A stretch of 64,000 bases of DNA from Jiangella sp. DSM 45060 (lineage in GTDB: Bacteria; Actinomycetota; Actinomycetes; Jiangellales; Jiangellaceae), in contig NZ_LT629771.1 in NCBI RefSeq assembly GCF_900105175.1, positions 806,001 through 870,000 of the forward strand, written 5' to 3'. A program made the position numbers and the translations under genes. Positions 1 through 64,000 of this stretch are shown piece by piece. The notes beneath the pieces are model-generated. The model did not search any database. It saw only the letters and a list, made by a program, of their open reading frames with translations, and was not told where the DNA came from. Numbering within the stretch: position 1 is the stretch's first letter; the number at the start of each line of letters is the position of its first letter.

Positions 1-939
1 ACGCAGCGTGGCCAGCGCCGCGTCGAGGTCGGTGCGCCACACGTTCCGGCCGTCGACCACCCCGGCGACGACGATCTTGCCGTCCAGCCCGTCGACGTCC
101 CCGGCCGGTAGCTCGCCGGCGACGAGGTCCAGCCCGATCGCCTCCACCGGCGACGACGCCAGCACCGGCAGCGCGTCGCCGAGGTCGCCGAAGTACGACG
201 ACACCAGGATCGCCGGCCGGTCCGGCAGCTCGCCCAGCCGCGCGTACACCCGTCGCAGCGCGTCCAGCTCGGCGTCGGTCCGGTCCGCGACGTAGGCCGG
301 CTCGTCCAGCTGCACCCACGCGACCCCCTCGTCGGCCAGCGTCGCCAGCAGCAGCGCGTAGACGGCCACGAGGTCGTCGAGCCGGTCGAGCGGCGCGAAC
401 CCGCCGGGCGCGCCGTCGGCCGGCTTGGACAGCAGCAGGAAGCTGGCCGGTCCGAGCAGCACCGGCCGGGTCTCGAGGCCCAGCGCCAGCGCCTCCCGGT
501 ACTCGCGCACCGGCTTGGCCGGGTCGAGGTGCAGGCGCGTCGCCGGGCCGATCTCCGGCACGAGGTAGTGGTAGTTGGTGTCGAACCACTTCGTGAGCTC
601 CAGCGGCGCGACGCCGTCGGCGCCGCGGGCCATCGCGAAGTACGTGCCCAGGCCGTCCAGCCCGAGCGACGTGAACCGCGGCGGCACCGCGCCGGTCAGC
701 GCGACCGCGTCGAGGACCTGGTCGTACAGCGAGAACGTGTTCGACGGGACGGCGTCCAGGCCCAGCGCGGCGAGCCGGAGCCAGGTCCGCTCACGCTCGG
801 CGCGCGCCGTCGCCTCGAGGTCGTCGCGGTCGGAATCGCCGGACCAGTACGCCTCGAGGGCGCGCTTGAGCTCGCGGTCCGGGCCGATGCGCGGGTAGCC
901 GGGCACGGTCGCCGTCAGGGCAGGGGTGGGACGGGTCAT
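1..939 (-). CDS. metE: MetE, cobalamin-independent methionine synthase (N-terminal part, cut by window edge)
   Basis: Transfers a methyl group from methyltetrahydrofolate (polyglutamate) to homocysteine without B12, the last step of methionine synthesis in the cytoplasm. The reverse-strand frame opens with MTRPTPALTATVPGYPRIGP and continues RELKRALEAYWSG, the classic MetE N-terminal signature; it then stays open for 313 codons to the window edge with the MetE-like stretch WVQLDEPAYV. Full MetE is about 750-770 residues, so the zinc-binding catalytic half lies outside. The start at 939 is preceded by a good GAGGAG ribosome site. It is divergent from the cbiMQO cobalt transporter, with 323 bp between them, which makes B12 or cobalt-linked control plausible. 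The family assignment is firm. Confidence 0.95.
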   Translation of the reverse strand, partial: MTRPTPALTATVPGYPRIGPDRELKRALEAYWSGDSDRDDLEATARAERERTWLRLAALGLDAVPSNTFSLYDQVLDAVALTGAVPPRFTSLGLDGLGTYFAMARGADGVAPLELTKWFDTNYHYLVPEIGPATRLHLDPAKPVREYREALALGLETRPVLLGPASFLLLSKPADGAPGGFAPLDRLDDLVAVYALLLATLADEGVAWVQLDEPAYVADRTDAELDALRRVYARLGELPDRPAILVSSYFGDLGDALPVLASSPVEAIGLDLVAGELPAGDVDGLDGKIVVAGVVDGRNVWRTDLDAALATLR

Positions 940-1028
940 GAGAGCGGTGTCTCCTCGGGAGCGCGGACAGGCGTTCGCCGGGGGCCGGCCACCTGGTCGA
1001 CGTCAACCGCGCCGGGCGCCTCTTGCGT

Positions 1029-1063
1029 CGGCCGGATCGCACCCATCAGGTGCCCGCCGGCCG
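1029..1063 (-). promoter_or_regulatory. Two-step hairpin in the metE leader
   Basis: On the metE strand an outer stem CGGCCGG/CCGGCCG (1057-1063 with 1029-1035) encloses an inner stem GCACC/GGTGC (1049-1053 with 1039-1043) with a 5-base loop and a small asymmetric internal loop. It lies about 90 bases upstream of the metE start, where a leader RNA would be. I could not match it to the cobalamin or SAM riboswitch cores I know, so it is a structured-leader candidate only. It could equally be a fortuitous GC-rich fold. Confidence 0.35.
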
Positions 1064-1174
1064 AACCACCAGTGCCGTCGATCTTAGGAGCGCGCCCGGC
1101 GATCGCAAGGTGACATCCCGTCATACGGACCACGACGTCTCAGAATTCAGGACGTTAACAGTCGTCCCGCACTC

Positions 1175-1203
1175 TTGCGTCAGGTGCGACACTGTCGCAT
1201 CAT
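1175..1203 (+). promoter_or_regulatory. Candidate cbiMQO promoter with a palindromic operator in the spacer
   Basis: TTGCGT (1175-1180) and CATCAT (1198-1203) are separated by exactly 17 bases. That spacer contains the perfect palindrome TGCGAC-ACT-GTCGCA (1185-1199). A dyad between -35 and -10 is a typical site for a metal-responsive repressor or MerR-type activator. It is 60 bases upstream of cbiM. The -10 is a weak match, and no regulator gene is nearby to name the binder. Confidence 0.45.
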
Positions 1204-1262
1204 GCAGTGTGCGCGCCTGTCACAGCAGGTCACGCGCCGTCCTGGTCGCGAGGAGGACACTC

Positions 1263-2300
1263 ATGCACGTCCCCGACGGGTTCCTGAACGCTCCCACCTC
1301 GGTCGCGACGGGCGCCGTCGCGGCGGCGGGGGTCGCGGTGGCGTTGCGGAAGGCGCAGGGCGAGCTGGACGAGCGGGCGGCGCCGCTGGCCGGGCTCACC
1401 GCGGCGTTCGTGTTCGCCGTGCAGATGCTGAACTTCCCGGTCGGCGTCGGCACCAGCGGCCACCTCATGGGCGGGGCACTCGCGGCCGTGCTGGTCGGGC
1501 CGTGGACGGCGGTGCTGTGCCTGTCGGTGGTGCTGCTCGTGCAGGCCCTGCTGTTCGCCGACGGCGGGCTGACGGCGCTCGGCACGAACATCTCGCTCAT
1601 CGGCATCACGACGGTGGTCGTCGGCTGGGTGGTGACGCGCGCGGTGCTGGCGGTACTGCCCAAGCGGCCGGCGTCGGTGGTGCCGGCGTCGGCCGTCGGT
1701 GCGCTGCTGTCGGTGCCGGTGGCGGCGCTGGTCTTCGTGCTGTTGTTCGCCGTCGGTGGAGAGGCGTCGCTGTCACTGGGCGCGCTGACGGTGAGCATGC
1801 TCGGCTGGCACACGCTGATCGGCATCGGCGAGGCGGTCATCACCGGCCTGACGGTGAGCGCCGTCGTCGCCGTCCGGCCGGACCTCGTGTACGCGGCCCG
1901 CGGGCTGCGGGCGCCGCTGCGGCTGCGGCGGCCGGACGGCAGCCTGGTGCCGGCGCCCGAGGCGGCGGCGCCCGTAGCGGCGGCGCGGGGCAGCGTCAGG
2001 CCGCTGCTCATCGGCGGCGGGCTGGTCGCGCTGGCGCTGGCCGGCGTCGTCAGCTTCTTCGCCAGCGCCCACCCGGACGGCCTGGAGTACGTCGCCGAGG
2101 ACGAGGGCTTCCTCGCGACCGCCCGCGACCACGCGTTCGGCGGCTCCGCGCTGGCCGACTACGGCGCGGTCGGCGGCATCCCGGTCGGCGTGGCGGGCGT
2201 CCTCGGCGTCGCGGTGGTCGTGGTCATCGGTGTGGTGCTGTTCCGGCTGGTCGGCCGCCGGTCGCCGGCCGGGGCGGAGCGGGAGGACGCCGTCCGGTGA
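1263..2300 (+). CDS. cbiM: CbiM/NikM-type substrate-capture protein of a cobalt (or nickel) ECF transporter, with C-terminal PDGLE domain
   Basis: 345 residues. The start MHVPDGFLNAP is the hallmark of CbiM/NikM: the N-terminal amine and the invariant His2 coordinate the metal, so the ATG at 1263 is secure; AGGAGG sits 6 bases upstream. Six to seven hydrophobic segments follow, including an MGGALAAVLVGPW stretch. After a cytoplasmic linker (about residues 215-240) comes another helix and the HPDGLEYVAEDEGF motif of the PDGLE/NikN-like domain, then a final helix, so M and N functions are fused. It overlaps cbiQ by GTGA. Cobalt versus nickel cannot be told from sequence alone; proximity to metE favours cobalt weakly. 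Confidence 0.92.
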   Translation: MHVPDGFLNAPTSVATGAVAAAGVAVALRKAQGELDERAAPLAGLTAAFVFAVQMLNFPVGVGTSGHLMGGALAAVLVGPWTAVLCLSVVLLVQALLFADGGLTALGTNISLIGITTVVVGWVVTRAVLAVLPKRPASVVPASAVGALLSVPVAALVFVLLFAVGGEASLSLGALTVSMLGWHTLIGIGEAVITGLTVSAVVAVRPDLVYAARGLRAPLRLRRPDGSLVPAPEAAAPVAAARGSVRPLLIGGGLVALALAGVVSFFASAHPDGLEYVAEDEGFLATARDHAFGGSALADYGAVGGIPVGVAGVLGVAVVVVIGVVLFRLVGRRSPAGAEREDAVR

Positions 2301-3058
2301 GCGGCGGTCATGGGCCCGGGCTGTACCGGCCGGGCGACTCGCTCGTCCACCGCCTGCCGGCGCACGTGAAGGTGGTGGCGCTGCTGGCGTTCGTGCTGGT
2401 GGTGGTCGCGACGCCGCGGGACGAGTTCGGTGCGTTCGGCGCCTACGCGGTGCTGCTGGCCGGCGTCGCGGCGCTCGCCCGGGTCCCGGCCCGCGTGGTC
2501 GTCGCACGCATGGTGGTAGAGATCCCGTTCGTCGTGTTCGCGCTGCTCATGCCGTTCGTGTCGCAGGGTCCGCGGGTCGACGTGCTCGGGCTGTCGCTGA
2601 GCGAGCACGGTCTGCTGACCGGCTGGAACATCCTCGCCAAGGGCACCCTGGGCGTCGTCGCGTCGATCCTGCTGGCGGCGACGACGGAGGTGCGGTCGCT
2701 GCTGGCCGGGCTGCAGCGGCTGCGCGTACCAGACCGGCTGGTAGAGATCGCATCGTTCATGATCCGGTACGCCGACGTCGTCTCCGGAGATCTGCGGCGC
2801 ATGCGCATCGCCCGCGAGTCGCGCGGTTTCGAGGCCCGCCACCTCGGGCACGTCCGGGTGGTCGCGCAGGGCGCCGGTGCGCTGTTCGTCCGGTCCTACG
2901 AGCGGGGTGAGCGGGTGCACCTGGCGATGCTGTCGCGCGGCTACGGCGGCTCGATGCCGCTGACGGCCACGGTGGGCGCGAGCCGCGCCGATTGGCTGCG
3001 CGGCGCTGGGCTCCCGCTGGCGGCCGCTGTGGTCGCGCTGACGGCGGTGCTCTCATGA
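2297..3058 (+). CDS. cbiQ: CbiQ-type transmembrane (T) component of the ECF metal transporter
   Basis: 253 residues starting with GTG at 2297, overlapping the cbiM stop (GTGA). It begins GPGLYRPGDSLVHRLPAHVK, as CbiQ proteins do (the D-S-x-hydrophobic-H-x-L/R-x-P-x-K pattern), followed by four to five membrane spans. The long cytoplasmic coupling helices carry the signature RMRIARESRGF (about residues 170-180) and a later LSRGYGG, matching the two A-x-x-x-R-G motifs that contact the ATPase. This subunit links CbiM to CbiO. Gene order M-Q-O with four-base overlaps indicates one operon with translational coupling. Confidence 0.92.
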   Translation: MSGGHGPGLYRPGDSLVHRLPAHVKVVALLAFVLVVVATPRDEFGAFGAYAVLLAGVAALARVPARVVVARMVVEIPFVVFALLMPFVSQGPRVDVLGLSLSEHGLLTGWNILAKGTLGVVASILLAATTEVRSLLAGLQRLRVPDRLVEIASFMIRYADVVSGDLRRMRIARESRGFEARHLGHVRVVAQGAGALFVRSYERGERVHLAMLSRGYGGSMPLTATVGASRADWLRGAGLPLAAAVVALTAVLS

Positions 3059-3822
3059 CGGGCGACGCGTCGCTGGAGGTGGCCGGGCTGGCGTTCGCCT
3101 ACCCCGACGGCCACCAGGCGCTGTTCGGCGTCGACCTCACGATCGGACGGGGCGAGCGGGTCGCGCTGCTCGGGCCCAACGGCGCCGGCAAGACGACGCT
3201 GGTGCTGCACCTCAACGGCATCCTGTCCGGCGGCGCCGGCACGGTCCGCGTCGGCGGGCTGGAGGTGCGGCCGGGCGACCGCGACACGCTGCGCGAGGTT
3301 CGTCGCCGGGTCGGCATCGTCTTCCAGGACCCCGACGACCAGCTGTTCATGCCGACCGTCCGCGACGACGTCGCGTTCGGCCCGGCCAACCTCGGCCTGC
3401 GCGGCGCCGAGCTGGACGCGCGGGTGTCCGAGGCGCTGGACCTGGTCGGCATGGGCGACGTCGCCGGCCGTCCGCCGCACCACCTCTCGTTCGGGCAGCG
3501 CCGCCGGGTCGCCGTCGCGACTGTGCTGGCGATGCGGCCGGAGATCCTGGTGCTGGACGAGCCGACCAGCAACCTCGACCCCGCCAGCCGGCGCGAGCTG
3601 CACGACATGCTCGACGCCCTCGACGTCACCCAACTGGTGGTCACGCACGACCTGCCGTTCGCGCTGCAGCTGTGCCCGCGCTCGGTCGTGCTGTCGGACG
3701 GGACGCTGGTGGCCGACGGCCCGACGGCCGACCTACTGGCCGACGAGGCGTTGCTGGCGGCGCACCGGTTGGAGCTGCCGTATGGCTTCGATCCGCGTTC
3801 GGTCGCTCCGCCTGCCGTGTGA
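3055..3822 (+). CDS. cbiO: CbiO, ATPase of the cobalt/nickel ECF transporter
   Basis: 255 residues, ATG overlapping the cbiQ stop (ATGA). ABC ATPase motifs in order: Walker A GPNGAGKT (40-47), Q-loop FQDPDDQLF (90-98), signature LSFGQ (144-148), Walker B ILVLDE (164-169) and switch histidine VTHD. The FQDPDDQLF Q-loop is characteristic of ECF-type CbiO/EcfA ATPases. It powers metal uptake by the CbiM-Q complex at the membrane. The only ATPase gene here is this one, so it probably works as a homodimer. The operon seems to end here, since the next kilobase has no gene. Confidence 0.94.
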   Translation: MTGDASLEVAGLAFAYPDGHQALFGVDLTIGRGERVALLGPNGAGKTTLVLHLNGILSGGAGTVRVGGLEVRPGDRDTLREVRRRVGIVFQDPDDQLFMPTVRDDVAFGPANLGLRGAELDARVSEALDLVGMGDVAGRPPHHLSFGQRRRVAVATVLAMRPEILVLDEPTSNLDPASRRELHDMLDALDVTQLVVTHDLPFALQLCPRSVVLSDGTLVADGPTADLLADEALLAAHRLELPYGFDPRSVAPPAV

Positions 3823-4109
3823 GGTGTGCGGCTCGGTGGGTGTGCCGGGTTGGCTGGGCACCTGTTCGTTGGGCACGCGTTCGTTGGGCGCCCGTCGCCT
3901 GGGTTTGTCGCGTTGGCCTGCCCCCTGCTGCTCTCGATTGTCGGGGGCGCGGGTGGCCGCCTCAAGCGGACCTCTTGGTGTAGCGCTTCGCGCGACGGAG
4001 GACCGCTTGACCCGGCCGCCCGCGCCCCCGTGAAAGCAGCGTCAGGGGGCCGGCCGGAAATGGGCCCGGGCTTCTCTGCTCGCTCGGCGCCTTGCTCGCT
4101 GGCCTCCTC

Positions 4110-4480
4110 TGGTTCGCTTCGGGTGGGCTACCGACTCCGCTGCTGGTCGCGGTTGGCTGGCCGGTGTCTGTTCGCCCTGGGTCTGGCTACCGACTCCGCA
4201 GTTGGTCGCGATGCGCTGGCCGGTGTCCGGTTCGCTTGGGGTGGGGCTACCGGCTGCGCTGCTGGTCCCAGTTCGCTGGCCGGCGTCTGGTTCGCCCTGG
4301 GTCTGGCTACCGGCTGCGCTGTGCTGGGCGGGTCCGCTGGCCGCTGCCGGGTCCGCTTCGGGTGGGGCTACCGACGCCGCCGCTGCCTCTGGTTGGCTGT
4401 CCGGTGTCTGGTCCGCTTCGGGTCTGGCTACCGGCTGCGCTGTGCCGGCGGGGTCCGCTGGCCGCTGCCGTCGCAGCTCC
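4110..4480. repeat. Degenerate tandem repeat, roughly 60-bp unit
   Basis: The phrases GGCTACCGACTCCGC / GGCTACCGGCTGCGCTG recur seven times, alternating with (T/C)CGCTGGCCG(G/C)TG and GGGTCTGG or GGGTGGGG. Units differ by substitutions and small indels. It does not keep one reading frame, so it is unlikely to code for a repeat protein. Confidence 0.6.
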
Positions 4481-4502
4481 CCTTTGACTGCGCCACGTCG
4501 TG

Positions 4503-4570
4503 GAGGTAGGTATGACCCGCCCCTCTAGGGAGGGTGCCCACCCTATGGGCGGGCACTGACAACGTCGCCG
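4503..4570 (+). repeat. Dispersed double-hairpin element, copy 1
   Basis: GGTAGGTATGACCCGCCCCT, then CTAGGGAGGGTGCCCACCCT, ending with GGGCGGGCAC and GACAACGTCGCCG. It is nearly the reverse complement of segments at 11495-11562 and 11701-11763. Contains a short hairpin (CCCTC/GAGGG, 4-base loop) next to a longer one (GTGCCC-n-CCC / GGG-n-GGGCAC, 3-base loop). This copy has an A/C mismatch in the second stem as read on this strand, which is a G-U pair on the other. Confidence 0.8.
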
Positions 4571-4887
4571 CTCGGATCGGCTCGGCTTGCTGCGGTTTGT
4601 TCGGCTCAGCTCGCCGTTCTCGGGGCGGGCCGGCTGGGCGTATTCGGCGACAGATCCGCCGGCGATCCCGGCTCGAGGGCCCGCCTCGGCCCGTCAGCCG
4701 GTCCCCGCGGGCACAGAGACGACGTCACTCGGCTCGCTGTTGGCCGGCGCTGCCGGGCGGGCCGGCCGACTGCGTTGGCGGTCCCGCCTCTTGCCGCCGC
4801 GAACGATCACTGGCATGATTCCCCGCATCCGGATAGCTGGAAATGTTTTCGAAATATCGAAATTACTTGTCCAGAACGGAGCCACTC

Positions 4888-7344
4888 ATGCCTGCCATGT
4901 CTCGACGGGGATTGCTGCGTCTCGCCGGGGGAACAGCCGCTGGAGGAGCGCTGGCCGCCACCGCGCCAGGGCTGTCGTCGGTCGCCCGGGCCGACACGTT
5001 CGAACGGCGGCCGCTGCCGGCGGACGGCCCGGAACCGGATCTGGAGGCGGCGCTGCGGTGGTGGCCGCCGCAGCGGAACGTGTGGACGCCGATCGGGTGG
5101 AAGGGCCACCTGTTCCGGTTCACCTCCGTCTACAACGGCGCGCTGATCTGCGAGCCGAGCTGGGTCATCTCGGCCAAGCCGAACGTGATGCCGTACCAGG
5201 GCCGGAACTTCCAGCTCACCGTCGTGATGCCGCAGCGGGTCGGCGGGTTCCGCCCGTTCCCCGACTCCGAGCGCGAGGTCTGGGACGACGACCTCGGGTA
5301 CCGGAAGCAGGGGTGGCACGAGGACCACGACGCGCCCGTGCTGTGGACGGAGTTCCGGCGCCCGGAGCGCGTCGTCATCCGGCAGTCCGTCTTCGCGCAC
5401 CTGCCCGGCGCCGGCGAGGTGCAGACCGCCGTCGAGCCGCTGTACTCGTGGGTGCGCTTCGAGGTCACCCACGTCGACCCGGTCGAGCCGCCGGACGAGT
5501 TCGCATTCAGGTTGTGGCTGAGCAAGGCCTACATGCGCCCGCAGGGCCCGTACGAGCAGGAGAACGGCGTGCCGCTGCGGACGGTGCCGGCGCTCGCCCC
5601 GCTGGACGGCGGCCTGACGATGCAGCGGGTGTGGAACCCCGACCTCCGTCCGGTCGACGTGCCGATCACGGACGACGACGGCAACGTGCGGCTGATGGTC
5701 CGCACGGCCGAGGGCGGCCGGATCACGCTGGCGCCGAACGACGCGGCCGGCGTCTACGACCTGGACCTCAGCTTGCCGGCGCAGGTCGGCAGCCACATCG
5801 ACCTGCTGGTGCCGCTGCTCCCCGGTGCGAAGGCCGACGTCGAGGGGGAGTACGCGCTCGGCTGGGAGGGCGCGCTGGCGGAGTCCGACGGCTTCTGGGC
5901 GCCGGACGGCCAGGGCGCCCGCATCACCACACCGGACCACCACGTGAACCAGGTGCTGCGGCGCGGACCGCAGCTGGCCGAGATCGTCGCCGAGAAGAGC
6001 CCGGACCTCGGCCTGTTCTCGTTCCTCTCCGGCTCCTACGCCTACGACGTGCTGTGGAGCACGCCGACGTCGATGATCAGCCACATGTTCCTGGACCGGC
6101 TGGGCCGGCACGACGTCGTCGAGAAGCACATCGAGATCTACAAGGAGTACCAGGGCACGCGGACGCCGCCCGGCGCCGTCTTCGCCGGCGGGAGCTACCC
6201 CGGCTACCTGTCGACGCCGCAGGAGCTGCAGGCGATCGACTGGATGAGCGACCACGGCGCGATCCTGGAGATCATCTCGACGCACGCCCTGCTCTCCGGC
6301 CGCCAGGAGTTCGTCGACCGGTGGCTGGAGCCGGTGGTCAAGGCATGCGAGTACATCGCCCAGGCCGTCGCGCTCACCGGCCACGACGGGGTGCCCGGCC
6401 TCATGCCGCCCGGCCACTCGACCGACGAGGGCGTCGAGACGCAGGGCATGATCAGCCAGTGCTTCACGTACAAGGGGCTGGCCTCCGCGGTCCGGCTCCT
6501 GAAGCGCGAGAGGCACCCACGAGCGGCCGAGTTCGCCGCCCTCGCGGACACCTTCCGGACGACGTACGCCCAAGCCATGCGCGACCTCGGTGACCGCTCG
6601 GCGACCTGGACCGACGCCGACGGCAACAGCTGGCCGGTGTTCCGGCCGCAGTTCACCGGCGAGGGCGTCTGGGACGACTTCACGATGCTCGACACCGGTG
6701 CGCTGATGTCGGTGTGGGCCGGCCTGATGCCGGCGTCGGACCCGCTGATGTCGTCGTTCGTGGAGTTCTTCCGGGTCGGCCCGAACACCGCGCTGTTCGA
6801 CCCGGTGCACCACAACGCCCTGTACCCGGCGGTGCTCGACCACGAGCAGTCGTCGAGCGAGCCGTGCTACAGCTGGAACCTCTTCCACACCTGGCAGCTC
6901 GGCGACCGCCGGCGCTACCTGGAGGGGATGTTCGGGCTGATCGCCGGCGGTCTGTCGCAGGACACCTACATCTCCAGCGAGCACCGCAACGCCATCTACG
7001 GGAACCTGTTCTCCTACCCGATCGTGGTCTGGACGATCCTGCACGCGGTCATCGACGACAGCATCGAGGACGAGATGCTGCACCTGCTCCGGCTGTGCCC
7101 GCTGTCCTGGATCTCGGGCGACACCCGGGCCCGGTTCGAGCAGGTCGCGACGCAGTACGGCCCGGTCGACCTCGAGTTCGGCCTGAAGGACGATGGGAAG
7201 ACGCTCGACGTGGCGGTGACGGGCCACTGGCACCACGCGCCGCGCCGGACGATCCTGCACCTCCCGCCGCTGCCGGACGTCCGCACCGTCGTCGTCAACG
7301 GCCGCAGCTACCGGGCCCGGGACACCATCGTGCTAGACGTATAG
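4888..7344 (+). CDS. Tat-exported six-hairpin-glycosidase-like protein
   Basis: 818 residues from ATG 4888, which follows GAACGGAG; an in-frame ATG at 4843 would put the export signal too far from the N-terminus. The twin-arginine signal SRRGLLRLAGG with a hydrophobic stretch ending VARADT predicts Tat secretion. A beta-rich N-terminal half (to about residue 340) precedes a helical half with paired aromatic/acidic patches (SGSYAYDVLWSTPT, DWMSDHGAILEI, CYSWNLFHTW), the layout of (alpha/alpha)6-barrel glycosidases. I cannot assign a GH family or substrate. Its 3' end overlaps convergent hrpA by 12 bp. Being a single gene with a long non-coding tract upstream, it is probably transcribed alone. 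Confidence 0.6.
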   Translation: MPAMSRRGLLRLAGGTAAGGALAATAPGLSSVARADTFERRPLPADGPEPDLEAALRWWPPQRNVWTPIGWKGHLFRFTSVYNGALICEPSWVISAKPNVMPYQGRNFQLTVVMPQRVGGFRPFPDSEREVWDDDLGYRKQGWHEDHDAPVLWTEFRRPERVVIRQSVFAHLPGAGEVQTAVEPLYSWVRFEVTHVDPVEPPDEFAFRLWLSKAYMRPQGPYEQENGVPLRTVPALAPLDGGLTMQRVWNPDLRPVDVPITDDDGNVRLMVRTAEGGRITLAPNDAAGVYDLDLSLPAQVGSHIDLLVPLLPGAKADVEGEYALGWEGALAESDGFWAPDGQGARITTPDHHVNQVLRRGPQLAEIVAEKSPDLGLFSFLSGSYAYDVLWSTPTSMISHMFLDRLGRHDVVEKHIEIYKEYQGTRTPPGAVFAGGSYPGYLSTPQELQAIDWMSDHGAILEIISTHALLSGRQEFVDRWLEPVVKACEYIAQAVALTGHDGVPGLMPPGHSTDEGVETQGMISQCFTYKGLASAVRLLKRERHPRAAEFAALADTFRTTYAQAMRDLGDRSATWTDADGNSWPVFRPQFTGEGVWDDFTMLDTGALMSVWAGLMPASDPLMSSFVEFFRVGPNTALFDPVHHNALYPAVLDHEQSSSEPCYSWNLFHTWQLGDRRRYLEGMFGLIAGGLSQDTYISSEHRNAIYGNLFSYPIVVWTILHAVIDDSIEDEMLHLLRLCPLSWISGDTRARFEQVATQYGPVDLEFGLKDDGKTLDVAVTGHWHHAPRRTILHLPPLPDVRTVVVNGRSYRARDTIVLDV

Positions 7345-10300
7345 CGCGTCGATGGCCTTGAGCAGGCGCTTCTCCGACACCGGCTGGGCGGTGCCGAGCT
7401 CCTGGGCGAACAGGCTGACCCGCAGTTCCTCGATCATCCGGCGGACGGCGTCGTGCTCGGGGGTGGGTCCGTGGCCGGGCGGGAGGGCGGCGAGCGCGGC
7501 CTCGTACTCGTCGGTGACCCGGCGGACGGTCTCCATGTGCTGGTGGTCGCGCTGCGGGCTGGTCGGCAGCTTCTCCAGCCGGCGCTCGATGGCCTTCAGG
7601 TAGCGCAGCAGGTCGGGCAGCCGCGCGCGCCCGGTGGACGTGACGAAGCCGGGCGGCATCAGGCGGGCGAGGTGGTCGCGGGCGTCGACCAGCGACGCCG
7701 TCAGCGCGAGGCTCGTGGTGCTCTTCAACGCCGCCGTGACCCGGTGGGCGACGTCGAGCACCTTCTCGACGTCGGCGACCATCTCGAAGACGGTCTCGAT
7801 GAGATCCTGCCGCACCCGCGAGCGCAACGCCTCGAACGCGGCCTCGTCCCACGCCGGGCCGCCGGCCTCGCCGACCAGCCAGTCGACCGAGGCGGCGGCG
7901 ACGTCGTCGAGCAGGGCGGCGACGGAGCCGTCGGGGTTCTGGCTGAGCACCAGCTTCGACCGGTTGGTGAGGTGACGCTGCACGAACGACGTCGGCGACG
8001 GGACCGCGAGCAGCAGCAGCCGCCGGTTGCCGGTGCGCATCGCGCGGGCCTGGTCGGCCGGGGTCGGCAGCACCTTCAGCGCGACCGTCGCGCCCTCGTC
8101 GACCAGCGCCGGGTAGCCGGTGACGACATGGCCGGAGCGGCGCTGCTCGAACGTGCGGGGCAGCTCACCGCCCGGCCACGCCGTCAACCCCGTCCGCTCG
8201 ATGCTGCTGGCCGCGGCCGCCATGATCTGGCGCAGCTGCTGCTTCAGCCGCACCTTCAGCGCGTCGAGGTTCTTGCCCTCGCCGGCCGGCTGGCCCTTGT
8301 CGTCCAGCACCCGGAACGTCATGCGCAGGTGGTCGGGCACCTTGCTGAGGTCGAAGTCGTCGGCCGTCACCGGCACGGCCCGCAGCCGGTGCAGCACCCG
8401 GGCCAGCGCCGCGGTGAACGGCTGCCCGGACGGCGACGGCGGCAGCTGGGCGAGCGCCTCGCGGGCGGTGTCGGGCGCCGGGACGAACGAGCGGCGCAAC
8501 TGCTTCGGCAGCGCCTTGATCAGCGCCGTCACCAGCTCCGGCCGCAGCCCCGGGACCTGCCAGTCGAAACCGTCCGGCTCGACCTGGTTGAGCACCTCGA
8601 TCGGGACGTGCACCGTGACGCCGTCGGCGCTGGACCCCGGCTCGAACTGGTACGTCAGCCGCAGGCCGAGGTCGTCGCCGGGCCAGCTGTCGGGGTAGTC
8701 GGCCTGGGTGACGGCGCCGGCGGCGTCGGTGGTCAGCAGGTCGGTGCTGAACGTGAGGAGGTCGGGACGCTCGTGCCGGGCCTTCTTCCACCAGCTGTCG
8801 AAGTGCCGGCCGGACACGACGTCAGCGGGGATGCGCTGGTCGTAGAACTCGAACAGCGTCTCGTCGTCGACGACGATGTCGCGGCGGCGGGCGCGGTGCT
8901 CGAGCTCCTCGACGTCCTCCAGCAGCTCGCGGTTCTCGTGGAAGAACCGGTGATGCGTCGACCAGTCGCCCTCGACCAGCGCGTGCCGGATGAACAGCTC
9001 GCGGCTGAGCTCGGGATCGACGCGTGCGTACGTGACCTTGCGCCGTGGCACGATGACGACGCCGTACAGCATGACCTTCTCGAAGCCCATGACGGCGCCG
9101 GCCTTGCGCTCCCAGTGCGGCTCGCTGTACGTCCGCTTCACCAGGTGCTCGGCCAGCGGCTCGGCCCACGCGGGGTCGATGCGGGCGTTGACGCGGGCCC
9201 ACAGCCGCGACGTCTCGACCAGCTCGGCCGACATCACCCAGCGCGGCGGCTTCTTGAACAGCCCCGACCCGGGGAAGACGGCGAACTTCGCGCCGCGCGC
9301 GCCCTGGTACTCGTTGATCGACTCGTCCTTGACGCCGATGTGCGAGAGCAGCCCCGACAGCAGCGACTGGTGGATGTGCTCCGGCGCGCCGTCGGGGGTG
9401 TTGAGCGTGACGCCGAGCGGCTTGACCAGCTGGCGCAGCTGCGACTCGAGGTCCTGCCACTCGCGGACGCGCAGGTAGTTGAGGTGCTCGGTGCGGCAGA
9501 GGCGCCGGAACGCGCTGGACGAGAGCTCCTGCTGCTGCTCCTTCACGTACCGCCACAGGTTGAGGAAGGCCAGGAAGTCCGACGTGGGGTCGGCGAAGCG
9601 GGCGTGGAACGCGTCGGCGACGTCGCGCTGGTCGGTCGGGCGCTCGCGGGGGTCCTGGATGGACAGCGCGGCCGCGATGACCAGCACCTCACGGACGCAG
9701 CCGTTGCGGTTGGCCTCCAGGATCATCCGGGCCAGCCGGGGGTCGATCGGCAGCTGCGAGAGCGACCGCCCGACGGCGGTGAGGCGTTCCTTCGGGTCGC
9801 GGGCGGCGGGATCGAGCGCGCCCAGCTCGACCAGCAGGTTGACGCCGTCGGCGACGCTGCGGCGGTCGGGCGGGTCGAGGAACGGGAACGCCGCGACGTC
9901 GCCCAGGCCGAGCGCCGTCATCTGCAGGATGACCGACGCGAGGTTCGTGCGCAGGATCTCCGGCTCGGTGAACGCCGGGCGCGCCTCGAAGTCGTCCTCG
10001 GAGTACAGCCGGACGCAGATGCCGTCGGAGAGCCGGCCGCACCGACCGGCCCGCTGCCGCGCCGACGCCTGCGACACCGGCTCGATCGGCAGCCGCTGCA
10101 CCTTCGTCCGGTTGCTGTAGCGGGAGATGCGCGCCGTGCCGGGGTCGACGACGTAGCGGATGCCGGGCACCGTCAGCGACGTCTCGGCGACGTTCGTGGC
10201 CAGCACGATGCGCCGTCCGGTGTGCGGCTGGAACACGCGGTGCTGCTCGGCCGCCGACAGCCGGGCGTAGAGCGGGAGCACCTCGAGCGTCCCCTGCGGC

Positions 10301-11262
10301 GCGGCGGCGTACCGCTTGCGCAGCGCGTCGGCGGTGTCGCGGATCTCCCGCTCGCCGGACAGGAACACCAGGACGTCGCCCGGCGCCTCCAGCGCCAGCT
10401 CGTCACACGCGTCGACGATGGCCTGGATCTGGTCGCGCGGCTCGCCGCCGCCCTCGTCGGTCTCCGGTTCGAGGGGACGGTAGCGGACCTCGACCGGGTA
10501 CGTCCGGCCGGACACCTCGATGATCGGGGCGTCGTCGAAGTGCTGCGCGAACCGCTCCGGGTCGATCGTCGCCGACGTGATGACGACTTTGAGGTCGGGC
10601 CGCTTCGGCAGCAGCTGCTTGAGGTAGCCCAGGATGAAGTCGATGTTCAGGCTGCGCTCGTGCGCCTCGTCGATGATCAGCGTGTCGTAGCGGCGCAGCA
10701 GGCGGTCCTGCCCGATCTCGGCCAGCAGGATGCCGTCGGTCATCAGCTTGACCAGCGTGTCGTCGCCGGCCTTCGCCGTGAACCGGACCTGGTAGCCGAC
10801 CGCGCGGCCCAGCTCGGTGTGCAGTTCCTCGGCGACCCGCTCGGCGACGGTGCGCGCGGCCAGCCGGCGCGGCTGGGTGTGCCCGATGGCGCCGCGGATG
10901 CCCCGTCCCAGCTCGAGGCAGATCTTCGGCAGCTGCGTCGTCTTCCCGGACCCCGTCTCACCGGCGACGATGACGACCTGGTGGTCGCGGATGGCGGCGG
11001 CGATCTCATCGCGCCGCTGGCTGACCGGCAGCTCCTGCGGATACCGAACGGCGGGGACGGTCGCCCTGCGCCGCTCGACCCGCCGCTCCGCCGCGTCGAC
11101 CTCGTGCGCGATGTCGGCCAGCGCGGCCGTTCGCGCCTCCCCGTCGCGGACCTTGCGCACGCCGTCGAGCCTGCGCGCCAGCCGCCGCTCGTCGCGCAGC
11201 ATCAGCTCGGGGAGCCGGGCGCGCAGGTCGGCCAGGGTTTCTGTGGCGGGAGAGGTGGGCAT
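7333..11262 (-). CDS. hrpA: HrpA, DEAH-box ATP-dependent RNA helicase
   Basis: 1309 residues, the normal HrpA size of about 1300. Motifs in order: Walker A GETGSGKTT (101-109), DEAH (198-201), TSATID, then the helicase C-terminal half with ETSLTVPGIRYVVDPG and QRAGRCGR (motif VI). The winged-helix/OB region and the long HrpA-specific C-terminal domain follow. HrpA unwinds RNA 3' to 5' and in E. coli resolves stalled ribosomes; the role here is inferred from family. ATG 11262 begins MPTSPATETLADLRARL with no better upstream start. It overlaps the converging gene by 12 bp at its 3' end. Confidence 0.96.
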   Translation of the reverse strand: MPTSPATETLADLRARLPELMLRDERRLARRLDGVRKVRDGEARTAALADIAHEVDAAERRVERRRATVPAVRYPQELPVSQRRDEIAAAIRDHQVVIVAGETGSGKTTQLPKICLELGRGIRGAIGHTQPRRLAARTVAERVAEELHTELGRAVGYQVRFTAKAGDDTLVKLMTDGILLAEIGQDRLLRRYDTLIIDEAHERSLNIDFILGYLKQLLPKRPDLKVVITSATIDPERFAQHFDDAPIIEVSGRTYPVEVRYRPLEPETDEGGGEPRDQIQAIVDACDELALEAPGDVLVFLSGEREIRDTADALRKRYAAAPQGTLEVLPLYARLSAAEQHRVFQPHTGRRIVLATNVAETSLTVPGIRYVVDPGTARISRYSNRTKVQRLPIEPVSQASARQRAGRCGRLSDGICVRLYSEDDFEARPAFTEPEILRTNLASVILQMTALGLGDVAAFPFLDPPDRRSVADGVNLLVELGALDPAARDPKERLTAVGRSLSQLPIDPRLARMILEANRNGCVREVLVIAAALSIQDPRERPTDQRDVADAFHARFADPTSDFLAFLNLWRYVKEQQQELSSSAFRRLCRTEHLNYLRVREWQDLESQLRQLVKPLGVTLNTPDGAPEHIHQSLLSGLLSHIGVKDESINEYQGARGAKFAVFPGSGLFKKPPRWVMSAELVETSRLWARVNARIDPAWAEPLAEHLVKRTYSEPHWERKAGAVMGFEKVMLYGVVIVPRRKVTYARVDPELSRELFIRHALVEGDWSTHHRFFHENRELLEDVEELEHRARRRDIVVDDETLFEFYDQRIPADVVSGRHFDSWWKKARHERPDLLTFSTDLLTTDAAGAVTQADYPDSWPGDDLGLRLTYQFEPGSSADGVTVHVPIEVLNQVEPDGFDWQVPGLRPELVTALIKALPKQLRRSFVPAPDTAREALAQLPPSPSGQPFTAALARVLHRLRAVPVTADDFDLSKVPDHLRMTFRVLDDKGQPAGEGKNLDALKVRLKQQLRQIMAAAASSIERTGLTAWPGGELPRTFEQRRSGHVVTGYPALVDEGATVALKVLPTPADQARAMRTGNRRLLLLAVPSPTSFVQRHLTNRSKLVLSQNPDGSVAALLDDVAAASVDWLVGEAGGPAWDEAAFEALRSRVRQDLIETVFEMVADVEKVLDVAHRVTAALKSTTSLALTASLVDARDHLARLMPPGFVTSTGRARLPDLLRYLKAIERRLEKLPTSPQRDHQHMETVRRVTDEYEAALAALPPGHGPTPEHDAVRRMIEELRVSLFAQELGTAQPVSEKRLLKAIDALYV

Positions 11263-11470
11263 ACGTCGTCAAGCCTACGGCGCGGGGGACGCCGGATCAT
11301 CTGGATATCCGCGGGTCCGGGGTGCCGGCCCCCTGCCTCACTCGTTTGTCGCTCGGACGCCCGCGCTCACCCCGGGGGTGGTGTCGGCGAACCCCCGGGC
11401 GGTGTCGGCGTCCCCGGCGGCGCGGTGTCGGGGCCCCCCGGGGCCCGCGCGGGGCGTGCCCGGGCCTACG

Positions 11471-11562
11471 GGCGGTATCCCCGAACTCCGCGCGCGGCGA
11501 CGTAGTCGGTGCCCGCCCGTAGGGTGGGCACCCTCCCTAGAGGGGCGGGTCATACCTACCTC
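11471..11562 (-). repeat. Dispersed double-hairpin element, copy 2
   Basis: Core GTGCCCGCCCGTAGGGTGGG then CACCCTCCCTAGAGGGGCGGGT split across 11510-11550. First hairpin GTGCCC-G-CCC / GGG-T-GGGCAC with loop GTA; second CCCTC/GAGGG with loop CCTA. It shares a further GGCGGTA(T)CCCCGAACTCCG leader with copy 3, so the repeat unit is longer here (about 92 bp). Confidence 0.85.
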
Positions 11563-11675
11563 GTCGCGCGGGCGGCCAACCCCGGCGCGCGGTCGGCCCG
11601 CTCCGGCGCGCGGGCGGCCTACCTCGTCGCGCGGTCGGCCAACCCCGGCGCGCGGTCGGCCAACCCCGGCGCGCG

Positions 11676-11763
11676 GGCGGTACCCCGAACTCCGCGCGCG
11701 GCGACGTTGTCGGTGCCCGCCCGTAGGGTGGGCACCCTCCCTAGAGGGGCGGGTCATGCCTAC
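11676..11763 (-). repeat. Dispersed double-hairpin element, copy 3
   Basis: Same two hairpins as copy 2, with only scattered single-base differences over about 85 bp (for example one C fewer in the leader and TTGT for TAGT). Lies 205 bp from copy 2 in the same orientation, with degenerate GC-rich repeats between them. The near-identity against a strongly diverged background suggests recent copying or selection on the hairpins. Confidence 0.85.
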
Positions 11764-11872
11764 CCCGTCGCGCGATCGGCCAGCCCCGACGCGGCGGCCA
11801 GCCAACCCCGATGCGCGGGCGGCCAGCTCCGGCGCGGCGGGGTGCGGGGAGGCAGCCCCGCACCCCGTGACG

Positions 11873-14254
11873 TCAGCCTGCTGTGCTGTGCATCCCGCGC
11901 CGGACCGGAGCGCGTCCGGCCGGCTGATGCGGCTCCGGCTCGCGTGCCGGAGCCGCCGGGATCTTCACCGTGACCGGCGCGCTGATGCGGACCGTGACCG
12001 GCTCACCGTGGTGCAGCAGCTCCAGCTGCGAGCCGTCCTCGTGGTCGCCTTCGCGCAGGTAGTACGTGACCTCGTCGGGCCGGACGCTGACCCGCAGCCG
12101 CAGCCCCCGCCACAGCAGCGAGAAGTCCAGCCGGCCGATGCGGCTCGGCAGCCGCGGGGCGAACGAGAGCACGCCGTCGTGGTCGCGCATGCCGCCGTAG
12201 CCGGCGACGAGACCGAGCCACGCCCCGGCGAGCGACGCCAGGTGGACGCCGTCGCTGGTGTTGGAGTGGCTGTCGTGCAGGTCGGTCAGCGCGGCCTCGC
12301 CGAGGTAGTCGTGCGCCAGCTCCAGGTGCCCGGTCTCGGCCGCCATGACGGCCTGGGTGCACGACGACAGCGAGGAGTCGCGGACGGTGCGGGCCTCGTA
12401 GTAGCTGAAGTTGCGCACCTTCTCGGCCGGCGTGAACGCGTCGCCGCGCCAGTGCATGGCCAGCACGAGGTCGGCCTGCTTGATGACCTGACGCCGGTAG
12501 AGGTCGAAGTAGGGGTGCGTCAGCAGCAGCGGGTAGTCGTCGGGCTCGGTGCCCTCGAAGTCCCACTCCTGGAACCTCGTGAACCCCTCGGACTGCTGGT
12601 GCACGCCCAGTTCGGCGTCGTACGGGACGGTCATGGCGCCGGCGGCGTCGCGCCAGGACGCGGTCTCCTCGTCGTCGACCTCCAGGGCGGCGGCGACGTC
12701 GGGGTGACGGAGCACGGCGTCGGCGGCGCCGACGAGGTTCCGTTGCGCCATGAGGTTCGTGTAGACGTTGTCGTTCGACACCGCCGAGTACTCGTCCGGC
12801 CCGGTGACACCGTCGATGTGGAAGGCGCCGTGACGGTCGTGGTGGCCGAGCGAGCGCCACAGCCGCGCGGTCTCGACCAGCAGCTCGACGCCGACCTCGC
12901 GCTCGAACACCTCGTCGCCGGTGGCCTGGATGTAGCGCATCGTCGCGTCGGCGATGCCGGCGCCGATGTGGAAGCCGGCGGTCCCGGCCGGCCAGTAGCC
13001 TGACGTCTCGTGGCCGCGGATGGTCCGCCACGGGAACGCCGCGCCCTTCAGGCCCAGGGTGTGGGCCCGCTCGCGGGCGAGGTCGAGCGTCGCGTGCCGC
13101 CAGCGCAGCACCTGCGCGGCCGCGTCGGGCTGGGTGTAGATGAGCACCGGGAGCACGAACATCTCGGTGTCCCAGAAGACGTGGCCGTCGTAGCCGGGAC
13201 CGGTCAGGCCCTTCGCCGGGATCGGCCGCATCTCGTTGCGCGCACCGGCCTGCAGGACGTGGAACAGCCCGAACCGGACCGCCTGCTGCACCTCGGGATC
13301 GCCGTCGACGCGGACGTCGGCGGCGTCCCAGAACGCGTCGAGGTACTCGCGCTGCCCCTGGCAGAGCCCCTCCCAGCCGGTCAGCCGCGCCGACGCCAGC
13401 GCCGCGCCGACCTGGTCGCGCAGCGCCGGCAGCGACCGGCGGCTGGAGAAGCCGTACGCGAGCAGCTTGACGACGCGCAGCTTCTCGCCCGGCTTGAGCA
13501 CGCACGCGATGGTGGTGCGGGCCCAGTCGGGGAACGCCTCGGTGCTGACGACGGTGCGGTCGGGGCCCTCGACGACGTGCGTCATGGCGGCCGCCATGCG
13601 CAGGCCGCTGGCCTTCGTCCGGTGGATCAGCAGGCCGCCGGCGCCGTTGGCGATGTGCTCCTCGGACTCCAGCGGCTCCTCCAGCAGGGCCGCGACGCGC
13701 GGGTCCTTCTTGGTGACCGGCAGTTCCTCGTTGGCGACCAGCCCGGACTGGATGACGACGCGGGCCTCGTTCTCGACCGGCTCGACCTCGTAGCAGATGG
13801 CGGCGACGGCGCGCTGGATGAACGACACCAGCCGGGTCGAGCGGACGCGCACCGCCTGGCCGGCCGGCGACACCCACTCGACGGTGCGGTCGAGCGTCCC
13901 GGCGCGCATGTCGAGCACCCGCTCGTGCGCCTGCAGGTCGCCGTAGCGGACGTCGAACGGCTCGTCGTCGACGAGCAGCCGGATCAGCTTGCCGTTGGTG
14001 ACGTTGACGACCGTCTGGCCCTGCTCGGGGTAGCCGTAGCCGGCCTCGGCGTAGGGGAGCGGGCGCAGCTCGTAGAACGAGTTGAGGTAGCTGCCGGGCA
14101 GCCCGTGCGGCTCGCCCTCGTCGAGGTTGGCGCGCAGGCCGATGTGGCCGTTGGACAGCGCGAGCACCGACTCGGACTGCGCCAGCAGGTCGAGGTCCAG
14201 GGTGGCCTCGCGGATGCGCCACGGCTCGCAGGGGTAGGCGCTCTCGCGGATCAT
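11873..14254 (-). CDS. GH65 disaccharide phosphorylase (trehalose, maltose or kojibiose type)
   Basis: 793 residues, normal for GH65 phosphorylases (about 750-800). The N-terminal beta-sandwich begins around [20 protein letters not shown]; the catalytic (alpha/alpha)6 barrel has FWDTEMF and GVTGPDEYS, where Glu488 is the expected general acid. The small C-terminal barrel ends with an RMHSTAG-like tail. These enzymes use phosphate to split an alpha-glucoside into beta-glucose-1-phosphate and glucose. The next gene upstream in the operon is the matching beta-phosphoglucomutase, overlapping by ATGA, which supports intracellular phosphorolysis. No signal peptide. Substrate cannot be fixed from the sequence by eye. 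Confidence 0.9.
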
Positions 14255-14997
14255 CGGCCCGCCTCCAGGAGCTCGGCGAGATCGGTGACGACGACGTCGG
14301 CGCCGTGCTCGCGCAGCGCGTCGGCCTGACCCACGCGGTCGACGCCGACGACGAAGCCGAAGTCGCCCGCGCGGCCCGCCTGGACCCCGGCGAGCGCGTC
14401 CTCGAACACGGCGGCCTCGCCGGGTGCGACGCCCAGCCGCTCGGCCGCGGCGAGGAAGGAGTCGGGTTCCGGCTTGCCGCGCAGGCCCTCCGCGCGCGCC
14501 GTCAGGCCGTCGACGCGGACCTCGAGGAGGTCGGCGATGCCGGCGGCCGCGACCACCTCGCGGCAGTTCGCGCTGGCCGACACGACGGCGCGGCGCAGGC
14601 CCGCCTCGACGGCGGCGTGCAGATAGCTGACCGAGCCCGGGTACGGGCGCACGCCGACCTCGCGCAGCCGCTCCAGCAGGACGACGTTCTTGCGGTTGCC
14701 GACGCCGTTCACGGTGTCGGCGGTGCCGGGGTCGTCGGGCGTGCCCTCGGGCAGCGTGATGCCGCGCGAGGCGAGGAACGAGCGCACGCCGTCGGCGCGC
14801 TGTTTGCCGTCGACGTAGACGTTGTAGTCGCCCTCGATGTCGAAGGGAACGAAGGGGTCGTCCGCGCCTTGCGCGCGGTCGCGGAGAAACGCGTCGAACG
14901 TCGCCTTCCAGGCGGCTTTGTGCACTTCCGCGGTGGGTGTGAGGACTCCGTCAAGGTCGAAAAGACACGCCTTGATGTGGTCCGGCAGGCCAAGCAT
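14251..14997 (-). CDS. Beta-phosphoglucomutase family HAD hydrolase
   Basis: 248 residues. HAD motif I DLDGVLT (Asp14 nucleophile, Asp16 acid/base), motif II serine in VVSASANC, motif III lysine in RGKPEPD, and motif [14 protein letters not shown]. It converts beta-glucose-1-phosphate to glucose-6-phosphate. It precedes the GH65 gene in the same operon with a four-base overlap, the arrangement known for maltose, trehalose and kojibiose phosphorylase operons. The alternative, a trehalose-phosphatase-like HAD, is less likely given the context. A short AT-richer patch near 15000-15015 may hold the operon promoter. Confidence 0.88.
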
Positions 14998-15071
14998 TGG
15001 ACGACCTTAAGTCATCATCCGGGGCGGCGGGCGGCGGCTCTGCGAACCCGCGTGCCGCGGCGGTTGGATGG

Positions 15072-15497
15072 TCAGGCGTCCTGCCCTTCGGAGGCCGCCT
15101 CGATGTCCAGCGGCAGCGGCGTGACCTGCACGTCGTCGTCGCCCGGACGGATGTGCCAGCGGACCACGATGTCCGCGACCCGTCCGTGCATCGGCTGGAT
15201 CAGCAGGTAGTGCTCGGCGTGTCGCGGGCCGAACTCACGCAGGTGGGTCTCGCCCTCCGTGACGGTGAGGTCGGCGGTGTCGAGACGGACGTCGTAGGCG
15301 GGCGAGCCGCCGTCGTTGCGCAGGACGTAGCGGTGCTGGCTGAGTCGTTCGAGACGGAACCGTGGCGCCGAGCGGGCGCGGCGCCGGTAGCGGGCGATGC
15401 GTCCGGTACCCGACGCCGGCTGGCGCGCGTAGACGACCGTCGCAGCCAGCACGAGCACCACGACCACGGCGATGATGAGCAGAACGGCGATCGTCAC
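15072..15497 (-). CDS. Small membrane-anchored protein of unknown function
   Basis: 141 residues. An N-terminal helix (about residues 3-23, AVLLIIAVVVVLVLAATVVY) anchors it, followed by a basic stretch RYRRRARSAPR and a soluble beta-rich domain with RNDGGSPAYDVRLDTAD, which resembles an immunoglobulin-like fold. The topology is unclear: a basic patch right after the helix favours an inside C-terminus. It has no recognised family. It sits 25 bases downstream of the NmrA-type reductase on the same strand and might be co-transcribed. Confidence 0.55.
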   Translation of the reverse strand: MTIAVLLIIAVVVVLVLAATVVYARQPASGTGRIARYRRRARSAPRFRLERLSQHRYVLRNDGGSPAYDVRLDTADLTVTEGETHLREFGPRHAEHYLLIQPMHGRVADIVVRWHIRPGDDDVQVTPLPLDIEAASEGQDA

Positions 15498-15522
15498 ATT
15501 TCGACTGTAGTGCGGCCGCGGC

Positions 15523-16326
15523 TCAGCGGAACAGGGTCGCGTTCCGCACGGCCCACTCGGCGAACGTCGTGGCGGGCCGGCCGAGCAGCCGGGCGACGGC
15601 GTCGGTGGCCTGTTGCGGGTGGTCGACGAGGTCCTTCTCGCCGTCGACGTACCACTCGGCGTACTCGCCCATGGAACGGCTGAGTTCGGCGATGGCGTCG
15701 TCGCGGCTCAGCTCGACGTACGGGACGTCGCGGCCGAGCGCGCGGCCGATGAGCGCGACCTTCTCGGCGCGGGTCAGCGTCTCGGGGCCGGTGAGGGAGT
15801 ACGCCTGCCCGACGTGGCCGTCCTGCACCAGCGCGACGGCGGCCACCGCGGCGACGTCGTCCATCGCGATGGGCGCGTTGGCCGACGCCGCGTAGCCGTC
15901 GCGGACCTGGCCGGTCGTGCGGATCTGTTCGGACCAGATGGTCGCGTTCTCCATGAACTCGCCCGGCCACAGGTGTGTCCACGCGATGCCGGACGCCTCG
16001 ACGTCGTCGACGATCGAGCCCCACCAGCTCTCCCGCTCGCCGGACAGGCTGACGACGTGCTGGACGCCGGCCTTCCGCGCCAGGGTGAGCACCTCGGCGG
16101 CGGTCTCGGCGTACGACGTCAGGTACAGGCGCTCGACGCCGTCGAAGACGCCGTCCAGCGTGCCGGGCTCGGCGACGTAGCCGGTCGCGACCTCGACGCC
16201 GCCGGGCAGCGTGGCCTTGGCCGGGTTGCGGACGAGGGCGCGCACGTCCGTGGCGCCGAGGGTGAGCAGATGGTCGACGACGAGGCGGCCGACGCTTCCG
16301 GTCGCACCGGTGACGAGGATGGCCAT
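15523..16326 (-). CDS. NmrA-like NAD(P)-binding reductase (atypical SDR)
   Basis: 267 residues from ATG 16326; the longer frame beginning further upstream would run through the operator palindrome. The nucleotide-binding motif GATGSVGR (TGxxGxxG type) is at the N-terminus, followed by an atypical-SDR pattern without a YxxxK catalytic pair: VVSLSGERESWWG, then THLWPGEFMENA. Similar proteins include NmrA sensors and QorB-type quinone reductases. A nested GTAC palindrome 8 bases upstream indicates tight repression, often triggered by electrophiles or redox stress in such genes, though the inducer here is unknown. Confidence 0.75.
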   Translation of the reverse strand: MAILVTGATGSVGRLVVDHLLTLGATDVRALVRNPAKATLPGGVEVATGYVAEPGTLDGVFDGVERLYLTSYAETAAEVLTLARKAGVQHVVSLSGERESWWGSIVDDVEASGIAWTHLWPGEFMENATIWSEQIRTTGQVRDGYAASANAPIAMDDVAAVAAVALVQDGHVGQAYSLTGPETLTRAEKVALIGRALGRDVPYVELSRDDAIAELSRSMGEYAEWYVDGEKDLVDHPQQATDAVARLLGRPATTFAEWAVRNATLFR

Positions 16327-16333
16327 GCTCACA

Positions 16334-16361
16334 GCGTACACCGTACGCGTACATTGTACGC
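16334..16361. promoter_or_regulatory. Nested 28-bp palindromic operator before the NmrA-like gene
   Basis: Outer arms GCGTACA (16334-16340) and TGTACGC (16355-16361) share an exact centre with the inner palindrome GTACGCGTAC (16343-16352). This gives four regularly placed GTAC cores. It ends 8 bases before the start codon, where a repressor (TetR-like or similar) would block transcription or translation start. No regulator gene of that type lies next to it. Confidence 0.65.
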
Positions 16362-16371
16362 ACATCGTGGG

Positions 16372-17436
16372 CTATGGGGCGGGCTCGTCCCCTCGCACCC
16401 GCAGCAGCGTGTCGGCCCACTGCTCGGTGAGGTAGGGCCGGCCCGGCCGTTCGCCGAAGTCGCGCGCCGCCGTCACGGTCATCGTCAGCAGGTCCTCCAG
16501 GGGCCCTCGCGGACGGTGCCCGTCGGTGTCGTAGACCGTCCGCACCAGCTCGACCGCGGCGTCCATGCGCGCGGCGTCGGACACGAACGCCTCGAGGTCG
16601 GCGAGCGTGCCGATGCCCACCGTCTTCAGCTCCGACACGAGTCCGGACCGGGCCCGCCGCTGCCGGTTCTCGGGCTGCTGGGTGGAGACGTCGAAGCCGT
16701 GCCGCTGGAACAGCGTCGTCAGCTCCTCGCCCCGGCGGCCGTCGAGGTAGGCGCCGATGGACGAGGTGTCGACCGGGACGTCCAGGGCGCCGCGGTCCAC
16801 CAGCTGGCGGTACTCGCTGTCGGTCGCCGCGCTCGCGTCGCGCAACGATGAGAACTGCTCGTCGGCCAGTTCGAACAGTGCGCTGAGCCGGTTCAGCCGG
16901 CGCCGGATCGGCTCGGGCAGCGCCGCCGTCTTGTACGCGACCTTGTGGCTCACCGCCGCCCAGGCGTGCTGCAGGGCCGTGCGCACCTGGATCTCCGCCG
17001 TGATCGACGCGAACGGCGCCCACTCCGCCAGCTCCCGCCGCGACGGGCCGAGCCGCACCACGTAGTGGGCTGAGAGGTAGCCGAACTGGTCGGAGGCGAG
17101 GTCGGTGGCCTTGTCAGCGGAGTTGTCCTCGTCGATCTCGAACTCGCGGGCGATCAACTCGCCGACCCGCCCGATGTCCTCGAGGTAGTAGGTGATCACG
17201 CGCAGGCCGACGAGGTCGGTCATGGTGGTGATCGGGTCGTCGTCGTGGCCCTTGCGCGTGATCTTCTCGACGAAGCTGTCGACCGTCTTCGCGCGCGACT
17301 CGATCTGCACCACGTCGATGCCCGCCGATCTCAGCACGTCGGCGAGCAGAGCCCGGAGGCGGGTCGCGTGCTGCTCGTACAACGCGCGCTGGGCGCCGTA
17401 CCTGGTGCCCCACTGCTTGGCGGTCAGCTCGGCCAT
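16372..17436 (-). CDS. Small alarmone synthetase (RelA/SpoT synthetase domain only)
   Basis: 354 residues with one RelA/SpoT nucleotidyltransferase domain. The ATP-binding signature RAKTVDSFVEKITRKG (49-63) matches the RxKxxxSxxEKxxRK pattern. DLVGLRV (74-80) carries the catalytic/GTP-site acidic residue, followed by YLSAHYVV and EIQVRTALQHAWA. No HD hydrolase domain precedes it and no TGS/ACT follows; instead there is a helical C-terminal region of about 150 residues. It should make (p)ppGpp-type alarmones from the cytoplasm. It could also be a tRNA- or nucleotide-modifying toxSAS-type enzyme, but no antitoxin-like partner is adjacent. Confidence 0.8.
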   Translation of the reverse strand: MAELTAKQWGTRYGAQRALYEQHATRLRALLADVLRSAGIDVVQIESRAKTVDSFVEKITRKGHDDDPITTMTDLVGLRVITYYLEDIGRVGELIAREFEIDEDNSADKATDLASDQFGYLSAHYVVRLGPSRRELAEWAPFASITAEIQVRTALQHAWAAVSHKVAYKTAALPEPIRRRLNRLSALFELADEQFSSLRDASAATDSEYRQLVDRGALDVPVDTSSIGAYLDGRRGEELTTLFQRHGFDVSTQQPENRQRRARSGLVSELKTVGIGTLADLEAFVSDAARMDAAVELVRTVYDTDGHRPRGPLEDLLTMTVTAARDFGERPGRPYLTEQWADTLLRVRGDEPAP

Positions 17437-17497
17437 CAGCCCTCACGTCTGCTCGATCACGGCGGCGGTGCGCCTGCGAGCGTACGTCAGCTTCGCG

Positions 17498-17956
17498 TCA
17501 GTCGGTCAGATGGCCGCCGAGATCGGCGACGGCGTGCAGCACGATGTTCGTCGACGTGCGCTGGGCGCCGCCGTGCGCCGTCAGCTCGCGCAGCTCGTCG
17601 TCGAGGCCGGCCACGTCGCGGCAGGCCAGGTGCACGAGGTAGTCGGCGTCGCCGGCCAGCTGCCAGGCCGCCGTCACCGCAGGCCGGCCGCCGAGCCACT
17701 TCTCGAAGATCGGCCGTTCGGTCGCCGGCGCCAGCTCGATCCGCACCACCGCCTGCACCGGCCGCCCGACGGCGTCGAGGTCGAGCTGGGCGCGGAAGCC
17801 GGCGATGATGCCGGCCTCCTCCAGCCGCCGGACCCGCACCGACATCGCCGAGACGCTCAGCCCGGCCCGCCGCGCGAGGACGTGCAGCGGCGAGCGGCCG
17901 ATCCGCAGCAGCTGGCCGAGGATCACCCGGTCGACGGCGTCCAGCTCACGCGGCAT
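17498..17956 (-). CDS. Lrp/AsnC family transcriptional regulator
   Basis: 152 residues from ATG 17956. Starts with LDAVDRVILGQLLRIGRSPL and the winged-helix RAGLSVSAMSVRVRRLEEAG of the AsnC HTH, then GIIAGFRAQLD leading into the RAM ligand-binding domain with WQLAGDADYLVHLAC, the usual G-D-x-D-Y pattern. Such proteins sense amino acids and form octamers. The start lies 11 bases inside the upstream SseB-like gene, so the two are translationally coupled. Target and ligand are unknown. Confidence 0.9.
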   Translation of the reverse strand: MPRELDAVDRVILGQLLRIGRSPLHVLARRAGLSVSAMSVRVRRLEEAGIIAGFRAQLDLDAVGRPVQAVVRIELAPATERPIFEKWLGGRPAVTAAWQLAGDADYLVHLACRDVAGLDDELRELTAHGGAQRTSTNIVLHAVADLGGHLTD

Positions 17957-18218
17957 GATGCCTGACCAGAGGCGCCGGGGCCGCGACGAGCGCCGGGTCG
18001 ACCTGGATGCGCGTGACGCCGAGCGGGGCGAGCAGCGCGCGCTCGGCGGCGAGGCTGAGCCGGGTCCACTGCTGCGTACGGCCCATGGCGGCGGCCAGCG
18101 CCTCGGCGCTGGTGAAGGCCAGGCCGACGCGGTCGCCGCCGGGGAGGCGGGCGGTGACGACGGCCGGCCAGGACGACGTCGAGCGGACGGGGACGAACAA
18201 TGCCTGTGAGTGCTCCAT
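17946..18218 (-). CDS. SseB/SAV_915-like small protein
   Basis: 90 residues from ATG 18218. The pattern LFVPVRSTSSWPAVVTARLP, then GLAFTSAEALAAAMG, then LLAPLGVTRIQVDPALVA, is that of the SAV_915/SseB-like family common in actinomycetes. Its role is not established. It overlaps the start of the Lrp/AsnC gene by 11 bases, which suggests the two products are needed together or in fixed ratio. Confidence 0.65.
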   Translation of the reverse strand: MEHSQALFVPVRSTSSWPAVVTARLPGGDRVGLAFTSAEALAAAMGRTQQWTRLSLAAERALLAPLGVTRIQVDPALVAAPAPLVRHHAA

Positions 18219-18346
18219 GCCGGCGACGCTAGGGTCGCGCAGGCCGACCGTGGCCGGATCTTCATGCGTTCCACACGCCCGCGGCCGCGATTCTGACGTC
18301 CACTTGACGGTCCGGGGGGTTGGATGTGTCCGAGGAGCCTGCGACG

Positions 18347-19018
18347 ATGATCGTTGTGACCCCGACACGCGCCCGTCGGCCGTCCTCCGCTCAGCTCGAC
18401 CGCGCCCGCTCGGCCGCGCTGGGCGCCCTCGAGGACCCTGCCGCCGTGCAGAACCTCCGGCTCTTCTACGACCGCGACTCCAACTACGCCGGCCGCAGCT
18501 TCCTCGCGGTCGGCCCAGTGGAGTACGACTCCATCACCGCCGCCGACCTCTACGCCACGTCGCTGCTGGGCATCAGCGTCGGGCCGCGGGCCGGGCGGCA
18601 GCTGCTGCAGGGCGGCCCGCATCGCAACGACATCCTCAAGGCGTTACGCATGGTGCCGGTCGAGTCCGACCTCGCCGACGCCGACGACACCGTCCTCGAC
18701 GCCGCCGAGCACCTGCACCTGCAGCTCAAGAACGCCCTCGGCGGCAACAAGTGGGTCGCGGCGTCGAAGCTGTGCGCCCGCAAGCGACCCCGCCTGTTCC
18801 CCGTCCGCGACTCCCTCGTCACCCGCGGCCTCCTCGGCGTCGGCGAGGACCGCCGCGTCGACTGGCTGGTCTACCAGCACCTCGTCACCGACACCGAGGT
18901 GCGGCGGCTGCTCGAGAAGGTCACCGCCGAGTCCGCGGTCCGCGAGGCCGACCTGCTCGACCCGCCCCTGCGCATCCTCGACGTCGTGCTCTGGATGCAC
19001 GTCAAGACGTCCGCGTAG
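18347..19018 (+). CDS. DUF6308-like protein
   Basis: 223 residues from ATG 18347, preceded by GAGGAG; upstream TTG (18320) and GTG (18326) starts are possible but lack that support. Recognisable stretches are NLRLFYDRDSNYAGRSF, AADLYATSLLGI and LGGNKWVAASKLCARKRPRL, which fit the actinobacterial DUF6308 family. The conserved Lys/Arg cluster and LFPVRDSLV hint at nucleic-acid contact, but no activity is known. Transcribed away from the SseB/Lrp pair; TTGACG at 18304-18309 could be its -35. Confidence 0.65.
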   Translation: MIVVTPTRARRPSSAQLDRARSAALGALEDPAAVQNLRLFYDRDSNYAGRSFLAVGPVEYDSITAADLYATSLLGISVGPRAGRQLLQGGPHRNDILKALRMVPVESDLADADDTVLDAAEHLHLQLKNALGGNKWVAASKLCARKRPRLFPVRDSLVTRGLLGVGEDRRVDWLVYQHLVTDTEVRRLLEKVTAESAVREADLLDPPLRILDVVLWMHVKTSA

Positions 19019-19065
19019 GAGCATCCGACGCCTCGGCCCGTCCGGAACACGCATGGGGTGGTTCG

Positions 19066-19148
19066 TGCGGGAGGGGGGACTTGAACCCCCACGTCCGAGG
19101 ACACCAGAACCTAAATCTGGCGCGTCTGCCTGATTCCGCCACTCCCGC
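19066..19148 (-). tRNA. tRNA-Leu (anticodon UAG)
   Basis: Acceptor stem GCGGGAG/CTCCCGC with discriminator A, D-arm TGGCGGAATCAGGCAGACGC, anticodon stem CCAGA/TCTGG with loop TTTAGGT (UAG, reads CUA), a long leucine-type variable arm and T-arm GGGGGTTCAAGTCCCCC. 83 bases; CCA is not encoded. Confidence 0.95.
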
Positions 19149-19160
19149 GCACGGCCAATC

Positions 19161-20927
19161 CTAGGGGAGCGACCAGGTCATGCCGATGGGCTGCATGCGC
19201 TGCCCGATCACCGTCGCCGAGCCGTCGGTGTCGACGGAGAGGATGAAGGTGGCGTTCTGGGAGATCTCGGCCTGCGAGATCTGCGACCCGCCGGGGATGG
19301 TGCCCAGGCCGGCCTCCTCGATGACCACCGAGTAGCCGGGGTTCACCGTCACCGACTGGGTGCAGCTGATCGAGGCCAGGGCGACGGCGCCGTACTCGGT
19401 CTGCAGCCAGTGGGTCTGGCCGGCGTTCTCGACGGCGCAGCTGCGGGTGGCGGTGCCGAACTCCGGCGGCGCCGTGCCGAGCTGCAGGCCGTGCGCCGGC
19501 AGGCTGGTGAGGCCGTCGGCGAAGGTGAGGTCGATGCCCTCGGGTTCCTCGCCGGTCTCGCCGTAGGCCCGCAGCGCCTCCAGCACCTCGTCGCCGCGGC
19601 GGGAGGCGTCGTCGTCGGCGACGACGGCGGCGCCGTCGGCCGTGAGCGGCGCGGTGACGGAGGTGCCCTCGGCGGGGTGGACGGCGAGGCTGGCCAGCCA
19701 CGGCGACGCGGCGTCCTCGCGGGTGAGCAGGAACCACGACGGCGCGCCGCCGGCGGACGACTGGCCGGTGACGACGGCCCACATCGGGTACTCGCCGACC
19801 TGCGGCGACAGCACGACGGACGGGGTGACGGCGGACGGCGGGCCCTCCGGCACGGAGCCGGTGACCGCCCGCTCCTCGGCCGCGAACTGCGACGTCGCCA
19901 GCAGGGTGCCGCCCTCGACGTCGGCCAAGGCAGCGTCGCCGGCGCCGGACGCCGCCGCGCCGACGACCTCGTTGTACTGCTCGAAGAACCCCTCGGCGCG
20001 GTCGGACGTGATGGCCGGGATCAGCTCGTCGCGCGCGCCCTCGTCGACCTCGCCGGGAACCTGCGCGCACGCCGTCACCAGCCCGGTCAGTCCGAGCACG
20101 ACGGCGACGCGGGCGGACGGCTTCGGCGGCGGCGCGGGCGCCGGGGGCGGCGGGGTGCGCTCGGGCAGCGGCCGCTTCGGCAGCGGCGTGACGGTCGCGA
20201 CCTTCTCCTTCTCCGGCTGGGGCTTCTCGCCCGGTTCGTCCGGCGGCGGCTTCGGGGTCTCGTCCTTGTCGTCGTCGGGGACGGCGCGCAGCGCACGCTC
20301 CCGCTTGCGCCGTCGCCGCCGCAGCCAGATCAGCAACACGCCGGCCCCGATCAGCAGCAGCCCGCCCACGCCCACCAGCACGCCGGTGACGAAGATGCCG
20401 TCGACCTCGACGCCCAGGCTCAGCTCGGCGTCCAGCGGCTCGCCCGACGCCGACGGCGACATGACGACGACCCGCACCGGCTCGTCCGTCAGCTCGTACG
20501 ACACGCCGCGCCAGCCGGACCCGGACGCGCTGGACTCCCACCAGTCGAGGTCGCCGGGCGGCGCCGCCGGAGCCGGCGAACCGTCCTCCGACGACGACGT
20601 CACCTCGCCGCGCAGGTCCGCCGCCGTCACCGTCTGCTGCCCCACGCCGTCGAGGTAGGAGTCGACGTGGATGCGGTGCGCCACGCCCACGAACACGTCG
20701 CTGTCGTCGGCCATCCGCGCGCTGACGTGCAGCACCGGGCCGGTGACCGTCGCGAGGCCCACCGCGGTGGCCGTGACGGAGCCCTCGCCGCCGACGTCGG
20801 CGCGCGCGTACTCGACGGTGTCGTCGGGGCCGACGTAGACGGCGGTCGCGGCGCCGGCCAGCAGCAGCGGCGTGCCGAGGACGATCAGCGCGACGGCGAG
20901 GACGGTGCGCAGGCGGGCACGTGTCAC
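19161..20927 (-). CDS. Large membrane protein with internal lipoprotein-like segment
   Basis: 588 residues. TM1 at about 8-30, an exported beta-rich region to about 175 containing DWWESSASGSGWRGVSYEL, TM2 at 179-201, then a basic/proline-rich cytoplasmic linker (202-270). Next comes SARVAVVLGLTGLVTACAQV, a hydrophobic stretch ending in a lipobox-like VTAC (Cys287), followed by about 300 further exported-looking residues. The C-terminal part resembles a stand-alone actinobacterial lipoprotein, so two genes may have fused. Ends 12 bases from tRNA-Leu; overlaps bcp by four bases. Function unknown. Confidence 0.65.
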   Translation of the reverse strand: MTRARLRTVLAVALIVLGTPLLLAGAATAVYVGPDDTVEYARADVGGEGSVTATAVGLATVTGPVLHVSARMADDSDVFVGVAHRIHVDSYLDGVGQQTVTAADLRGEVTSSSEDGSPAPAAPPGDLDWWESSASGSGWRGVSYELTDEPVRVVVMSPSASGEPLDAELSLGVEVDGIFVTGVLVGVGGLLLIGAGVLLIWLRRRRRKRERALRAVPDDDKDETPKPPPDEPGEKPQPEKEKVATVTPLPKRPLPERTPPPPAPAPPPKPSARVAVVLGLTGLVTACAQVPGEVDEGARDELIPAITSDRAEGFFEQYNEVVGAAASGAGDAALADVEGGTLLATSQFAAEERAVTGSVPEGPPSAVTPSVVLSPQVGEYPMWAVVTGQSSAGGAPSWFLLTREDAASPWLASLAVHPAEGTSVTAPLTADGAAVVADDDASRRGDEVLEALRAYGETGEEPEGIDLTFADGLTSLPAHGLQLGTAPPEFGTATRSCAVENAGQTHWLQTEYGAVALASISCTQSVTVNPGYSVVIEEAGLGTIPGGSQISQAEISQNATFILSVDTDGSATVIGQRMQPIGMTWSLP

Positions 20928-21409
20928 GCCGCGTCGAGCCCCAGGTCGCGCCGGAGCTTCGCGACGTGCCCCGTCGCCTTGACGTTGTACATGGCCTTCT
21001 CGACCTTGCCGTCGGCGTCGATGACGAACGTCGACCGGATGACGCCCTGCACGACCTTGCCGTACAGCTTCTTCTCGCCGAACGCGCCGTACGCCTCGAG
21101 CGTCGTGCGGTCGACGTCGGAGAGCAGCGGGAAGGTGAGGTGGTCGCGCTCGCGGAACGTCGCCAGCTTGGCCGGCGCGTCGGGCGAGACGCCAAGGACG
21201 GCGTACCCGGCGCCCTGCAGCGACGCGAGGTTGTCGCGGAAGTCGCAGGCCTGCGTGGTGCAGCCCGGAGTCATGGCGGCGGGGTAGAAGTAGACGACGA
21301 CCCGCTGCCCCCGGTAGTCGGCGAGGGAGACGGGCTTGCCGTCGGCGTCGGGGAGCGTGAACTCGGGCGCGGCGTCGCCCGGGGAGAGTCGCGAGTCAGT
21401 CACGTTCAC
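20924..21409 (-). CDS. bcp: Bcp/PrxQ-type thiol peroxidase
   Basis: 161 residues. Thioredoxin-fold peroxiredoxin with YFYPAAMTPGCTTQACDFRD: peroxidatic Cys50 in PxxxTPGC and resolving Cys55 four residues later, the atypical 2-Cys PrxQ layout. It reduces hydrogen peroxide and organic peroxides using thioredoxin. Conserved GVSPDAPAKLATFRE and RSTFVID follow. Its stop overlaps the start of the membrane protein gene downstream (ATGA). Alanine replaces the more usual K/E just before the TPGC motif, without obvious consequence. Confidence 0.95.
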   Translation of the reverse strand: MNVTDSRLSPGDAAPEFTLPDADGKPVSLADYRGQRVVVYFYPAAMTPGCTTQACDFRDNLASLQGAGYAVLGVSPDAPAKLATFRERDHLTFPLLSDVDRTTLEAYGAFGEKKLYGKVVQGVIRSTFVIDADGKVEKAMYNVKATGHVAKLRRDLGLDAA

Positions 21410-21453
21410 ACCGTATCCATACGGGTGGGCGGCCGCATCGGTACGGTAGATCC

Positions 21454-21789
21454 GTGTCCGCCGCGGATCAGAGACCGACCGAGCCCGTTCTGCCGGCCTC
21501 GCGCCAGCCGATGCCCATGGCGCCCGAGGTGCAGGCCGAGCTGGCCAAACGCGGCCGCAGCATCCGCCAGATCGAGTCCGACATCCAGGCTCGCACCGAC
21601 CGGCTGTCGGCCAACGTCGACGAGCTGACCGCGCGGCTGGCGCCGTCCCGGCTGGTCAAGGAGTCGACGGCGGGACTGCGGGCGCGGCTCACGACGCCCG
21701 AGGGCAGCCCGCGGCTGGAGGTGCTCGGCGCGGTGGCCGGTGCGGCGCTCGTGGCCGGCCTGCTGCTGTGGCGGGCACGGCGGCGCTGA
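21454..21789 (+). CDS. DUF3618 membrane protein
   Basis: 111 residues from GTG 21454. The amphipathic stretch RSIRQIESDIQARTDRLSAN is the DUF3618 signature (IEADIxxTRxxLxxxVDEL), followed by a single C-terminal helix (about 88-106) and a basic tail WRARRR. Function is unknown; such proteins often accompany phage-shock-like envelope proteins. TACGGT (21441-21446) is about 8 bases before the start and there is no ribosome site, so the mRNA may be leaderless. Confidence 0.8.
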   Translation: MSAADQRPTEPVLPASRQPMPMAPEVQAELAKRGRSIRQIESDIQARTDRLSANVDELTARLAPSRLVKESTAGLRARLTTPEGSPRLEVLGAVAGAALVAGLLLWRARRR

Positions 21790-21820
21790 CCGCCGCCGTC
21801 CGGACGTACTCTCTACTGTT

Positions 21821-22153
21821 GTGACCACCCAGGACCCCGACAAGCTGCCCATCCGCATGCTGCACGACCGCGTGCTGGTCTCGCTGGACGGCGAGGACGG
21901 CGAGCGCCGGTCGTCCGCCGGCATCGTCATCCCCGCCACGGCCGCCATGGGCCGCCGGCTGGCGTGGGCCCGGGTCGTCGCGGTGGGCGCGAACGTGCGC
22001 ACCGTCGAGGCCGGCGACCGCGTGCTGTTCGACCCCGAGGACAAGGCCGAGGTCGAGGTGCGTAGCGAGACCTACGTGCTGCTGCGCGAGCGCGACCTGC
22101 ACGCCGTCGCGTCCGAGCGGATCGGCGACGGCCAGACCGGCCTGTACCTGTAG
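21821..22153 (+). CDS. GroES-like (Cpn10 family) protein
   Basis: 110 residues from GTG 21821. Cpn10 pattern IRMLHDRVLVSLDGED, SSAGIVIPATA (matching the mobile-loop region T-x-GGIVLP), then ARVVAVG, VEAGDRVLFDPEDKAEVE and a YVLLRERDLHAV end. It diverges from true GroES, and no groEL is adjacent. In several actinomycetes this divergent copy sits beside DUF3618 and bcp genes. It could be a co-chaperone or have drifted to another role. Confidence 0.8.
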   Translation: MTTQDPDKLPIRMLHDRVLVSLDGEDGERRSSAGIVIPATAAMGRRLAWARVVAVGANVRTVEAGDRVLFDPEDKAEVEVRSETYVLLRERDLHAVASERIGDGQTGLYL

Positions 22154-22162
22154 CGCCCGGCC

Positions 22163-23329
22163 GTGTCCGGACCGCCCGAGAACCCGTCGTCGCCGCGGCG
22201 CGACGAAGCGCTCGACGCGCTGGCGCAGCGGTCCAAGGAGAGCGCGGGCACCCGGTTGCGACGGGTCCGGCTGACGGCGCTGCCGATCGTACAGTCGGCG
22301 CTCGGCGCGGCACTGGCGTGGTGGCTGGCGACGATCCCGCCGATCGACCACGCGCAGCCGTTCTTCGCGCCGATCTCCGCGCTGATCGTCCTCGGCGGAG
22401 GGCTCGGGCAGCGGCTGCCGCGGGTGCTGGAGCTGGTCGGCGGCGTCGCGGTCGGCGTGCTGGTCGGCGACCTGCTGGTGTCGTGGATCGGCGGCGGCGT
22501 GGTGCAGCTGGCGGTCGTCGTCGCGCTGGCGATGGTGCTGGCGCTGCTGGTCAACGGCGGACCGCTGATCGTCACCCAGGCCGGCGCGTCCGCCGTCCTC
22601 GTCGTCGCGCTGGCGCCGGCCGACCCCACGGGCCTCAACCTCGACCGCTTCGTCGACGCCCTCGTCGGCTGCGGCGTCGGGCTGGCGATCAGCGTCCTGC
22701 TGCTGCCGCTGAACCCCGTCTCGGCGGCGCGGCGGCAGATCGACCCGCTGCTCACCACCGTCGCCGAGATCATGGAGTCCGCGGCCCAGGCGCTGGCCGG
22801 GCACGACCGCACCGCCGCCGCCGAGGCGCTGGAGCGGGCCCGCGACACTCAGGCCGACGTCGACGCCATGCACTCGGCGCTGGAGGGCGCCAACGAGGTG
22901 GCCCGCATCGCGCCCGTGCGCTGGCAGAAGCGCGGTCACCTCGCCGCCTACCTCGACGTCGCCACGCCGCTGGACCACATGACCCGCAACACCCGCGTGC
23001 TGGTGCGCCACGTCATCAGCCTGCTGCAGCGCGACGAGCCGGTGCCGCGGGTGCTGCCGCAGTCGCTGCGCGCGCTGGCCGGCGCCGTCCGGCTGCTGCG
23101 CATCGACCTCGAACGCGGTGACGAGCCGCGCGAGGCCCGCGTGTCGGCCGTCGAGTCCGCCCGCATGGCGACCGAGGCGCTGGACCACACCGGCGGCTTC
23201 GCCGGGCAGATCGTGATCGCCCAGGTCCGCTCCCTCGCCGTCGACGTCCTGCTGGCGACCGGCCTGGGCCGCGACGAGGTCCAGGAACTGCTGCCCGGCC
23301 TGCCGGAGGGCCCGGTCAGCTACGGCTGA
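22163..23329 (+). CDS. FUSC-family (aromatic acid exporter-like) membrane protein
   Basis: 388 residues from GTG 22163. An N-terminal half with six hydrophobic spans (about 42-175) includes YxxP-like AQPFFAPISALIVLGGG and TQAGASAVLVVAL, typical of FUSC/ArAE proteins; a long helical cytoplasmic domain follows, rich in ERARDTQADVDAMHSALEGA heptads. Likely half of an efflux pump for organic anions or a membrane-stress protein. Nine bases after the GroES-like gene, so probably co-transcribed. Confidence 0.8.
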   Translation: MSGPPENPSSPRRDEALDALAQRSKESAGTRLRRVRLTALPIVQSALGAALAWWLATIPPIDHAQPFFAPISALIVLGGGLGQRLPRVLELVGGVAVGVLVGDLLVSWIGGGVVQLAVVVALAMVLALLVNGGPLIVTQAGASAVLVVALAPADPTGLNLDRFVDALVGCGVGLAISVLLLPLNPVSAARRQIDPLLTTVAEIMESAAQALAGHDRTAAAEALERARDTQADVDAMHSALEGANEVARIAPVRWQKRGHLAAYLDVATPLDHMTRNTRVLVRHVISLLQRDEPVPRVLPQSLRALAGAVRLLRIDLERGDEPREARVSAVESARMATEALDHTGGFAGQIVIAQVRSLAVDVLLATGLGRDEVQELLPGLPEGPVSYG

Positions 23330-23345
23330 CGGCGGGCAGAGCGGC

Positions 23346-24275
23346 TCAGTCGGCGGGGAGTGCGTGGGCCTCGTCGAACATCGGGGCGAGCAGGTCGCCG
23401 TCGGCGAGGCGGGCGAGGACGTCGTCGATGTCGAACTGGAGTGGCAGCCGCTTGGTCGCCGTCGATCGGGCGCCCGCCTCGACCTCGTCCCAGGTGACCG
23501 GCGTCGACACCGTGGGGCGGGCGCGGCCGCGGACGGAGTACGGCGCGATGGTCGTCTTGGCGGAGTTGTTCTGCGACCAGTCGATGAACACCTTGCCGCC
23601 GCGCGCCGCCCGCTCCATGCGCGAGATGACCAGCTTCGGGTGCTCCTTCTCCAGCCGCTGCGCCAGCCCGCGGGCGTACGAGCTGACGTCGTCGTCCGTC
23701 GCCGAGCCGTCGAGCGGGACGTACATCTGCATGCCCTTGGACCCGCTGGTCTTCGGGTACGACGGCAGGCCGGCGTCGTCGAACAGCTCGCCGAGCAGCA
23801 GCGCGACCTGGCAGCACTGGATGACGTTGGCCGGCTCGCCGGGGTCGAGGTCGACGACCAGGCGGTCGGGGTTCGTCCCGGTGCCCTCGGCGGAGACGGT
23901 CCACTGCGGCACGTGCAGCTCGAGCACGGCGAGGTTGGCCAGCCACACCAGCGTCGGGAGGTCGTCGGCCATGACGTAGACGACGGTTTCGCGGTCCTTC
24001 GTCGAGCCCGGCGAAGGCAGCTCGGCCGTCCGCACCCAGTCGGGCGTGCCGCGCGGCGCGTTCTTCTCGAAGAAGTTCGCCTCGTCGACGCCGTTGGGCC
24101 AGCGCTTGCGGGTGACCGGGCGGTCGCGCAGGTGCGGCAGCAGCACCGACGCCGCGTGCGTGTAGTACTGGATGATCTCGCCCTTGGTCGTCCCGGTCTC
24201 CGGGTAGAGCACCTTCTCGAGGTTGCTCAGACCCAGGGTGCGGCCCTCGACGTCGACGTTGACCTTGCTCGGCAT
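23346..24275 (-). CDS. LigD-type polymerase/primase domain protein
   Basis: 309 residues from ATG 24275. A complete LigD Pol domain: LSNLEKVLYPETGTTKGEII, KRWPNGVDEANFFEKNAP, DRLVVDLDPGEP (the catalytic D-x-D pair), KTSGSKGMQMYVPL and VFIDWSQNNSAKTTIAPYSVR. It fills gaps or adds ribonucleotides during end-joining or excision repair. No ligase, nuclease domain or Ku is fused or adjacent, so it may act with partners elsewhere. Divergent from the APH-fold gene with only 37 bases between the starts. Confidence 0.93.
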   Translation of the reverse strand: MPSKVNVDVEGRTLGLSNLEKVLYPETGTTKGEIIQYYTHAASVLLPHLRDRPVTRKRWPNGVDEANFFEKNAPRGTPDWVRTAELPSPGSTKDRETVVYVMADDLPTLVWLANLAVLELHVPQWTVSAEGTGTNPDRLVVDLDPGEPANVIQCCQVALLLGELFDDAGLPSYPKTSGSKGMQMYVPLDGSATDDDVSSYARGLAQRLEKEHPKLVISRMERAARGGKVFIDWSQNNSAKTTIAPYSVRGRARPTVSTPVTWDEVEAGARSTATKRLPLQFDIDDVLARLADGDLLAPMFDEAHALPAD

Positions 24276-24312
24276 GTCTTGCAGTCTCGCCGACGCCGGG
24301 TACGTTCGCCAG

Positions 24313-25158
24313 ATGCTCGACGACATCCGCGCGGCGCTGCGCCGCCAGCTGCCCTCCCACGCCGGCGCGGTCGTGCCGCTCGGCGCCGGGACCGACAACG
24401 TCGCCTTCGCCGCCGGCGACCTCGTGCTGCGCCGGTCCCGCGACGACGACCCGGCGACGCGGCTCGCGGCGGCCGAGCGCGAGGCGGCGCTGCTGACGGC
24501 GGTCGCGGCGGTGTCCAGCCTGCCGGTGCCGGAACCGGTGTTCGTCGACGAACCCACCGGCATCCTCGCGTACCGGAAGCTGCCCGGCGCGCCGCTGCTG
24601 TTCCACCCCGTCGCGGCGCCGGTGGTGCTGGCCGAGCCGCTCGCGCGGTTCCTCACCGGCCTGCACGCCGACGCGCACGGCTCGCTGTCCGCGCTGGTCG
24701 ACGTCGACGACACGCCGGGCGCCGAGTGGCTGGCCGACGCGGCGGAGTCGTACGAGACGGCGGCCGCGGTCATCGGGGCGGCCGGCCGGCGCCGGGTCGA
24801 GGCGTTCCTCGCCGCGCCGCCGCCCGGTCCGCCGCGGCGGCTGACGTTCTGCCACGCCGACCTCGGCGCCGAGCACCTGCTGGTCGACGGCGGCGCGCTG
24901 AGCGGCGTCATCGACTGGACCGACGCGGCGATCGCCGATCCGGCCGTCGACCTCGGCCGGCTGTACCGCGACCTCGGCCCGGACGTCATCGAGCGGATCG
25001 TCGCCTCGTACGGCGGCGACCGGGACGCCGTCGGGCCCGAGCGGGTCGCCTTCTACGCGCGGTGCGCGCTGCTCGAGGACATCGCGTACGGCGTCGAGAC
25101 GGACGCCGCCGAGTACGCCAGGCTCGGGCTGGCCCACCTGGACCGCACGTTCGGCTGA
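24313..25158 (+). CDS. Aminoglycoside-phosphotransferase-fold kinase
   Basis: 281 residues from ATG 24313. APH/CHK fold: a GAGTDNVAFAAG nucleotide loop, LTFCHADLGAEHLLVD (Brenner HxDxxxxNxL motif with H replacing N, so metal binding may be altered) and GVIDWTDAAIADPAVDLG for the DFG-like aspartate. Substrate unknown; most such actinobacterial proteins are not resistance enzymes. TACGTT (24301-24306) is exactly 6 bases before the ATG with no ribosome site, so translation is probably leaderless. Confidence 0.8.
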   Translation: MLDDIRAALRRQLPSHAGAVVPLGAGTDNVAFAAGDLVLRRSRDDDPATRLAAAEREAALLTAVAAVSSLPVPEPVFVDEPTGILAYRKLPGAPLLFHPVAAPVVLAEPLARFLTGLHADAHGSLSALVDVDDTPGAEWLADAAESYETAAAVIGAAGRRRVEAFLAAPPPGPPRRLTFCHADLGAEHLLVDGGALSGVIDWTDAAIADPAVDLGRLYRDLGPDVIERIVASYGGDRDAVGPERVAFYARCALLEDIAYGVETDAAEYARLGLAHLDRTFG

Positions 25159-25161
25159 GCG

Positions 25162-25917
25162 TCAGGGGGCCGGCGTGGCCTCGGGCGTCGGCGTGGTGGT
25201 CGGCGCCGGCAGGTACGGGACCGGCGACGGGCTGGCCTGGCCGCCGCCGAGCAGGCAGAGCGCCAGTTCGAGCGGGGAGAGGTCGATCTCGAGGCAGATG
25301 CCCTCGTTCTCCTCCTCCTCGGACGGCTCGTCCTCGGCCGGCTCCTCGGTCGGCTTGCCCGCCGTCGGCTTGGTGGTGGGCGTCGGGTCGTCGTCGGTCG
25401 GCGAGGTGGTCGGCCGGCCGGTGGGGGTCTCGAAGCCGGGGACCTCGGTGGCGTCGTCGCCGGGCTCCTCGGGCGGGTCGTCGCCGGACGGGGTCTCGCC
25501 GGAGCCGTCGGTGTCGTCGGGTTCCTCGGACGGGTCGCGGTCGCCGTCGTCGTCGCCCGACCCGGTGCCGTCGCCGCCGCCCGGCTCGGCCTGGGGCTCG
25601 TCCGACGAGTCCTCGCCGCCGTCGTCGCCGGAGTGGCCCGAGCCCGCGCCGCCGCTGCCGCCGTCACCGTCGTCGTCAGGGTCGGGGGAGGCGGAGTCGC
25701 CGCTCTCGTCGTCGGTGGGCGCCTCGCCGGGCTCGTCGTCGGACGGCCGCTCGGGCTCGTCGCCGGGCGAGGCGATGATCTGGTCGGCGGACGGGAGGCG
25801 GTCGATGCCGAGCGCGCTGTCGATGCTGGGCACCAGCATGTTGCCGAGCGTGATGCCGAGCGTGGCCGCGAACGCGCAGACGATGACGACCGGGTAGCGG
25901 CGGACCTTCTCGAACAC
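25162..25917 (-). CDS. Membrane-anchored acidic low-complexity protein
   Basis: 251 residues from GTG 25917. A basic start (FEKVRRYP) precedes one membrane helix (about 9-29), then SIDSALGIDRLPSADQIIA and more than 150 residues rich in Asp, Glu, Ser, Pro, Gly and Thr. The tail has a short CLEIDLSPLELALCLLGGG stretch with two cysteines that might form a disulfide outside the cell. It looks like a flexible surface spacer. No better start lies upstream although the frame stays open. Unknown function. Confidence 0.6.
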   Translation of the reverse strand: MFEKVRRYPVVIVCAFAATLGITLGNMLVPSIDSALGIDRLPSADQIIASPGDEPERPSDDEPGEAPTDDESGDSASPDPDDDGDGGSGGAGSGHSGDDGGEDSSDEPQAEPGGGDGTGSGDDDGDRDPSEEPDDTDGSGETPSGDDPPEEPGDDATEVPGFETPTGRPTTSPTDDDPTPTTKPTAGKPTEEPAEDEPSEEEENEGICLEIDLSPLELALCLLGGGQASPSPVPYLPAPTTTPTPEATPAP

Positions 25918-26267
25918 CCAGCCGGCGGGCGTGGGCCGGGGCGCGCCGAACCGGGGACCGCTGGACCTGGCCCCGTGGCCACGCCGGCGTCCCGTCGACT
26001 TCTCTTGCCGAGCCCTGCTGATCGACCGAGATCCCTTCTGGTTCCCGGAGGGAGATCTGGCGAATTTCGCACGAAGCCGCTACAGATCGCCCCCCAGTTG
26101 CGTAACCCTACTCAGGCGCGTGGAGGCGGCAAAAGCCGTTCCGCAGATTTCGTCAGTTCAGTCCGCCAAGGTGGTCCGTTCGGACGGTAGACAGCTTCCG
26201 GAGGTTGCGGCAACGGCCTCTGGCCTGGGTAAACATAGTCTTCTTGATGGTGCGCCACAGGCGCCGG
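25918..26267. other. Intergenic stretch
   Basis: 350 bp between an acidic membrane protein gene and a zincin gene, both on the minus strand. It is less GC-rich around 26050-26260 than its surroundings. The ends hold a likely promoter for the membrane protein, but I see no clear -10/-35 pair, RNA motif or small gene. Its base composition rules out none of these. Confidence 0.4.
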
Positions 26268-26633
26268 TCAGTACCATCCGAGCTCGCGCAGCCGGGTCTC
26301 GGCGATGCCGAACGCGTGCCCGATCTCGTGCCCGAGCACCTTCCGGACCCGCGCCGCGACGTCGTCAGGCGTCTGGCTGACCCGCAGGATCGGGACGCGG
26401 TACAGCTCGATGCGGTCGGGCAGGCTGCCCGGCACCCGGCCGCCGATGCGCGTCCGGGCGACCCCGTGGAACTGGCCGAGCAGCAGGCCGCGGCCGTGGT
26501 AGTCGGCCGGCGGCTCGTCGTCGACCATGATCGCGATGCCGGCGACGGCCCGCTGCACCCATTCGGGCAGCTCGGTCAGGGCCTGCGTGACCATGTCCTC
26601 GAACGCGTCGAGGTCGATGGAGTCGGCGTCCAC
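26268..26633 (-). CDS. DUF1025-type metallopeptidase (zincin)
   Basis: 121 residues from GTG 26633. Contains HEIGHAFGI (HEIGH 102-106), the zinc-binding HExxH motif near the C-terminus as in the minimal zincin/DUF1025 family, plus LFVNAIELYR-like PDRIELYRVPILRV and the N-terminal FEDMVTQALTELPEWV. Cytoplasmic, with no signal peptide. Probably an active metalloprotease of unknown target; the third metal ligand is not evident by eye. Divergent from the thiolase gene, with 63 bases between starts. Confidence 0.85.
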   Translation of the reverse strand: MDADSIDLDAFEDMVTQALTELPEWVQRAVAGIAIMVDDEPPADYHGRGLLLGQFHGVARTRIGGRVPGSLPDRIELYRVPILRVSQTPDDVAARVRKVLGHEIGHAFGIAETRLRELGWY

Positions 26634-26661
26634 GCCGCGAGTCTACGTCGGCCATTAGTGG

Positions 26662-26685
26662 GTTGGAATTCCCAACTGAGCAGTT
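26662..26685. promoter_or_regulatory. Paired inverted repeats before the thiolase gene
   Basis: GTTGG-AATTC-CCAAC (26662-26676) overlaps AACTG-AG-CAGTT (26674-26685). Together they lie 12-35 bases before the thiolase start and 29 bases from the divergent zincin start. The HxlR regulator made by the second gene of this operon is the obvious candidate binder (autoregulation), but this is inference from position. Confidence 0.5.
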
Positions 26686-26696
26686 AGAGTGGGGCC

Positions 26697-27878
26697 ATGC
26701 GAGAAGCTGTCATCGTCGACGCGGTCCGCACGCCCCTCGGACGGGGCAAACCGGGCGGCGCGTTGTCCGCCGTCCACCCGGTCGACCTCCACGCCACCGT
26801 CCTCCGTGCGCTCGCCGACCGCACCGGCCTCGACCCCGCCGCCGTCGACGACGTCATCGGCGGCGCCGTCGGGCAGATCGGCGAGCAGAGCATGAACACC
26901 ACCCGCTGGGCCGTCCTGGCCGCCGGGTTCCCCGAGTCGGTGCCCGCCGTCACCGTCGACCGCCAGTGCGGCAGCAGCCAGCAGGCGGTGCACTTCGCCG
27001 CACAGGGCGTCATCAGCGGCGCTTACGACGTCGCCATCGCGTCGGGCGTCGAGTCGATGAGCCGCGTCCCCATCGGTTCGCAGGCCGCGGGGCGCGACCC
27101 GTTCGGCGCCGGGGTCGCGGAGCGGTACCCCGACGGACTGGTGCCGCAGGGCGTCAGCGCCGAGCTCATCGCCGCCCGCCACGGGCTGCCACGCGAGCGG
27201 CTCGACGCGTTCGCGCTGGCCAGTCACCAACGGGCGGCCGCCGCGTGGGACGACGGCCGGTTCGCGGGCGAGGTGGTGAAGGTGCCCGGCGCCGACATCG
27301 CCGTCGACCAGTCGGTCCGGCCGGACACCTCGGCCGAGGCGCTGGCCGGGCTGGCGCCGTCGTTCCGGGCCGAGGCGTGGGAGCGGCGGTTCCCGGAGAT
27401 CGCCTGGCAGGTCACCGCCGGCAACTCGTCGCCGGTCAACGACGGCGCAGCGGCCGTCCTCATCGTCGAGGCCGCCGTCGCCCGGCGGCTGGGGCTGCGG
27501 CCGCGCGCCCGGCTGCACTCGTTCGCCGTCGCGGGCGCCGACCCGCTGCTCATGCTGCTGGGCATCATCCCGGCGACGCACAAGGTGCTGGCCCGCGCCG
27601 GGCTGACGCTCGCCGACATCGACGCGTTCGAGGTGAACGAGGCGTTCGCCAGTGTCGTCCTCGCCTGGCTGGACGAGACCGGCGCCGACCCCGCCCGCGT
27701 CAACGTCAACGGCGGCGCCACCGCCATCGGGCATCCGCTCGGCGCGAGCGGGGCCCGGCTGCTGACGACGCTGCTGTCGGTGCTCGAGCAGACCGGCGGC
27801 CGGTACGGCCTGCAGACCATGTGCGAGGCCGGCGGCCTGGCCAACGCGACCATCGTCGAGCGGCTGGACAGGTCGTGA
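26697..27878 (+). CDS. Acetyl-CoA C-acyltransferase (thiolase II type)
   Basis: 393 residues. Thiolase motifs: active-site Cys91 in DRQCGSSQQA, DIDAFEVNEAFAS with the catalytic Asn/His region, and GGATAIGHPLGASGARL near the C-terminus; the last catalytic Cys lies in LQTMCEAGGLANA. Cleaves 3-ketoacyl-CoA (beta-oxidation) or condenses acetyl-CoA. The gene stands apart from other beta-oxidation genes and is joined only to an HxlR regulator (GTGA overlap), so it may process a specific small substrate. Start ATG 26697 follows AGAGTGGGG. Confidence 0.93.
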   Translation: MREAVIVDAVRTPLGRGKPGGALSAVHPVDLHATVLRALADRTGLDPAAVDDVIGGAVGQIGEQSMNTTRWAVLAAGFPESVPAVTVDRQCGSSQQAVHFAAQGVISGAYDVAIASGVESMSRVPIGSQAAGRDPFGAGVAERYPDGLVPQGVSAELIAARHGLPRERLDAFALASHQRAAAAWDDGRFAGEVVKVPGADIAVDQSVRPDTSAEALAGLAPSFRAEAWERRFPEIAWQVTAGNSSPVNDGAAAVLIVEAAVARRLGLRPRARLHSFAVAGADPLLMLLGIIPATHKVLARAGLTLADIDAFEVNEAFASVVLAWLDETGADPARVNVNGGATAIGHPLGASGARLLTTLLSVLEQTGGRYGLQTMCEAGGLANATIVERLDRS

Positions 27879-28330
27879 GCGTCCGCGGCTCCGCTCGGGA
27901 GTGCTCGATCGCGAACGCGCTGGCCGTCGTGGGGGAGCGGTGGAGCCTGCTGGTGCTGCGCGAGGTGCTGCTGGGCAACGTCCGCTTCGACGCCATCGCC
28001 ACCGCGACCGGCGGCAGCCGCGACATCCTGGCCGCGCGGCTGCGCACCCTCGTCGACGCCGGGGTGCTGGAGAAGCGGCCGTACTCGTCGCAGCCGCGGC
28101 GCTACGAGTACGTGGCGACGGAGTCGGGGCGGGCGCTGCAGCCGGTGCTGCTGGCGCTGATGGACTGGGGTGACCGCTACGTCACCGACGGCCCGCCGCC
28201 GACGGTGTGGGAGCACTCGTGCGGCGCCGAGCTGCACCTGGCCGCCGTCTGCGCCGCCTGCGGCTCGCCCGTCGGCGCGGGCTCGTCCCGCCTGCTGCGT
28301 CTCGGCGGTGTCGACCAAGTCCTGGCGTAG
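27875..28330 (+). CDS. HxlR family transcriptional regulator
   Basis: 151 residues from GTG 27875, overlapping the thiolase stop. ECSIANALAVVGERWSLLVL is the HxlR winged-helix entry (CSIARALDVVGERWTLLILR type), followed by GGSRDILAARLRTLVDAGVL and RRYEYVATESGRAL. The tail has a cysteine pair motif CAACG and another Cys in HSCGAELH, so metal or redox sensing is possible. Probably controls its own operon through the paired inverted repeats upstream. Confidence 0.9.
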   Translation: MSVRGSARECSIANALAVVGERWSLLVLREVLLGNVRFDAIATATGGSRDILAARLRTLVDAGVLEKRPYSSQPRRYEYVATESGRALQPVLLALMDWGDRYVTDGPPPTVWEHSCGAELHLAAVCAACGSPVGAGSSRLLRLGGVDQVLA

Positions 28331-28383
28331 GCTGACGCCACCGCGGCGGGCCGCCGCGAGGCTGAGCCCTCGGGAGCGCACGC

Positions 28384-30066
28384 ATGTCCGACCCCTACGT
28401 CGAGGCCCTCGCAGACACGATGGCCGGTGCCGTTTCGGACTGGCTCGCGCCCACCGTCCGGCGAACTGACGACGGCGGCGTCTTCCTCACCGTGACGGCG
28501 GCCGACCGGCCGGGCGGTGTCGTCGATCTCTCCGGCGTCCTGCCGAATCGCGACCTGACCGTCGAGGTCATCGGTGCCGCCCCGTACGAGAGGACGCCGA
28601 TCCGCTTCTCCGGGCTGAACGGCGACAGCACTGTGAAGGTGCTCCTCGGTGGCAGCCCAGGGGCGATCCTGCTGACGCAGCACGCTGGAACGCTGCTGTT
28701 GTGGCAGGAGTTCGGCCGGAAGGCCGAGACGGCCGTGTTCGTCGGTCCCGACGTCTCCGGGCGCCTGATCCTGGACCAGGGTTCGTTCGCGTTCGCCGTC
28801 GATCCGGCGACCGCGCGTGAACTGTCGATCGACGTCTGGACGGATGCGAACGTCCCGTTCATCGGTTGGCTGCCCGACCTCACGGTCTATGACACGGTCC
28901 GGCCGATCTTCCGATTACTGGACTCGAGTGGGCGTGTGGACGGCTCGATCCCCTGTCCGGCGGTCCGGGGGCTGAGCGCCTCCAGGGAGCTGGCCATCAG
29001 GATCACGGCCGGCGCCGCGGCCGCCCGCACGATGGACGTCGCTGCCCTCGTCGCGGCGGTTCGTCCCGACAGGTTTCCCGACCCGCCGATGCTCGAGATC
29101 GTCGGCGGGTCGACGGTCGTCCTCGAGGCGGCGACGAACGTTTCCATCGGCCACGCGACTGAAGGGAACGAGCCGTTCGGGCTCGACGTGACCGGGACCG
29201 CAGGTCTGTCGAACGTCTTTCTCCAGGGGCCGGCACAGGTCCTGGTCCAGGCGGATTCGCGGGTGGCTGGGTTGGGCAGCCACCCGTACCTCGGAGCCAA
29301 CGAGTTGTCCGCGGCGCCTGCCACGGTCGTGTCGGGGCTTGCCGGGCCGTGGCGGCTGAACGAGGTCGCCGGGACGCACGTGAGCGGCGGCCCGCGTGGG
29401 TTCGAGCTGGTGGGGATCGCGGCGTTCTCCGAGTCGCGCGCGGACACCGTTCGGGACGCCGTCGTGACCGGGTTCTCGCTGCCGTCGCCAACGGAGCGGC
29501 GCTCCGCCGTCGCGGCGCTGGAGGCGGCGCACCACGTCGATCCTCGGACGAGCGCGCTCCCTGGCGCCGGGCGGCGCTACCGGTGGCCTCGTCCACTGTT
29601 CCTCCGCCGCGCGCCGGAGATGTCGGCCCGCCTGGCCGAGGATGCCGAGTTCGTCGACGCACTGGCACGGCTGGCGCGCGAGAAGGGAGCGCCCGGCGCG
29701 ACGCGGACGAAGATCGCGTGGTGCGCGTATCGGCTGCGGCACCTCGCGGCGCGCTCCGTCTGGGAGCGGCTCACCCTTGCCGGCTACCGCCTGCTCGGCT
29801 ACGGCGAACGGCCAGCACCAGCGCTGTTGTGCTGGCTGCTGCTGGCCGTTCTGAGCGCCGCCGTCTCCGTGTGGGCCGTCGATCCCCAGGCGTCCGCGAT
29901 CGACGAGTTCCTGTCCTACGCGTTCGCGCCGGCCGGCGTACTGATGCGGACCGGGGCAACGGCCGAACCGCACGCTTGGCAGTACCTGCTTCGCGCTGTC
30001 GTGGCGGTGCCTCTGGTCACCGGCCTGATCGCGTTGCGGAATTTCGTCAAGCAGGGACGGGCGTGA
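28384..30066 (+). CDS. 560-residue protein with two C-terminal membrane helices, no recognised family
   Basis: The N-terminal 340 or so residues are beta-rich with regular short hydrophobic strands (DLSGVLPNRDLTVEVIG, SGRLILDQGSFAFAV, NVSIGHATEGNEPFGLDVTG), like a beta-helix or beta-solenoid. A helical, Arg-rich region follows (about 365-470), then helices at about 478-499 and 533-551 separated by an aromatic/glycine loop FLSYAFAPAGVLMRTGA. A soluble repeat domain ending in a two-helix membrane hairpin resembles pentapeptide-repeat/2TM proteins. No signal peptide. It is somewhat less GC-biased than its neighbours. Ends in a 20-base overlap with the convergent DUF2255 gene. Confidence 0.5.
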   Translation: MSDPYVEALADTMAGAVSDWLAPTVRRTDDGGVFLTVTAADRPGGVVDLSGVLPNRDLTVEVIGAAPYERTPIRFSGLNGDSTVKVLLGGSPGAILLTQHAGTLLLWQEFGRKAETAVFVGPDVSGRLILDQGSFAFAVDPATARELSIDVWTDANVPFIGWLPDLTVYDTVRPIFRLLDSSGRVDGSIPCPAVRGLSASRELAIRITAGAAAARTMDVAALVAAVRPDRFPDPPMLEIVGGSTVVLEAATNVSIGHATEGNEPFGLDVTGTAGLSNVFLQGPAQVLVQADSRVAGLGSHPYLGANELSAAPATVVSGLAGPWRLNEVAGTHVSGGPRGFELVGIAAFSESRADTVRDAVVTGFSLPSPTERRSAVAALEAAHHVDPRTSALPGAGRRYRWPRPLFLRRAPEMSARLAEDAEFVDALARLAREKGAPGATRTKIAWCAYRLRHLAARSVWERLTLAGYRLLGYGERPAPALLCWLLLAVLSAAVSVWAVDPQASAIDEFLSYAFAPAGVLMRTGATAEPHAWQYLLRAVVAVPLVTGLIALRNFVKQGRA

Positions 30067-30421
30067 CGCGGAGGGTGGTCGTGCGGACGTCGCCGGTGAT
30101 CATCATGCGCAGCGACGAGCCCGACCCGGCGTACTTGGCGCTGTAGGCGTCGTCGACCTTGGCGTTCGTCGCCTCGTCGGCGGCGAGCTGGGCGGTGACG
30201 TCGTACCTGGTGCCGCCGTCGACGAAGGTGGCCTCGCCGGTGCGGCGGAGGCGGGCGTACCACTTGGAGGAGTCGCCGTAGCCGTTGCGGATGTACGCCT
30301 GCCCGTCGACGACGACGGCCCAGATCTTGGTGACGATCTCGCGTCCGTCCTCGGTCCGGGTGGCCAGCCGGACGGTGCCGGTGCGGTCGAGGTGGGCGAT
30401 GGCTGCGGTGCTGTCGGTCAT
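30047..30421 (-). CDS. DUF2255 (split-barrel flavin-type) protein
   Basis: 124 residues from ATG 30421. TGTVRLATRTEDGREIVTKI, WAVVVDGQAYIRNGYGDSSK and WYARLRRTGEATF fit DUF2255, a PNPOx-like split barrel that may bind F420 or flavin. Likely a small cytoplasmic oxidoreductase. It overlaps the convergent 560-residue gene by 20 bases. The kinase gene follows upstream on the same strand, 28 bases away. Confidence 0.8.
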   Translation of the reverse strand: MTDSTAAIAHLDRTGTVRLATRTEDGREIVTKIWAVVVDGQAYIRNGYGDSSKWYARLRRTGEATFVDGGTRYDVTAQLAADEATNAKVDDAYSAKYAGSGSSLRMMITGDVRTTTLRVTPVPA

Positions 30422-30449
30422 GATCGTGACAACCACGCGCGGGCCGCTC

Positions 30450-30971
30450 CTATGCCTGGGCGTGGGCGAGCACGCGGTCCAGCGCCGCGCCGGCGTCGAG
30501 GTGCGCGGTGTCGAGGGCCAGGTGCTCGACGGTGAGCGGCGGGAACTCGGCGCGCATCCGCTCGACGTGCGCCCAGTCGACCTCGTGCCAGCCCGGGATG
30601 CCGCGCCGCCGCCCCTCGATCCGCCGCCGGTGCACGTGCACGTCGCCGCACCGGCACTCGACGACGGCCAGCCGGGCGCCGTGGTCGCTCGCCAGGCCGT
30701 GCCACCGCGTCAGCACGTCGTCGTCCACCAGGCAGTCGACGACGGCGGACTGGCCGAGCAGCAGCTGCCGCGTGACGAGCGTGCCCAGCAGATCGTGGTA
30801 CACCCGCCGGTACGTCGCGCGGTCCAGGCCGTGCAGGACGCCGTGCGGTGCGAGTGCGCCGAGCAGCCAGTCGCCGGCGAAGGACGGCGCGCCGAGCGCG
30901 ACGGCGGCCCGGTCGGCCAGCGTCGACTTGCCGGTGCCGGGCAGTCCCGTCAGGACGACGATCGTGGGCAC
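30450..30971 (-). CDS. P-loop kinase-like ATPase
   Basis: 173 residues. Walker A GLPGTGKST near the N-terminus (9-17), a DWLLGAL-type region, SAVVDCLVDDDVLTRW and a CRCGDVHVHRRRIEGRRRG lid resembling gluconate kinase, zeta-toxin or AAA_33 small-molecule kinases. Substrate unknown. Start ATG 30971. Family-level assignment only. Confidence 0.7.
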   Translation of the reverse strand: MPTIVVLTGLPGTGKSTLADRAAVALGAPSFAGDWLLGALAPHGVLHGLDRATYRRVYHDLLGTLVTRQLLLGQSAVVDCLVDDDVLTRWHGLASDHGARLAVVECRCGDVHVHRRRIEGRRRGIPGWHEVDWAHVERMRAEFPPLTVEHLALDTAHLDAGAALDRVLAHAQA

Positions 30972-31067
30972 GGGTCCATTCTGCCGGGGGACTGTCGGAG
31001 ACCGCCGCTACGATCGGGCGCAGCCGACCGCGGCCTCGCGTTCGGCGGCCCCTCCGGCTGACGTCCG

Positions 31068-31931
31068 TCAACCGGGGGTCAGGGCGAGCCGGGCCAGCCG
31101 GTCGGGATCGGCGAGGATGTCGATCTCGACGATCCGGTTGCCCCTGATGGTGAACGCCATGACCGACAGCGGCCGGCCGTTCGGCGCGGTGACGAGGCCC
31201 GGCACGCCGTTGACCAGCACCGGGCGCGAGTAGCGCGCGGCCTCGGCGAAGCGGAGCGCGCCCTCGGCGACACGGCGTGCGCCCCTGATCAGCTCCGACG
31301 CCTGCCGCGCGCCGTGGTCGCCGCGGAGCAGGACGTCCGGGTCGAGCACGGCGACGAGCGCGTCGAAGTCGCCCGCGCGGGCGGCGGCGAGGAACGCGTC
31401 GGCGACCTCGCGCTGGCGCGGCAGGTCGGCGTCGGGGACCGTCGTGGCGGCCTGGACGCGGCGGCGGGCCCGGCTGGCCAGCATCTTCGCCGCGTCCGCG
31501 GAACGCCCGACGATCGGGCCGATGTCGTCGAACGGCACGGCGAAGGTGTCGTGCAGGACGAACGCGAGCCGCTCCGCCGGCTGCAGGGTGTCGAGGACCA
31601 CCAGCATCGCCAGCCCGACGGAGTCGGCGAGCAGCGCCTCCTGCTCCGGGTCGACCCCGTCCGCCGGGCTGATGACCGGGTCCGGGAGGCGGACGTCCAG
31701 AGCCTCCTCCCGCCGCGCGGTGCGCGCACGCAGCAGGTCGAGGCAGATCCGCCCGACGACCGTCGTCAGCCACGCGCCCAGGTTGCGCACGCCGCTGATG
31801 TCGGTGCGGCTGAGCCGCAGCCAGGCCTCCTGCACCGCGTCGTCGGCCTCGCTCAGCGAGCCCAGCATGCGGTAGGCGACCGCGCGCAACTGCCCGCGAT
31901 GCGCCTCGAACCGTTCGGCCAGCCCGTCCAC
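31068..31931 (-). CDS. ECF41-type sigma factor with C-terminal SnoaL-like domain
   Basis: 287 residues from GTG 31931, chosen because GGAAGG lies about 7 bases before it; a TTG at 31979 extends the frame but overlaps the divergent promoter. Sigma2 region YRMLGSLSEADDAVQEAWLR and sigma4 LQPAERLAFVLHDTFAVPFD precede an NTF2/SnoaL domain (about 175-287) with DFDALVAVLDPDVLLRGD and FTIRGNRIVEIDI, the layout of ECF41/SigJ. The C-terminal domain regulates sigma activity in known members, replacing an anti-sigma factor. Its divergent neighbours are likely targets, as usual for ECF41. Confidence 0.9.
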   Translation of the reverse strand: MDGLAERFEAHRGQLRAVAYRMLGSLSEADDAVQEAWLRLSRTDISGVRNLGAWLTTVVGRICLDLLRARTARREEALDVRLPDPVISPADGVDPEQEALLADSVGLAMLVVLDTLQPAERLAFVLHDTFAVPFDDIGPIVGRSADAAKMLASRARRRVQAATTVPDADLPRQREVADAFLAAARAGDFDALVAVLDPDVLLRGDHGARQASELIRGARRVAEGALRFAEAARYSRPVLVNGVPGLVTAPNGRPLSVMAFTIRGNRIVEIDILADPDRLARLALTPG

Positions 31932-31990
31932 CGTTACCTTCCGCCGTCGCGCTTCGTCGTGGTGTTGAAGCCGATTCAAGAGGAGATGAC

Positions 31991-32737
31991 ATGAGGATCG
32001 CAGTTGCCGGCGGAACGGGTCGACTCGGGCGTCACCTGGTCGACGTCCTGACCGAGGCCGGGCACGACACGACGGCGCTCTCGCGCGCCACCGGAGTGGA
32101 CGTCGTCACTGGTGAGGGGCTCGCGGAGGCGCTCAAAGGTGCGGACGTCCTCGTCGACGCCGCCACCGGGCCGTCGCCGGACAGGGACGAGGCGGCCGCG
32201 TTCTTCCGTGCCGCCGTGGCGAACCTGCGGGCGGCCGGCGCGGAGGCCGGGGTGGAGCGGGTCGTGGTGGTGTCGATCATCGGGGTCGACCGGCTCACGT
32301 CGGGCTACGCCGCGTCCAAGGTGGACCAGGAGCGGGCGTGGCTGGACGGGCCGCTCCCGGTGCACATCCTGCGCTCGGACCTGTTCCACGAGTTCGTCGA
32401 GCCCATGATGGGCTGGGGCCGCCAGGGCGACGTCGTCCACCTGCCCCGGTCGGTGCGGCAGCCGGTCGCCGCCCGGACGGTGGCCGAGACCGCCGCGGAG
32501 CTCGCGACCGCTCCGGACGGGCCGCCCCTGCTGGAGGTCGCCGGGCCGCGCGTGGAGAACGTGGTCGACCTGGCCGCGCTCGTCCTCGCCCACCGCGGCG
32601 ACCCCGCCCACGTCGAGGGCGTCAGCGACCCCGGCGACCCGGACGGCGTGCTGTACGAGGCCGGCCGGATCCTGCCCGGTACGGACGCCGTCATCGCCGG
32701 TCCGACCTTCGCCGACTGGCTGGAGGGGACACGATGA
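31991..32737 (+). CDS. NAD(P)-binding atypical SDR
   Basis: 248 residues from ATG 31991 with AGAGGAG just upstream. Opens MRIAVAGGTGRLGRHLVDVL (GxxGxxG), then VVVVSIIGVDR and SGYAASKVDQE, where Tyr and Lys form the YxxxK pair. Oxidoreductases of this kind are typical partners of ECF41 sigma factors. It is divergent from the sigma gene with only 59 bases between starts, and its stop overlaps the next start (ATGA). Confidence 0.85.
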   Translation: MRIAVAGGTGRLGRHLVDVLTEAGHDTTALSRATGVDVVTGEGLAEALKGADVLVDAATGPSPDRDEAAAFFRAAVANLRAAGAEAGVERVVVVSIIGVDRLTSGYAASKVDQERAWLDGPLPVHILRSDLFHEFVEPMMGWGRQGDVVHLPRSVRQPVAARTVAETAAELATAPDGPPLLEVAGPRVENVVDLAALVLAHRGDPAHVEGVSDPGDPDGVLYEAGRILPGTDAVIAGPTFADWLEGTR

Positions 32738-33174
32738 CCGACCTCCGAGCCGTCGCCGACCGGGTCGAGATCGAGGCCCTGCGCGGCGAGTTCGCCGACG
32801 CCGGGATGATGCGCGACTACGACCGGTTCGCGGCACTGTTCACCGACGACGCCGTCTGGCGGGTCCCCGCGGTCGGCGCCGAGTACGCCGGCCGCGACGC
32901 GATCCGGGCCGGGATCGAGAAGCTGCTCGGGCAGCTGTGGGACTACCTGGTGCAGGGCACGCATCCGGGCGTCGTCCGCCTCGACGGCGACACGGCGACG
33001 GGCCGCGCCTACGTGCTGAGCTTCGGCCGGATGGGCGACGCCGGCTCGCACCTCAACTACTCCGTCTACCACGACCGCTACCGCCGCACGACCGACGGCT
33101 GGCGCTTCTCCGAGCGCGTCGACGAGGTGCTCTACGTGGACACCAGCCCACTGGCCGGCGGCCCGCCCGGGTGA
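32734..33174 (+). CDS. SnoaL/NTF2-like protein
   Basis: 146 residues from ATG 32734, overlapping the previous stop. [20 protein letters not shown], then [15 protein letters not shown] and [20 protein letters not shown], match the aromatic-ring-hydroxylating/SnoaL-4 cone fold of about 130 residues. It may bind or isomerise a small hydrophobic molecule made by the preceding reductase. The same fold occurs at the end of the sigma factor across the promoter, which is suggestive. Confidence 0.85.
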
Positions 33175-33567
33175 CGGGTTCAGGGCAGCCCTGTGCGCGT
33201 CGGCCCACGCTGTGGCCAACGGGCCCAGGGCGCCCTCCGAGGGTACGCACCTGGACGTGACGTTACGTCGATACCGCGGCATGGCGCTGACCGACGGCCG
33301 GCAGCTGCGAGCCGTCCTGCTCGACGCATCCGACGGCGCCCGGTTCTCGGTCATGGACGCCGTGCCGCTGCCGACCTCGCCGAACCCGGACGGCCAGACG
33401 CCGAACGCCGGCGTCCGCAAGCTCGTCGTCACGGGGCCGGAGGCGCCCGCCCCGATGTCGCCCTGACGGACCCGCGCGTCGACGGCGAGCCGGTGGCCGG
33501 CTTCTCCGCCACGAGCCACAGCGATCGGAGCGTCGACGCCGGCTCGAGGGGGTCACCACGGGTGGCT
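33175..33567. other. Intergenic stretch, possible decayed coding sequence
   Basis: 393 bp with no gene I can support. A plus-strand frame (33212-33466) reads [20 protein letters not shown] and stops early; another phase just after reads [19 protein letters not shown]. These look like pieces of one ancestral protein broken by a frameshift, but I do not recognise it. Confidence 0.4.
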
Positions 33568-34056
33568 TCAGCGACCGCCGAACGTCTCCAGCAGAATCGC
33601 CCGCTCGGCCTCCGTGAGGTTCGTGCTGATCAGAGTGGCGTCCCGTCCGTGGAACCGCTCGCCCAGCCGGTCGACGTCCGCGGCGTCGGTCACCATGAAC
33701 AGCGCCGAGGTGCCGGGAACGACCTCGGTGCGGATGCGTTCGAGGTCGCTCTTGGTGATCCCGGTGCCATCGGTGGCCTTCGCGAGCGCGCCGATGCCGG
33801 CTCCGATGATGGCTCCGGCGACAGGGACCATGAACAGAGCACCGCCGAGGATTCCCCAGAGCGCACCCCAGCCGGCACCCCGCTTCGTGCTGTCGTGCTC
33901 GTGCTCGAGCGCGGGCTTCTCCGCACCTTGCGGCCAGCTCAGCACGGCGTGGTCGACGATCTTCACGACCCCGTCCGCCTCGGCAGCCTTCAGCGACGCC
34001 GCCGCCCGCGCCGCACCTTCCGGATCCTCGAACTTCCAGACCGTGAACGTGGTCAT
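33568..34056 (-). CDS. DUF1269-type protein
   Basis: 162 residues. FTVWKFEDPEGAARAAASLK opens the domain, then a glycine-rich hydrophobic hairpin GALWGILGGALFMVPVAGAI and GAGIGALAKATDGTGI, and LERIRTEVVPGTSALFMVTD. This is the DUF1269 pattern, whose function is not settled. The ATG 34056 follows GAGGAGGAACC. It may be membrane-associated through the central hydrophobic pair. Confidence 0.88.
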   Translation of the reverse strand: MTTFTVWKFEDPEGAARAAASLKAAEADGVVKIVDHAVLSWPQGAEKPALEHEHDSTKRGAGWGALWGILGGALFMVPVAGAIIGAGIGALAKATDGTGITKSDLERIRTEVVPGTSALFMVTDAADVDRLGERFHGRDATLISTNLTEAERAILLETFGGR

Positions 34057-34133
34057 GGTTCCTCCTCCTCAAACCAGCCAGCTCGCTGTCACGTCGGCCG
34101 TGTCGATTGGGCCAGGTCATCCGATGTGGGCGG

Positions 34134-34571
34134 TCAATCGTCGTCTTCGTCGTCGAGATCGACCAACCACTGCTTCGCCTCGAGGATCTCGTCGGGTTCG
34201 AAGACCTCGATGTCGCCGGGCATCATCCAACCGAACGCCTTGATGCTGTTCTCCAACCAATCGGCGTCGGAGACGACCGCGACCTTCCTCCAGCCCTTGA
34301 GGTGCCGCGCCCAAAGCCGGGTATCGGCCCACATCGCTCCGGCCGAATATGAGAAGTCGTCTATCACCCTGATCACGGCATGCTCCTCGGAACGCGTTAC
34401 TCGATGATCGGGAATGCCTGCCCAGCCCACGAATGGGCTGAAATCGCACCCGAATGTCTTGACATCGAACCACCGGCCACGATCGTCGAGAATCACCCGG
34501 TTCGGGTGAAAGAGATCAAGCTGTGAACTTGAAGCGCCGAGAAGGGGGACGTCGCCATGGACGGCTGTCAT
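34134..34571 (-). CDS. SpoIIAA-like (STAS) protein with an aberrant N-terminus
   Basis: 145 residues. The C-terminal 70 residues read IDDFSYSAGAMWADTRLWAR, then WRKVAVVSDADWLENSIKAF, then GWMMPGDIEVFEPDEI, the standard SpoIIAA-like end. The first 70 residues do not look like the expected GKVTxxDYE start; they read PNRVILDDRGRWFDVKTFGC. Codon use is less GC-rich than the neighbours. It seems a truncated STAS gene fused to other DNA, next to two broken genes, and may not be functional. Confidence 0.5.
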   Translation of the reverse strand: MTAVHGDVPLLGASSSQLDLFHPNRVILDDRGRWFDVKTFGCDFSPFVGWAGIPDHRVTRSEEHAVIRVIDDFSYSAGAMWADTRLWARHLKGWRKVAVVSDADWLENSIKAFGWMMPGDIEVFEPDEILEAKQWLVDLDDEDDD

Positions 34572-34589
34572 CGAGCTTCGGAGGGATCA

Positions 34590-34877
34590 TGGGCAGTGCT
34601 CTCCAGGGGTGATGTCCGGGCAGGTTGTGCGGTCGGGCCTCGTCATCGACATCGGCGTGATGGTCTCGGAAGACCTGCTCGAAAGCTGGGGAGAGGACCG
34701 TCGTGGCGGACTCGCGTTCAACGACAAAGTGGGAGAGTCGACTCCACGCACCCGCGGTACAGAGGGCTGCACGATGCACATCGCCCGGTCGACCGGGATG
34801 ACGCTGAAAGGAGCGGTCTCGTCGTAAGTCGCGATCTGGACCTGATCACGTACTCCTTCGGGGACCTGGTCTCCCAC
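34590..34877 (-). pseudogene. Frameshifted gene remnant
   Basis: One phase reads VQIATYDETAPFSVIPVDRA, then IVQPSVPRVRGVDSPT; at about 34745 the sense continues in another phase as FVVERESATTVLSPAFEQVF. Joining them gives a smooth sequence GVDSPTFVVERESATTVL, so a single indel near 34740-34750 broke a once intact gene. I do not recognise the family. Base composition is below the window average. Confidence 0.6.
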
Positions 34878-34891
34878 CGCTGGACGACTGT

Positions 34892-35190
34892 TTGGATGTT
34901 GAGTTCTGTGGCTGCGATCTGACCTGGCAGGTATCCGCTCGGATCGATGTCCGGCGTGCGCGGGGTGATGCGGCCTTGGTGTGGCTCACGTCGCACGCGT
35001 TCCGGAAGAGCACTGCGACCGTGCTCGATGCCGCGGGGCACACGGCTCGCCAGGTTGCGGACCAGCTCGGCCAGGCTCGGGTATCGGGGACTCAGGATCA
35101 CGGCATGGGCCGCCGCGTGAGCAACCCGGGAGCTGCCGAGGTCATCGACCAAGAGCTGCGGCTCGCGCTCGACCGATCGCGGGAGCCCGA
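34892..35190 (+). pseudogene. Tyrosine recombinase (integrase) C-terminal remnant
   Basis: The frame reads WLTSHAFRKSTATVLDAAGH, then QVADQLGQARVSGTQDHGMG, clearly the end of an actinobacterial phage/ICE integrase (HxxR box and GHxxVxMTQDxYMGR box). Three key positions have changed: His to Gln in the second box, Met to Gly, and the catalytic Tyr to Gly. The N-terminal 300 or more residues are missing. It ends about 60 bases from the 3' end of tRNA-Lys, the usual integration site. The frame then runs on without stop into the tRNA. Confidence 0.85.
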
Positions 35191-35249
35191 CCACAACCAC
35201 GACCTCCGGTGTGGATACAGCTCGGCCAAGAACTTGGCCTGCTGGGGAG

Positions 35250-35322
<73 letters not shown>

Positions 35323-35442
35323 AACGACGCTGAAGATTACCATCAGCGGGTCGGGAAGCTGAAATCGAGTCCTGACCAGCCAGGTCTGCGCCGCCGGCGA
35401 AGCCGTGCCGGATGGCGGGGCCGCTGTGGCAGGGTAGAACGC

Positions 35443-35757
35443 ATGGCCAACCCGCCCGAACGCCGTGAGTACGACATCGACATCCCGGCGGAGGTCGAGC
35501 CCGGCACGTACGCCGACTTCGCCTCCATCTGGCACACCGCAGATTCGTTCGTCCTCGACTTCGCCGTCCTGAAGCGCCCGCCGAAACCGTCGGTCGGCGA
35601 GGACGGGAGCCGGGTGCTGAAGGTGCCGACGCGGGTGGTGACGCGGGTGCGGGTGCCGCCGAGCCAGGTCTTCGAGATCATGAAGGGCCTGGAGAAGCAG
35701 CTGTCCATGTGGGAGCGCAGCCACGGCGTCAAGCGCCGGTCGCCGGAAGACTCCTAG
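35443..35757 (+). CDS. DUF3467 protein
   Basis: 104 residues. REYDIDIPAEVEPGTYADFA, then IWHTADSFVLDFAVLKRPP and RVRVPPSQVFEIMKGLEKQL, match DUF3467 throughout. No known function. Start ATG 35443; GGGTAGAAC just before it may contain the -10 of a very short leader. The next gene begins three bases after the stop. Confidence 0.9.
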   Translation: MANPPERREYDIDIPAEVEPGTYADFASIWHTADSFVLDFAVLKRPPKPSVGEDGSRVLKVPTRVVTRVRVPPSQVFEIMKGLEKQLSMWERSHGVKRRSPEDS

Positions 35758-35760
35758 CGC

Positions 35761-35955
35761 GTGGGCAACGTCCTGCGCATCGTCATCGGCCTGGGCGGGC
35801 TGTTCGCCGCCGGCTGGTCGGCGCTGCGGACGCTGCGGCGGCGCCGCGAGGAGCGGGCGGCCGGCGACGAGGAGCCCGGCCGGACGCCGTTCGCGCGGGA
35901 ATTCGCGATCCTCGCCGCGACGGCCGTCGGCGTCGCGCTCACGCTGCTGATCTGA
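35761..35955 (+). CDS. Small membrane protein
   Basis: 64 residues from GTG 35761. Two hydrophobic stretches (about 4-20 and 48-64) flank a highly charged middle TLRRRREERAAGDEEPGR. Tight spacing to the DUF3467 gene suggests an operon. Unknown function. Confidence 0.55.
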   Translation: MGNVLRIVIGLGGLFAAGWSALRTLRRRREERAAGDEEPGRTPFAREFAILAATAVGVALTLLI

Positions 35956-35961
35956 GACGTG

Positions 35962-36001
35962 CGTCCGCCCCGCCGGGCGTGTGGGGGTGGCGGGGCGGAC
36001 G
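35962..36001. terminator. Bidirectional terminator hairpin
   Basis: Perfect 13-bp stem CGTCCGCCCCGCC / GGCGGGGCGGACG with a 14-base loop, placed between two converging genes (stops at 35955 and 36012). No long T tract, as is common in high-GC actinobacteria. Confidence 0.75.
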
Positions 36002-36011
36002 GTGTGGGACG

Positions 36012-36185
36012 TCAGCCCTTGAAGGCGTCCTTCACCTTCTCGCCGGCCTGCTTCAGGTCGGACTTGGACTGATCGGCCTTGCCCTCGGTCTCGGCCTTCT
36101 CGTTGTCCGTGACCTTGCCGAGCGCCTCCTTGGCCTCGCCCTTGGCCTTCTCCGCGGCGTTCTTCATCTTGTCGCCGGCACCCAT
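36012..36185 (-). CDS. CsbD family stress protein
   Basis: 57 residues, MGAGDKMKNAAEKAKGEAKE and onward, with the repeating Lys/Glu/Ala pattern KGEAKEALGKVTDNEKAETE typical of CsbD-like general-stress proteins (usual size 55-70). Highly charged, probably unstructured or a helical bundle; no catalytic residues. The start ATG 36185 has GGAGGGAG upstream. Downstream of the marR gene on the same strand but with a 50-base gap. Confidence 0.9.
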   Translation of the reverse strand: MGAGDKMKNAAEKAKGEAKEALGKVTDNEKAETEGKADQSKSDLKQAGEKVKDAFKG

Positions 36186-36237
36186 GAGTGCTCCCTCCCT
36201 TGTGTGTCCTTCGGCCCGTACCCCCGGGCCGCGCGGA

Positions 36238-36714
36238 CTATTCGGAGGGGCAGGTGTCGGTGGCCTCGACGCGGGCGATGACGCGGTCGGCGATGGAGCT
36301 CAGCGCCTTGAGGTCGTCGTCGGTGAGCACGGCGAAGAAGTGCCGGCGGACGGCGTCGACGTGCGCGGGGGCGGCTGCCTCGATGGCGGCCCGGCCCTCG
36401 GGGGTCAGGACGATGAACGCGCCGCGTCCGTCGGACGTGCACTCCTCGCGGCCGATCAGGCCCCGCTTCTCCATGCGGCTGAGGTGGTGCGACAGCCGGC
36501 TCTTCTCCCAGCGCATCGCCTTGGCCAGCTCGGACACCCGCAGCCGGGCGTCGTCGACGTCGGTGAGGTGGACGAGGACCTCGAAGTCCTGCATGGACAG
36601 CATCGACTCGGTCTGCATCTGACGGCTGAGCGCGGCGCCGAGGACGGTGTTCATGCGCAGATAGCCGCGCCAGGCGTGCTGCTCGGCGTCGTCGAGCCAC
36701 CGGGTCTCTGTCAT
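36238..36714 (-). CDS. MarR family transcriptional regulator
   Basis: 158 residues from ATG 36714. Winged helix: LSMQDFEVLVHLTDV, RVSELAKAMRWEKSRLSHHL and MEKRGLIGREECTSDGRGAF (the D-x-R-G wing). A flanking helical dimer domain follows. Cysteine 137-like residues are absent apart from one in EECTSD and one near the tail. It faces the yceI gene across two TGAC(A/G)CGTCA sites, which are surely its operators. Confidence 0.93.
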   Translation of the reverse strand: MTETRWLDDAEQHAWRGYLRMNTVLGAALSRQMQTESMLSMQDFEVLVHLTDVDDARLRVSELAKAMRWEKSRLSHHLSRMEKRGLIGREECTSDGRGAFIVLTPEGRAAIEAAAPAHVDAVRRHFFAVLTDDDLKALSSIADRVIARVEATDTCPSE

Positions 36715-36736
36715 GGATGCCAGTGTACGGAATAGT

Positions 36737-36774
36737 TGACACGTCATCCAAGTTCGATAATCTGTGACGCGTCA
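36737..36774. promoter_or_regulatory. Two MarR operator sites between marR and yceI
   Basis: TGACACGTCA (36737-36746) and the perfect palindrome TGACGCGTCA (36765-36774) differ by one base and are 28 bp apart centre to centre. They lie in the 105-bp divergent region; the wider patterns are TTGACACGTCAT and GTGACGCGTCAAC. Confidence 0.75.
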
Positions 36775-36819
36775 ACAAAGTTAGTTGACCACAGACCCCC
36801 CGGCAAGGAGTAACGAACG

Positions 36820-37377
36820 ATGACCACCACCACCGACCTGACCCAGCTGACCGGCGACTACGCGCTGGACGTGGCGCACACGCGGCTCGGCTTCGTCGCC
36901 CGGCACGCCATGGTGACCAAGGTGCGCGGCGCCTTCAACGAGTTCGAGGGCACGGCCCGCATCGACGGCGCCGACCCGCGCAACTCGTCCGTCAACATCG
37001 TCATCAAGACGGCCAGCGTCGACACCCGCAACGAGCAGCGCGACGGCCACCTGCGCACGAACGACTTCTTCGAGATCGAGACGTACCCGGAGATCACTTT
37101 CGCCTCGACCGCGATCGACCAGTCGGACGAGACGACGTTCAAGGTCACCGGCGACCTCACCATCAAGGACGTCACCAAGCCCGTCAGCTTCGAGCTCGAG
37201 TTCACCGGCGCCGCGACCGACCCGTTCGGCAACCAGCGCGTCGGCTTCGACGGCTCGCTCCAGATCAACCGCAAGGACTGGAACGTCACCTGGAACGCCC
37301 CGCTCGAGGCCGGCGGCGTCCTGGTCAGCGAGAAGGTCACGCTGGAGTTCGAGATCTCGGCCATCAAGCAGGCCTGA
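36820..37377 (+). CDS. YceI family lipid-binding protein
   Basis: 185 residues, no signal peptide. YALDVAHTRLGFVARHAMVT (the DxxHSxxxFxxxH-like opening), VDTRNEQRDGHLRTNDFFEI and YPEITFAST are the YceI signature. The beta-barrel binds polyisoprenoid chains or amphiphilic molecules. Actinobacterial YceI proteins are often cytoplasmic, as here, and MarR-regulated. SD AAGGAG before ATG 36820. Followed by a strong terminator. Confidence 0.95.
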   Translation: MTTTTDLTQLTGDYALDVAHTRLGFVARHAMVTKVRGAFNEFEGTARIDGADPRNSSVNIVIKTASVDTRNEQRDGHLRTNDFFEIETYPEITFASTAIDQSDETTFKVTGDLTIKDVTKPVSFELEFTGAATDPFGNQRVGFDGSLQINRKDWNVTWNAPLEAGGVLVSEKVTLEFEISAIKQA

Positions 37378-37399
37378 GACCGCTCTTCGCGGTTCCTCC

Positions 37400-37437
37400 G
37401 ACGCCGCGTCCGGCTGAGGCCGGGCGCGGCGTCTTGC
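37400..37437 (+). terminator. Rho-independent terminator of yceI
   Basis: Stem GACGCCGCG-T-CCGGC / GCCGG-G-CGCGGCGTC with loop TGAG (14 pairs plus a T-G wobble), followed by TTGCT. Confidence 0.85.
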
Positions 37438-37446
37438 TGTGCGGCA

Positions 37447-37476
37447 TTGACATGGAACGGTGTGCCGTATTCCATG
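37447..37476 (+). promoter_or_regulatory. Sialidase promoter with inverted-repeat operator
   Basis: TTGACA (37447-37452) is the -35. The inverted repeat CATGGAA (37451-37457) / TTCCATG (37470-37476) overlaps it and the likely -10 region (TATTCC). Inner half-sites ACGG and CCGT add symmetry. The site lies 27-52 bases before the start. An IclR- or GntR-type repressor would fit; none is nearby. Confidence 0.55.
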
Positions 37477-37502
37477 ACGGCACCCCCGCCCTGGAGGAGC
37501 CC

Positions 37503-39092
37503 ATGAGAACCGTTCCCCTCGTGCTGGCCGGCGTCGTCGCGCTGGGCCTGCTGAGCACCCCCGCGAGCGGCGCGGACGTCGCCGCCGCCGGCCCGACCTG
37601 GTCGCCCGGCACCCCCGACGTCGTCATCGCGCAGGCCACGCAGGGTAAGAAGCTGCACTTCCCGAACGCCGAGCGGCTGGCCGACGGCTCGGTCGTCGCG
37701 GTCGCCCGCGAAGGCGCCGGCCACACCGGCCAGGACGGCCGGCTGCTGATGCTGAGCAGCGACGACGGCGGCGAGACGTGGTCGGAGCCCGAGGTCGTGT
37801 ACGACAGCCAGTACGACGACCGCGACCCGATGATCACCCAGCTGTCCTCCGGCCGGCTGCTGCTCAGCTGGTTCCAGATCGACTACTCCGTGCGGCCGGC
37901 GGAGCCGATGGGCACCCGCGTGGCGCACAGCGACGACGGCGGCGCGACGTGGTCGGAGCCGGTCGTCGTGGACTCGATGCTCAGCGGCGAGTCGGACATC
38001 GTCGACACCTACGAGCTGGGCTGGAACGGCAGCCACGGCCAGGTCAAGGAGCTGCCCGGCGGCGACCTCATCATCCCGCTGTACGGCACCGTCCCCGACG
38101 ACAAGTGGCAGAAGGCGACCGTCGTCCGCAGCGCCGACGGCGGCGAGACGTGGTCGGCGGCGACGGAGTCGCTGGTCGCGTCGGCGACCGGCACGCACTA
38201 CCAGGAGCCGGTGCTGACGGTGCTGCCCGGAGGCGTCGTGCACGCGCTGCTGCGCATCGGCACCGCCGCGTCGACGATGGGCGCGGTGCACTCGCAGGAG
38301 TCGTGGTCGCGCGACGGCGGGCTGACGTGGTCGGCGCCCGCGGAGATCGACCTGGTGACGTCGTCGGCGCACACCGAGGTGCTGCGCGACGGTTCGGTGT
38401 TCCTCGCCTACGGCGACCTGTCCGGGCACTTCACCGACCGGCGGGGGACGGTGGGCGCGGTGATCCGCTCGCCGCAGGCGCCGTGGAACGGGGCCGCCCG
38501 TGAGCTCGTCTGGGACTCCGGCACCGGCGACCAGGCCAACCCCGCCGTTGTCGAGGTGCGGCCCGGCCGGGTCCTCGTCATCGGCTTCGACTCGGCCGCC
38601 AGCCGGCTCGTCGGCACGTTCGTCTCCGTGCCCGAGATCCGGCCGGACCGCCCGGACCCGCGCCGTGTCGACCTCGCCGCGCTCGTGGCGTCCGGCGAGG
38701 CGACGGTGACGACCGACATGACGCACGTGCAGGCGGGCCGGCCGGGAGTCGGCGTGCTGGGCGCCCTGGACGGCGTGGTCGGGTACTGGGACGCCGCGTG
38801 GGCGCCGCGGGCCGCGCCGGCGTCGTACACCGTCGAGTTCGCCCAGCCGCAGCGGGTGTCGTCGGTCGGGGTGGCGCTGAAGCCCGGCTACGCGTCGGGT
38901 GCGGTGCTGTCGGTGCGGTCGGACGGCGCGTGGCGCGACGTCGGCACGCTCGACTCCGTCATCCGCTGGGGCGACGACCTCACCTGGTTCGGCGCCCCCG
39001 GCCTGGCCGACGCCGTGCGCGTCACCATCACGTCGTCGAACGGCTGGGCCGTGCTCGCCGAGCTCGGGGTGCGTGCCCCCGTCGGCGGCTGA
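37503..39092 (+). CDS. Secreted sialidase-family protein (BNR/Asp-box)
   Basis: 529 residues from ATG 37503, with GAGGAG upstream. Signal peptide residues 1-23 or so (PLVLAGVVALGLLSTPASGA). Asp boxes SSDDGGETW, SDDGGATW, SADGGETW and SRDGGLTW mark the six-bladed propeller (about 40-380). After about residue 385 a beta-sandwich resembling a coagulation-factor 5/8 type carbohydrate-binding domain follows (YWDAAWAPRAAPASYTVEFA). Early Arg in VAVAREG is the expected arginine triad member, so it could be active on sialic acids or related sugars; many such proteins are exo-alpha-glycosidases or lyases of other kinds. Confidence 0.8.
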   Translation: MRTVPLVLAGVVALGLLSTPASGADVAAAGPTWSPGTPDVVIAQATQGKKLHFPNAERLADGSVVAVAREGAGHTGQDGRLLMLSSDDGGETWSEPEVVYDSQYDDRDPMITQLSSGRLLLSWFQIDYSVRPAEPMGTRVAHSDDGGATWSEPVVVDSMLSGESDIVDTYELGWNGSHGQVKELPGGDLIIPLYGTVPDDKWQKATVVRSADGGETWSAATESLVASATGTHYQEPVLTVLPGGVVHALLRIGTAASTMGAVHSQESWSRDGGLTWSAPAEIDLVTSSAHTEVLRDGSVFLAYGDLSGHFTDRRGTVGAVIRSPQAPWNGAARELVWDSGTGDQANPAVVEVRPGRVLVIGFDSAASRLVGTFVSVPEIRPDRPDPRRVDLAALVASGEATVTTDMTHVQAGRPGVGVLGALDGVVGYWDAAWAPRAAPASYTVEFAQPQRVSSVGVALKPGYASGAVLSVRSDGAWRDVGTLDSVIRWGDDLTWFGAPGLADAVRVTITSSNGWAVLAELGVRAPVGG

Positions 39093-39102
39093 CCCCCGTC
39101 CT

Positions 39103-39156
39103 CATGATCATCAATGATCCGACCCCCTCTGGGTGGTTGGATCATTGATGATCATG
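39103..39156. repeat. Long palindrome, 18-bp perfect arms
   Basis: CATGATCATCAATGATCC (39103-39120) is exactly repeated in reverse complement at 39139-39156, with an 18-base GC-rich loop that itself contains a CCC/GGG mini-stem. The arms are AT-rich, unlike anything around them. It starts 10 bases after the sialidase stop, so it may terminate that gene, but no T-tract follows, and it marks the left edge of a broken gene. Confidence 0.85.
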
Positions 39157-39213
39157 GGCTGATGTGCCGCCTGCTCACGAAACGCCCGCTGACGAGCCGG
39201 TGGCCGCCGCGCC

Positions 39214-39539
39214 GACGAGAACGAGTTCAACGAACCGCCGGCCGAAGGCATGGAGTTCTACATCGTGCCGGTGACCGCCACCTACACCGGAAGCCAGAGC
39301 GGTATGGCGTGGTCGACCTGACCTTCCAGTTCGTCGGCAGCGACAGCGTCACGTACTCCGACTACTGCGGTGTCATCCCGAACGACCTGGCCGACGTCGG
39401 CGAGCTCTACGAGGGCGGTGTCGCCGAGGGCAGCATCTGCGTCGCCGTACCCGCGGGCGCAGACGGCCTGTGGACGGTGTCGACGACGTTCGGCGAGCCG
39501 CTGTTCCTCACCGCCGACACGGCCGCGACGGGCACCTGA
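39214..39539 (+). pseudogene. Truncated, frameshifted exported-protein gene
   Basis: A first phase reads DENEFNEPPAEGMEFYIVPV, then TATYTGSQSGMAW and stops at 39318. From about 39307 a second phase continues VDLTFQFVGSDSVTYSDYCG, then VAVPAGADGLWTVSTTFGEP. The two phases together are the end of a DUF4352/Telokin-like exported protein with an internal indel near 39305-39315. The N-terminal half and signal peptide are missing; further upstream, other phases hold hints of the linker. The palindrome at 39103-39156 adjoins the truncated side. Confidence 0.75.
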
Positions 39540-39545
39540 CAACGG

Positions 39546-39583
39546 CGATGGCGCTGGTCAGAGGGATCCGACCAGCGCCATCG
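39546..39583. terminator. Terminator hairpin after tRNA-His
   Basis: Perfect 14-bp stem CGATGGCGCTGGTC / GACCAGCGCCATCG with a 10-base loop, between the pseudogene end and the 3' end of the tRNA (minus strand). Confidence 0.8.
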
Positions 39584-39588
39584 AGTGG

Positions 39589-39661
39589 GGTGAGTGACGG
39601 GACTTGAACCCGCGACTTCCTGGACCACAACCAGGTGCTCTACCAGCTGAGCTACACCCAC
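39589..39661 (-). tRNA. tRNA-His (anticodon GUG)
   Basis: Acceptor GTGGGTG/CACTCAC with discriminator C and an encoded G at -1 (39662), as expected for histidine tRNA. Anticodon stem CCTGG/CCAGG with loop TTGTGGT (GUG). T-arm CGGGTTCAAGTCCCG. Lies next to orn, a common actinobacterial arrangement. Confidence 0.96.
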
Positions 39662-39716
39662 CATGCGTCCCCAACGGGGCACGGCTGAACAAGTATACGG
39701 TGCGCGGAGGGGTGGT

Positions 39717-40340
39717 CTAGTCGCGGGCCGGTTCGTCTCGCGCTTCCTTCATGACGGAGACCGCCGCGGCACGCGAACTGACGCTGTCGGGGCCGGGCAT
39801 CGGGACGAACACCGTGCGCCGGTAGTAGCGCAGTTCGTCGATGGAATCCTTGATGTCGCCGAGCGCGCGGTGGTTGCCGGTCTTGGCCGGGCTGGCGAAG
39901 TACACGCGCGGATACCAGCGGCGCACCAGCTCCTTGATCGACGACACGTCGATGTTGCGGTAGTGCAGCCAGCCCTCGACCTCGGGGAGGTCGCGCGCGA
40001 GGAACAGGCGGTCCATGTGGACGGTGTTGCCGGCCAGCTGGGCCTTCGACGGCTCCGGCACGTGCGCCTTGATGTACTGCATGACCAGGGAGTTGGCCTC
40101 GTCCATGGTGACGCCGCCGGGGAGCTCGGTGAGCAGGCCGCTGGTGGTGTGCATCTGGCGCACGACGTCGTTCATCTGTTCCAGCGCGGCGTCGGGCGGG
40201 CGGATGACCACATCGACGCCGTCGCCGAGGACGTTCAGCTCGGCATCGGTCACGAGCACGGCCACCTCGATGAGCGCGTCTCGCTCGAGGTCGAGACCGG
40301 TCATCTCGCAGTCGATCCACACCATTCGATCGTTGGTCAC
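39717..40340 (-). CDS. orn: Oligoribonuclease
   Basis: 207 residues from GTG 40340; AGGGTGG lies upstream, and an in-frame GTG at 40349 is the alternative. DEDDh exonuclease: VWIDCEMTGLD (DxE), then GNTVHMDRLFLARDLP (Asp of motif II), and NHRALGDIKDSI with the His and Asp of motif III. Degrades 2-mers to mononucleotides, including pGpG from c-di-GMP. Essential in many bacteria. The gene order tRNA-His/orn is conserved in the phylum. Confidence 0.97.
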   Translation of the reverse strand: MTNDRMVWIDCEMTGLDLERDALIEVAVLVTDAELNVLGDGVDVVIRPPDAALEQMNDVVRQMHTTSGLLTELPGGVTMDEANSLVMQYIKAHVPEPSKAQLAGNTVHMDRLFLARDLPEVEGWLHYRNIDVSSIKELVRRWYPRVYFASPAKTGNHRALGDIKDSIDELRYYRRTVFVPMPGPDSVSSRAAAVSVMKEARDEPARD

Positions 40341-40365
40341 GCGGACCACCCTATTGGCATCTCGC

Positions 40366-41226
40366 CTAGTGGCGTCGGCGCCGGCGCCCCGCGGACGGTG
40401 GGTCGGCGTCGTCGGCGTCGTCGGCGGCGTCGGGTGCGGGCTGGTCCGGTCGCGACCGGGCGGCGACGAACGCGAGCAGGACGATGACCGCGGCGGCCGC
40501 CACGACCACCACGGCGGCCTGCCAATACGGCCGTCCGTTCACGATCATCACGACGGCGGCGACGGCGGCCGCGAGCGACCCGTAGACGGCCAGTTCGGTG
40601 ATCGACGGGATGACGATGGGCAGCGATCGGCGCGGCGCGGGATCGGGCCGCGGCCCGGGCGTGGCGGCGGGCGCGTCGCGCGGGGTGCGCGGCATGGCGG
40701 CGGTAGGCGGGTCGTGCGGCGTGGTGGGAGCGGACGGCGTGATGGGAGCGGAGGGCGTCGCCGTGGTGGACGGCTGGCGGCCCGCCCGTCGCGGACGGGG
40801 GACGGCGTCGGGGAAGGCGGTCCACGGTTCGGCGCCGGGCCGCAGCGGGGCGTCGCCGGGCGTGACCGGCCGCTGGAAGGACGCCGTGCCGTCGGGTGCG
40901 GGGGTCACGGGCGCCGCGGGGGCGGTGTGGCCGGCCGCGCGCCGCCCGGCGGCGAACCGCTCGGCCGCCCGTCCCGCCGCGGCCGCCCGCGCCGCCGCCC
41001 GTTCGTCGAGCGGTCCCGGCTGTCCGGCGGCGGGCCCTTGGGGGCCGGCGGCGGGTCCCGGCGGGCCAGCGACGGGTGGTCCCGGCCGTCCGGCGGTGGG
41101 CGGCTCACCCGCCCGGCCGGCGGGCCGCCGCGCGTCCTCCGCGGCCTCGTCGGGTGGCGCCTCGGGCTCCGGCGCGTCACCGGACCGGCTCGCCGCCCGC
41201 CGGCCTGCCTGACGGCGCTTCGCCAC
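40366..41226 (-). CDS. Proline/alanine-rich membrane protein
   Basis: 286 residues from GTG 41226, which follows GAGGAG. The first 190 residues are low-complexity, first basic (AKRRQAGRRAASRSG) then Pro/Gly/Ala-rich. Two helices near 205-250 (SITELAVYGSLAAAVAAVVM and WQAAVVVVAAAAVIVLLAFV) separated by NGRPY, then an acidic and Arg-rich tail. Function unknown. 25 bases upstream of orn on the same strand. Confidence 0.55.
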   Translation of the reverse strand: MAKRRQAGRRAASRSGDAPEPEAPPDEAAEDARRPAGRAGEPPTAGRPGPPVAGPPGPAAGPQGPAAGQPGPLDERAAARAAAAGRAAERFAAGRRAAGHTAPAAPVTPAPDGTASFQRPVTPGDAPLRPGAEPWTAFPDAVPRPRRAGRQPSTTATPSAPITPSAPTTPHDPPTAAMPRTPRDAPAATPGPRPDPAPRRSLPIVIPSITELAVYGSLAAAVAAVVMIVNGRPYWQAAVVVVAAAAVIVLLAFVAARSRPDQPAPDAADDADDADPPSAGRRRRRH

Positions 41227-41318
41227 CGGTACTCCTCGCAGCGTGGAACGGACGATCGGGTGTGCGGCAGAGCCTAGTCCCGAATGATCGCCGAACCCAC
41301 CCGAAGCAAACTTGAGTC

Positions 41319-41333
41319 CGAAAACCATTCTCA
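41319..41333 (+). promoter_or_regulatory. Candidate Zur box upstream of aztD
   Basis: CCGAAAACCATTCTCAA closely resembles the actinobacterial Zur consensus TGAAAATNATTNTCA. It is 15 bases before the ATG of a zinc metallochaperone-type gene, so zinc-dependent repression is likely. Confidence 0.65.
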
Positions 41334-41347
41334 ATTAGGGTTCCGGC

Positions 41348-42595
41348 ATGACCACACCACGTATCGCCACCGCCACCACGGCCACGCTCGCCGTCGCCGC
41401 CCTGCTGCTCACCGCCTGCGGCGACGACGGCGGCGACGCCTCGTCCGCCCGCGGCGAGAGCACGTCGTCCCCGCGGGAGGACGGCGCGCAGGAGGTCCAG
41501 GAGGCCGCGTCCCGGCTGGTCGCGACGTACGACGGCGGCCTGATGGTCATCGACGGCGAGACGCTGGAGGTGGCCGGGACGGTCGAACTGGACGGCTTCA
41601 CGCGGGTCAACCCGGCGGGCGACGACCGCCACGTCATGGTCTCCGCCGGCGACGCGTTCCGGGTGCTCGACGCCGGGGCCTGGAGCAGCGCGCACGGCGA
41701 TCACGAGCACCACTACGTCGGCGATCCCGCGTTCACCGGCGTCGAGTTCCAGGCCGACCACCCCGGCCACGTCGTCCGGCACGCGGGCACGACGGTGCTG
41801 TTCAGCGACGGCTCCGGCCGCATCGAGTTGTTCCGGGCCGACGAGCTGGCCGAGGGCGCGCCGCGGACCGAGGTCGTCCAGGCCGACCAGCCGCACCACG
41901 GCGTCGCTGTGCAGCTGGCGAACGACGAGCTGCTGGTCACCCTGGGTGACGAGACGACGCGCACCGGCGCCAAGGTCCTCGACGCCGACGGCGCCGAGAT
42001 CGCCCGCAACGAGGAGTGCCCCGGCGTGCACGGCGAGGCGGTCGCCGACGACGAGACTATCGTCGTCGGGTGCGAGAACGGCGTCCTCGTCTACCGCGAC
42101 GGCGCGTTCACGAAGATCCCCAGCCCCGACCCGTACGGCCGCATCGGCAACCAGGCCGGCTCGGACGAGTCCGCCGTCGTCCTCGGCGACTACAAGGGCG
42201 ACCCCGACGCCGAGCTGGAGCGGCCCGAGCGGGTCTCGCTGATCGACACCGCCACGAACACGCTGCGCCTGGTCGACCTCGGCGTCAGCTACACGTTCCG
42301 CTCCCTCGCCCGCGGCCCGCAGGGTGAGGCACTGGTGCTCGGCACCGACGGCGCGATCCACGTCATCGACCCGGTGACGGCCGAGGTCACCGGCGCGATC
42401 CCGGTGATCGGCGCCTGGACGGAGCCGGAGGACTGGCAGCAGCCGCGGCCGGCCCTGCACGTCGAGGGCGACACCGCGTACGTCACCGACCCCGCGTCGA
42501 GCGAGCTGCACGCCGTCGATCTGGCCGCCGGGTCGGTCGTCGCGTCGGCCACGTTGCCGCAGGTCCCCAACGAGTTGACCGGCGCGAAGGAGTAA
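41348..42595 (+). CDS. aztD: AztD-type zinc metallochaperone lipoprotein
   Basis: 415 residues. Lipoprotein signal with lipobox LTAC (Cys24). A WD/propeller-like body includes VATYDGGLMVIDGETLEVAG, AHGDHEHHYVGD (His-rich metal site), DQPHHGVAVQ and a conserved Cys in ECPGVHGE, all matching AztD. AztD binds zinc outside the membrane and passes it to the ABC binding protein AztC. The aztABC transporter is not adjacent. Preceded by a Zur-like box. The tail KE ends at AAGGAG, which serves the next gene. Confidence 0.9.
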   Translation: MTTPRIATATTATLAVAALLLTACGDDGGDASSARGESTSSPREDGAQEVQEAASRLVATYDGGLMVIDGETLEVAGTVELDGFTRVNPAGDDRHVMVSAGDAFRVLDAGAWSSAHGDHEHHYVGDPAFTGVEFQADHPGHVVRHAGTTVLFSDGSGRIELFRADELAEGAPRTEVVQADQPHHGVAVQLANDELLVTLGDETTRTGAKVLDADGAEIARNEECPGVHGEAVADDETIVVGCENGVLVYRDGAFTKIPSPDPYGRIGNQAGSDESAVVLGDYKGDPDAELERPERVSLIDTATNTLRLVDLGVSYTFRSLARGPQGEALVLGTDGAIHVIDPVTAEVTGAIPVIGAWTEPEDWQQPRPALHVEGDTAYVTDPASSELHAVDLAAGSVVASATLPQVPNELTGAKE

Positions 42596-42607
42596 CATTT
42601 CCAGCCG

Positions 42608-43270
42608 ATGAGCTTCCAGCCCCTGCCGCCGGCCCCGCCGCCGCCACCGCCCCCACCGGCCGCCCGCCGCCGCCGGTGGGTGTGGCCGGTCGTGGCCGTG
42701 GTCGCCCTGCTGGCGGGCGGCGGCGCCGGCGTCGCCGTCGGCATGAGCCTCGACGACGACGAGTCCGCGCCCGCCGCGCAGGAGTCCCCGGCCCCGCAAG
42801 AGACCGGCGAGGGCGGCGACAGCGACGAGCTCGAGCGGCTGCGCGACCGCCTCGAAGAGGTCGAGCAGCAGCGCGACGACCTCAAGCGGCGTCTCGACGA
42901 AGCCCGCGCCGAGCTCGACTCCGGCGCGACCGAGCCGCCGGCCGACGAGTCGCTCGAGTCCGAGCCGACGCCGTTCGAGGGCGAGTTCACCGACGGCGTC
43001 TTCACCTTCACCGACGTGCAGGTGCTGCGCGACTTCGCCGGCGACTTCGAGGTCCGGGCCACGGTGACGAACACCGGCGACGAGACCGTCGACTACGTCG
43101 ACTGGACGGCGACCGTCCTCAACGGCGGCGAGACCGTCTCCACTCTGACGACCTCGGCCACCGGGCTGGCTGCCGGCGACTCCGTCGACGCCCAGTTCAT
43201 CGGCTTCGACGACTACGGCGACTGGGACGCCGTCGAGTTCGCCGTCGACTCCGACACCAACCGCACCTAG
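42608..43270 (+). CDS. Membrane protein with coiled coil and exported FxLYD-like domain
   Basis: 220 residues. N-terminal PPAPPPPPPPPAARRR, one helix (about 25-46), a coiled coil (SDELERLRDRLEEVEQQRDD and following, about 76-105), then an exported domain FTDVQVLRDFAGDFEVRATV, TNTGDETVDYVDW, typical of FxLYD. Probably senses or scaffolds something outside. It is 12 bases after aztD and uses its AAGGAG, so co-transcribed, perhaps zinc-linked. Its stop codon lies inside the left end of the MITE. Confidence 0.65.
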   Translation: MSFQPLPPAPPPPPPPPAARRRRWVWPVVAVVALLAGGGAGVAVGMSLDDDESAPAAQESPAPQETGEGGDSDELERLRDRLEEVEQQRDDLKRRLDEARAELDSGATEPPADESLESEPTPFEGEFTDGVFTFTDVQVLRDFAGDFEVRATVTNTGDETVDYVDWTATVLNGGETVSTLTTSATGLAAGDSVDAQFIGFDDYGDWDAVEFAVDSDTNRT

Positions 43271-43432
43271 GGTGTGTCTCCCGGGTCCATGGCCTACTGC
43301 GCGACGCCCAGGCGGCGCCTCGCTGCGTTCTCGTCAGTCGCCATAGGCACCGCTATGATTCCTTCCTCGGCCTTGCGAGGCATCCACCTGGACGCCGCTC
43401 GCTACGGCCGAGACCCGGGAGACACACCCTAG
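43267..43432. mobile_element. MITE-like element, 166 bp, with 21-bp perfect terminal inverted repeats
   Basis: Left end CTAGGGTGTGTCTCCCGGGT (43267-43286, then C) is exactly reverse-complemented at 43412-43432. CTAG at both outer edges may be a target duplication. Inside, further inverted segments (CGCCCAGGCGG with CCACCTGGACG, GCCTCGC with GCGAGGC, CATAG with CTATG) let the whole element fold into one long hairpin. No coding capacity. The left end supplies the stop codon of the preceding gene. Confidence 0.8.
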
Positions 43433-43506
43433 CGTTCTCGTAGCCGTCGTCCGGCCGTCGCGAACCGGACATTGACCCGTTGTCAATCGCCGTGACGGTG
43501 GCGGTC

Positions 43507-44352
43507 ATGAGCGAACGGTCCCGTTTCCGCCGCATCGTCCGCGCCGTCGTGGCGGTCCCGCTGGCAGCCGCCCTCGGGGTCGCCGTCACGGCCGCCGCGC
43601 ACGCCGTCGACGGCCCGCACGACGCCGCACACGCCCACAACGACTACGAGCACGAGCGCCCGCTCCTCGACGCGCTCGACCACGGGTTCACCAGCGTCGA
43701 GGCCGACGTCTGGCTCGTCGACGGCGAGCTGCTGGTCGCGCACGACGTCTGGGAGGTGGAGCCCGGCCGGACCCTGCAGTCGCTGTACCTCGACCCGCTG
43801 CGCGACCTCGTCCACGCCAACGGCGGCTCGGTGTACCCGGGCTGGGACGGCTCGCTGCAGTTGCTCATCGACATCAAGAACACCGGCGAGGCGACGTACG
43901 CCGAGGTCGACGCCGTGCTGCGGCAGTACCAGGACGTCCTGACCCGCTACGTCGGCGGCCGGGTGCAGCCGGGCGCCGTCACCGCCGTCATCAGCGGCGA
44001 CCGGCCGAAGGCGACGATGCAGGCGCAGCGGCTGCGCTTCGCCGGGTACGACGGCCGCCTCGGCGACCTCACCAGCGGGCTGCCGGCCGGGTTCATGCCG
44101 CTGGTCAGCGACAACTGGGGCAACCACTTCACGTGGCGCGGCGTCGGCGCGATCCCTCCGGCCGAGCGCGAGAAGCTGCGGCAGATCGTCACGACGGCGC
44201 ACGCCGCCGGCTACCGCGTCCGCTTCTGGGCGACGCCGGACACCCCCGGGCCGGCCCGCGACGCGATCTGGGCCGAGCTGCTCGCCGCCGGCGTCGACCA
44301 CCTCAACACCGACGACCTCGCCGGCCTGGACGACTTCCTGTCCGCCCGCTAG
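43507..44352 (+). CDS. Secreted PI-PLC/GDPD-like phosphodiesterase-fold protein
   Basis: 281 residues from ATG 43507 (a TTG at 43480 is the alternative). Signal peptide with a hydrophobic run FRRIVRAVVAVPLAAALGVA ending AHA. HAHNDYEHERPLLDALDHGF resembles the GDPD/PI-PLC start (H-x-x-x-x-E), and TSVEADVWLVDGELLVAHDV supplies ExD and HD. LIDIKN follows. These match TIM-barrel phosphodiesterases and fungal AIM6-like proteins. Probably cleaves a phosphodiester outside the cell. It overlaps the convergent methyltransferase by four bases. Confidence 0.75.
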   Translation: MSERSRFRRIVRAVVAVPLAAALGVAVTAAAHAVDGPHDAAHAHNDYEHERPLLDALDHGFTSVEADVWLVDGELLVAHDVWEVEPGRTLQSLYLDPLRDLVHANGGSVYPGWDGSLQLLIDIKNTGEATYAEVDAVLRQYQDVLTRYVGGRVQPGAVTAVISGDRPKATMQAQRLRFAGYDGRLGDLTSGLPAGFMPLVSDNWGNHFTWRGVGAIPPAEREKLRQIVTTAHAAGYRVRFWATPDTPGPARDAIWAELLAAGVDHLNTDDLAGLDDFLSAR

Positions 44353-44882
44353 CCCGCCTTCTCGGCGCTGACCTGCAACGTCGCGCTGCCGCCGTCGACG
44401 GTGACGGCGGTCAGCGCCGCGCAGGCGCGCAGCGTCGCGGCGACCAGCGAGCCCGTGTCGCGCCCGCTGCCGGCGCCGTCGTCCGGCCCGTAGCCGTAGA
44501 ACAGCCGCAGCCGGCCGCCCGGCGCCAGCAGCTCCGCGAGCGCGTCGACGTTGGCCTTGCGCGGGTGCGTCCAGAACACGTTGACGTTCGACGCGAAGAT
44601 CAGGTCGAACCGTTGCGGCGGGTCCGCACTCAGCGTCGTCAGGTCCTGCTCCACGACAGTGACCCGGCCGGCGTCGACGAGGGCCCGGTTGCGCTCGCGG
44701 ATCCGCCGCACGCCGACGGCCGACCGGTCCAGCGCCGTGACGTGCCCGTCGCCGGTCAGCAGCGGCCCGATCTCGGCGACGGCGACCCCCGGGGCGGCGC
44801 CCAGCTCGAGGATCCGCTCGGTCCCGGTCAGCCCGAGCCGCGGGATCAGCCTGGCGATGTGCGCGGGTGGCCGTTCGCTCAT
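44349..44882 (-). CDS. Class I SAM-dependent methyltransferase
   Basis: 177 residues from ATG 44882. ILELGAAPGVAVAEIGPLL is SAM motif I (E/DxGxxxG), VTALDRSAVGVRRIRERN motif II, FDLIFASNVNVFW motif IV and PGGRLRLFYGYGPDDG motif V. Substrate unknown. Small, similar to ubiE-like or methyltransferase-25 domain proteins. Confidence 0.85.
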   Translation of the reverse strand: MSERPPAHIARLIPRLGLTGTERILELGAAPGVAVAEIGPLLTGDGHVTALDRSAVGVRRIRERNRALVDAGRVTVVEQDLTTLSADPPQRFDLIFASNVNVFWTHPRKANVDALAELLAPGGRLRLFYGYGPDDGAGSGRDTGSLVAATLRACAALTAVTVDGGSATLQVSAEKAG

Positions 44883-45053
44883 GGCGGAGAGTGTCGCAGC
44901 CGATCCCTGACAAGGTGCGTCAAGAGCCGCGATTCGCGATACGGTGCGCCCGAGTAGTTCCCGGTTGCCTTCGTCGTCACTGACCCCGGCACAGCGGGAC
45001 CGTCGGGGGACGGGGACCTCCCGGCAGGTTGCCGCGCGCCCCCGGGAGGGATC

Positions 45054-45419
45054 GTGTCCGCACCACGTTCCGGCCCGTTCGCGTGGTCGCCGTTCGGTGA
45101 CGGGTACCTCGTCGCGTCCACCGACCCCACCGGCCACCCCGTCGTCGACCTCGTCCTGCCGTCGCCCGACGGGGTGCTGCGCTGGGTCGCCGCCTTCGCC
45201 CCGGACGACGTCGAGTCGCTGGTGTCGCTGTCCGTTCCGCCTGTTGCCGCCGCCCCCGTTGCGGCCGCCGCGCCCGCCGTCCGCCCGGATGCCGGCCGGG
45301 CCCGCGCCCGTTCCGCCGACCGCCGGCTGACGACGATGGGCGGCCTTGCGTTGGCGCTCGGTATGGTGGCGGTCTTCTGGATCGCCCTGGGGGTGCTGCT
45401 GTGGACGCTGCTGAGGTGA
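45054..45419 (+). CDS. Small protein with C-terminal membrane helix
   Basis: 121 residues from GTG 45054, GGGAGG 7-12 bases upstream. A soluble start PRSGPFAWSPFGDGYLVAST and DLVLPSPDGVLRWVAAFAPD, an Ala/Pro linker, then one helix near 95-118 (LALALGMVAVFWIALGVLLW). No family recognised. Overlaps the next gene by 19 bases. Confidence 0.55.
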   Translation: MSAPRSGPFAWSPFGDGYLVASTDPTGHPVVDLVLPSPDGVLRWVAAFAPDDVESLVSLSVPPVAAAPVAAAAPAVRPDAGRARARSADRRLTTMGGLALALGMVAVFWIALGVLLWTLLR

Positions 45420-45787
45420 GGCCGCGGCGGCTGATTTCGGTGCACGACTACCTCTGGGCGGCGGTCCCCATCCTGCTCGTCGTCTTCGTGTGGATGTACG
45501 GCGGCTTCGCGTTCGGCCTCGGCGAGGAGACCTGCCCCGACCGGCGCACCGCCGACGACACCTCGCTGGACGTCGTCGCCTCGAATCGCGACTACGTGCC
45601 GGTGGACTTCACCTGCGAATACGCCGACGGCACGGCCTACCGGTACGTGCCGCACGGCGCCAAGCTCGCGATGTACGGCGCCGTCCTGGGCGCCGCCGCC
45701 AGCCTCGTCACCGCGACCGTCATCAGCCGCCGCCTCGCCCGTGAGGTCACACCTGTCCGCGGGAGAACTGTCCGACCCCCGGCGTAG
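45401..45787 (+). CDS. Small two-helix membrane protein
   Basis: 128 residues. Helices at about 18-38 and 86-108 enclose an exported loop with two cysteines (ETCPDRRTADDTSLDVVASN and VDFTCEYADGTAYRY), likely disulfide-bonded. The overlap with the previous gene implies translational coupling. Unknown function. The start may be GTG at 45401 or one of a few codons later. Confidence 0.55.
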   Translation: MDAAEVRPRRLISVHDYLWAAVPILLVVFVWMYGGFAFGLGEETCPDRRTADDTSLDVVASNRDYVPVDFTCEYADGTAYRYVPHGAKLAMYGAVLGAAASLVTATVISRRLAREVTPVRGRTVRPPA

Positions 45788-45836
45788 CGTCACCCCCGCC
45801 GCGAGGACACCTCGCCGGTTCTTCTGGGGGCACACC

Positions 45837-46508
45837 ATGTCTGACACCACACCTGCAGGTCCCGGGTCCGAGCCGAGCATCGACGTTCCGCCGCCTCCTC
45901 CGCCTCCGGCGGGAGCCGCAGAACCGCGGCGGAGACGCGTGCCATGGGTCCTGGTCGGAGTCGTCGTGATGCTGCTGGCCGCCGCCTTCTCCGCTGGATG
46001 GGGAATCCGTGACGGCCGCGCCGGCGAGAGGGAGAGCGAGCTGCGGGCCGAGGCCGCCGGTCTCGCGGCCGACGGACGCCGGGCGGAAGCACGAGCCGAC
46101 GAGCTCGAGAGCAGCCTCGACGAGACGCAGGTCCAGCGAGACGAGCTGAAACAGCGCCTCGATGCCGCCGAGCAGGCCAACGCCGACCTCGTGGAGAGGT
46201 CGGCCGCGCTCGACCAGCGTGAGGCGGAGCTCGACCAGCGGCAGACGGCGATCGACGAGGTCGAGGCCGGCATCGAGGCGAACACCGTCACGGACGGAGT
46301 CTGGACGGTCGGCCTCGATATCGCGGCCGGCACCTACCGGGCCACCGGCGTGTCCAGCTCCTGCTACTGGGCTGTCCTGCGGACCGGGAGCAACGGCGAC
46401 GACATCATCGCGAACGATCTGCCGAGTGGCGGCAATCCGCAGGTCACTGTCGAAGACGGTCAGGACTTCGAGACCGTCCGGTGCGGTGAGTGGGTCAAGG
46501 TCGAGTAG
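45837..46508 (+). CDS. Membrane protein with coiled coil and exported repeat domain
   Basis: 223 residues from ATG 45837. Proline-rich start IDVPPPPPPPAGAAEPRRRR, one helix (about 36-54), coiled coil to about 145 (ELESSLDETQVQRDELKQRL, AALDQREAELDQRQTAIDEV), then TDGVWTVGLDIAAGTYRATG and SSSCYWAVLR, a domain found in many actinobacterial lipoproteins. The plan is the same as the protein at 42608: Pro-rich start, helix, coiled coil, exported beta domain. It may belong to the same family of surface sensors. Confidence 0.65.
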   Translation: MSDTTPAGPGSEPSIDVPPPPPPPAGAAEPRRRRVPWVLVGVVVMLLAAAFSAGWGIRDGRAGERESELRAEAAGLAADGRRAEARADELESSLDETQVQRDELKQRLDAAEQANADLVERSAALDQREAELDQRQTAIDEVEAGIEANTVTDGVWTVGLDIAAGTYRATGVSSSCYWAVLRTGSNGDDIIANDLPSGGNPQVTVEDGQDFETVRCGEWVKVE

Positions 46509-46533
46509 GAGCCGGCGGTTATCGTGGCCGGTC

Positions 46534-47376
46534 GTGAAGGTCCTCGTCGTCGGCGGCAGCGGGTTCCTGGGCGGTGAGTTGGTCCGCCAAGCCCGTGCGG
46601 CCGGCCACGACGTCGCCGCGACGTACCTGACGCGGCCGGGCGGCGACGACGGTGTGGTGTGGCGGGCGCTGGACGTCCGCCGCCGGGATGACGTCGGGGC
46701 GCTGGTCGCCGCCGTCCGCCCGGACGTCGTCGTCAACGCCGCGTACCGCCAGTCCGACTGGGCGATCACCGCCGACGGCGCCGCCCACGTGGCGCTGGCC
46801 GCCGCCGCGTCCGCCGTCCGCCTCGTCCACGTCTCCAGCGACGCGGTCTTCTCCGGCGCCGCCGTCCACTACGACGAGACGGCCGTCCCGGACCCCGTCA
46901 ACCCCTACGGCGCGGCGAAGGCGGCGGCCGAGACGGCGGTCAGGGCGATCGCGCCGCACGGGGTCGTCGTGCGGACCTCTCTGATCATCGGCGACGGCGG
47001 CTCGCCCCAGGAGGCGTTCGTCCACGACCTCGCCGCCGGCCGCCGCGACGGCGTCCTCTTCACCGACGACATCCGCTGCCCCGTCCACGTCGCCGACCTC
47101 GCGGCCGCCCTGCTCGAGCTGGCCGCGTCCGCCCGCACCGGCACCCACCACGTCGCAGGCCCCGACGCCGTCAGCCGGTACGACCTCGGGCGGCTCATCG
47201 CCCGCCGCGACGGTCTCGACGGCGCCGCGCTGCCGGCCGGCACCCGTGCCGCGTCCGGACCACCCGGACCCCTCGACGTCCGCCTCGACAGCCGCGCGAC
47301 GCAGACCGTGCTACAGACCCGCCTGCGAGGCGCTCGGGAGTTCCTGACGGCAGGAACTGTCCGACCCCGCGACTAA
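46534..47376 (+). CDS. RmlD-like (dTDP-4-dehydrorhamnose reductase family) SDR
   Basis: 280 residues from GTG 46534. KVLVVGGSGFLGGELVRQAR (GxxGxxG), DVVVNAAYRQSDW, STxxVF-like SSDAVFSGAAVHYDE and NPYGAAKAAAE (YxxxK) match the RmlD family. Makes or modifies a deoxysugar nucleotide, or, like other single RmlD-like genes, acts in another pathway; no rmlABC is near. The start follows the previous gene by 26 bases. Confidence 0.8.
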   Translation: MKVLVVGGSGFLGGELVRQARAAGHDVAATYLTRPGGDDGVVWRALDVRRRDDVGALVAAVRPDVVVNAAYRQSDWAITADGAAHVALAAAASAVRLVHVSSDAVFSGAAVHYDETAVPDPVNPYGAAKAAAETAVRAIAPHGVVVRTSLIIGDGGSPQEAFVHDLAAGRRDGVLFTDDIRCPVHVADLAAALLELAASARTGTHHVAGPDAVSRYDLGRLIARRDGLDGAALPAGTRAASGPPGPLDVRLDSRATQTVLQTRLRGAREFLTAGTVRPRD

Positions 47377-47419
47377 CCTCCCGCGCAGCAAGGGGGAGAG
47401 CGATGAGGGAGCGGGTGGA

Positions 47420-48817
47420 ATGACCGAAGAGAGCTGGCACGAGGCACGGCTGATCCCGACGTCGGGCATCAACGGCGCCGAGGAGCAGGAGCGCCGGGCG
47501 ACCTCGGCGTTGCTGGCCGTGATGACGGCGGTCCGCGAGTTCGGCCGCGCGCTGACGAAACCGTTCGGCGCGCCGGCCGGCAACGTCGAGACCTACATCG
47601 AGGTGCCGTTCGTCCTGGGCGAGAAGAAGCTGTTCCCGGACGGGCTGGTCCGGGTCAGCCGCGGCCAGAAGTCGTGGACGGCGCTGGTCGAGGTCAAGAC
47701 GGGCAGCAACGAGCTGGTGCCGGAGCAGCTGGAGAACTACCTCGACATCGCCCGCGAGCAGGGCTTCGACGCGGTCCTGACCATCTCGAACGAGATCCCG
47801 GCCATCGCGGGGCAGCATCCGACGAAGGTCGACAAGCGCAAGTTGCGCAAGGTCGCGATGCATCACCTGTCGTGGACGAACGTGCTGACCGAGGCAGTCA
47901 TGCAGAAGGAGTTCCGCGGCATCGCCGACCCCGACCAGGCCTGGGTCCTCGGCGAGCTCATCCGGTACCTGGAGCACCCGCGCTCCGGCGCCCTCGAGTT
48001 CGACGACATGGGTGAGAACTGGGTCACGACCCGCAACGCCATCGCGGCCGGGACGCTCCGGTCCACCGACAAGGGCGTCAGTGAGGTCGCCAACCGCTTC
48101 GACGCGCTGCTGCGCTTCGCCAGCCTCCGGCTCGGCCGTCAGCTCGGCACCGAGGTGACGCCGGTGCTGTCGCGCAAAGAGCTGGCCGAGCCCGCGCTGC
48201 GCACCCAGTGGCTGATCGACCACCTGGCCGAGCACGCCACCCTCACCGGCGCGATCCGCATCCCCGACACCGTCGGCGAACTGGTGGTGACCGCCGACCT
48301 GCGGGCCGGCCGCATCACCTGCCACGTCGACGTCGACGCGCCTCGGGAGGGGCGGCAGACGACGCGGGTCAACTGGCTGGTGCGGCAGCTCAAGAACGCC
48401 CCGGCCGACCTGCGCATCGAGGCGTTCGTCCTGCACGGACGGGGTGCCGGCGCGGCCGAGCTGCTGGCGACGGTCCGCGACGACCCCGGTGTGCTGGTCG
48501 CCGACCCGGCCAAGGACCTCCGGACGTTCCGGGTCGCCCAGAGCCTGCCCATGGGCGGCAAGCGCGGCCGAGGACGTGGCAGCTTCATCGACTCCGTGCT
48601 CGCCGCGGTCGACGCCTTCTACGGCGAGGTCATCCAGCACCTGAAGGCGTGGTCGGCGGCGCCGCCGCGGCTGCGTCCCGAGCCCGAGGCCGCGGACCGG
48701 CGGCCCGAGGTGCCGGCGGCCCTGGTCTCGACATCGCTGTCCTCGCAGGACGGCGCCGAGGCGGTGCCTCCTCCGGCCCCGGAGCCCGTGCCGGAGGAGG
48801 TGGCCGCCGCGGAGTGA
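47420..48817 (+). CDS. Stand-alone PD-(D/E)XK-like nuclease-fold protein
   Basis: 465 residues. ETYIEVPFVLGEKKLFPDGL then TALVEVKTGSNELVPEQLEN gives the restriction-endonuclease pattern E..PD..ExK with Asp74 and Glu91-x-Lys93. QLENYLDIAREQGFDAVLTI follows, as in nuclease cores. The other 340 residues contain two similar alpha/beta regions and a low-complexity tail rich in Pro/Glu. No methylase, helicase or specificity partner is adjacent, so it is not an obvious restriction system. The role could be DNA repair or defence; I do not recognise a named family. Confidence 0.6.
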   Translation: MTEESWHEARLIPTSGINGAEEQERRATSALLAVMTAVREFGRALTKPFGAPAGNVETYIEVPFVLGEKKLFPDGLVRVSRGQKSWTALVEVKTGSNELVPEQLENYLDIAREQGFDAVLTISNEIPAIAGQHPTKVDKRKLRKVAMHHLSWTNVLTEAVMQKEFRGIADPDQAWVLGELIRYLEHPRSGALEFDDMGENWVTTRNAIAAGTLRSTDKGVSEVANRFDALLRFASLRLGRQLGTEVTPVLSRKELAEPALRTQWLIDHLAEHATLTGAIRIPDTVGELVVTADLRAGRITCHVDVDAPREGRQTTRVNWLVRQLKNAPADLRIEAFVLHGRGAGAAELLATVRDDPGVLVADPAKDLRTFRVAQSLPMGGKRGRGRGSFIDSVLAAVDAFYGEVIQHLKAWSAAPPRLRPEPEAADRRPEVPAALVSTSLSSQDGAEAVPPPAPEPVPEEVAAAE

Positions 48818-48839
48818 CGGCCACCTCGCCCTGACGGCG

Positions 48840-49604
48840 TCAGTTGCTGGACAGCACCCGGGAGACCAGCGCCTTCGCCCGCGACCAGATGCTCTCGCCG
48901 CGCGCCGGCGCCAGCGGGCCGGGCAGCTGGTCCGGCAGCGGCTGGATGGGGTTGTCGCAGTAGATGGTGCCGGTGACGTAGAGGTCGCCGAGGATCACGA
49001 CGTCGCCGTTGAACTGCGCGGACCCGTGCGCGAGGACGGCCAGGCCGAACTCGTTGATGGCCACGATCCCCGCATCGTCGGGGGTGGACGAGTACGCCAC
49101 CATGCCGGCGATGTTGATGCCCGCGCCCACGACGCCCGCCCCGGCGCCCACGACGTCGGTCTGGTTGAGGCCGAGCACGCCGGCGCGATCGGGGTGGATC
49201 GTCGACGCCGCGACGCCGTCGTTCTGCTTGCCGCTGGCGGCGATGGCGGCGCCGGTGCCGGAGGTGTTGGCGTAGTTGGCCGCGGAGACGCCGTACGCGT
49301 TGGCGGAGTAGCTGCCGCCGGCGAAGCCGTTGGACCGCGCGGACGTCATCAGCGCGGCGGCGCCGGAACCGGCGTTGTGCATGGCGACGGTGGGCGTCGA
49401 CGAGCTGGAGCTGACGCCGGTCGAGGCGGAGCCGGACGTGTTCGAGCGGCCCAGGATGAGCGCCTGGCCCGCAGCGGCGTCCGCCTGTGCGGCGCCCGCG
49501 ACGCCGATGACGGCGGCGCCCGTGGCCCCGGCGGCGCTCGCGGCGAGGAACCGCCGCCGGTTCGGGGTGGTGGTCGTGGTCTCGTGGTCGGTCGTGCCGT
49601 CCAT
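48840..49604 (-). CDS. Tat-exported beta-repeat surface protein
   Basis: 254 residues from ATG 49604. Twin-arginine signal NRRRFLAASAAGATGAAVIG ending AQADAAAG. The mature part is a run of short Gly/Ala/Ser/Asn-rich strands (VAMHNAGSGAAALMTSARSN, GVLGLNQTDVVGAGAGVVG) ending in FNGDVVILGDLYVTGTIYC and an Asp/Pro-rich tail. The strand pattern resembles head or tail-fibre beta-helices. It is likely a surface-exposed fibre or adhesin. No phage genes lie nearby. Confidence 0.6.
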   Translation of the reverse strand: MDGTTDHETTTTTPNRRRFLAASAAGATGAAVIGVAGAAQADAAAGQALILGRSNTSGSASTGVSSSSSTPTVAMHNAGSGAAALMTSARSNGFAGGSYSANAYGVSAANYANTSGTGAAIAASGKQNDGVAASTIHPDRAGVLGLNQTDVVGAGAGVVGAGINIAGMVAYSSTPDDAGIVAINEFGLAVLAHGSAQFNGDVVILGDLYVTGTIYCDNPIQPLPDQLPGPLAPARGESIWSRAKALVSRVLSSN

Positions 49605-49871
49605 GGTCCCCCCATGCGTTCCAGCCCGGCCGCGGGTCGGCGCGGGCACGGTTGGTAACGGCTCGGACCGTAACAGCGGGCCCATAGATCGTCAACAGGT
49701 ATGCGGACCACGGAGCGTTTCGGCTCGAGCACGTTCCTCGGCACGAGCTCAGGGCGTCCATCGGCTGCGTTCCGGATCGCAGAACGCCGTCTGATCGGCC
49801 GCCCTCCCGGGCAGGGATGGGGAAGTGGCGGCTTGGCGGGGTGGGCCGCCGCTCTGTCTAGGCTCTGGCTC

Positions 49872-50225
49872 ATGGCACTGGAATGGGAACAGATCATCGT
49901 CGACTCCGCCGACCCCGTCGCTCTCGGGCACTGGTGGGCCGAGGCTCTCGGCTGGGTTGTGGTCGACGAATCCGAGGAGATCATCGAGATCCGGCCCGAG
50001 CCGGACCGGACGCCGGGCCTGCTCTTCGTGCCTGTTCCCGAGGGCAAGACGTCGAAGAACCGGCTCCACCCCGACTTCCGCCCTGACGACCAGCAGGCCG
50101 AGGTTGCCCGGCTGCTCTCCCTCGGCGCCCGCCGCGTCGACGCCGTGCAGGACGGGCAGCACTGGGTGACTCTCCTCGACCCGGAGGGCAACGAGTTCTG
50201 CGTCCTGAGCGAGCGGAGGAATTGA
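49872..50225 (+). CDS. VOC superfamily protein
   Basis: 117 residues from ATG 49872. LEWEQIIVDSADPVALGHWW and the end HWVTLLDPEGNEFCVL are the glyoxalase/bleomycin-resistance fold used by many actinomycetes for metal-dependent small-molecule reactions. His/Glu metal ligands at FGHWW-like and DPEGNEF positions. Function unknown. Confidence 0.88.
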   Translation: MALEWEQIIVDSADPVALGHWWAEALGWVVVDESEEIIEIRPEPDRTPGLLFVPVPEGKTSKNRLHPDFRPDDQQAEVARLLSLGARRVDAVQDGQHWVTLLDPEGNEFCVLSERRN

Positions 50226-50260
50226 GCGGAGACCAGGGGAGGTGTCCATGATCGAGCTGG

Positions 50261-50334
50261 TGCGCCTGGAGGGACTCGAACCCCCGACCAAGAGCTTAGA
50301 AGGCTCCTGCTCTATCCAACTGAGCTACAGGCGC
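50261..50334 (-). tRNA. tRNA-Arg (anticodon UCU)
   Basis: Acceptor GCGCCTG/CAGGCGC with discriminator A, D-arm TAGCTCAGTTGGATAGAGCA, anticodon stem GGAGC/GCTCT (last pair G-T) with loop CTTCTAA (UCU), T-arm CGGGGGTTCGAGTCCCTCC. 74 bases; CCA not encoded. Confidence 0.94.
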
Positions 50335-50366
50335 AATCGCAGACAAGCGACATTGTGGCGGAAAGA

Positions 50367-50924
50367 TCAGCCCTGCCGCACGGGCCGGCCGAGGCCGTCG
50401 ACCACGTGGGCGCCCGGCCATGCCGCCAGCACCGGGCCGGGGAGCGCCAGTTTGGAGCCGCGCACCCCGCTGCCGACCACCGCGAAGGGTAGCGCGGCGA
50501 CGGCCGGGTCGACCAGGATCGGCCAGTCGGCGGGCAGGCCGATGGGGGTGATGCCGCCGTACTCCATGCCGGTGGATTCGACGGCGGCCGCCATCGGCAG
50601 GAACGACGCCTTGCGGACGCCGAGCAGCTTGCGCACCACGCCGTTGACGTCGGCGCGGGTGGTCGCGAGGACCATGCAGGCGGCCACGTACGAGACGCCC
50701 TCGCGCTTGCCGGCGACGACGACGCAGTTGGCGGACTCGTCGAGGGCGACGTCGTAGGCGGCGCAGAACTCGGCGGTGTCGGCCAGCGACGGGTCGATCG
50801 GCGCGACGTAGACGGACCCCGCGGCGGGCGAGCCCTCGAGGGCCGACGTCACCGGACCGCCGAGGAGGTCCGGACGGGACAGCGCCGGCTCCGCCGCGAG
50901 CCGGCCGATCTTCGGAGTTGTCAC
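50367..50924 (-). CDS. YbaK/EbsC family aminoacyl-tRNA deacylase-like protein
   Basis: 185 residues from GTG 50924. The YbaK core: ANCVVVAGKREGVSYVAACM, RKLLGVRKASFLPM and STGMEYGGITPIGLPADWPI (the G-G-x-x-P-x-G loop). Such proteins remove wrong amino acids from tRNA. Conserved lysine in RKLLGVRKAS. Divergent from the Nudix gene with only 25 bases between starts. Confidence 0.88.
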   Translation of the reverse strand: MTTPKIGRLAAEPALSRPDLLGGPVTSALEGSPAAGSVYVAPIDPSLADTAEFCAAYDVALDESANCVVVAGKREGVSYVAACMVLATTRADVNGVVRKLLGVRKASFLPMAAAVESTGMEYGGITPIGLPADWPILVDPAVAALPFAVVGSGVRGSKLALPGPVLAAWPGAHVVDGLGRPVRQG

Positions 50925-50949
50925 CTCACGATGCTACGGTCCCGTCTTC

Positions 50950-51786
50950 GTGACCCTCTTCCCACGCCTGCGCGTCTCCGCCTACGTCATCTGCGAGGAC
51001 GGCGACGGCCGGCTGCTGCTGTCGCGCTGGATCGGCTACGAGGACGGCCCGGCGTGGTCGCTGGCCGGCGGCGGCCTCGACCCGGTCGAGGATCCGCGGC
51101 AGGGCGCCCTGCGCGAGGTGTTCGAGGAGACCGGCTACGTGGTCGAGCTCGACGCGCTGCTCGGCGTCGACGTCGAGCACTTCGAGAGCCGGCGCCACGT
51201 CCCCGACGGCTACGACGGGGTCGACGTGCACGCGGTGCGCATCGTCTACCGTGGCCACGTCGTCGGCGGGGAGCTGACGCACGAGGTCGGCGGCACCAGC
51301 GACCTCGCCGCCTGGCTGACGCGCGAAGAGCTGGCCGCCGAGCCCGCGGTCTCGCTGGTCAAGGCGGGCCTGGCCCTGTACGACGACGGCGACGGCGTCC
51401 CGGTCGCGCCGCACGAGCCCACCCCGCCCGTGCCCGACGGCGTGCGCGTCGAACAGCGGGTCGCGGCCTATGGCATCGACCCGGATGGCGTCACGGCCGG
51501 CGCGCTGCTGGGCCACGGCGACGATCCGGCCGAGGCGATCCGGGCCGCGTTCCGCGAGCAGCACGGCCGCGACGTCAGCGTCGGCCGCGCACGGGCCGCG
51601 ACCAGCAGCGTCGAACCCCTCGGAGACGGCGCCGTCCGCTGGACCGTCCGCCTCGACTACGACGTCACCGCGGACCCGGTCGGCCGCTCGTTCATCAGCC
51701 GGAAGGCGGGGACCACGAACGGGCCGAGCGTCAGCAGCGCCATGACGACGCCGACGGCGACGAGCGCCGGCTGGACGCCCGCCTGA
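50950..51786 (+). CDS. Nudix hydrolase with a run-on C-terminus
   Basis: 278 residues from GTG 50950. Nudix box GGLDPVEDPRQGALREVFEE (residues 41-60) then TGY fits GX5EX7REUXEEXGU exactly. A second small domain (about 155-240) with GVTAGALLGHGDDPAEAIRA follows. The last 40 residues (from about 51660) are out of keeping: the frame runs through the 3' end of the converging MFS gene, overlapping it by 130 bases. The original stop was probably near 51655 and has been lost. Substrate unknown; a nucleoside diphosphate derivative is expected. Confidence 0.85.
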   Translation: MTLFPRLRVSAYVICEDGDGRLLLSRWIGYEDGPAWSLAGGGLDPVEDPRQGALREVFEETGYVVELDALLGVDVEHFESRRHVPDGYDGVDVHAVRIVYRGHVVGGELTHEVGGTSDLAAWLTREELAAEPAVSLVKAGLALYDDGDGVPVAPHEPTPPVPDGVRVEQRVAAYGIDPDGVTAGALLGHGDDPAEAIRAAFREQHGRDVSVGRARAATSSVEPLGDGAVRWTVRLDYDVTADPVGRSFISRKAGTTNGPSVSSAMTTPTATSAGWTPA

Positions 51787-52922
51787 TCGGTCAGGGCGCC
51801 GACGACCACCGGTCCCAGCGGAATGCCGGCCCAGGCCGACGCCTTCACCGCACCCAGCACCCGGGGCAACATCTCGGCCGGGATCCGCTCGTACTGCACC
51901 GCGCCGACGATCGGGTTGATGCCGCCCGCCGCCAGGCCACAGCAGACCGCCGTCACGACGACGGGGAGCAGGCTGCTGCTCAGGGCCAGGCTCACGAACA
52001 GCGGCGAGCCGCCGATCAGGAAGCCCACGGCGTAGGCGAGCCACCGGTTCACCCGCGGCGCCAGCCAGGCCCCGAGGAGACTGCCGGCCAGCGCGCCCAC
52101 TCCCGACGCCGCCGCGACGGTGCCGACGGCGGCCACGGACAGCCCGTTGTCGCGGACCCATGACGGCAGCAGCACGCTCAGGTAGCCGGTGTTCAGCAGG
52201 TTCGTCGCGGCGATCATGACGACCAGAGCACGCAGGAGGGGGTCGCGGGCGAGGAAGGAGATGCCGTCGGCGATCCGGCGCAGGTACGGTTCGGCGGCAT
52301 CGGTGCGGCCGCCGACCTCGTCCGGCACCAGGAGCCCGACCAGCAGCGACGCGAGCACGAAGCCACCCCCGCTGACCAGCAGGACCAGCGGCGCTGGCAG
52401 CAGGCTCAGCAGTACCGCGGCCAGTGGCGCGCCGAGCAGGTTGCCGGCCTGTCCGGCCGACGCGTGCAGCCCGGCCGCCCGGCTCAGTGCCGTCCGGCTC
52501 AGCGACGCCGTGCCGGGAACGAGCGGCGCGCTGCCGCAGTCGGCCACGCCGCGCACCGCACCCACCACGGCGACCAGCGCTACCAGCGCGCTGTAGCCGA
52601 GCTGCCCGCTCGCGTACAGCAGGGGAACGAGCAGCAGGACCAGCCCCGCGACGAGATTGGCGAGCCAGCTGGCCCGGCGCGGCCCGAAGCGCTCGACCCA
52701 CGGACCGCTGAGCGCCTGCATCGCGACGTACGGAGCCATTTCGGCGAACACCGCCACGCCGGTGCGGGTGGCACTGCCGGTCGTGCTGAGCACCAGCCAG
52801 GGGATGGCGATCGCGGAGACGGCGGTGCACGTGACCGAGGTGAGATAGGCGCCCAGGACCGCGGCCAGCGGCAGCCGCCGGTGTCGTGCGGCCGTGACCG
52901 GCGGTGACGGCGCCGAGTTCAT
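51657..52922 (-). CDS. MFS transporter
   Basis: 421 residues from ATG 52922, twelve hydrophobic segments expected, eleven to twelve visible. A-motif-like GPWVERFGPRRASWLANLVA after helix 2, and ASGVGALAGSLLGAWLAPRV in the second half. Drug-export (DHA/MFS_3-type) architecture. Controlled by the ArsR-like gene that precedes it (ATGA overlap), so it is probably an inducible efflux pump. Its 3' end overlaps the Nudix gene by 130 bases. Confidence 0.88.
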   Translation of the reverse strand: MNSAPSPPVTAARHRRLPLAAVLGAYLTSVTCTAVSAIAIPWLVLSTTGSATRTGVAVFAEMAPYVAMQALSGPWVERFGPRRASWLANLVAGLVLLLVPLLYASGQLGYSALVALVAVVGAVRGVADCGSAPLVPGTASLSRTALSRAAGLHASAGQAGNLLGAPLAAVLLSLLPAPLVLLVSGGGFVLASLLVGLLVPDEVGGRTDAAEPYLRRIADGISFLARDPLLRALVVMIAATNLLNTGYLSVLLPSWVRDNGLSVAAVGTVAAASGVGALAGSLLGAWLAPRVNRWLAYAVGFLIGGSPLFVSLALSSSLLPVVVTAVCCGLAAGGINPIVGAVQYERIPAEMLPRVLGAVKASAWAGIPLGPVVVGALTDQAGVQPALVAVGVVMALLTLGPFVVPAFRLMNERPTGSAVTS

Positions 52923-53593
52923 CGGCGCGGTTCGGCGCGGACGGGATGCGGGTCGGGCAGCAACTGGAACTGGAACACCGCCCGCCGCCGCTCCGGCCGG
53001 CCGGGCGGCGCCGCCTCGTCCGGTCCGCCCGGCCCGCGGGCCCGGCCCTCCTGGTCCCGGCGGTACCGGGCGACGAGCGCGACGATCTGCTCGGACAGCT
53101 CCCGTGCCTCGTCGTCGGTGAGGCTCAGCGAGGTCTCGCCCAGTTGCCACGGCGACGTGACGAGCTCGTCCTGGCGCTCGACCAGCGTGCTGATCCAGGA
53201 CAGGACGCGCTCGTAGCCGACCTGGGCGACCATCCGCAGGTACTGCTCGGCGACCTCGAGGTGTTCGGTGTCGCCGGCCTGCCCGGGCACCCGGAAGGAG
53301 AACGTCGTCGCCTCGTGGGCGGCTCGCCACCAGCGGTCGCGCCGGTTCCCCAGCGAGGCGTCCTCGACGACCAGCCCGGCCTCGGCCATGGTCCGCAGGT
53401 GGTAGCTGGTGACGCCGCTGGACTGGCCGATCCGCTCGCCCAGCGACGACGCGGTCGCCGGACCGTCCTCACGCAGCAGCCGGAGCAGCGTGAGGCGGAC
53501 GGGGTGGGCCAGCGCCCGCACGTTCAGCGGGGTGAGCAGGTCGTGCCGGTCAGGGTCGAACCACGACGGCGGCCACGAGCGCGAGCTCTCCAT
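52919..53593 (-). CDS. ArsR-type winged-helix regulator
   Basis: 224 residues. LNVRALAHPVRLTLLRLLRE, DGPATASSLGERIGQSSGVT and SYHLRTMAEAGLVVEDASLG form the ArsR HTH, with WWRAAHEATTF the wing. A helical C-terminal half (about 100-190) is probably for dimers or ligand binding, and a basic disordered tail ends it. No metal-binding cysteines, so an organic ligand is expected. Controls the MFS gene downstream. Repeated ATT(T/C)TGCAA sites lie just upstream of the start. Confidence 0.9.
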   Translation of the reverse strand: MESSRSWPPSWFDPDRHDLLTPLNVRALAHPVRLTLLRLLREDGPATASSLGERIGQSSGVTSYHLRTMAEAGLVVEDASLGNRRDRWWRAAHEATTFSFRVPGQAGDTEHLEVAEQYLRMVAQVGYERVLSWISTLVERQDELVTSPWQLGETSLSLTDDEARELSEQIVALVARYRRDQEGRARGPGGPDEAAPPGRPERRRAVFQFQLLPDPHPVRAEPRR

Positions 53594-53618
53594 ACCGGCA
53601 GCCTAGGACTCCAAAGAC

Positions 53619-53640
53619 ATTTTGCAAAGAGATTCTGCAA
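53619..53640. promoter_or_regulatory. Repeated operator-like sites before the ArsR gene
   Basis: ATTTTGCAA (53619-53627) and ATTCTGCAA (53632-53640) are direct repeats 13 bases apart; each contains a TGCAA core. They lie 26-47 bases upstream of the regulator start, on a local AT-rich patch. They are likely autoregulatory sites. Confidence 0.5.
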
Positions 53641-53652
53641 TCGAGGGCTCGG

Positions 53653-54567
53653 CTACGGCGACAGCTGGAACCGCCACACGATCGCCGCCGGACTGCCCTC
53701 GTAGGCCGCGTTGGCGGCGTCGGGGATCAGCGGGTGCAGCGCCCAGATGTTCGGCGGGCGGCCCGACGGGGTGAGCGGCGGCGCCGCGCCCACGGCGCCG
53801 GGCGGGACGCCGTCGGGGTCGACGAACGGCGACGGGCGCATCGGCTCTTCGCAGTGCCGGACCTCGAAGCCGAGCGGCAGCGCGGCCGCCAGGTACTCGC
53901 TGGCGAGCCGGCTGCGGTTCGGCAGGTAGCCCATGCCGCCGCCGGGTCCGGGCACGACGATCGGCAGCCCGACGTCGCCCAGCCTTCCACGGGGGTCCGA
54001 CACCACCAGGGAACCGCCGGGCCGGAGCACGCGGGCGAACTCGGCGAACACCGGTCGCAGGTCGGGGACGTGGGCGAGCGCGAGCGCGCACACGACGAGG
54101 TCGACGCCGTCGTCCGGCACCGGCAGCGCCTGGAGCGTGCCGTCCAGGAACGAGCCCGACGGCACCTTCGTCCGCGCGACGGCCAGCATCTCCGGCGAGC
54201 TGTCGACGCCGATGACCTCGTGCCCGAGCGCGGCCAGGTACTCCGCGTGCCGTCCGGTGCCGCAGGCCGCGTCGAGCGCGACGCCCACCGGGACGCTGTC
54301 CAGCAGCGAGCGGACGATCGGGCCCTCGATGTCGATCAGCTGGTTGCCGGGTGCGTCGTAGCCGCCGGCCCACCAGCCGTACGCCTCGGCCGACGTCAGC
54401 TCCATCGCCGCGCCGCCCGCGCCCAGCTCGTCGGCGTCGTCCAGCAGCGACCGGATCTCGGCCAGCCGCGCGGCGACGAACTCCTCGTCGTGTTCGCCGG
54501 CGAACGCGCGCAGCAGCGCCACCCCCTCGAGCCCGAGCAGGTAGGCGAGCGGGTGCTGGTGGATCAC
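53653..54567 (-). CDS. SAM-dependent methyltransferase with N-terminal regulatory-like helix
   Basis: 304 residues from GTG 54567. HPLAYLLGLEGVALLRAFAG, then FVAARLAEIRSLLDDADELG, is the usual N-terminal extension of this actinobacterial family. YGWWAGGYDAPGNQLIDIEG then VALDAACGTGRHAEYLAALG (motif I) and IGVDSSPEMLAVAR give the methyltransferase core. HVPDLRPVFAEFARVLRPGG and SDPRGRLGDVG follow. Substrate unknown. Begins eight bases after the PEBP-like gene, so the two may be co-transcribed. Confidence 0.85.
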   Translation of the reverse strand: MIHQHPLAYLLGLEGVALLRAFAGEHDEEFVAARLAEIRSLLDDADELGAGGAAMELTSAEAYGWWAGGYDAPGNQLIDIEGPIVRSLLDSVPVGVALDAACGTGRHAEYLAALGHEVIGVDSSPEMLAVARTKVPSGSFLDGTLQALPVPDDGVDLVVCALALAHVPDLRPVFAEFARVLRPGGSLVVSDPRGRLGDVGLPIVVPGPGGGMGYLPNRSRLASEYLAAALPLGFEVRHCEEPMRPSPFVDPDGVPPGAVGAAPPLTPSGRPPNIWALHPLIPDAANAAYEGSPAAIVWRFQLSP

Positions 54568-54574
54568 GCCGCGC

Positions 54575-55096
54575 TCAGTGCGAGTAGACCGGCACCACCA
54601 TGCCGCGGGCCAGCGTGTGGAACGCGAGGTTGAACGAGACGACGGCGGGGGAGGCATCGGCGCCGACCCCGAGCGTCTCGACGTCGACCGCGTGGACGAC
54701 GAAGAAGTACCGGTGCGGGACGTCGCCCTGCGGCGGCGCCGAGCCGAAGTACTCCGCGGTGCCGGCGTCGTTCCGAACGGCGAACGCCGGATAGGGCAGC
54801 CCCGCGCCGCGCGCGATGGACGTCGTCGTCGCCGGAATGTCGACGACGACCCAATGCCAGAAGCCGCTCGGCGTCGGAGCGTCGGGATCGAAGCACGTGA
54901 GCGCGTAACTGCGCGTGCCGTCGGGCGCGCCGGACCACGACAACTGCGGCGACTGATTCGCCCCACCGGCCGCGGCGGAGACGAAGTCAGCGGCGAGCTG
55001 CTCACCGTCGGCCACGTCGTCGCTGGTCAGCGTCATGGGCGGGACGGACGGAAGCAGGGTGTAGGGGTCGGGCGGGGTGGGACGTTCGAGCGACAT
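54575..55096 (-). CDS. YbhB/YbcL (PEBP family) protein
   Basis: 173 residues from ATG 55096, with GGAGG 7 bases upstream; ATG 55108 is the less likely alternative. PEBP signatures: SPQLSWSGAPDGTRSYALTC, DPDAPTPSGFWHWVVVDIPA (the DPDxP-x(n)-H-W core) and PPQGDVPHRYFFVVHAVDVE. Binds phosphate-containing or small anionic ligands; no signal peptide. Start fits the family length of about 165-180. Confidence 0.93.
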   Translation of the reverse strand: MSLERPTPPDPYTLLPSVPPMTLTSDDVADGEQLAADFVSAAAGGANQSPQLSWSGAPDGTRSYALTCFDPDAPTPSGFWHWVVVDIPATTTSIARGAGLPYPAFAVRNDAGTAEYFGSAPPQGDVPHRYFFVVHAVDVETLGVGADASPAVVSFNLAFHTLARGMVVPVYSH

Positions 55097-55183
55097 CGAG
55101 GCCTCCATCGCGGGAATTTCGGCACGCCCGACGTTAGTCCATCGACTCGTCGCTGTGACTCGGCATGTGAACGATTGGCATCA

Positions 55184-56935
55184 ATGGCGCGATCACTCTT
55201 GGCCGGGGACGGTTCGAGAGTGCAAGATTCGCCAGTGGATACCGCAGAGGTGAGCGTTCACGGCGCTCTCGCCGCACTTCGCGGCCGGCTCTCGGGGGTG
55301 CAGTATCCGCTGGACGTCAGCGACGCCGACGACGCTCGTACGACGCGGCGCGAACTGCTGGCTCAGCTCGACGACTACATCCTCCCGCGCCTCGACCAGC
55401 TGGACGCGCCGTTGCTCGCCGTCGTCGGCGGGTCGACCGGCGCCGGCAAGTCGACGTTGGTGAACTCGCTGGTCCGGCGGAAGGTCAGCGACGCCGGCGT
55501 GCTGCGTCCGACGACGCGGTCACCGGTCCTGGTGCACCACCCCGACGACGTCGGCTGGTTCGACGAGCTGCGGGTGCTGCCGGACCTCCCGCGCGTGGCG
55601 ATCCACGACCAGGCCGGCGGGGCGCTGCGCCTGGTCGCCGACGACGGGTTGCCGACCGGCGTCGCGATCCTCGACGCACCCGACGTCGACTCCGTCGTGA
55701 CGGAGAACCGGGCGCTCGCCGCGCAGCTGCTCGCGGCCGCCGACCTGTGGCTGTTCGTCACCACCGCGGCCCGCTACTCTGACGCCGTCCCGTGGGACTT
55801 CCTGCGCGCCGCGGCCGACCGCCAGGCCGCCGTCGCCGTCGTCCTCGACCGCGTCGCGCCCGACGCCGTCAGCGAGGTCCGCACGCACCTGTCGGCGATG
55901 CTGGCCGAGCACGGTCTCGGCGACGCACCGCTGCTCGTCGTCGAGGAGGCCGCGCCCGACGACGCCGGCCTGCTGCCCGAGGAGGCGGTCGCGTCGGTGC
56001 GGGGCTGGTTGGACGGGCTGGCCGCCGACGAGTCGGCCCGCAACGAGATCGTCCGGCGGACCCTCGACGGCGCCATCGGCGGGGCGCTGCGGCAGCTCCC
56101 GATGCTCGCCGACGCCGCCGACCACCAGGTCGAGGCGCTGACCCGGCTGCGCGACGAGATCGCGCACGTCTACGGCAAGACGGCCAAGCGCATCGACGCC
56201 GCGTCCGCCGACGGCTCCATGCTGCGCGGCGAGGTGCTCGCGCGCTGGCAGGACTTCGTCGGGACCGGCGACTTCATGCGCTCGCTGGAGGCGCGGGTCG
56301 GGCGCCTGCGCGACAAGGTGACGGCGTTCCTGAAGGGCCGGCCGCAGCCCGCCGCGGCGGTCGAGGAGGCGATCGAGAACGGCGTCGCCGCGATGATCGT
56401 CGAGGAGGCCAACCGGGCCGCCGAGAAGGCCGACGGCAAGTGGCGCGACTCCGCCGCCGGCCGTGCCCTGCTGGCCGGCGACGACCTCTCCCGCGCCACC
56501 GGCGACCTCCCCGAACGCAGCGCCAGGACCGTCCGCGAATGGCAGGACGCGGTCCTGGCGATGGTCCGGTCGGAGGGCGCGGACAAGCGGTACAACGCCC
56601 GGCTGCTCTCCTTCGGCGTGAACGGGCTGGGGCTCGCGCTGATGATCGTCGTGTTCGCGTCGACGGCCGGGCTGACCGGCGCCGAGGTCGGCGTCGCGGG
56701 CGGGACCGCCGTCGTCGGGCAGAAGCTGCTCGAGGCGATCTTCGGCGACGAGGCCGTGCGGCGGCTGGCCGCCCGCGCTCGCGCCGACCTGTCTGAACGG
56801 GTCGAGGAGCTGTTGCGGACCGAGTCCGCGCGGTTCACCGACCGGCTCGGGGGACTACCCGTCGAGGCCGGCGCCGGCGACGCGCTGCGGGCCGCCCTCG
56901 TCACCGTCGAGCAGGCCCGGGAGGACGCTGGATGA
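55184..56935 (+). CDS. Dynamin-like GTPase, first of a pair
   Basis: 583 residues from ATG 55184. Walker A GGSTGAGKSTLVNSL, then GVLRPTTRSPVLVHHPDD and GVAILDAPDVDSVV (G3 DxxG-like) and VVLDRVAPDA where NKxD of G4 should be, so this site looks divergent. A long helical arm with KTAKRIDAASADGSMLRGEV follows. A membrane hairpin near 485-530 (LLSFGVNGLGLALMIVVFAS and GVAGGTAVVGQKLLEAIFGD) suggests it contacts membranes. Overlaps the second GTPase by ATGA, so they act together. Confidence 0.8.
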   Translation: MARSLLAGDGSRVQDSPVDTAEVSVHGALAALRGRLSGVQYPLDVSDADDARTTRRELLAQLDDYILPRLDQLDAPLLAVVGGSTGAGKSTLVNSLVRRKVSDAGVLRPTTRSPVLVHHPDDVGWFDELRVLPDLPRVAIHDQAGGALRLVADDGLPTGVAILDAPDVDSVVTENRALAAQLLAAADLWLFVTTAARYSDAVPWDFLRAAADRQAAVAVVLDRVAPDAVSEVRTHLSAMLAEHGLGDAPLLVVEEAAPDDAGLLPEEAVASVRGWLDGLAADESARNEIVRRTLDGAIGGALRQLPMLADAADHQVEALTRLRDEIAHVYGKTAKRIDAASADGSMLRGEVLARWQDFVGTGDFMRSLEARVGRLRDKVTAFLKGRPQPAAAVEEAIENGVAAMIVEEANRAAEKADGKWRDSAAGRALLAGDDLSRATGDLPERSARTVREWQDAVLAMVRSEGADKRYNARLLSFGVNGLGLALMIVVFASTAGLTGAEVGVAGGTAVVGQKLLEAIFGDEAVRRLAARARADLSERVEELLRTESARFTDRLGGLPVEAGAGDALRAALVTVEQAREDAG

Positions 56936-58650
56936 AGAGGTGGTCCCGACGAGGCCGCATCACGCTGCCGGAACGGGTGACCGCGCTCCAGGAGGCGGTC
57001 GCGGCCGGCGGCAAGCGGCTGCCGGCCGACCTCGCCCAGACGGTGCAGGTCGTCGTCGACCGCGCCGGCGAGCGCCGTCAGCTCTCCGTCGAGCACACCG
57101 TCGTCGCGCTGGCCGGCGCCACGGGCAGCGGCAAGTCGACGCTGTTCAACCGCATCGCCGGCATGGAGGTCTCGGTCGTCGGCGTCCGCCGCCCCACGAC
57201 GTCCGACCCGCTCGCCGTCGTGTGGGGGACGCAGGGCGTGATCCCGCTGCTGGACTGGCTCGCCGTGCCGCCGCGGAACCGCGTCGCCCGCGAGAGCGTG
57301 CTCGACTCCGGTGAGAGCGACGACCTCGACGGCCTCGTCCTGCTGGACCTGCCCGACCACGACTCCACCCAGAAGGCGCACCGCGACACCGTCGACCGCC
57401 TCGTCGAGATGGTCGACCTCTTCGTCTGGATCCTCGACCCGCAGAAGTACGCCGACGCCGCCCTGCACGAGCGGTACCTGCGGCCGCTGGCGTCGCACCA
57501 GGGCGTCACCGTCATCGTGCTCAACCAGATCGACCGGCTCACCCGCGCCGACGTTGTCGAGTGCGTCACCGACCTGCGCGGGCTGCTCGACAAGGACGGG
57601 CTGGACGAGGTCCCGGTGGTCGCCCTGTCCGCCGCGACCGGCGACGGGGTCGAGGTGCTGGTCGACCTCATCCGGACCGCCGTCACCAAGCGCCGCGCCG
57701 TCGACGAGCGCATCGAGGCCGACATCAGGATGACGGCCGAGCTGGTGGCGACCGCGGTGGGCGCCGGCTCGCCGGGGACGGTGGGTGACGGGGAGCGGCG
57801 GCAGCTCGCCTCCGCCGTCGCCTCGGCGTCGGGCGCCGACGTGGTGGCGGAGGCGGCCGGACGCTCGTACCTGCAGCGGGCGCGCGTGGCGACCGGGTGG
57901 CCGATCACCCGCTGGCTGGGCCGGTTTCGACGCGATCCGCTGTCCAGGCTGGGCGTCCGCGTCCGGTCGTCCGCGTTGGCGCCGTCCGGCGGTGGGTCGG
58001 GGCTCGGCTCGGGCGGGTCCGGGCTCGGCTCGGCCGGGCCTGGCGGGCCGTCCGGGTCTGGTGGGTCTGGCGGTTCGTCCGCCCGGATCTCGTTGCCGGC
58101 GCCGACGCCGGTGCAGCGGTCGCGGTCGGATGCGGCGGTCCGCGAGTACGCCGACGCCGCGGCCGGTTCCCTCCCTCCGTCCTGGCGCGATTCCGTCCGC
58201 TCCGTCGCCGCGTCGGCCGGTACCCGGTTGCAGGACGAGCTCGACCGGCGGGTCGCCGGCACCGACTTCGGCATCGCGTCGCGGCCGGGCTGGTGGCGGC
58301 TGCTGAACGTGCTGCAGTGGCTCGCCCTCCTGACCGCGGCGGCGGGGGTGCTGTGGCTGCTCGCCCTGGCCGGCACCTCGTTCCTCCGTTTCGACGTCGC
58401 GGAGCCTTCGGTCGGCGGCCTCCCCGTGCCGACGGTCCTGCTGGCCGGCGGCTTGGTGCTGGGCGTGCTGCTCGGCCTCCTCGGTCTCGTCGCGGCCCGA
58501 CGTGGCAGCCGGCGTCAGGAGGCCCGGGTCCGCCGCCAACTCCGCGACCTCATCGACACCCTCGCCTCCGACGTCGTCGTCCAACCCATCGACGCCGAGC
58601 TGGCCAAGTACCGCGCCTTCACCACTGCCCTGGAACGGGCCCGCTCCTAG
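56932..58650 (+). CDS. YfjP-like GTPase, partner of the dynamin-like protein
   Basis: 572 residues. Complete G motifs: GATGSGKSTLFNRIAG (G1), RRPTTSDPLA (G2), VLLDLPDHDS (G3), VLNQIDRL (G4) and ALSAATGDG (G5). A glycine/serine-rich linker follows (about 345-380), then two helices near 460-525 (LLNVLQWLALLTAAAGVLWL and VLLAGGLVLGVLLGLLGLVA) and a basic amphipathic tail. Actinobacterial pairs of this kind are conserved next to each other and likely remodel membranes or act in cell division or stress. Function not established. Confidence 0.85.
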   Translation: MKRWSRRGRITLPERVTALQEAVAAGGKRLPADLAQTVQVVVDRAGERRQLSVEHTVVALAGATGSGKSTLFNRIAGMEVSVVGVRRPTTSDPLAVVWGTQGVIPLLDWLAVPPRNRVARESVLDSGESDDLDGLVLLDLPDHDSTQKAHRDTVDRLVEMVDLFVWILDPQKYADAALHERYLRPLASHQGVTVIVLNQIDRLTRADVVECVTDLRGLLDKDGLDEVPVVALSAATGDGVEVLVDLIRTAVTKRRAVDERIEADIRMTAELVATAVGAGSPGTVGDGERRQLASAVASASGADVVAEAAGRSYLQRARVATGWPITRWLGRFRRDPLSRLGVRVRSSALAPSGGGSGLGSGGSGLGSAGPGGPSGSGGSGGSSARISLPAPTPVQRSRSDAAVREYADAAAGSLPPSWRDSVRSVAASAGTRLQDELDRRVAGTDFGIASRPGWWRLLNVLQWLALLTAAAGVLWLLALAGTSFLRFDVAEPSVGGLPVPTVLLAGGLVLGVLLGLLGLVAARRGSRRQEARVRRQLRDLIDTLASDVVVQPIDAELAKYRAFTTALERARS

Positions 58651-59163
58651 CGCCCGTCCCCGGCGCGCCTGACCCGTCTCTGACGGACTCCATGCGCGCC
58701 TGAACCCCGTCTCTGGGACCCCTGCGCGCCTGAACCTCTGCCTCTGGGGGAGCCCGGCCCTCGCCCCCAGCCCGTGCCTCGCCCCAGCGCCAAACCCAGC
58801 TCACCCCTCGCCCCAGCGGCGGTCCGAGCTCACCCCTCGCCCCAGCGGCGGTCCGAGCTCACCCCTCGCCCCAGCGGCGGTCCGAGCTCACCCCTCGCCC
58901 CAGCGGCGGTCCGAGCTCACCCCTCGCCCCAGCGGCGGTCCGAGCTCACCCCTCGCCCCCAGCCCCAGCCCCAGCCCCAGCCCCATGTCGCTCCTTGTCG
59001 TCAGCCGGGCGCGTCGGACCGGCGGTACCGACCCCGCCGTTGTCCACAGCGCCGACGAGTTCGCGGAGTTGTCCACATTCCGCCGAACCGGCCTTTCGAT
59101 CACTCGCTTCGAACGGAAGTCTCGGGTGCATCACCCAACGGGAACGAGCACAGGAGCTGTCAG
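58651..59163. other. Non-coding tract with tandem repeats before ssb
   Basis: About 510 bp. Two short GCGCGCCTGAACC-type phrases (58690-58740), then five copies of a 29-bp unit (58801-58958), then an (CCCCAG)n run, then the ssb leader. No gene supported. The ssb promoter is probably in 59040-59140, which is AT-richer. Confidence 0.6.
58801..58958 (+). repeat. Perfect 29-bp tandem repeat, five full copies and part of a sixth
   Basis: Unit TCACCCCTCGCCCCAGCGGC followed by GGTCCGAGC repeats at 58801, 58830, 58859, 58888, 58917 and begins again at 58946 with no change. No spacers between units, so this is a tandem array, not CRISPR. Continues as (CCCCAG)n up to about 58985. Confidence 0.95.
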
Positions 59164-59982
59164 ATGAGCGAGGTCATGATCACCGTCGTGGGGAACGTCG
59201 CGACCGAACCCCGGCTGGACGAGACGAAGAAGGGCGAGACGTTCGCCAGCTTCCGGCTGGCCTGCAACGGTCAGCGGTACGACTCCCGGGCGCGGTCCTG
59301 GGTCGACGACGACACGTCCTTCTACACCGTCTACTGCTGGCGCTCGCCGCTGGCCGACAACATCAAGGCGTCGCTGCGCAAGGGCGATCCGGTGGTCGTG
59401 CACGGCCGGCTCAAGAACCGTGAGTGGCGCGACGACCAACATGTCGTGCGCATCTCGCCTGAGATCACGGCGCGCAGTCTCGGCCACGATCTCTACCGCG
59501 GTACGTCATCGTTCACCAAGGTCAGCCGCCAGCCGTTCCTCCCCGAGGACGACGACGCCGTCGACTCCGTGCGCGCCGCCTACCTCGTCACCCATGACGA
59601 GCAGGCAGTGGTCGACAAGCGCACGGGCGAGATCGTCTCCGGCGGACTCCCTGCCGCGTTGCCACCCGGTCGAGAACGGCCGGCCGAACCCGCTCCGGCG
59701 AACGGCCGCGTGCCTGCCAACGCGCCGGGACCGGTCGGCGACCGCCTGGCGGCCGGCGATCACATGCGTGCCGGCGATCGGATGATGGGCGACGACCGGT
59801 CGTCCGGCGCATCGAAGACCGCGTCCGCGACCGATGCGCGCGCCACCTCCAGATCCGTGCCGCCGGCCGTCGCCGCGACGGCCGATCCGGCAGCAGAGCC
59901 GCCGGAGGCGGGGGCGGAGGCGACGCCATCGCCGCGCTCCGGCAATCGCGCCCGCCGTGAGAAAGCGGGTGTCCCCGGCTGA
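59164..59982 (+). CDS. ssb: Single-stranded DNA-binding protein with an unusual C-terminus
   Basis: 272 residues from ATG 59164, AGGAG upstream. The OB fold MITVVGNVATEPRLDETKKG then FYTVYCWRSPLADNIKASLR and VVVHGRLKNREWRDDQHVVR is an SSB through about residue 120. The remaining 150 residues are Pro/Ala-rich and disordered. The normal tip, an acidic run ending in DDIPF-like, is missing; the protein ends RARREKAGVPG. Since the tip recruits repair and replication partners, this may be an SsbB-type paralogue with restricted partners rather than the housekeeping SSB. Confidence 0.85.
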   Translation: MSEVMITVVGNVATEPRLDETKKGETFASFRLACNGQRYDSRARSWVDDDTSFYTVYCWRSPLADNIKASLRKGDPVVVHGRLKNREWRDDQHVVRISPEITARSLGHDLYRGTSSFTKVSRQPFLPEDDDAVDSVRAAYLVTHDEQAVVDKRTGEIVSGGLPAALPPGRERPAEPAPANGRVPANAPGPVGDRLAAGDHMRAGDRMMGDDRSSGASKTASATDARATSRSVPPAVAATADPAAEPPEAGAEATPSPRSGNRARREKAGVPG

Positions 59983-60993
59983 CCCGACCCCGCGCCGTCG
60001 GTCGACGCTGTCCGCAACACGGGCCTCCCCCGACTCGTGCTGCGCCACGACGACCGACGGCGCGGCCCTTCATCGGCAAGTCTCGATCGCTGGGCCGCTG
60101 GTCGCTGGGTCGCCGCCGGGACGCTGGATCGACTGGGCGCTGGGTCGCCAAGGCCGCTGGGGTCGCCGGGTCGCCGGGAGGCCGGCGCACTGGGCCGCTG
60201 GGGTCGCCAGCGCCGGCTGGGGTTGCCAGGGTCGCCAGGGCCAGCTGGGGTCGCCGGGTCGCCGGGAGGCCGGCGCACTGGGCCGCTGGGGTCGCCAGCG
60301 CCGGCTGGGGTTGCCAGGGCCGGCTGAGGTCGCCGGGTCGCCGGGTCGCCGGGAGGCCGGCGCACTGGGCCGCTGGGGTCGCCAGGGCCGGCTGGGGTTG
60401 CCAGGGCCGGCTGGGGTCGCCGGGTGGCCGGTGCACTGGGTCGCCGGGTTGCCAGGGCCGGCTGGGGTCGCCGGGTCGCCGGGTCGCCCGGAGGCCGGCG
60501 CACTGGGCCGCTGGGCTGCGCCACCTCGCGGGCGCGGCGGCGATGCTGCGGATCGCAACGAACTCCTCGCCGCGGAGCCCGTGCCGCGCTCCGCGGCGAG
60601 GCCGGCCTCTCGCCATGACTGCGCTGGCACCGAACGAGGAACACCGACAACGAGAACCGTGCTGAGCCCGTGATCGACCCAGCCGACGGGCCGTGCCCGC
60701 CGATGGGCCGTGCCCGCCGATGGGCCGGCCCGCCGAGCGGCAGTGCCCCTAGACCGCGCGACACCCACACGGGGCCGGGCTCATCGACGAGAGGAGGACC
60801 GAACCGCCAGTCAACCCGAGGCAACGTCTGCCAGTACTCGGCTGACCAGGGCAGACCGTCGCCACCAACCCAGTCGTGGCCCACCGAGACCAGCGACGGC
60901 GGGCGGGAACGGGGCGTCGGCGGGTGCTGGCGTGCTCAGAGAGGGAGACGCGGTCGTCTCGGGTGGACGTGAGGCCGTACTCTTGGACTCGTT
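59983..60993. other. Gene-free tract with degenerate repeats before ettA
   Basis: About 1.0 kb with no supported gene; long open frames exist in all phases because of the repeats. Contains the roughly 87-bp array (60121-60520). The last 40 bases before ettA hold a probable TACTCT -10 element (60978-60983). Confidence 0.6.
60121..60520. repeat. Degenerate tandem repeat, unit about 87 bp
   Basis: The block GGGAGGCCGGCGCACTGGGC CGC recurs at 60176, 60264 and 60351, with divergent copies near 60434 and 60490. Between them lie variations of GGGGTCGCCAG(C/G)G CCGGCTGGGG and TTGCCAGGG. No single reading frame is preserved. Confidence 0.75.
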
Positions 60994-62670
60994 ATGGCGG
61001 ACTTCATTTACTCCATGCGTAAGGCGCGCAAAGCGCACGGTGACAAGGTCATCCTTGACGACGTCACGCTGTACTTCCTGCCAGGGGCGAAGATCGGCGT
61101 CGTCGGGCCCAACGGCGCCGGTAAATCGAGCATCCTGAAGATCATGGCGGGGCTCGACCAGCCGTCGAACGGTGACGCCCAGCTGGCGCCCGGCGCGACG
61201 GTCGGTTACCTCGCGCAGGAGCCGGCGCTGAACGAGGACAAGACCGTGCTCGGCAACGTCCAGGAGGGCGTGGCCGAGACTCTCGAGCTGATCAACCGGT
61301 TCAACGAGATCACCGAGAAGATGGCCGTCGACTACTCCGACGAGCTGCTCGAAGAGATGGGCAAGCTGCAGGAGCAGCTCGACCACCGCAACGCGTGGGA
61401 GCTGGACTCCCAGCTCGAGCAGGCGATGGACGCGCTGCGCTGCCCGCCGCCCGAGGCGGACGTGAAGGTGCTGTCCGGTGGCGAGCGCCGCCGGGTGGCG
61501 CTGTGCAAGCTCCTGCTCCAGCAGCCCGACCTGCTGCTGCTCGACGAGCCGACGAACCACCTCGACGCCGAGAGCGTGCTGTGGCTGGAACAGCACCTCG
61601 AGAAGTACCCCGGCGCGGTCATCGCCGTGACGCACGACCGGTACTTCCTCGACCACGTCGCGCAGTGGATCGCCGAGGTCGACCGCGGCCGCGTCCACGG
61701 CTACGAGGGCAACTACACGACGTACCTCGAGACCAAGGAAGCCCGCCTCAAGGTCGAGGGGCAGAAGGACGCCAAGCGCCAGCGTCGCCTGCGCGAAGAG
61801 CTGGAGTGGGTCCGCTCCAACGCCAAGGGCCGGCAGACGAAGCAGCGCGCCCGTCTCGATCGCTACGAGGAGATGGCGGCCGAGGCCGAGAAGACCCGCA
61901 AGCTCGACTTCGAGGAGATCCAGATCCCGCCGGGCCCGCGCCTGGGCAACCTCGTCGTCGAGGCGAACAAGGTCACGAAGGGCTTCGGCGAGCGCACGCT
62001 CATGCGCGACTTGTCGTTCACGCTGCCGCGCAACGGCATCGTCGGCGTCATCGGCCCGAACGGTGTCGGTAAGACGACGCTGTTCAAGATGATCGTCGGC
62101 CAGGAGGAGCCCGACGAGGGCTCGTTCCGCATCGGCGACACCGTCCGGCTGTCCTACGTCGACCAGTCGCGCGGCGGCATCGACCCGAAGAAGAACGTCT
62201 GGCAGGTCGTGTCCGACGAGCTCGACCACATCAAGGTCGGCCAGGTCGAGATGCCGAGCCGCGCCTATGTGTCGGCGTTCGGGTTCAAGGGCCCCGACCA
62301 GCAGAAGCCGGCCGGCGTGCTGTCCGGTGGCGAGCGCAACCGGCTGAACCTGGCACTGACGCTGAAGCAGGGCGGCAACCTGATCCTGCTCGACGAGCCG
62401 ACCAACGACCTCGACGTCGAGACGCTGCAGTCGCTCGAGAACGCGCTGCTCGAATTCCCCGGCTGCGCCGTCATCACGTCGCACGACCGGTGGTTCCTCG
62501 ACCGCGTCGCCACCCACATCCTCGCGTGGGAGGGCGACGACGAGGACCCGGCCAAGTGGTTCTGGTTCGAGGGCAACTTCGAGAGCTACGAGAAGAACAA
62601 GATCGAGCGGCTCGGCGCCGACGCCGCGCGCCCGCACCGGGTCACCTACCGCAAGCTCAGCCGCGACTAG
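60994..62670 (+). CDS. ettA: EttA, energy-dependent translational throttle
   Basis: 558 residues, the usual EttA length. Two ABC cassettes: GPNGAGKSS, LSGGERRRVALC and LLLDEPTNHLDAES in the first; GPNGVGKTT, LSGGERNRLNLA and LILLDEPTNDLDVETL in the second. The EttA arm/P-site tRNA interaction motif (around residues 90-135) and the linker REELEWVRSNAKGRQTKQRA are present. ABC-F factor that gates ribosomes by ATP/ADP ratio. No ribosome site before the ATG; -10 TACTCT is 10 bases upstream, so the mRNA is nearly leaderless. Followed by two thioesterases. Confidence 0.96.
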   Translation: MADFIYSMRKARKAHGDKVILDDVTLYFLPGAKIGVVGPNGAGKSSILKIMAGLDQPSNGDAQLAPGATVGYLAQEPALNEDKTVLGNVQEGVAETLELINRFNEITEKMAVDYSDELLEEMGKLQEQLDHRNAWELDSQLEQAMDALRCPPPEADVKVLSGGERRRVALCKLLLQQPDLLLLDEPTNHLDAESVLWLEQHLEKYPGAVIAVTHDRYFLDHVAQWIAEVDRGRVHGYEGNYTTYLETKEARLKVEGQKDAKRQRRLREELEWVRSNAKGRQTKQRARLDRYEEMAAEAEKTRKLDFEEIQIPPGPRLGNLVVEANKVTKGFGERTLMRDLSFTLPRNGIVGVIGPNGVGKTTLFKMIVGQEEPDEGSFRIGDTVRLSYVDQSRGGIDPKKNVWQVVSDELDHIKVGQVEMPSRAYVSAFGFKGPDQQKPAGVLSGGERNRLNLALTLKQGGNLILLDEPTNDLDVETLQSLENALLEFPGCAVITSHDRWFLDRVATHILAWEGDDEDPAKWFWFEGNFESYEKNKIERLGADAARPHRVTYRKLSRD

Positions 62671-62679
62671 GGGCCCGGC

Positions 62680-63132
62680 GTGCCGCGCCACGTGACACAC
62701 GTGCCCCTGCGCTGGGCCGACATGGACGCCTACGGTCATGTCAACAACGTCGTCTACCTGCGCTATCTGCAGGAGGCGCGCGTCGACATGCTGTTCGTCC
62801 ACGCCCCGAAGCAGGGGGCGGAGCAGCTCGCCGAGGGCGTCGTCGTGGCGCGGCACGAGATCAGCTACCACGCGCCGCTGCACTACCGAGCCGCGCCGGT
62901 GCGCGTCGAGACGTGGGTGCGGCGGGTCGGCAACTCGTCGTTCGACCTCGGCTACGAGGTGCTCGACGACGACGGCGACGGCATGCGGACGGTGTACGCG
63001 GTGGCGTCGACGGTGCTCGTGCCGTACGACCTCGAGGACGCGCGTCCGCGCCGGGTCGCGCACGAGGAACGGCTGGTGCTCGAGTCGTTCATCGAGCTCG
63101 ACGGGCCGGAGCCGGGGAAGGCGGCCGCGTGA
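62680..63132 (+). CDS. Hotdog-fold acyl-CoA thioesterase, first of two
   Basis: 150 residues from GTG 62680. WADMDAYGHVNNVVYLRYLQ is the 4HBT signature with catalytic Asp and Asn/His; EISYHAPLHYRAAPVRVETW follows. Hydrolyses acyl-CoA. Starts nine bases after ettA and overlaps its duplicate (GTGA), matching the conserved ettA-thioesterase order known in actinobacteria such as mycobacteria. Confidence 0.9.
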   Translation: MPRHVTHVPLRWADMDAYGHVNNVVYLRYLQEARVDMLFVHAPKQGAEQLAEGVVVARHEISYHAPLHYRAAPVRVETWVRRVGNSSFDLGYEVLDDDGDGMRTVYAVASTVLVPYDLEDARPRRVAHEERLVLESFIELDGPEPGKAAA

Positions 63133-63533
63133 GACACGTCTACGAGTGCTCCGTCCGGTTCGACGACCTCGACGCGTTCGGGCACGTCAACAACGTGACG
63201 TTCGCCGAATACCTGCAGGAGGCCCGGGTCGACTTCGCGCACCGCCAGCTCAGGTCGGGCAACACGGCGCACGAGGGCTCCGTCGTCGTGCACCAGAGCA
63301 TCGACTACCTCGCGCCGGTCCCGTTCCGCACCGAGCCGCTGCAGGTCGAGGTGTGGGTGACGCGCGTCGGCACCACGTCGTTCGAGGTCGCGTACGAGGT
63401 GAAGGACGCGTCGACGCTGTTCGCGCGGGCCACCGGAGTGCTGGTCGCGTTCGACGTCCGCGCGAACACGCCGCGGCCGGTCAGCCCGGCCGAGCGCGAG
63501 GTGCTCGACCGCTATCTCGAGCCGTCGCCATGA
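63129..63533 (+). CDS. Hotdog-fold acyl-CoA thioesterase, second of two
   Basis: 134 residues from GTG 63129. FDDLDAFGHVNNVTFAEYLQ and VVVHQSIDYLAPVPFRTEPL repeat the first gene's pattern at moderate identity, so the pair arose by tandem duplication or represents two specificities. Both keep the Asp and the HVNN. It overlaps the next start by ATGA. Confidence 0.88.
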   Translation: MRHVYECSVRFDDLDAFGHVNNVTFAEYLQEARVDFAHRQLRSGNTAHEGSVVVHQSIDYLAPVPFRTEPLQVEVWVTRVGTTSFEVAYEVKDASTLFARATGVLVAFDVRANTPRPVSPAEREVLDRYLEPSP

Positions 63534-64000
63534 CGTCGTTCGTCCCCGCTCAGCCGGGCGCCGCCGACGACCTCGCGATGTTCGCCCGCCGGGTCGCCAA
63601 GTACGAGCCCGACTCCGTCCTGCGCATCGTCGCCCACGGGACGGTCGCCGGCTGCTTCGCCGAGACGCCGTTCGACGCGCTTGCGCTGCGGGCCGTGGCC
63701 CTCGCCGAGCCCGCCGACTTCGACGTCGTCGTCGAGGCCGGCAACCTCGCCGCCCGGGCCGTCGGTGCGGCCGGGCGGTTCGAGCTGCCGCCGGCGCTGC
63801 CCGCGTTGCGGTGGGCGAGCAGCCTGCCGCCGCGGTCCGGCTGGACCGAACTCGCCCGGCTCCCGCTCACCGCTGTCATCGCCGACGTCGAACGCGGCGT
63901 CGAGGAGTTCCGCACCCGCGCCGTCGGAGTCGCCGACGGCAAGTCGCTGCGGGCGGGGAGGGCGGCACTCGAAGGGCTGGCGACGGAGATCTGGGACCGC
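63530..64000 (+). CDS. Conserved hypothetical protein, cut by window edge
   Basis: At least 157 residues (open at the window end) from ATG 63530. AADDLAMFARRVAKYEPDSV, IVAHGTVAGCFAETPFDALA and DFDVVVEAGNLAARAVGAAG occur. In mycobacteria a conserved hypothetical follows the thioesterase in the same order (Rv2475c, Rv2474c region, as I recall), so this is likely its counterpart. The stop is beyond the window. Confidence 0.7.
   Translation, partial: MTSFVPAQPGAADDLAMFARRVAKYEPDSVLRIVAHGTVAGCFAETPFDALALRAVALAEPADFDVVVEAGNLAARAVGAAGRFELPPALPALRWASSLPPRSGWTELARLPLTAVIADVERGVEEFRTRAVGVADGKSLRAGRAALEGLATEIWDR

Follow-up and report, generated by a model that had tools for sequence, protein, structure and literature searches.

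A probable IS5-mobilised MITE of Jiangella that restores TAG stop codons and carries a conserved tandem G.A core

To evaluate a hairpin at positions 43267-43432 of a 64,000-nucleotide stretch of the Jiangella sp. DSM 45060 genome (the window), we compared it with its copies in the genus and beyond. Based on sequence comparison, it is very probably one copy of a genus-wide MITE that would be mobilised in trans by IS5-type transposases, uses CTAG as target with duplication of TA, rebuilds the stop codon at its insertion site and keeps its arms complementary. The locus comprises the following features, with strand given as +, - or none.
42608..43270, +: upstream gene of 220 aa with an FxLYD domain (NCBIfam) and, by eye, a coiled-coil-like stretch; not shortened.
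43268..43270, +: TAG with which the upstream gene stops; TA comes from the duplication and G is the first base of the element.
43268..43269, no strand: left copy of the TA target duplication, within CTAG 43267-43270.
43270..43429, -: MITE proper, 160 bp, given on its purine-rich, better folding strand.
43270..43287, +: left terminal inverted repeat GGGTGTGTCTCCCGGGTC, whose first 13 bases (16 with the CTA) are identical to one end of a 992-bp IS from another Jiangella.
43325..43376, -: conserved core, GCAAGGCCGAGGA...apical hairpin...GACGAGAACGC, with tandem G.A and single covarying Watson-Crick pairs.
43342..43357, no strand: apical hairpin of the core, CATAG...CTATG; its sequence varies and its pairing is kept across relatives.
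43412..43429, -: right terminal inverted repeat, read from the sequence.
43430..43431, no strand: right copy of the TA target duplication, within CTAG 43429-43432.

Sequence and folding agree with the perfect 21-bp terminal inverted repeats and whole-element hairpin described in the initial annotation: the stretch forms a near-perfect hairpin with 49-nt arms that are 78% complementary, the outer 21 bp, including CTA, being perfect. Folded as RNA, the plus strand reaches -96.1 kcal/mol (z -7.1; 0 of 200 shuffles as good) and the minus strand folds better still (-114.2 kcal/mol, z -9.5), as it does in DNA folding (-58.6 kcal/mol vs -51.5 kcal/mol for the plus strand). The ORF list likewise upholds the proposed lack of coding capacity, since ORFs crossing the element start or end well outside it. 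Both edges read CTAG, which had been taken for a possible target duplication. However, four copies at three sites (L013 with its orthologue L130, L097 and L098) read TTA/GGG...CCC/TAA, which is incompatible with a 4-bp duplication; the duplicated sequence is therefore TA, inside a CTAG target, and the element proper spans the 160 bp from 43270 to 43429.

The host genome (7.49 Mb, single contig) carries 17 full-length copies with 90-100% identity. It also has deletion forms of only 64-95 bp and a subfamily that has diverged. A covariance model of the core recovers 27 full cores in this genome; one of the short forms gives a further, weak match. Matches at E <= 0.001 were found in 10 of 12 Jiangella genomes, with only one weak match each in G005 and G008; copy counts across the genus are lower bounds, and full-length copies occur in at least seven of the 12 genomes. 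Across the class, the element has matches at E <= 1e-6 in 50 of 393 genomes, eight of which are Jiangella. The site itself is empty in all five comparable Jiangella loci (J. muralis, J. ureilytica, J. endophytica, J. aurantiaca and J. anatolica), the other two of seven loci, from Nocardioides(-aceae), matching over only 25-37 residues and not being comparable; an unoccupied CTAG at the exact insertion site was seen in none of the five. The element is thus short and non-coding, has terminal inverted repeats, occurs at non-homologous sites and combines a target duplication with an empty site, as suggested by its initial reading as a multicopy MITE, and it is neither single-copy everywhere nor a hairpin conserved at this locus as a terminator.

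Flanking sequences point to a high turnover, since only five pairs among 103 extracted elements have a flank common to two species, three of them with both flanks (two weak one-sided 68% matches excluded). At L002/L152 (both flanks) and L003/L147 (left flank), two species share a flank and differ in the internal MITE subtype, which may reflect either conversion of one copy by another or insertion into the site more than once. Three loci of G009 (L165, L166 and L167) have MITE-end pairs 254-274 bp apart and represent longer relatives with a different middle, and L070 (G000:C1:5722239-5722409) contains three short direct repeats, GGGTGTCACTCCCGG, apparently unrelated to MITE ends.

The target and the ends of the element link it to IS5-family insertion sequences, which we take to be IS427-like. 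A resident IS of 1019 bp (five copies) encodes DUF4096 and DDE_Tnp_1 halves and is assigned to the IS5 family by NCBIfam NF033580, over cut-off; the IS copies of G008 are its homologues. Both sit in CTA/GGG...CCC/TAG with TA duplicated, one copy having TAA on the right. Bases 1-16 of the element (CTA plus 13) are identical to one end of the 992-bp G008 IS, the other end of which shares fewer bases and differs from the element at several positions, and the ends of the resident 1019-bp IS are those of a related MITE subfamily, subfamily 2, not those of the subfamily in the window. A natural fusion of IS and MITE ends is provided by L234 (G011:C135:25383-25475), a 93-bp hybrid flanked by CTAG at both edges, in which 62 bp are 98% identical to the end of a 995-bp IS and the other side is a MITE end. 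The expectation of a parent IS elsewhere is therefore supported in part: matching ends exist in a Jiangella IS and in the hybrid, but the host genome has no IS with the ends of this subfamily on both sides, in that no end pair about 1 kb apart was seen by eye among the matches listed (two mismatches or fewer). In G011, 12 elements with both ends identical represent a recent burst; no DDE_Tnp_1, DDE_Tnp_4 or DUF4096-type transposase was found in this 170-contig draft, which may miss one. TA is present at neither edge in 19 of 72 copies and at only one edge in 17, which we explain as decay. An origin of the core from the interior of an IS was also considered and rejected, because a blastn comparison with 13 IS-bearing loci (E <= 0.05) gave no match to the core and matched the whole element at one IS end. 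We propose that IS5-family transposases of the DUF4096 plus DDE_Tnp_1 type would move the MITE in trans, inserting it at CTAG and duplicating TA, and that a transposase of this type probably moved the copy in the window.

The consequences of this target choice are visible at the upstream gene. As initially annotated, the left edge of the element supplies the TAG stop (43268-43270) of the ORF at 42608-43270. The accompanying suggestion that insertion trimmed the protein does not hold, as the proteins of the relatives end at the equivalent residue in J. muralis, J. endophytica, J. aurantiaca and J. anatolica (with TGA, TAA, TAG and TGA, respectively) or one residue later in J. ureilytica, so that insertion preserved an existing protein end. 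Insertion would thus leave the protein unchanged and place a large hairpin directly after its stop codon. With G as the first base of the element and C as the last, duplication of TA restores a TAG to genes that run into it from the left or the right.

CTAG is about nine-fold rarer in the window than predicted from base composition (18 sites, two of them those of the element, vs 158), and eight of the 18, those of the element included, are stop codons of coding frames. Stop codons were called with a codon-usage model trained on 30 window ORFs, and copies were counted among the 72 Jiangella subfamily-1 elements scoring above 132 bits, out of the 103 extracted. An edge TAG is the in-frame stop of a coding stretch in 39 of these 72 copies, and eight more have a stop within eight bases, the exact stop edges being balanced between left (23) and right (24). 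Background CTAG sites, from the window and the surroundings of the copies, are stop codons in 22 of 63 cases, and IS copies (five in G000, 11 in G008) have an edge stop codon in one of 16. Among 83 TAG edges counted after dropping five orthologous partners, 43 end a coding frame in frame, none out of frame, five face an opposite-strand gene and 35 have no clear gene; the corresponding numbers for 126 background CTAG edges are 27, 3, 21 and 75. The excess is strongest where both edges of a copy read CTAG (23 of 29 vs 22 of 63 in the background; Fisher p 1e-4), although part of it is ascertainment because selection keeps a stop that is in use, and it is milder over all copies (39 of 72). The element is best seen as sparing genes through rebuilding of TAG.

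The arms of the element change together. In an alignment of 66 of the 72 genus copies (leaving aside six G011 copies that equal L078 in score and ends), 94 cells have paired double changes vs 27.7 in shuffles, and in a hand-picked class-wide alignment the number is 171 vs 46.6. The latter comprises 29 of 31 listed elements, excluding L015 and L159, with L173 (masked stretch) and L189 (partial) never listed; a further alignment (A3) holds 27 of the 29. Both values lie above all 500 shuffles, which ignore kinship of the copies, and slid controls are far lower in both sets. All 18 end pairs are intact in 35 of 66 copies, and in nine IS types one end agrees with the other at 14-18 of the 18 positions. 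The clearest case is the orthologous site L130/L013, where the flanks of two species are 97% identical and four arm substitutions form two compensatory pairs. One more compensatory pair is found at L085/L005, where orthology is clear over the right flank and for about 20 bases on the left side; L085/L005, like L003/L147, has clear common flanks on one side only, and L010/L087 and L002/L152 show uncompensated arm changes. In columns 2-171, which hold the TA duplication outside the element, nine double changes occur, but so do 15 unpaired ones.

We consider it most likely that the arms stay complementary through template switching between them, an established mechanism in which, after insertion, one arm would serve at the replication fork as the template for repairing the other (quasipalindrome correction). 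Homogenisation of this kind, by which the arms of inverted repeats become complementary after mutation, is described in the available parts of two papers (PMC8604942, PMC8794818), the first of which also cites short inverted repeats of proteobacteria. Searches for literature that applies it to MITE ends listed none.

Alternatively, covariation of the arms could be due to selection on an mRNA hairpin, with no correction at the DNA level. Many copies lie behind stop codons and hence would be transcribed, and compensatory changes are common in REPIN hairpins, for which the accessible part of PMC3116915 discusses them under selection. However, the mismatches that RNA tolerates are not enriched in copies with a one-sided gene (18 and 9 of the 66), where G.U occurs seven times vs 14 for A.C; transcription enters from both sides equally, as shown by the 23 left and 24 right stop edges; and the paired changes reach the TA duplication outside the element. 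We therefore regard selection on mRNA as unlikely, though far from negligible, and probable template switching between the arms as the preferred reading.

Outside the genus, the best-matching part of the element is its middle, the core being shared, under different ends, by other families and classes of the phylum. Mean pairwise identity among 29 elements is 0.80 in the core motifs and 0.73 in the outermost bases, whereas the inner ends (0.51) and the apical hairpin (0.52) diverge more. The core model detects 11 of 396 phylum genomes (E <= 1e-4, strict filters, host included), three of which are outside the class and have elements with other ends. For a closer comparison we aligned 38 of 40 located motifs, excluding L183 and L270 (shifted or wrong register) and moving one end by three bases in eight other rows; the phylum rows are 13 of 25 non-own loci, less L270, and the non-viral rows came from homology searches yet needed the motif for placement. 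In these 38 cores the motif strands are antiparallel, with single Watson-Crick pairs between tandem G.A/A.G pairs. The central G.A tandem is present in 38 and 37 of the 38 rows; the tandem beside it persists in 34 of them and the third in about half. A G.A tandem was lost from four rows, and in three of these (L266, L269 and L278) complementary bases stand in its place. The single pairs swap between G-C and C-G (28/9), G-C, A-T and C-G (31/6/1) and G-C and A-T (27/5, plus others), and, if the three flanking pairs are counted too, pairing is intact in 98.2% of cells vs 86.5% when shuffled, with 23 double changes vs 5.0. Sliding by -3, the motif period, still leaves 79.4% paired, but yields only six double changes.

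The core also recurs in viral contigs. A strict two-part pattern, GCAAGGCGGAGGA-N15-45-GACGACAACGC, matched three contigs of IMG/VR, and all three loci form long hairpins (L260 9886-9962, L314 697-776 and L315 1320-1399; stretch GC 0.40, 0.62 and 0.33). Their ends are richer in AT and differ from those of Jiangella, and two of the three loci resemble each other. Because the motif itself served to detect the viral cores, its identity in them follows by construction, which does not apply to their hairpin form. The strictest form of the pattern matched one contig and other forms 0, 9, 23, 4 and 1, with some contigs recurring; clear hairpin elements were limited to the three strict-pattern contigs, as the six others of the nine-contig form are not such elements and, of the other 20 of the 23-contig form, only one (L326) has 40 outer pairs, and this one is without the full motif. 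No Rfam family fits the three viral loci. In phages, the element and the consensus core had no match and a 61-nt core gave only short matches at E 5. Separately, the consensus core matches 31 plasmid records (H2-H32) at E <= 0.01, all from Streptomyces. Matches of the 61-nt core to proteobacterial plasmids (20 records, best E 0.4) were discarded as chance, the four that were examined being coding-like and having no full two-part motif within 260 bases. A kink-turn was also discarded as a reading of the core, since by eye there is no 3-nt bulge before the G.A pairs.

The core could be conserved in appearance only, the arms evolving fast by template switching and the element having spread horizontally in recent time. 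The rapid change of inner ends and apical hairpin beside the better kept outermost bases and core motifs, and the recognisable core in other classes, are consistent with this explanation. However, compensatory swaps occur between intact G.A tandems (G-C to C-G in 9 of 38; G-C to A-T or C-G in 7 of 38), albeit as few lineage events, and a template-switch patch would have wiped out the neighbouring mismatches too. Survival of the G.A mismatches points to selection on the helix, and merely apparent conservation hence seems improbable to us. A conserved non-canonical helix with drifting inner ends and loop suggests a function outside MITE models.

A possible clue to this function is strand orientation, since, of 39 subfamily-1 copies from three genomes, 30 lie the same way round relative to the replication fork (binomial p 0.001, or 0.0017 without an orthologue). 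The bias was tested post hoc, taking dnaA as origin and assuming circular chromosomes with an opposite terminus, and amounts to 12 of 17 copies in G000, 9 of 11 in G002 and 9 of 11 on the dnaA contig of G001, the other contigs of which lack an origin and were left out of the counts. Subfamily 2 shows no bias (5 of 10). The bias speaks for a role at the DNA level, or for a cost that the folded strand imposes, more than for a role in mRNA, and a DNA-level effect could consist of either recognition by a factor or strand-dependent loss. Tentatively, and as one possibility that the sequences allow, we hypothesise that the core is an independent module, a rod of tandem G.A pairs that each have a covarying base pair beside them, ending in a free hairpin. 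Hairpin MITEs whose ends are unrelated would carry it through bacterial lineages, some of them low in GC, and as folded single-stranded DNA (or RNA) it may be bound by a widely conserved host or replication factor and could in this way outlive repeated changes of transposase.

Movement as single-stranded DNA by a Y1 (RAYT/IS200-type) transposase that recognises structure, not end sequence, would make the element REPIN-like. The arms covary while their sequence drifts, the structure of the core is the conserved part, and subfamily 1 is biased relative to the fork; but the TA duplication in a CTAG target as in IS5 copies, the common end sequence, the IS/MITE hybrid and the unbiased orientation of subfamily 2 make such movement very unlikely. 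That the hairpin is a conserved, non-mobile terminator or non-coding RNA of this locus is hardly credible, because this very stable hairpin directly behind a stop codon is absent here in five comparable relatives, is found in 16 other full-length places and has no Rfam family above the gathering cut-off (best, a long-hairpin miRNA model with 31.8 vs 197 bits), although the mobile element may terminate transcription as a by-effect.

A MITE with IS5-type ends is an already known kind of element. IS5-family MITEs are likewise short, non-coding and multicopy, with IS5-like ends and TA duplication in CTAG; here, however, the core is conserved above the ends and is common to elements with different ends. 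The Correia (NEMIS), ERIC and RUP elements are hairpins of roughly 100-170 bp that use TA targets and lie between genes, but their sequences, hosts and helper transposases differ from those of this element, and to our knowledge none has this G.A core. REPINs, which depend on RAYT transposases, are likewise mobile hairpins with compensatory arm changes; unlike this element, they have conserved ends and a variable spacer according to the accessible part of PMC3116915, whereas here it is the core that is conserved while the ends change from copy to copy, and both helper and target are of another kind. We found no description of the core in the open-licence literature, based on a text search for pieces of the core and searches by title for MITE, Jiangella-repeat and tandem-G.A topics, sequence in figures or supplements being outside their scope. 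In those parts of a prokaryotic MITE review (PMC10969869) that are open to a term search, the words actinobacteria, Streptomyces, stop codon and compensatory are absent.

For the biology of such elements, the proposed insertion mode would be a way to live in a dense, GC-rich genome, by using a target tetranucleotide that is often a stop codon and then rebuilding it. The compensatory changes at one orthologous site provide a natural setting in which to test whether inverted repeats are corrected by template switching. MITEs are usually seen as remnants of insertion sequences in which the ends are important and the middle is debris; in this element, it is the middle that is best conserved.
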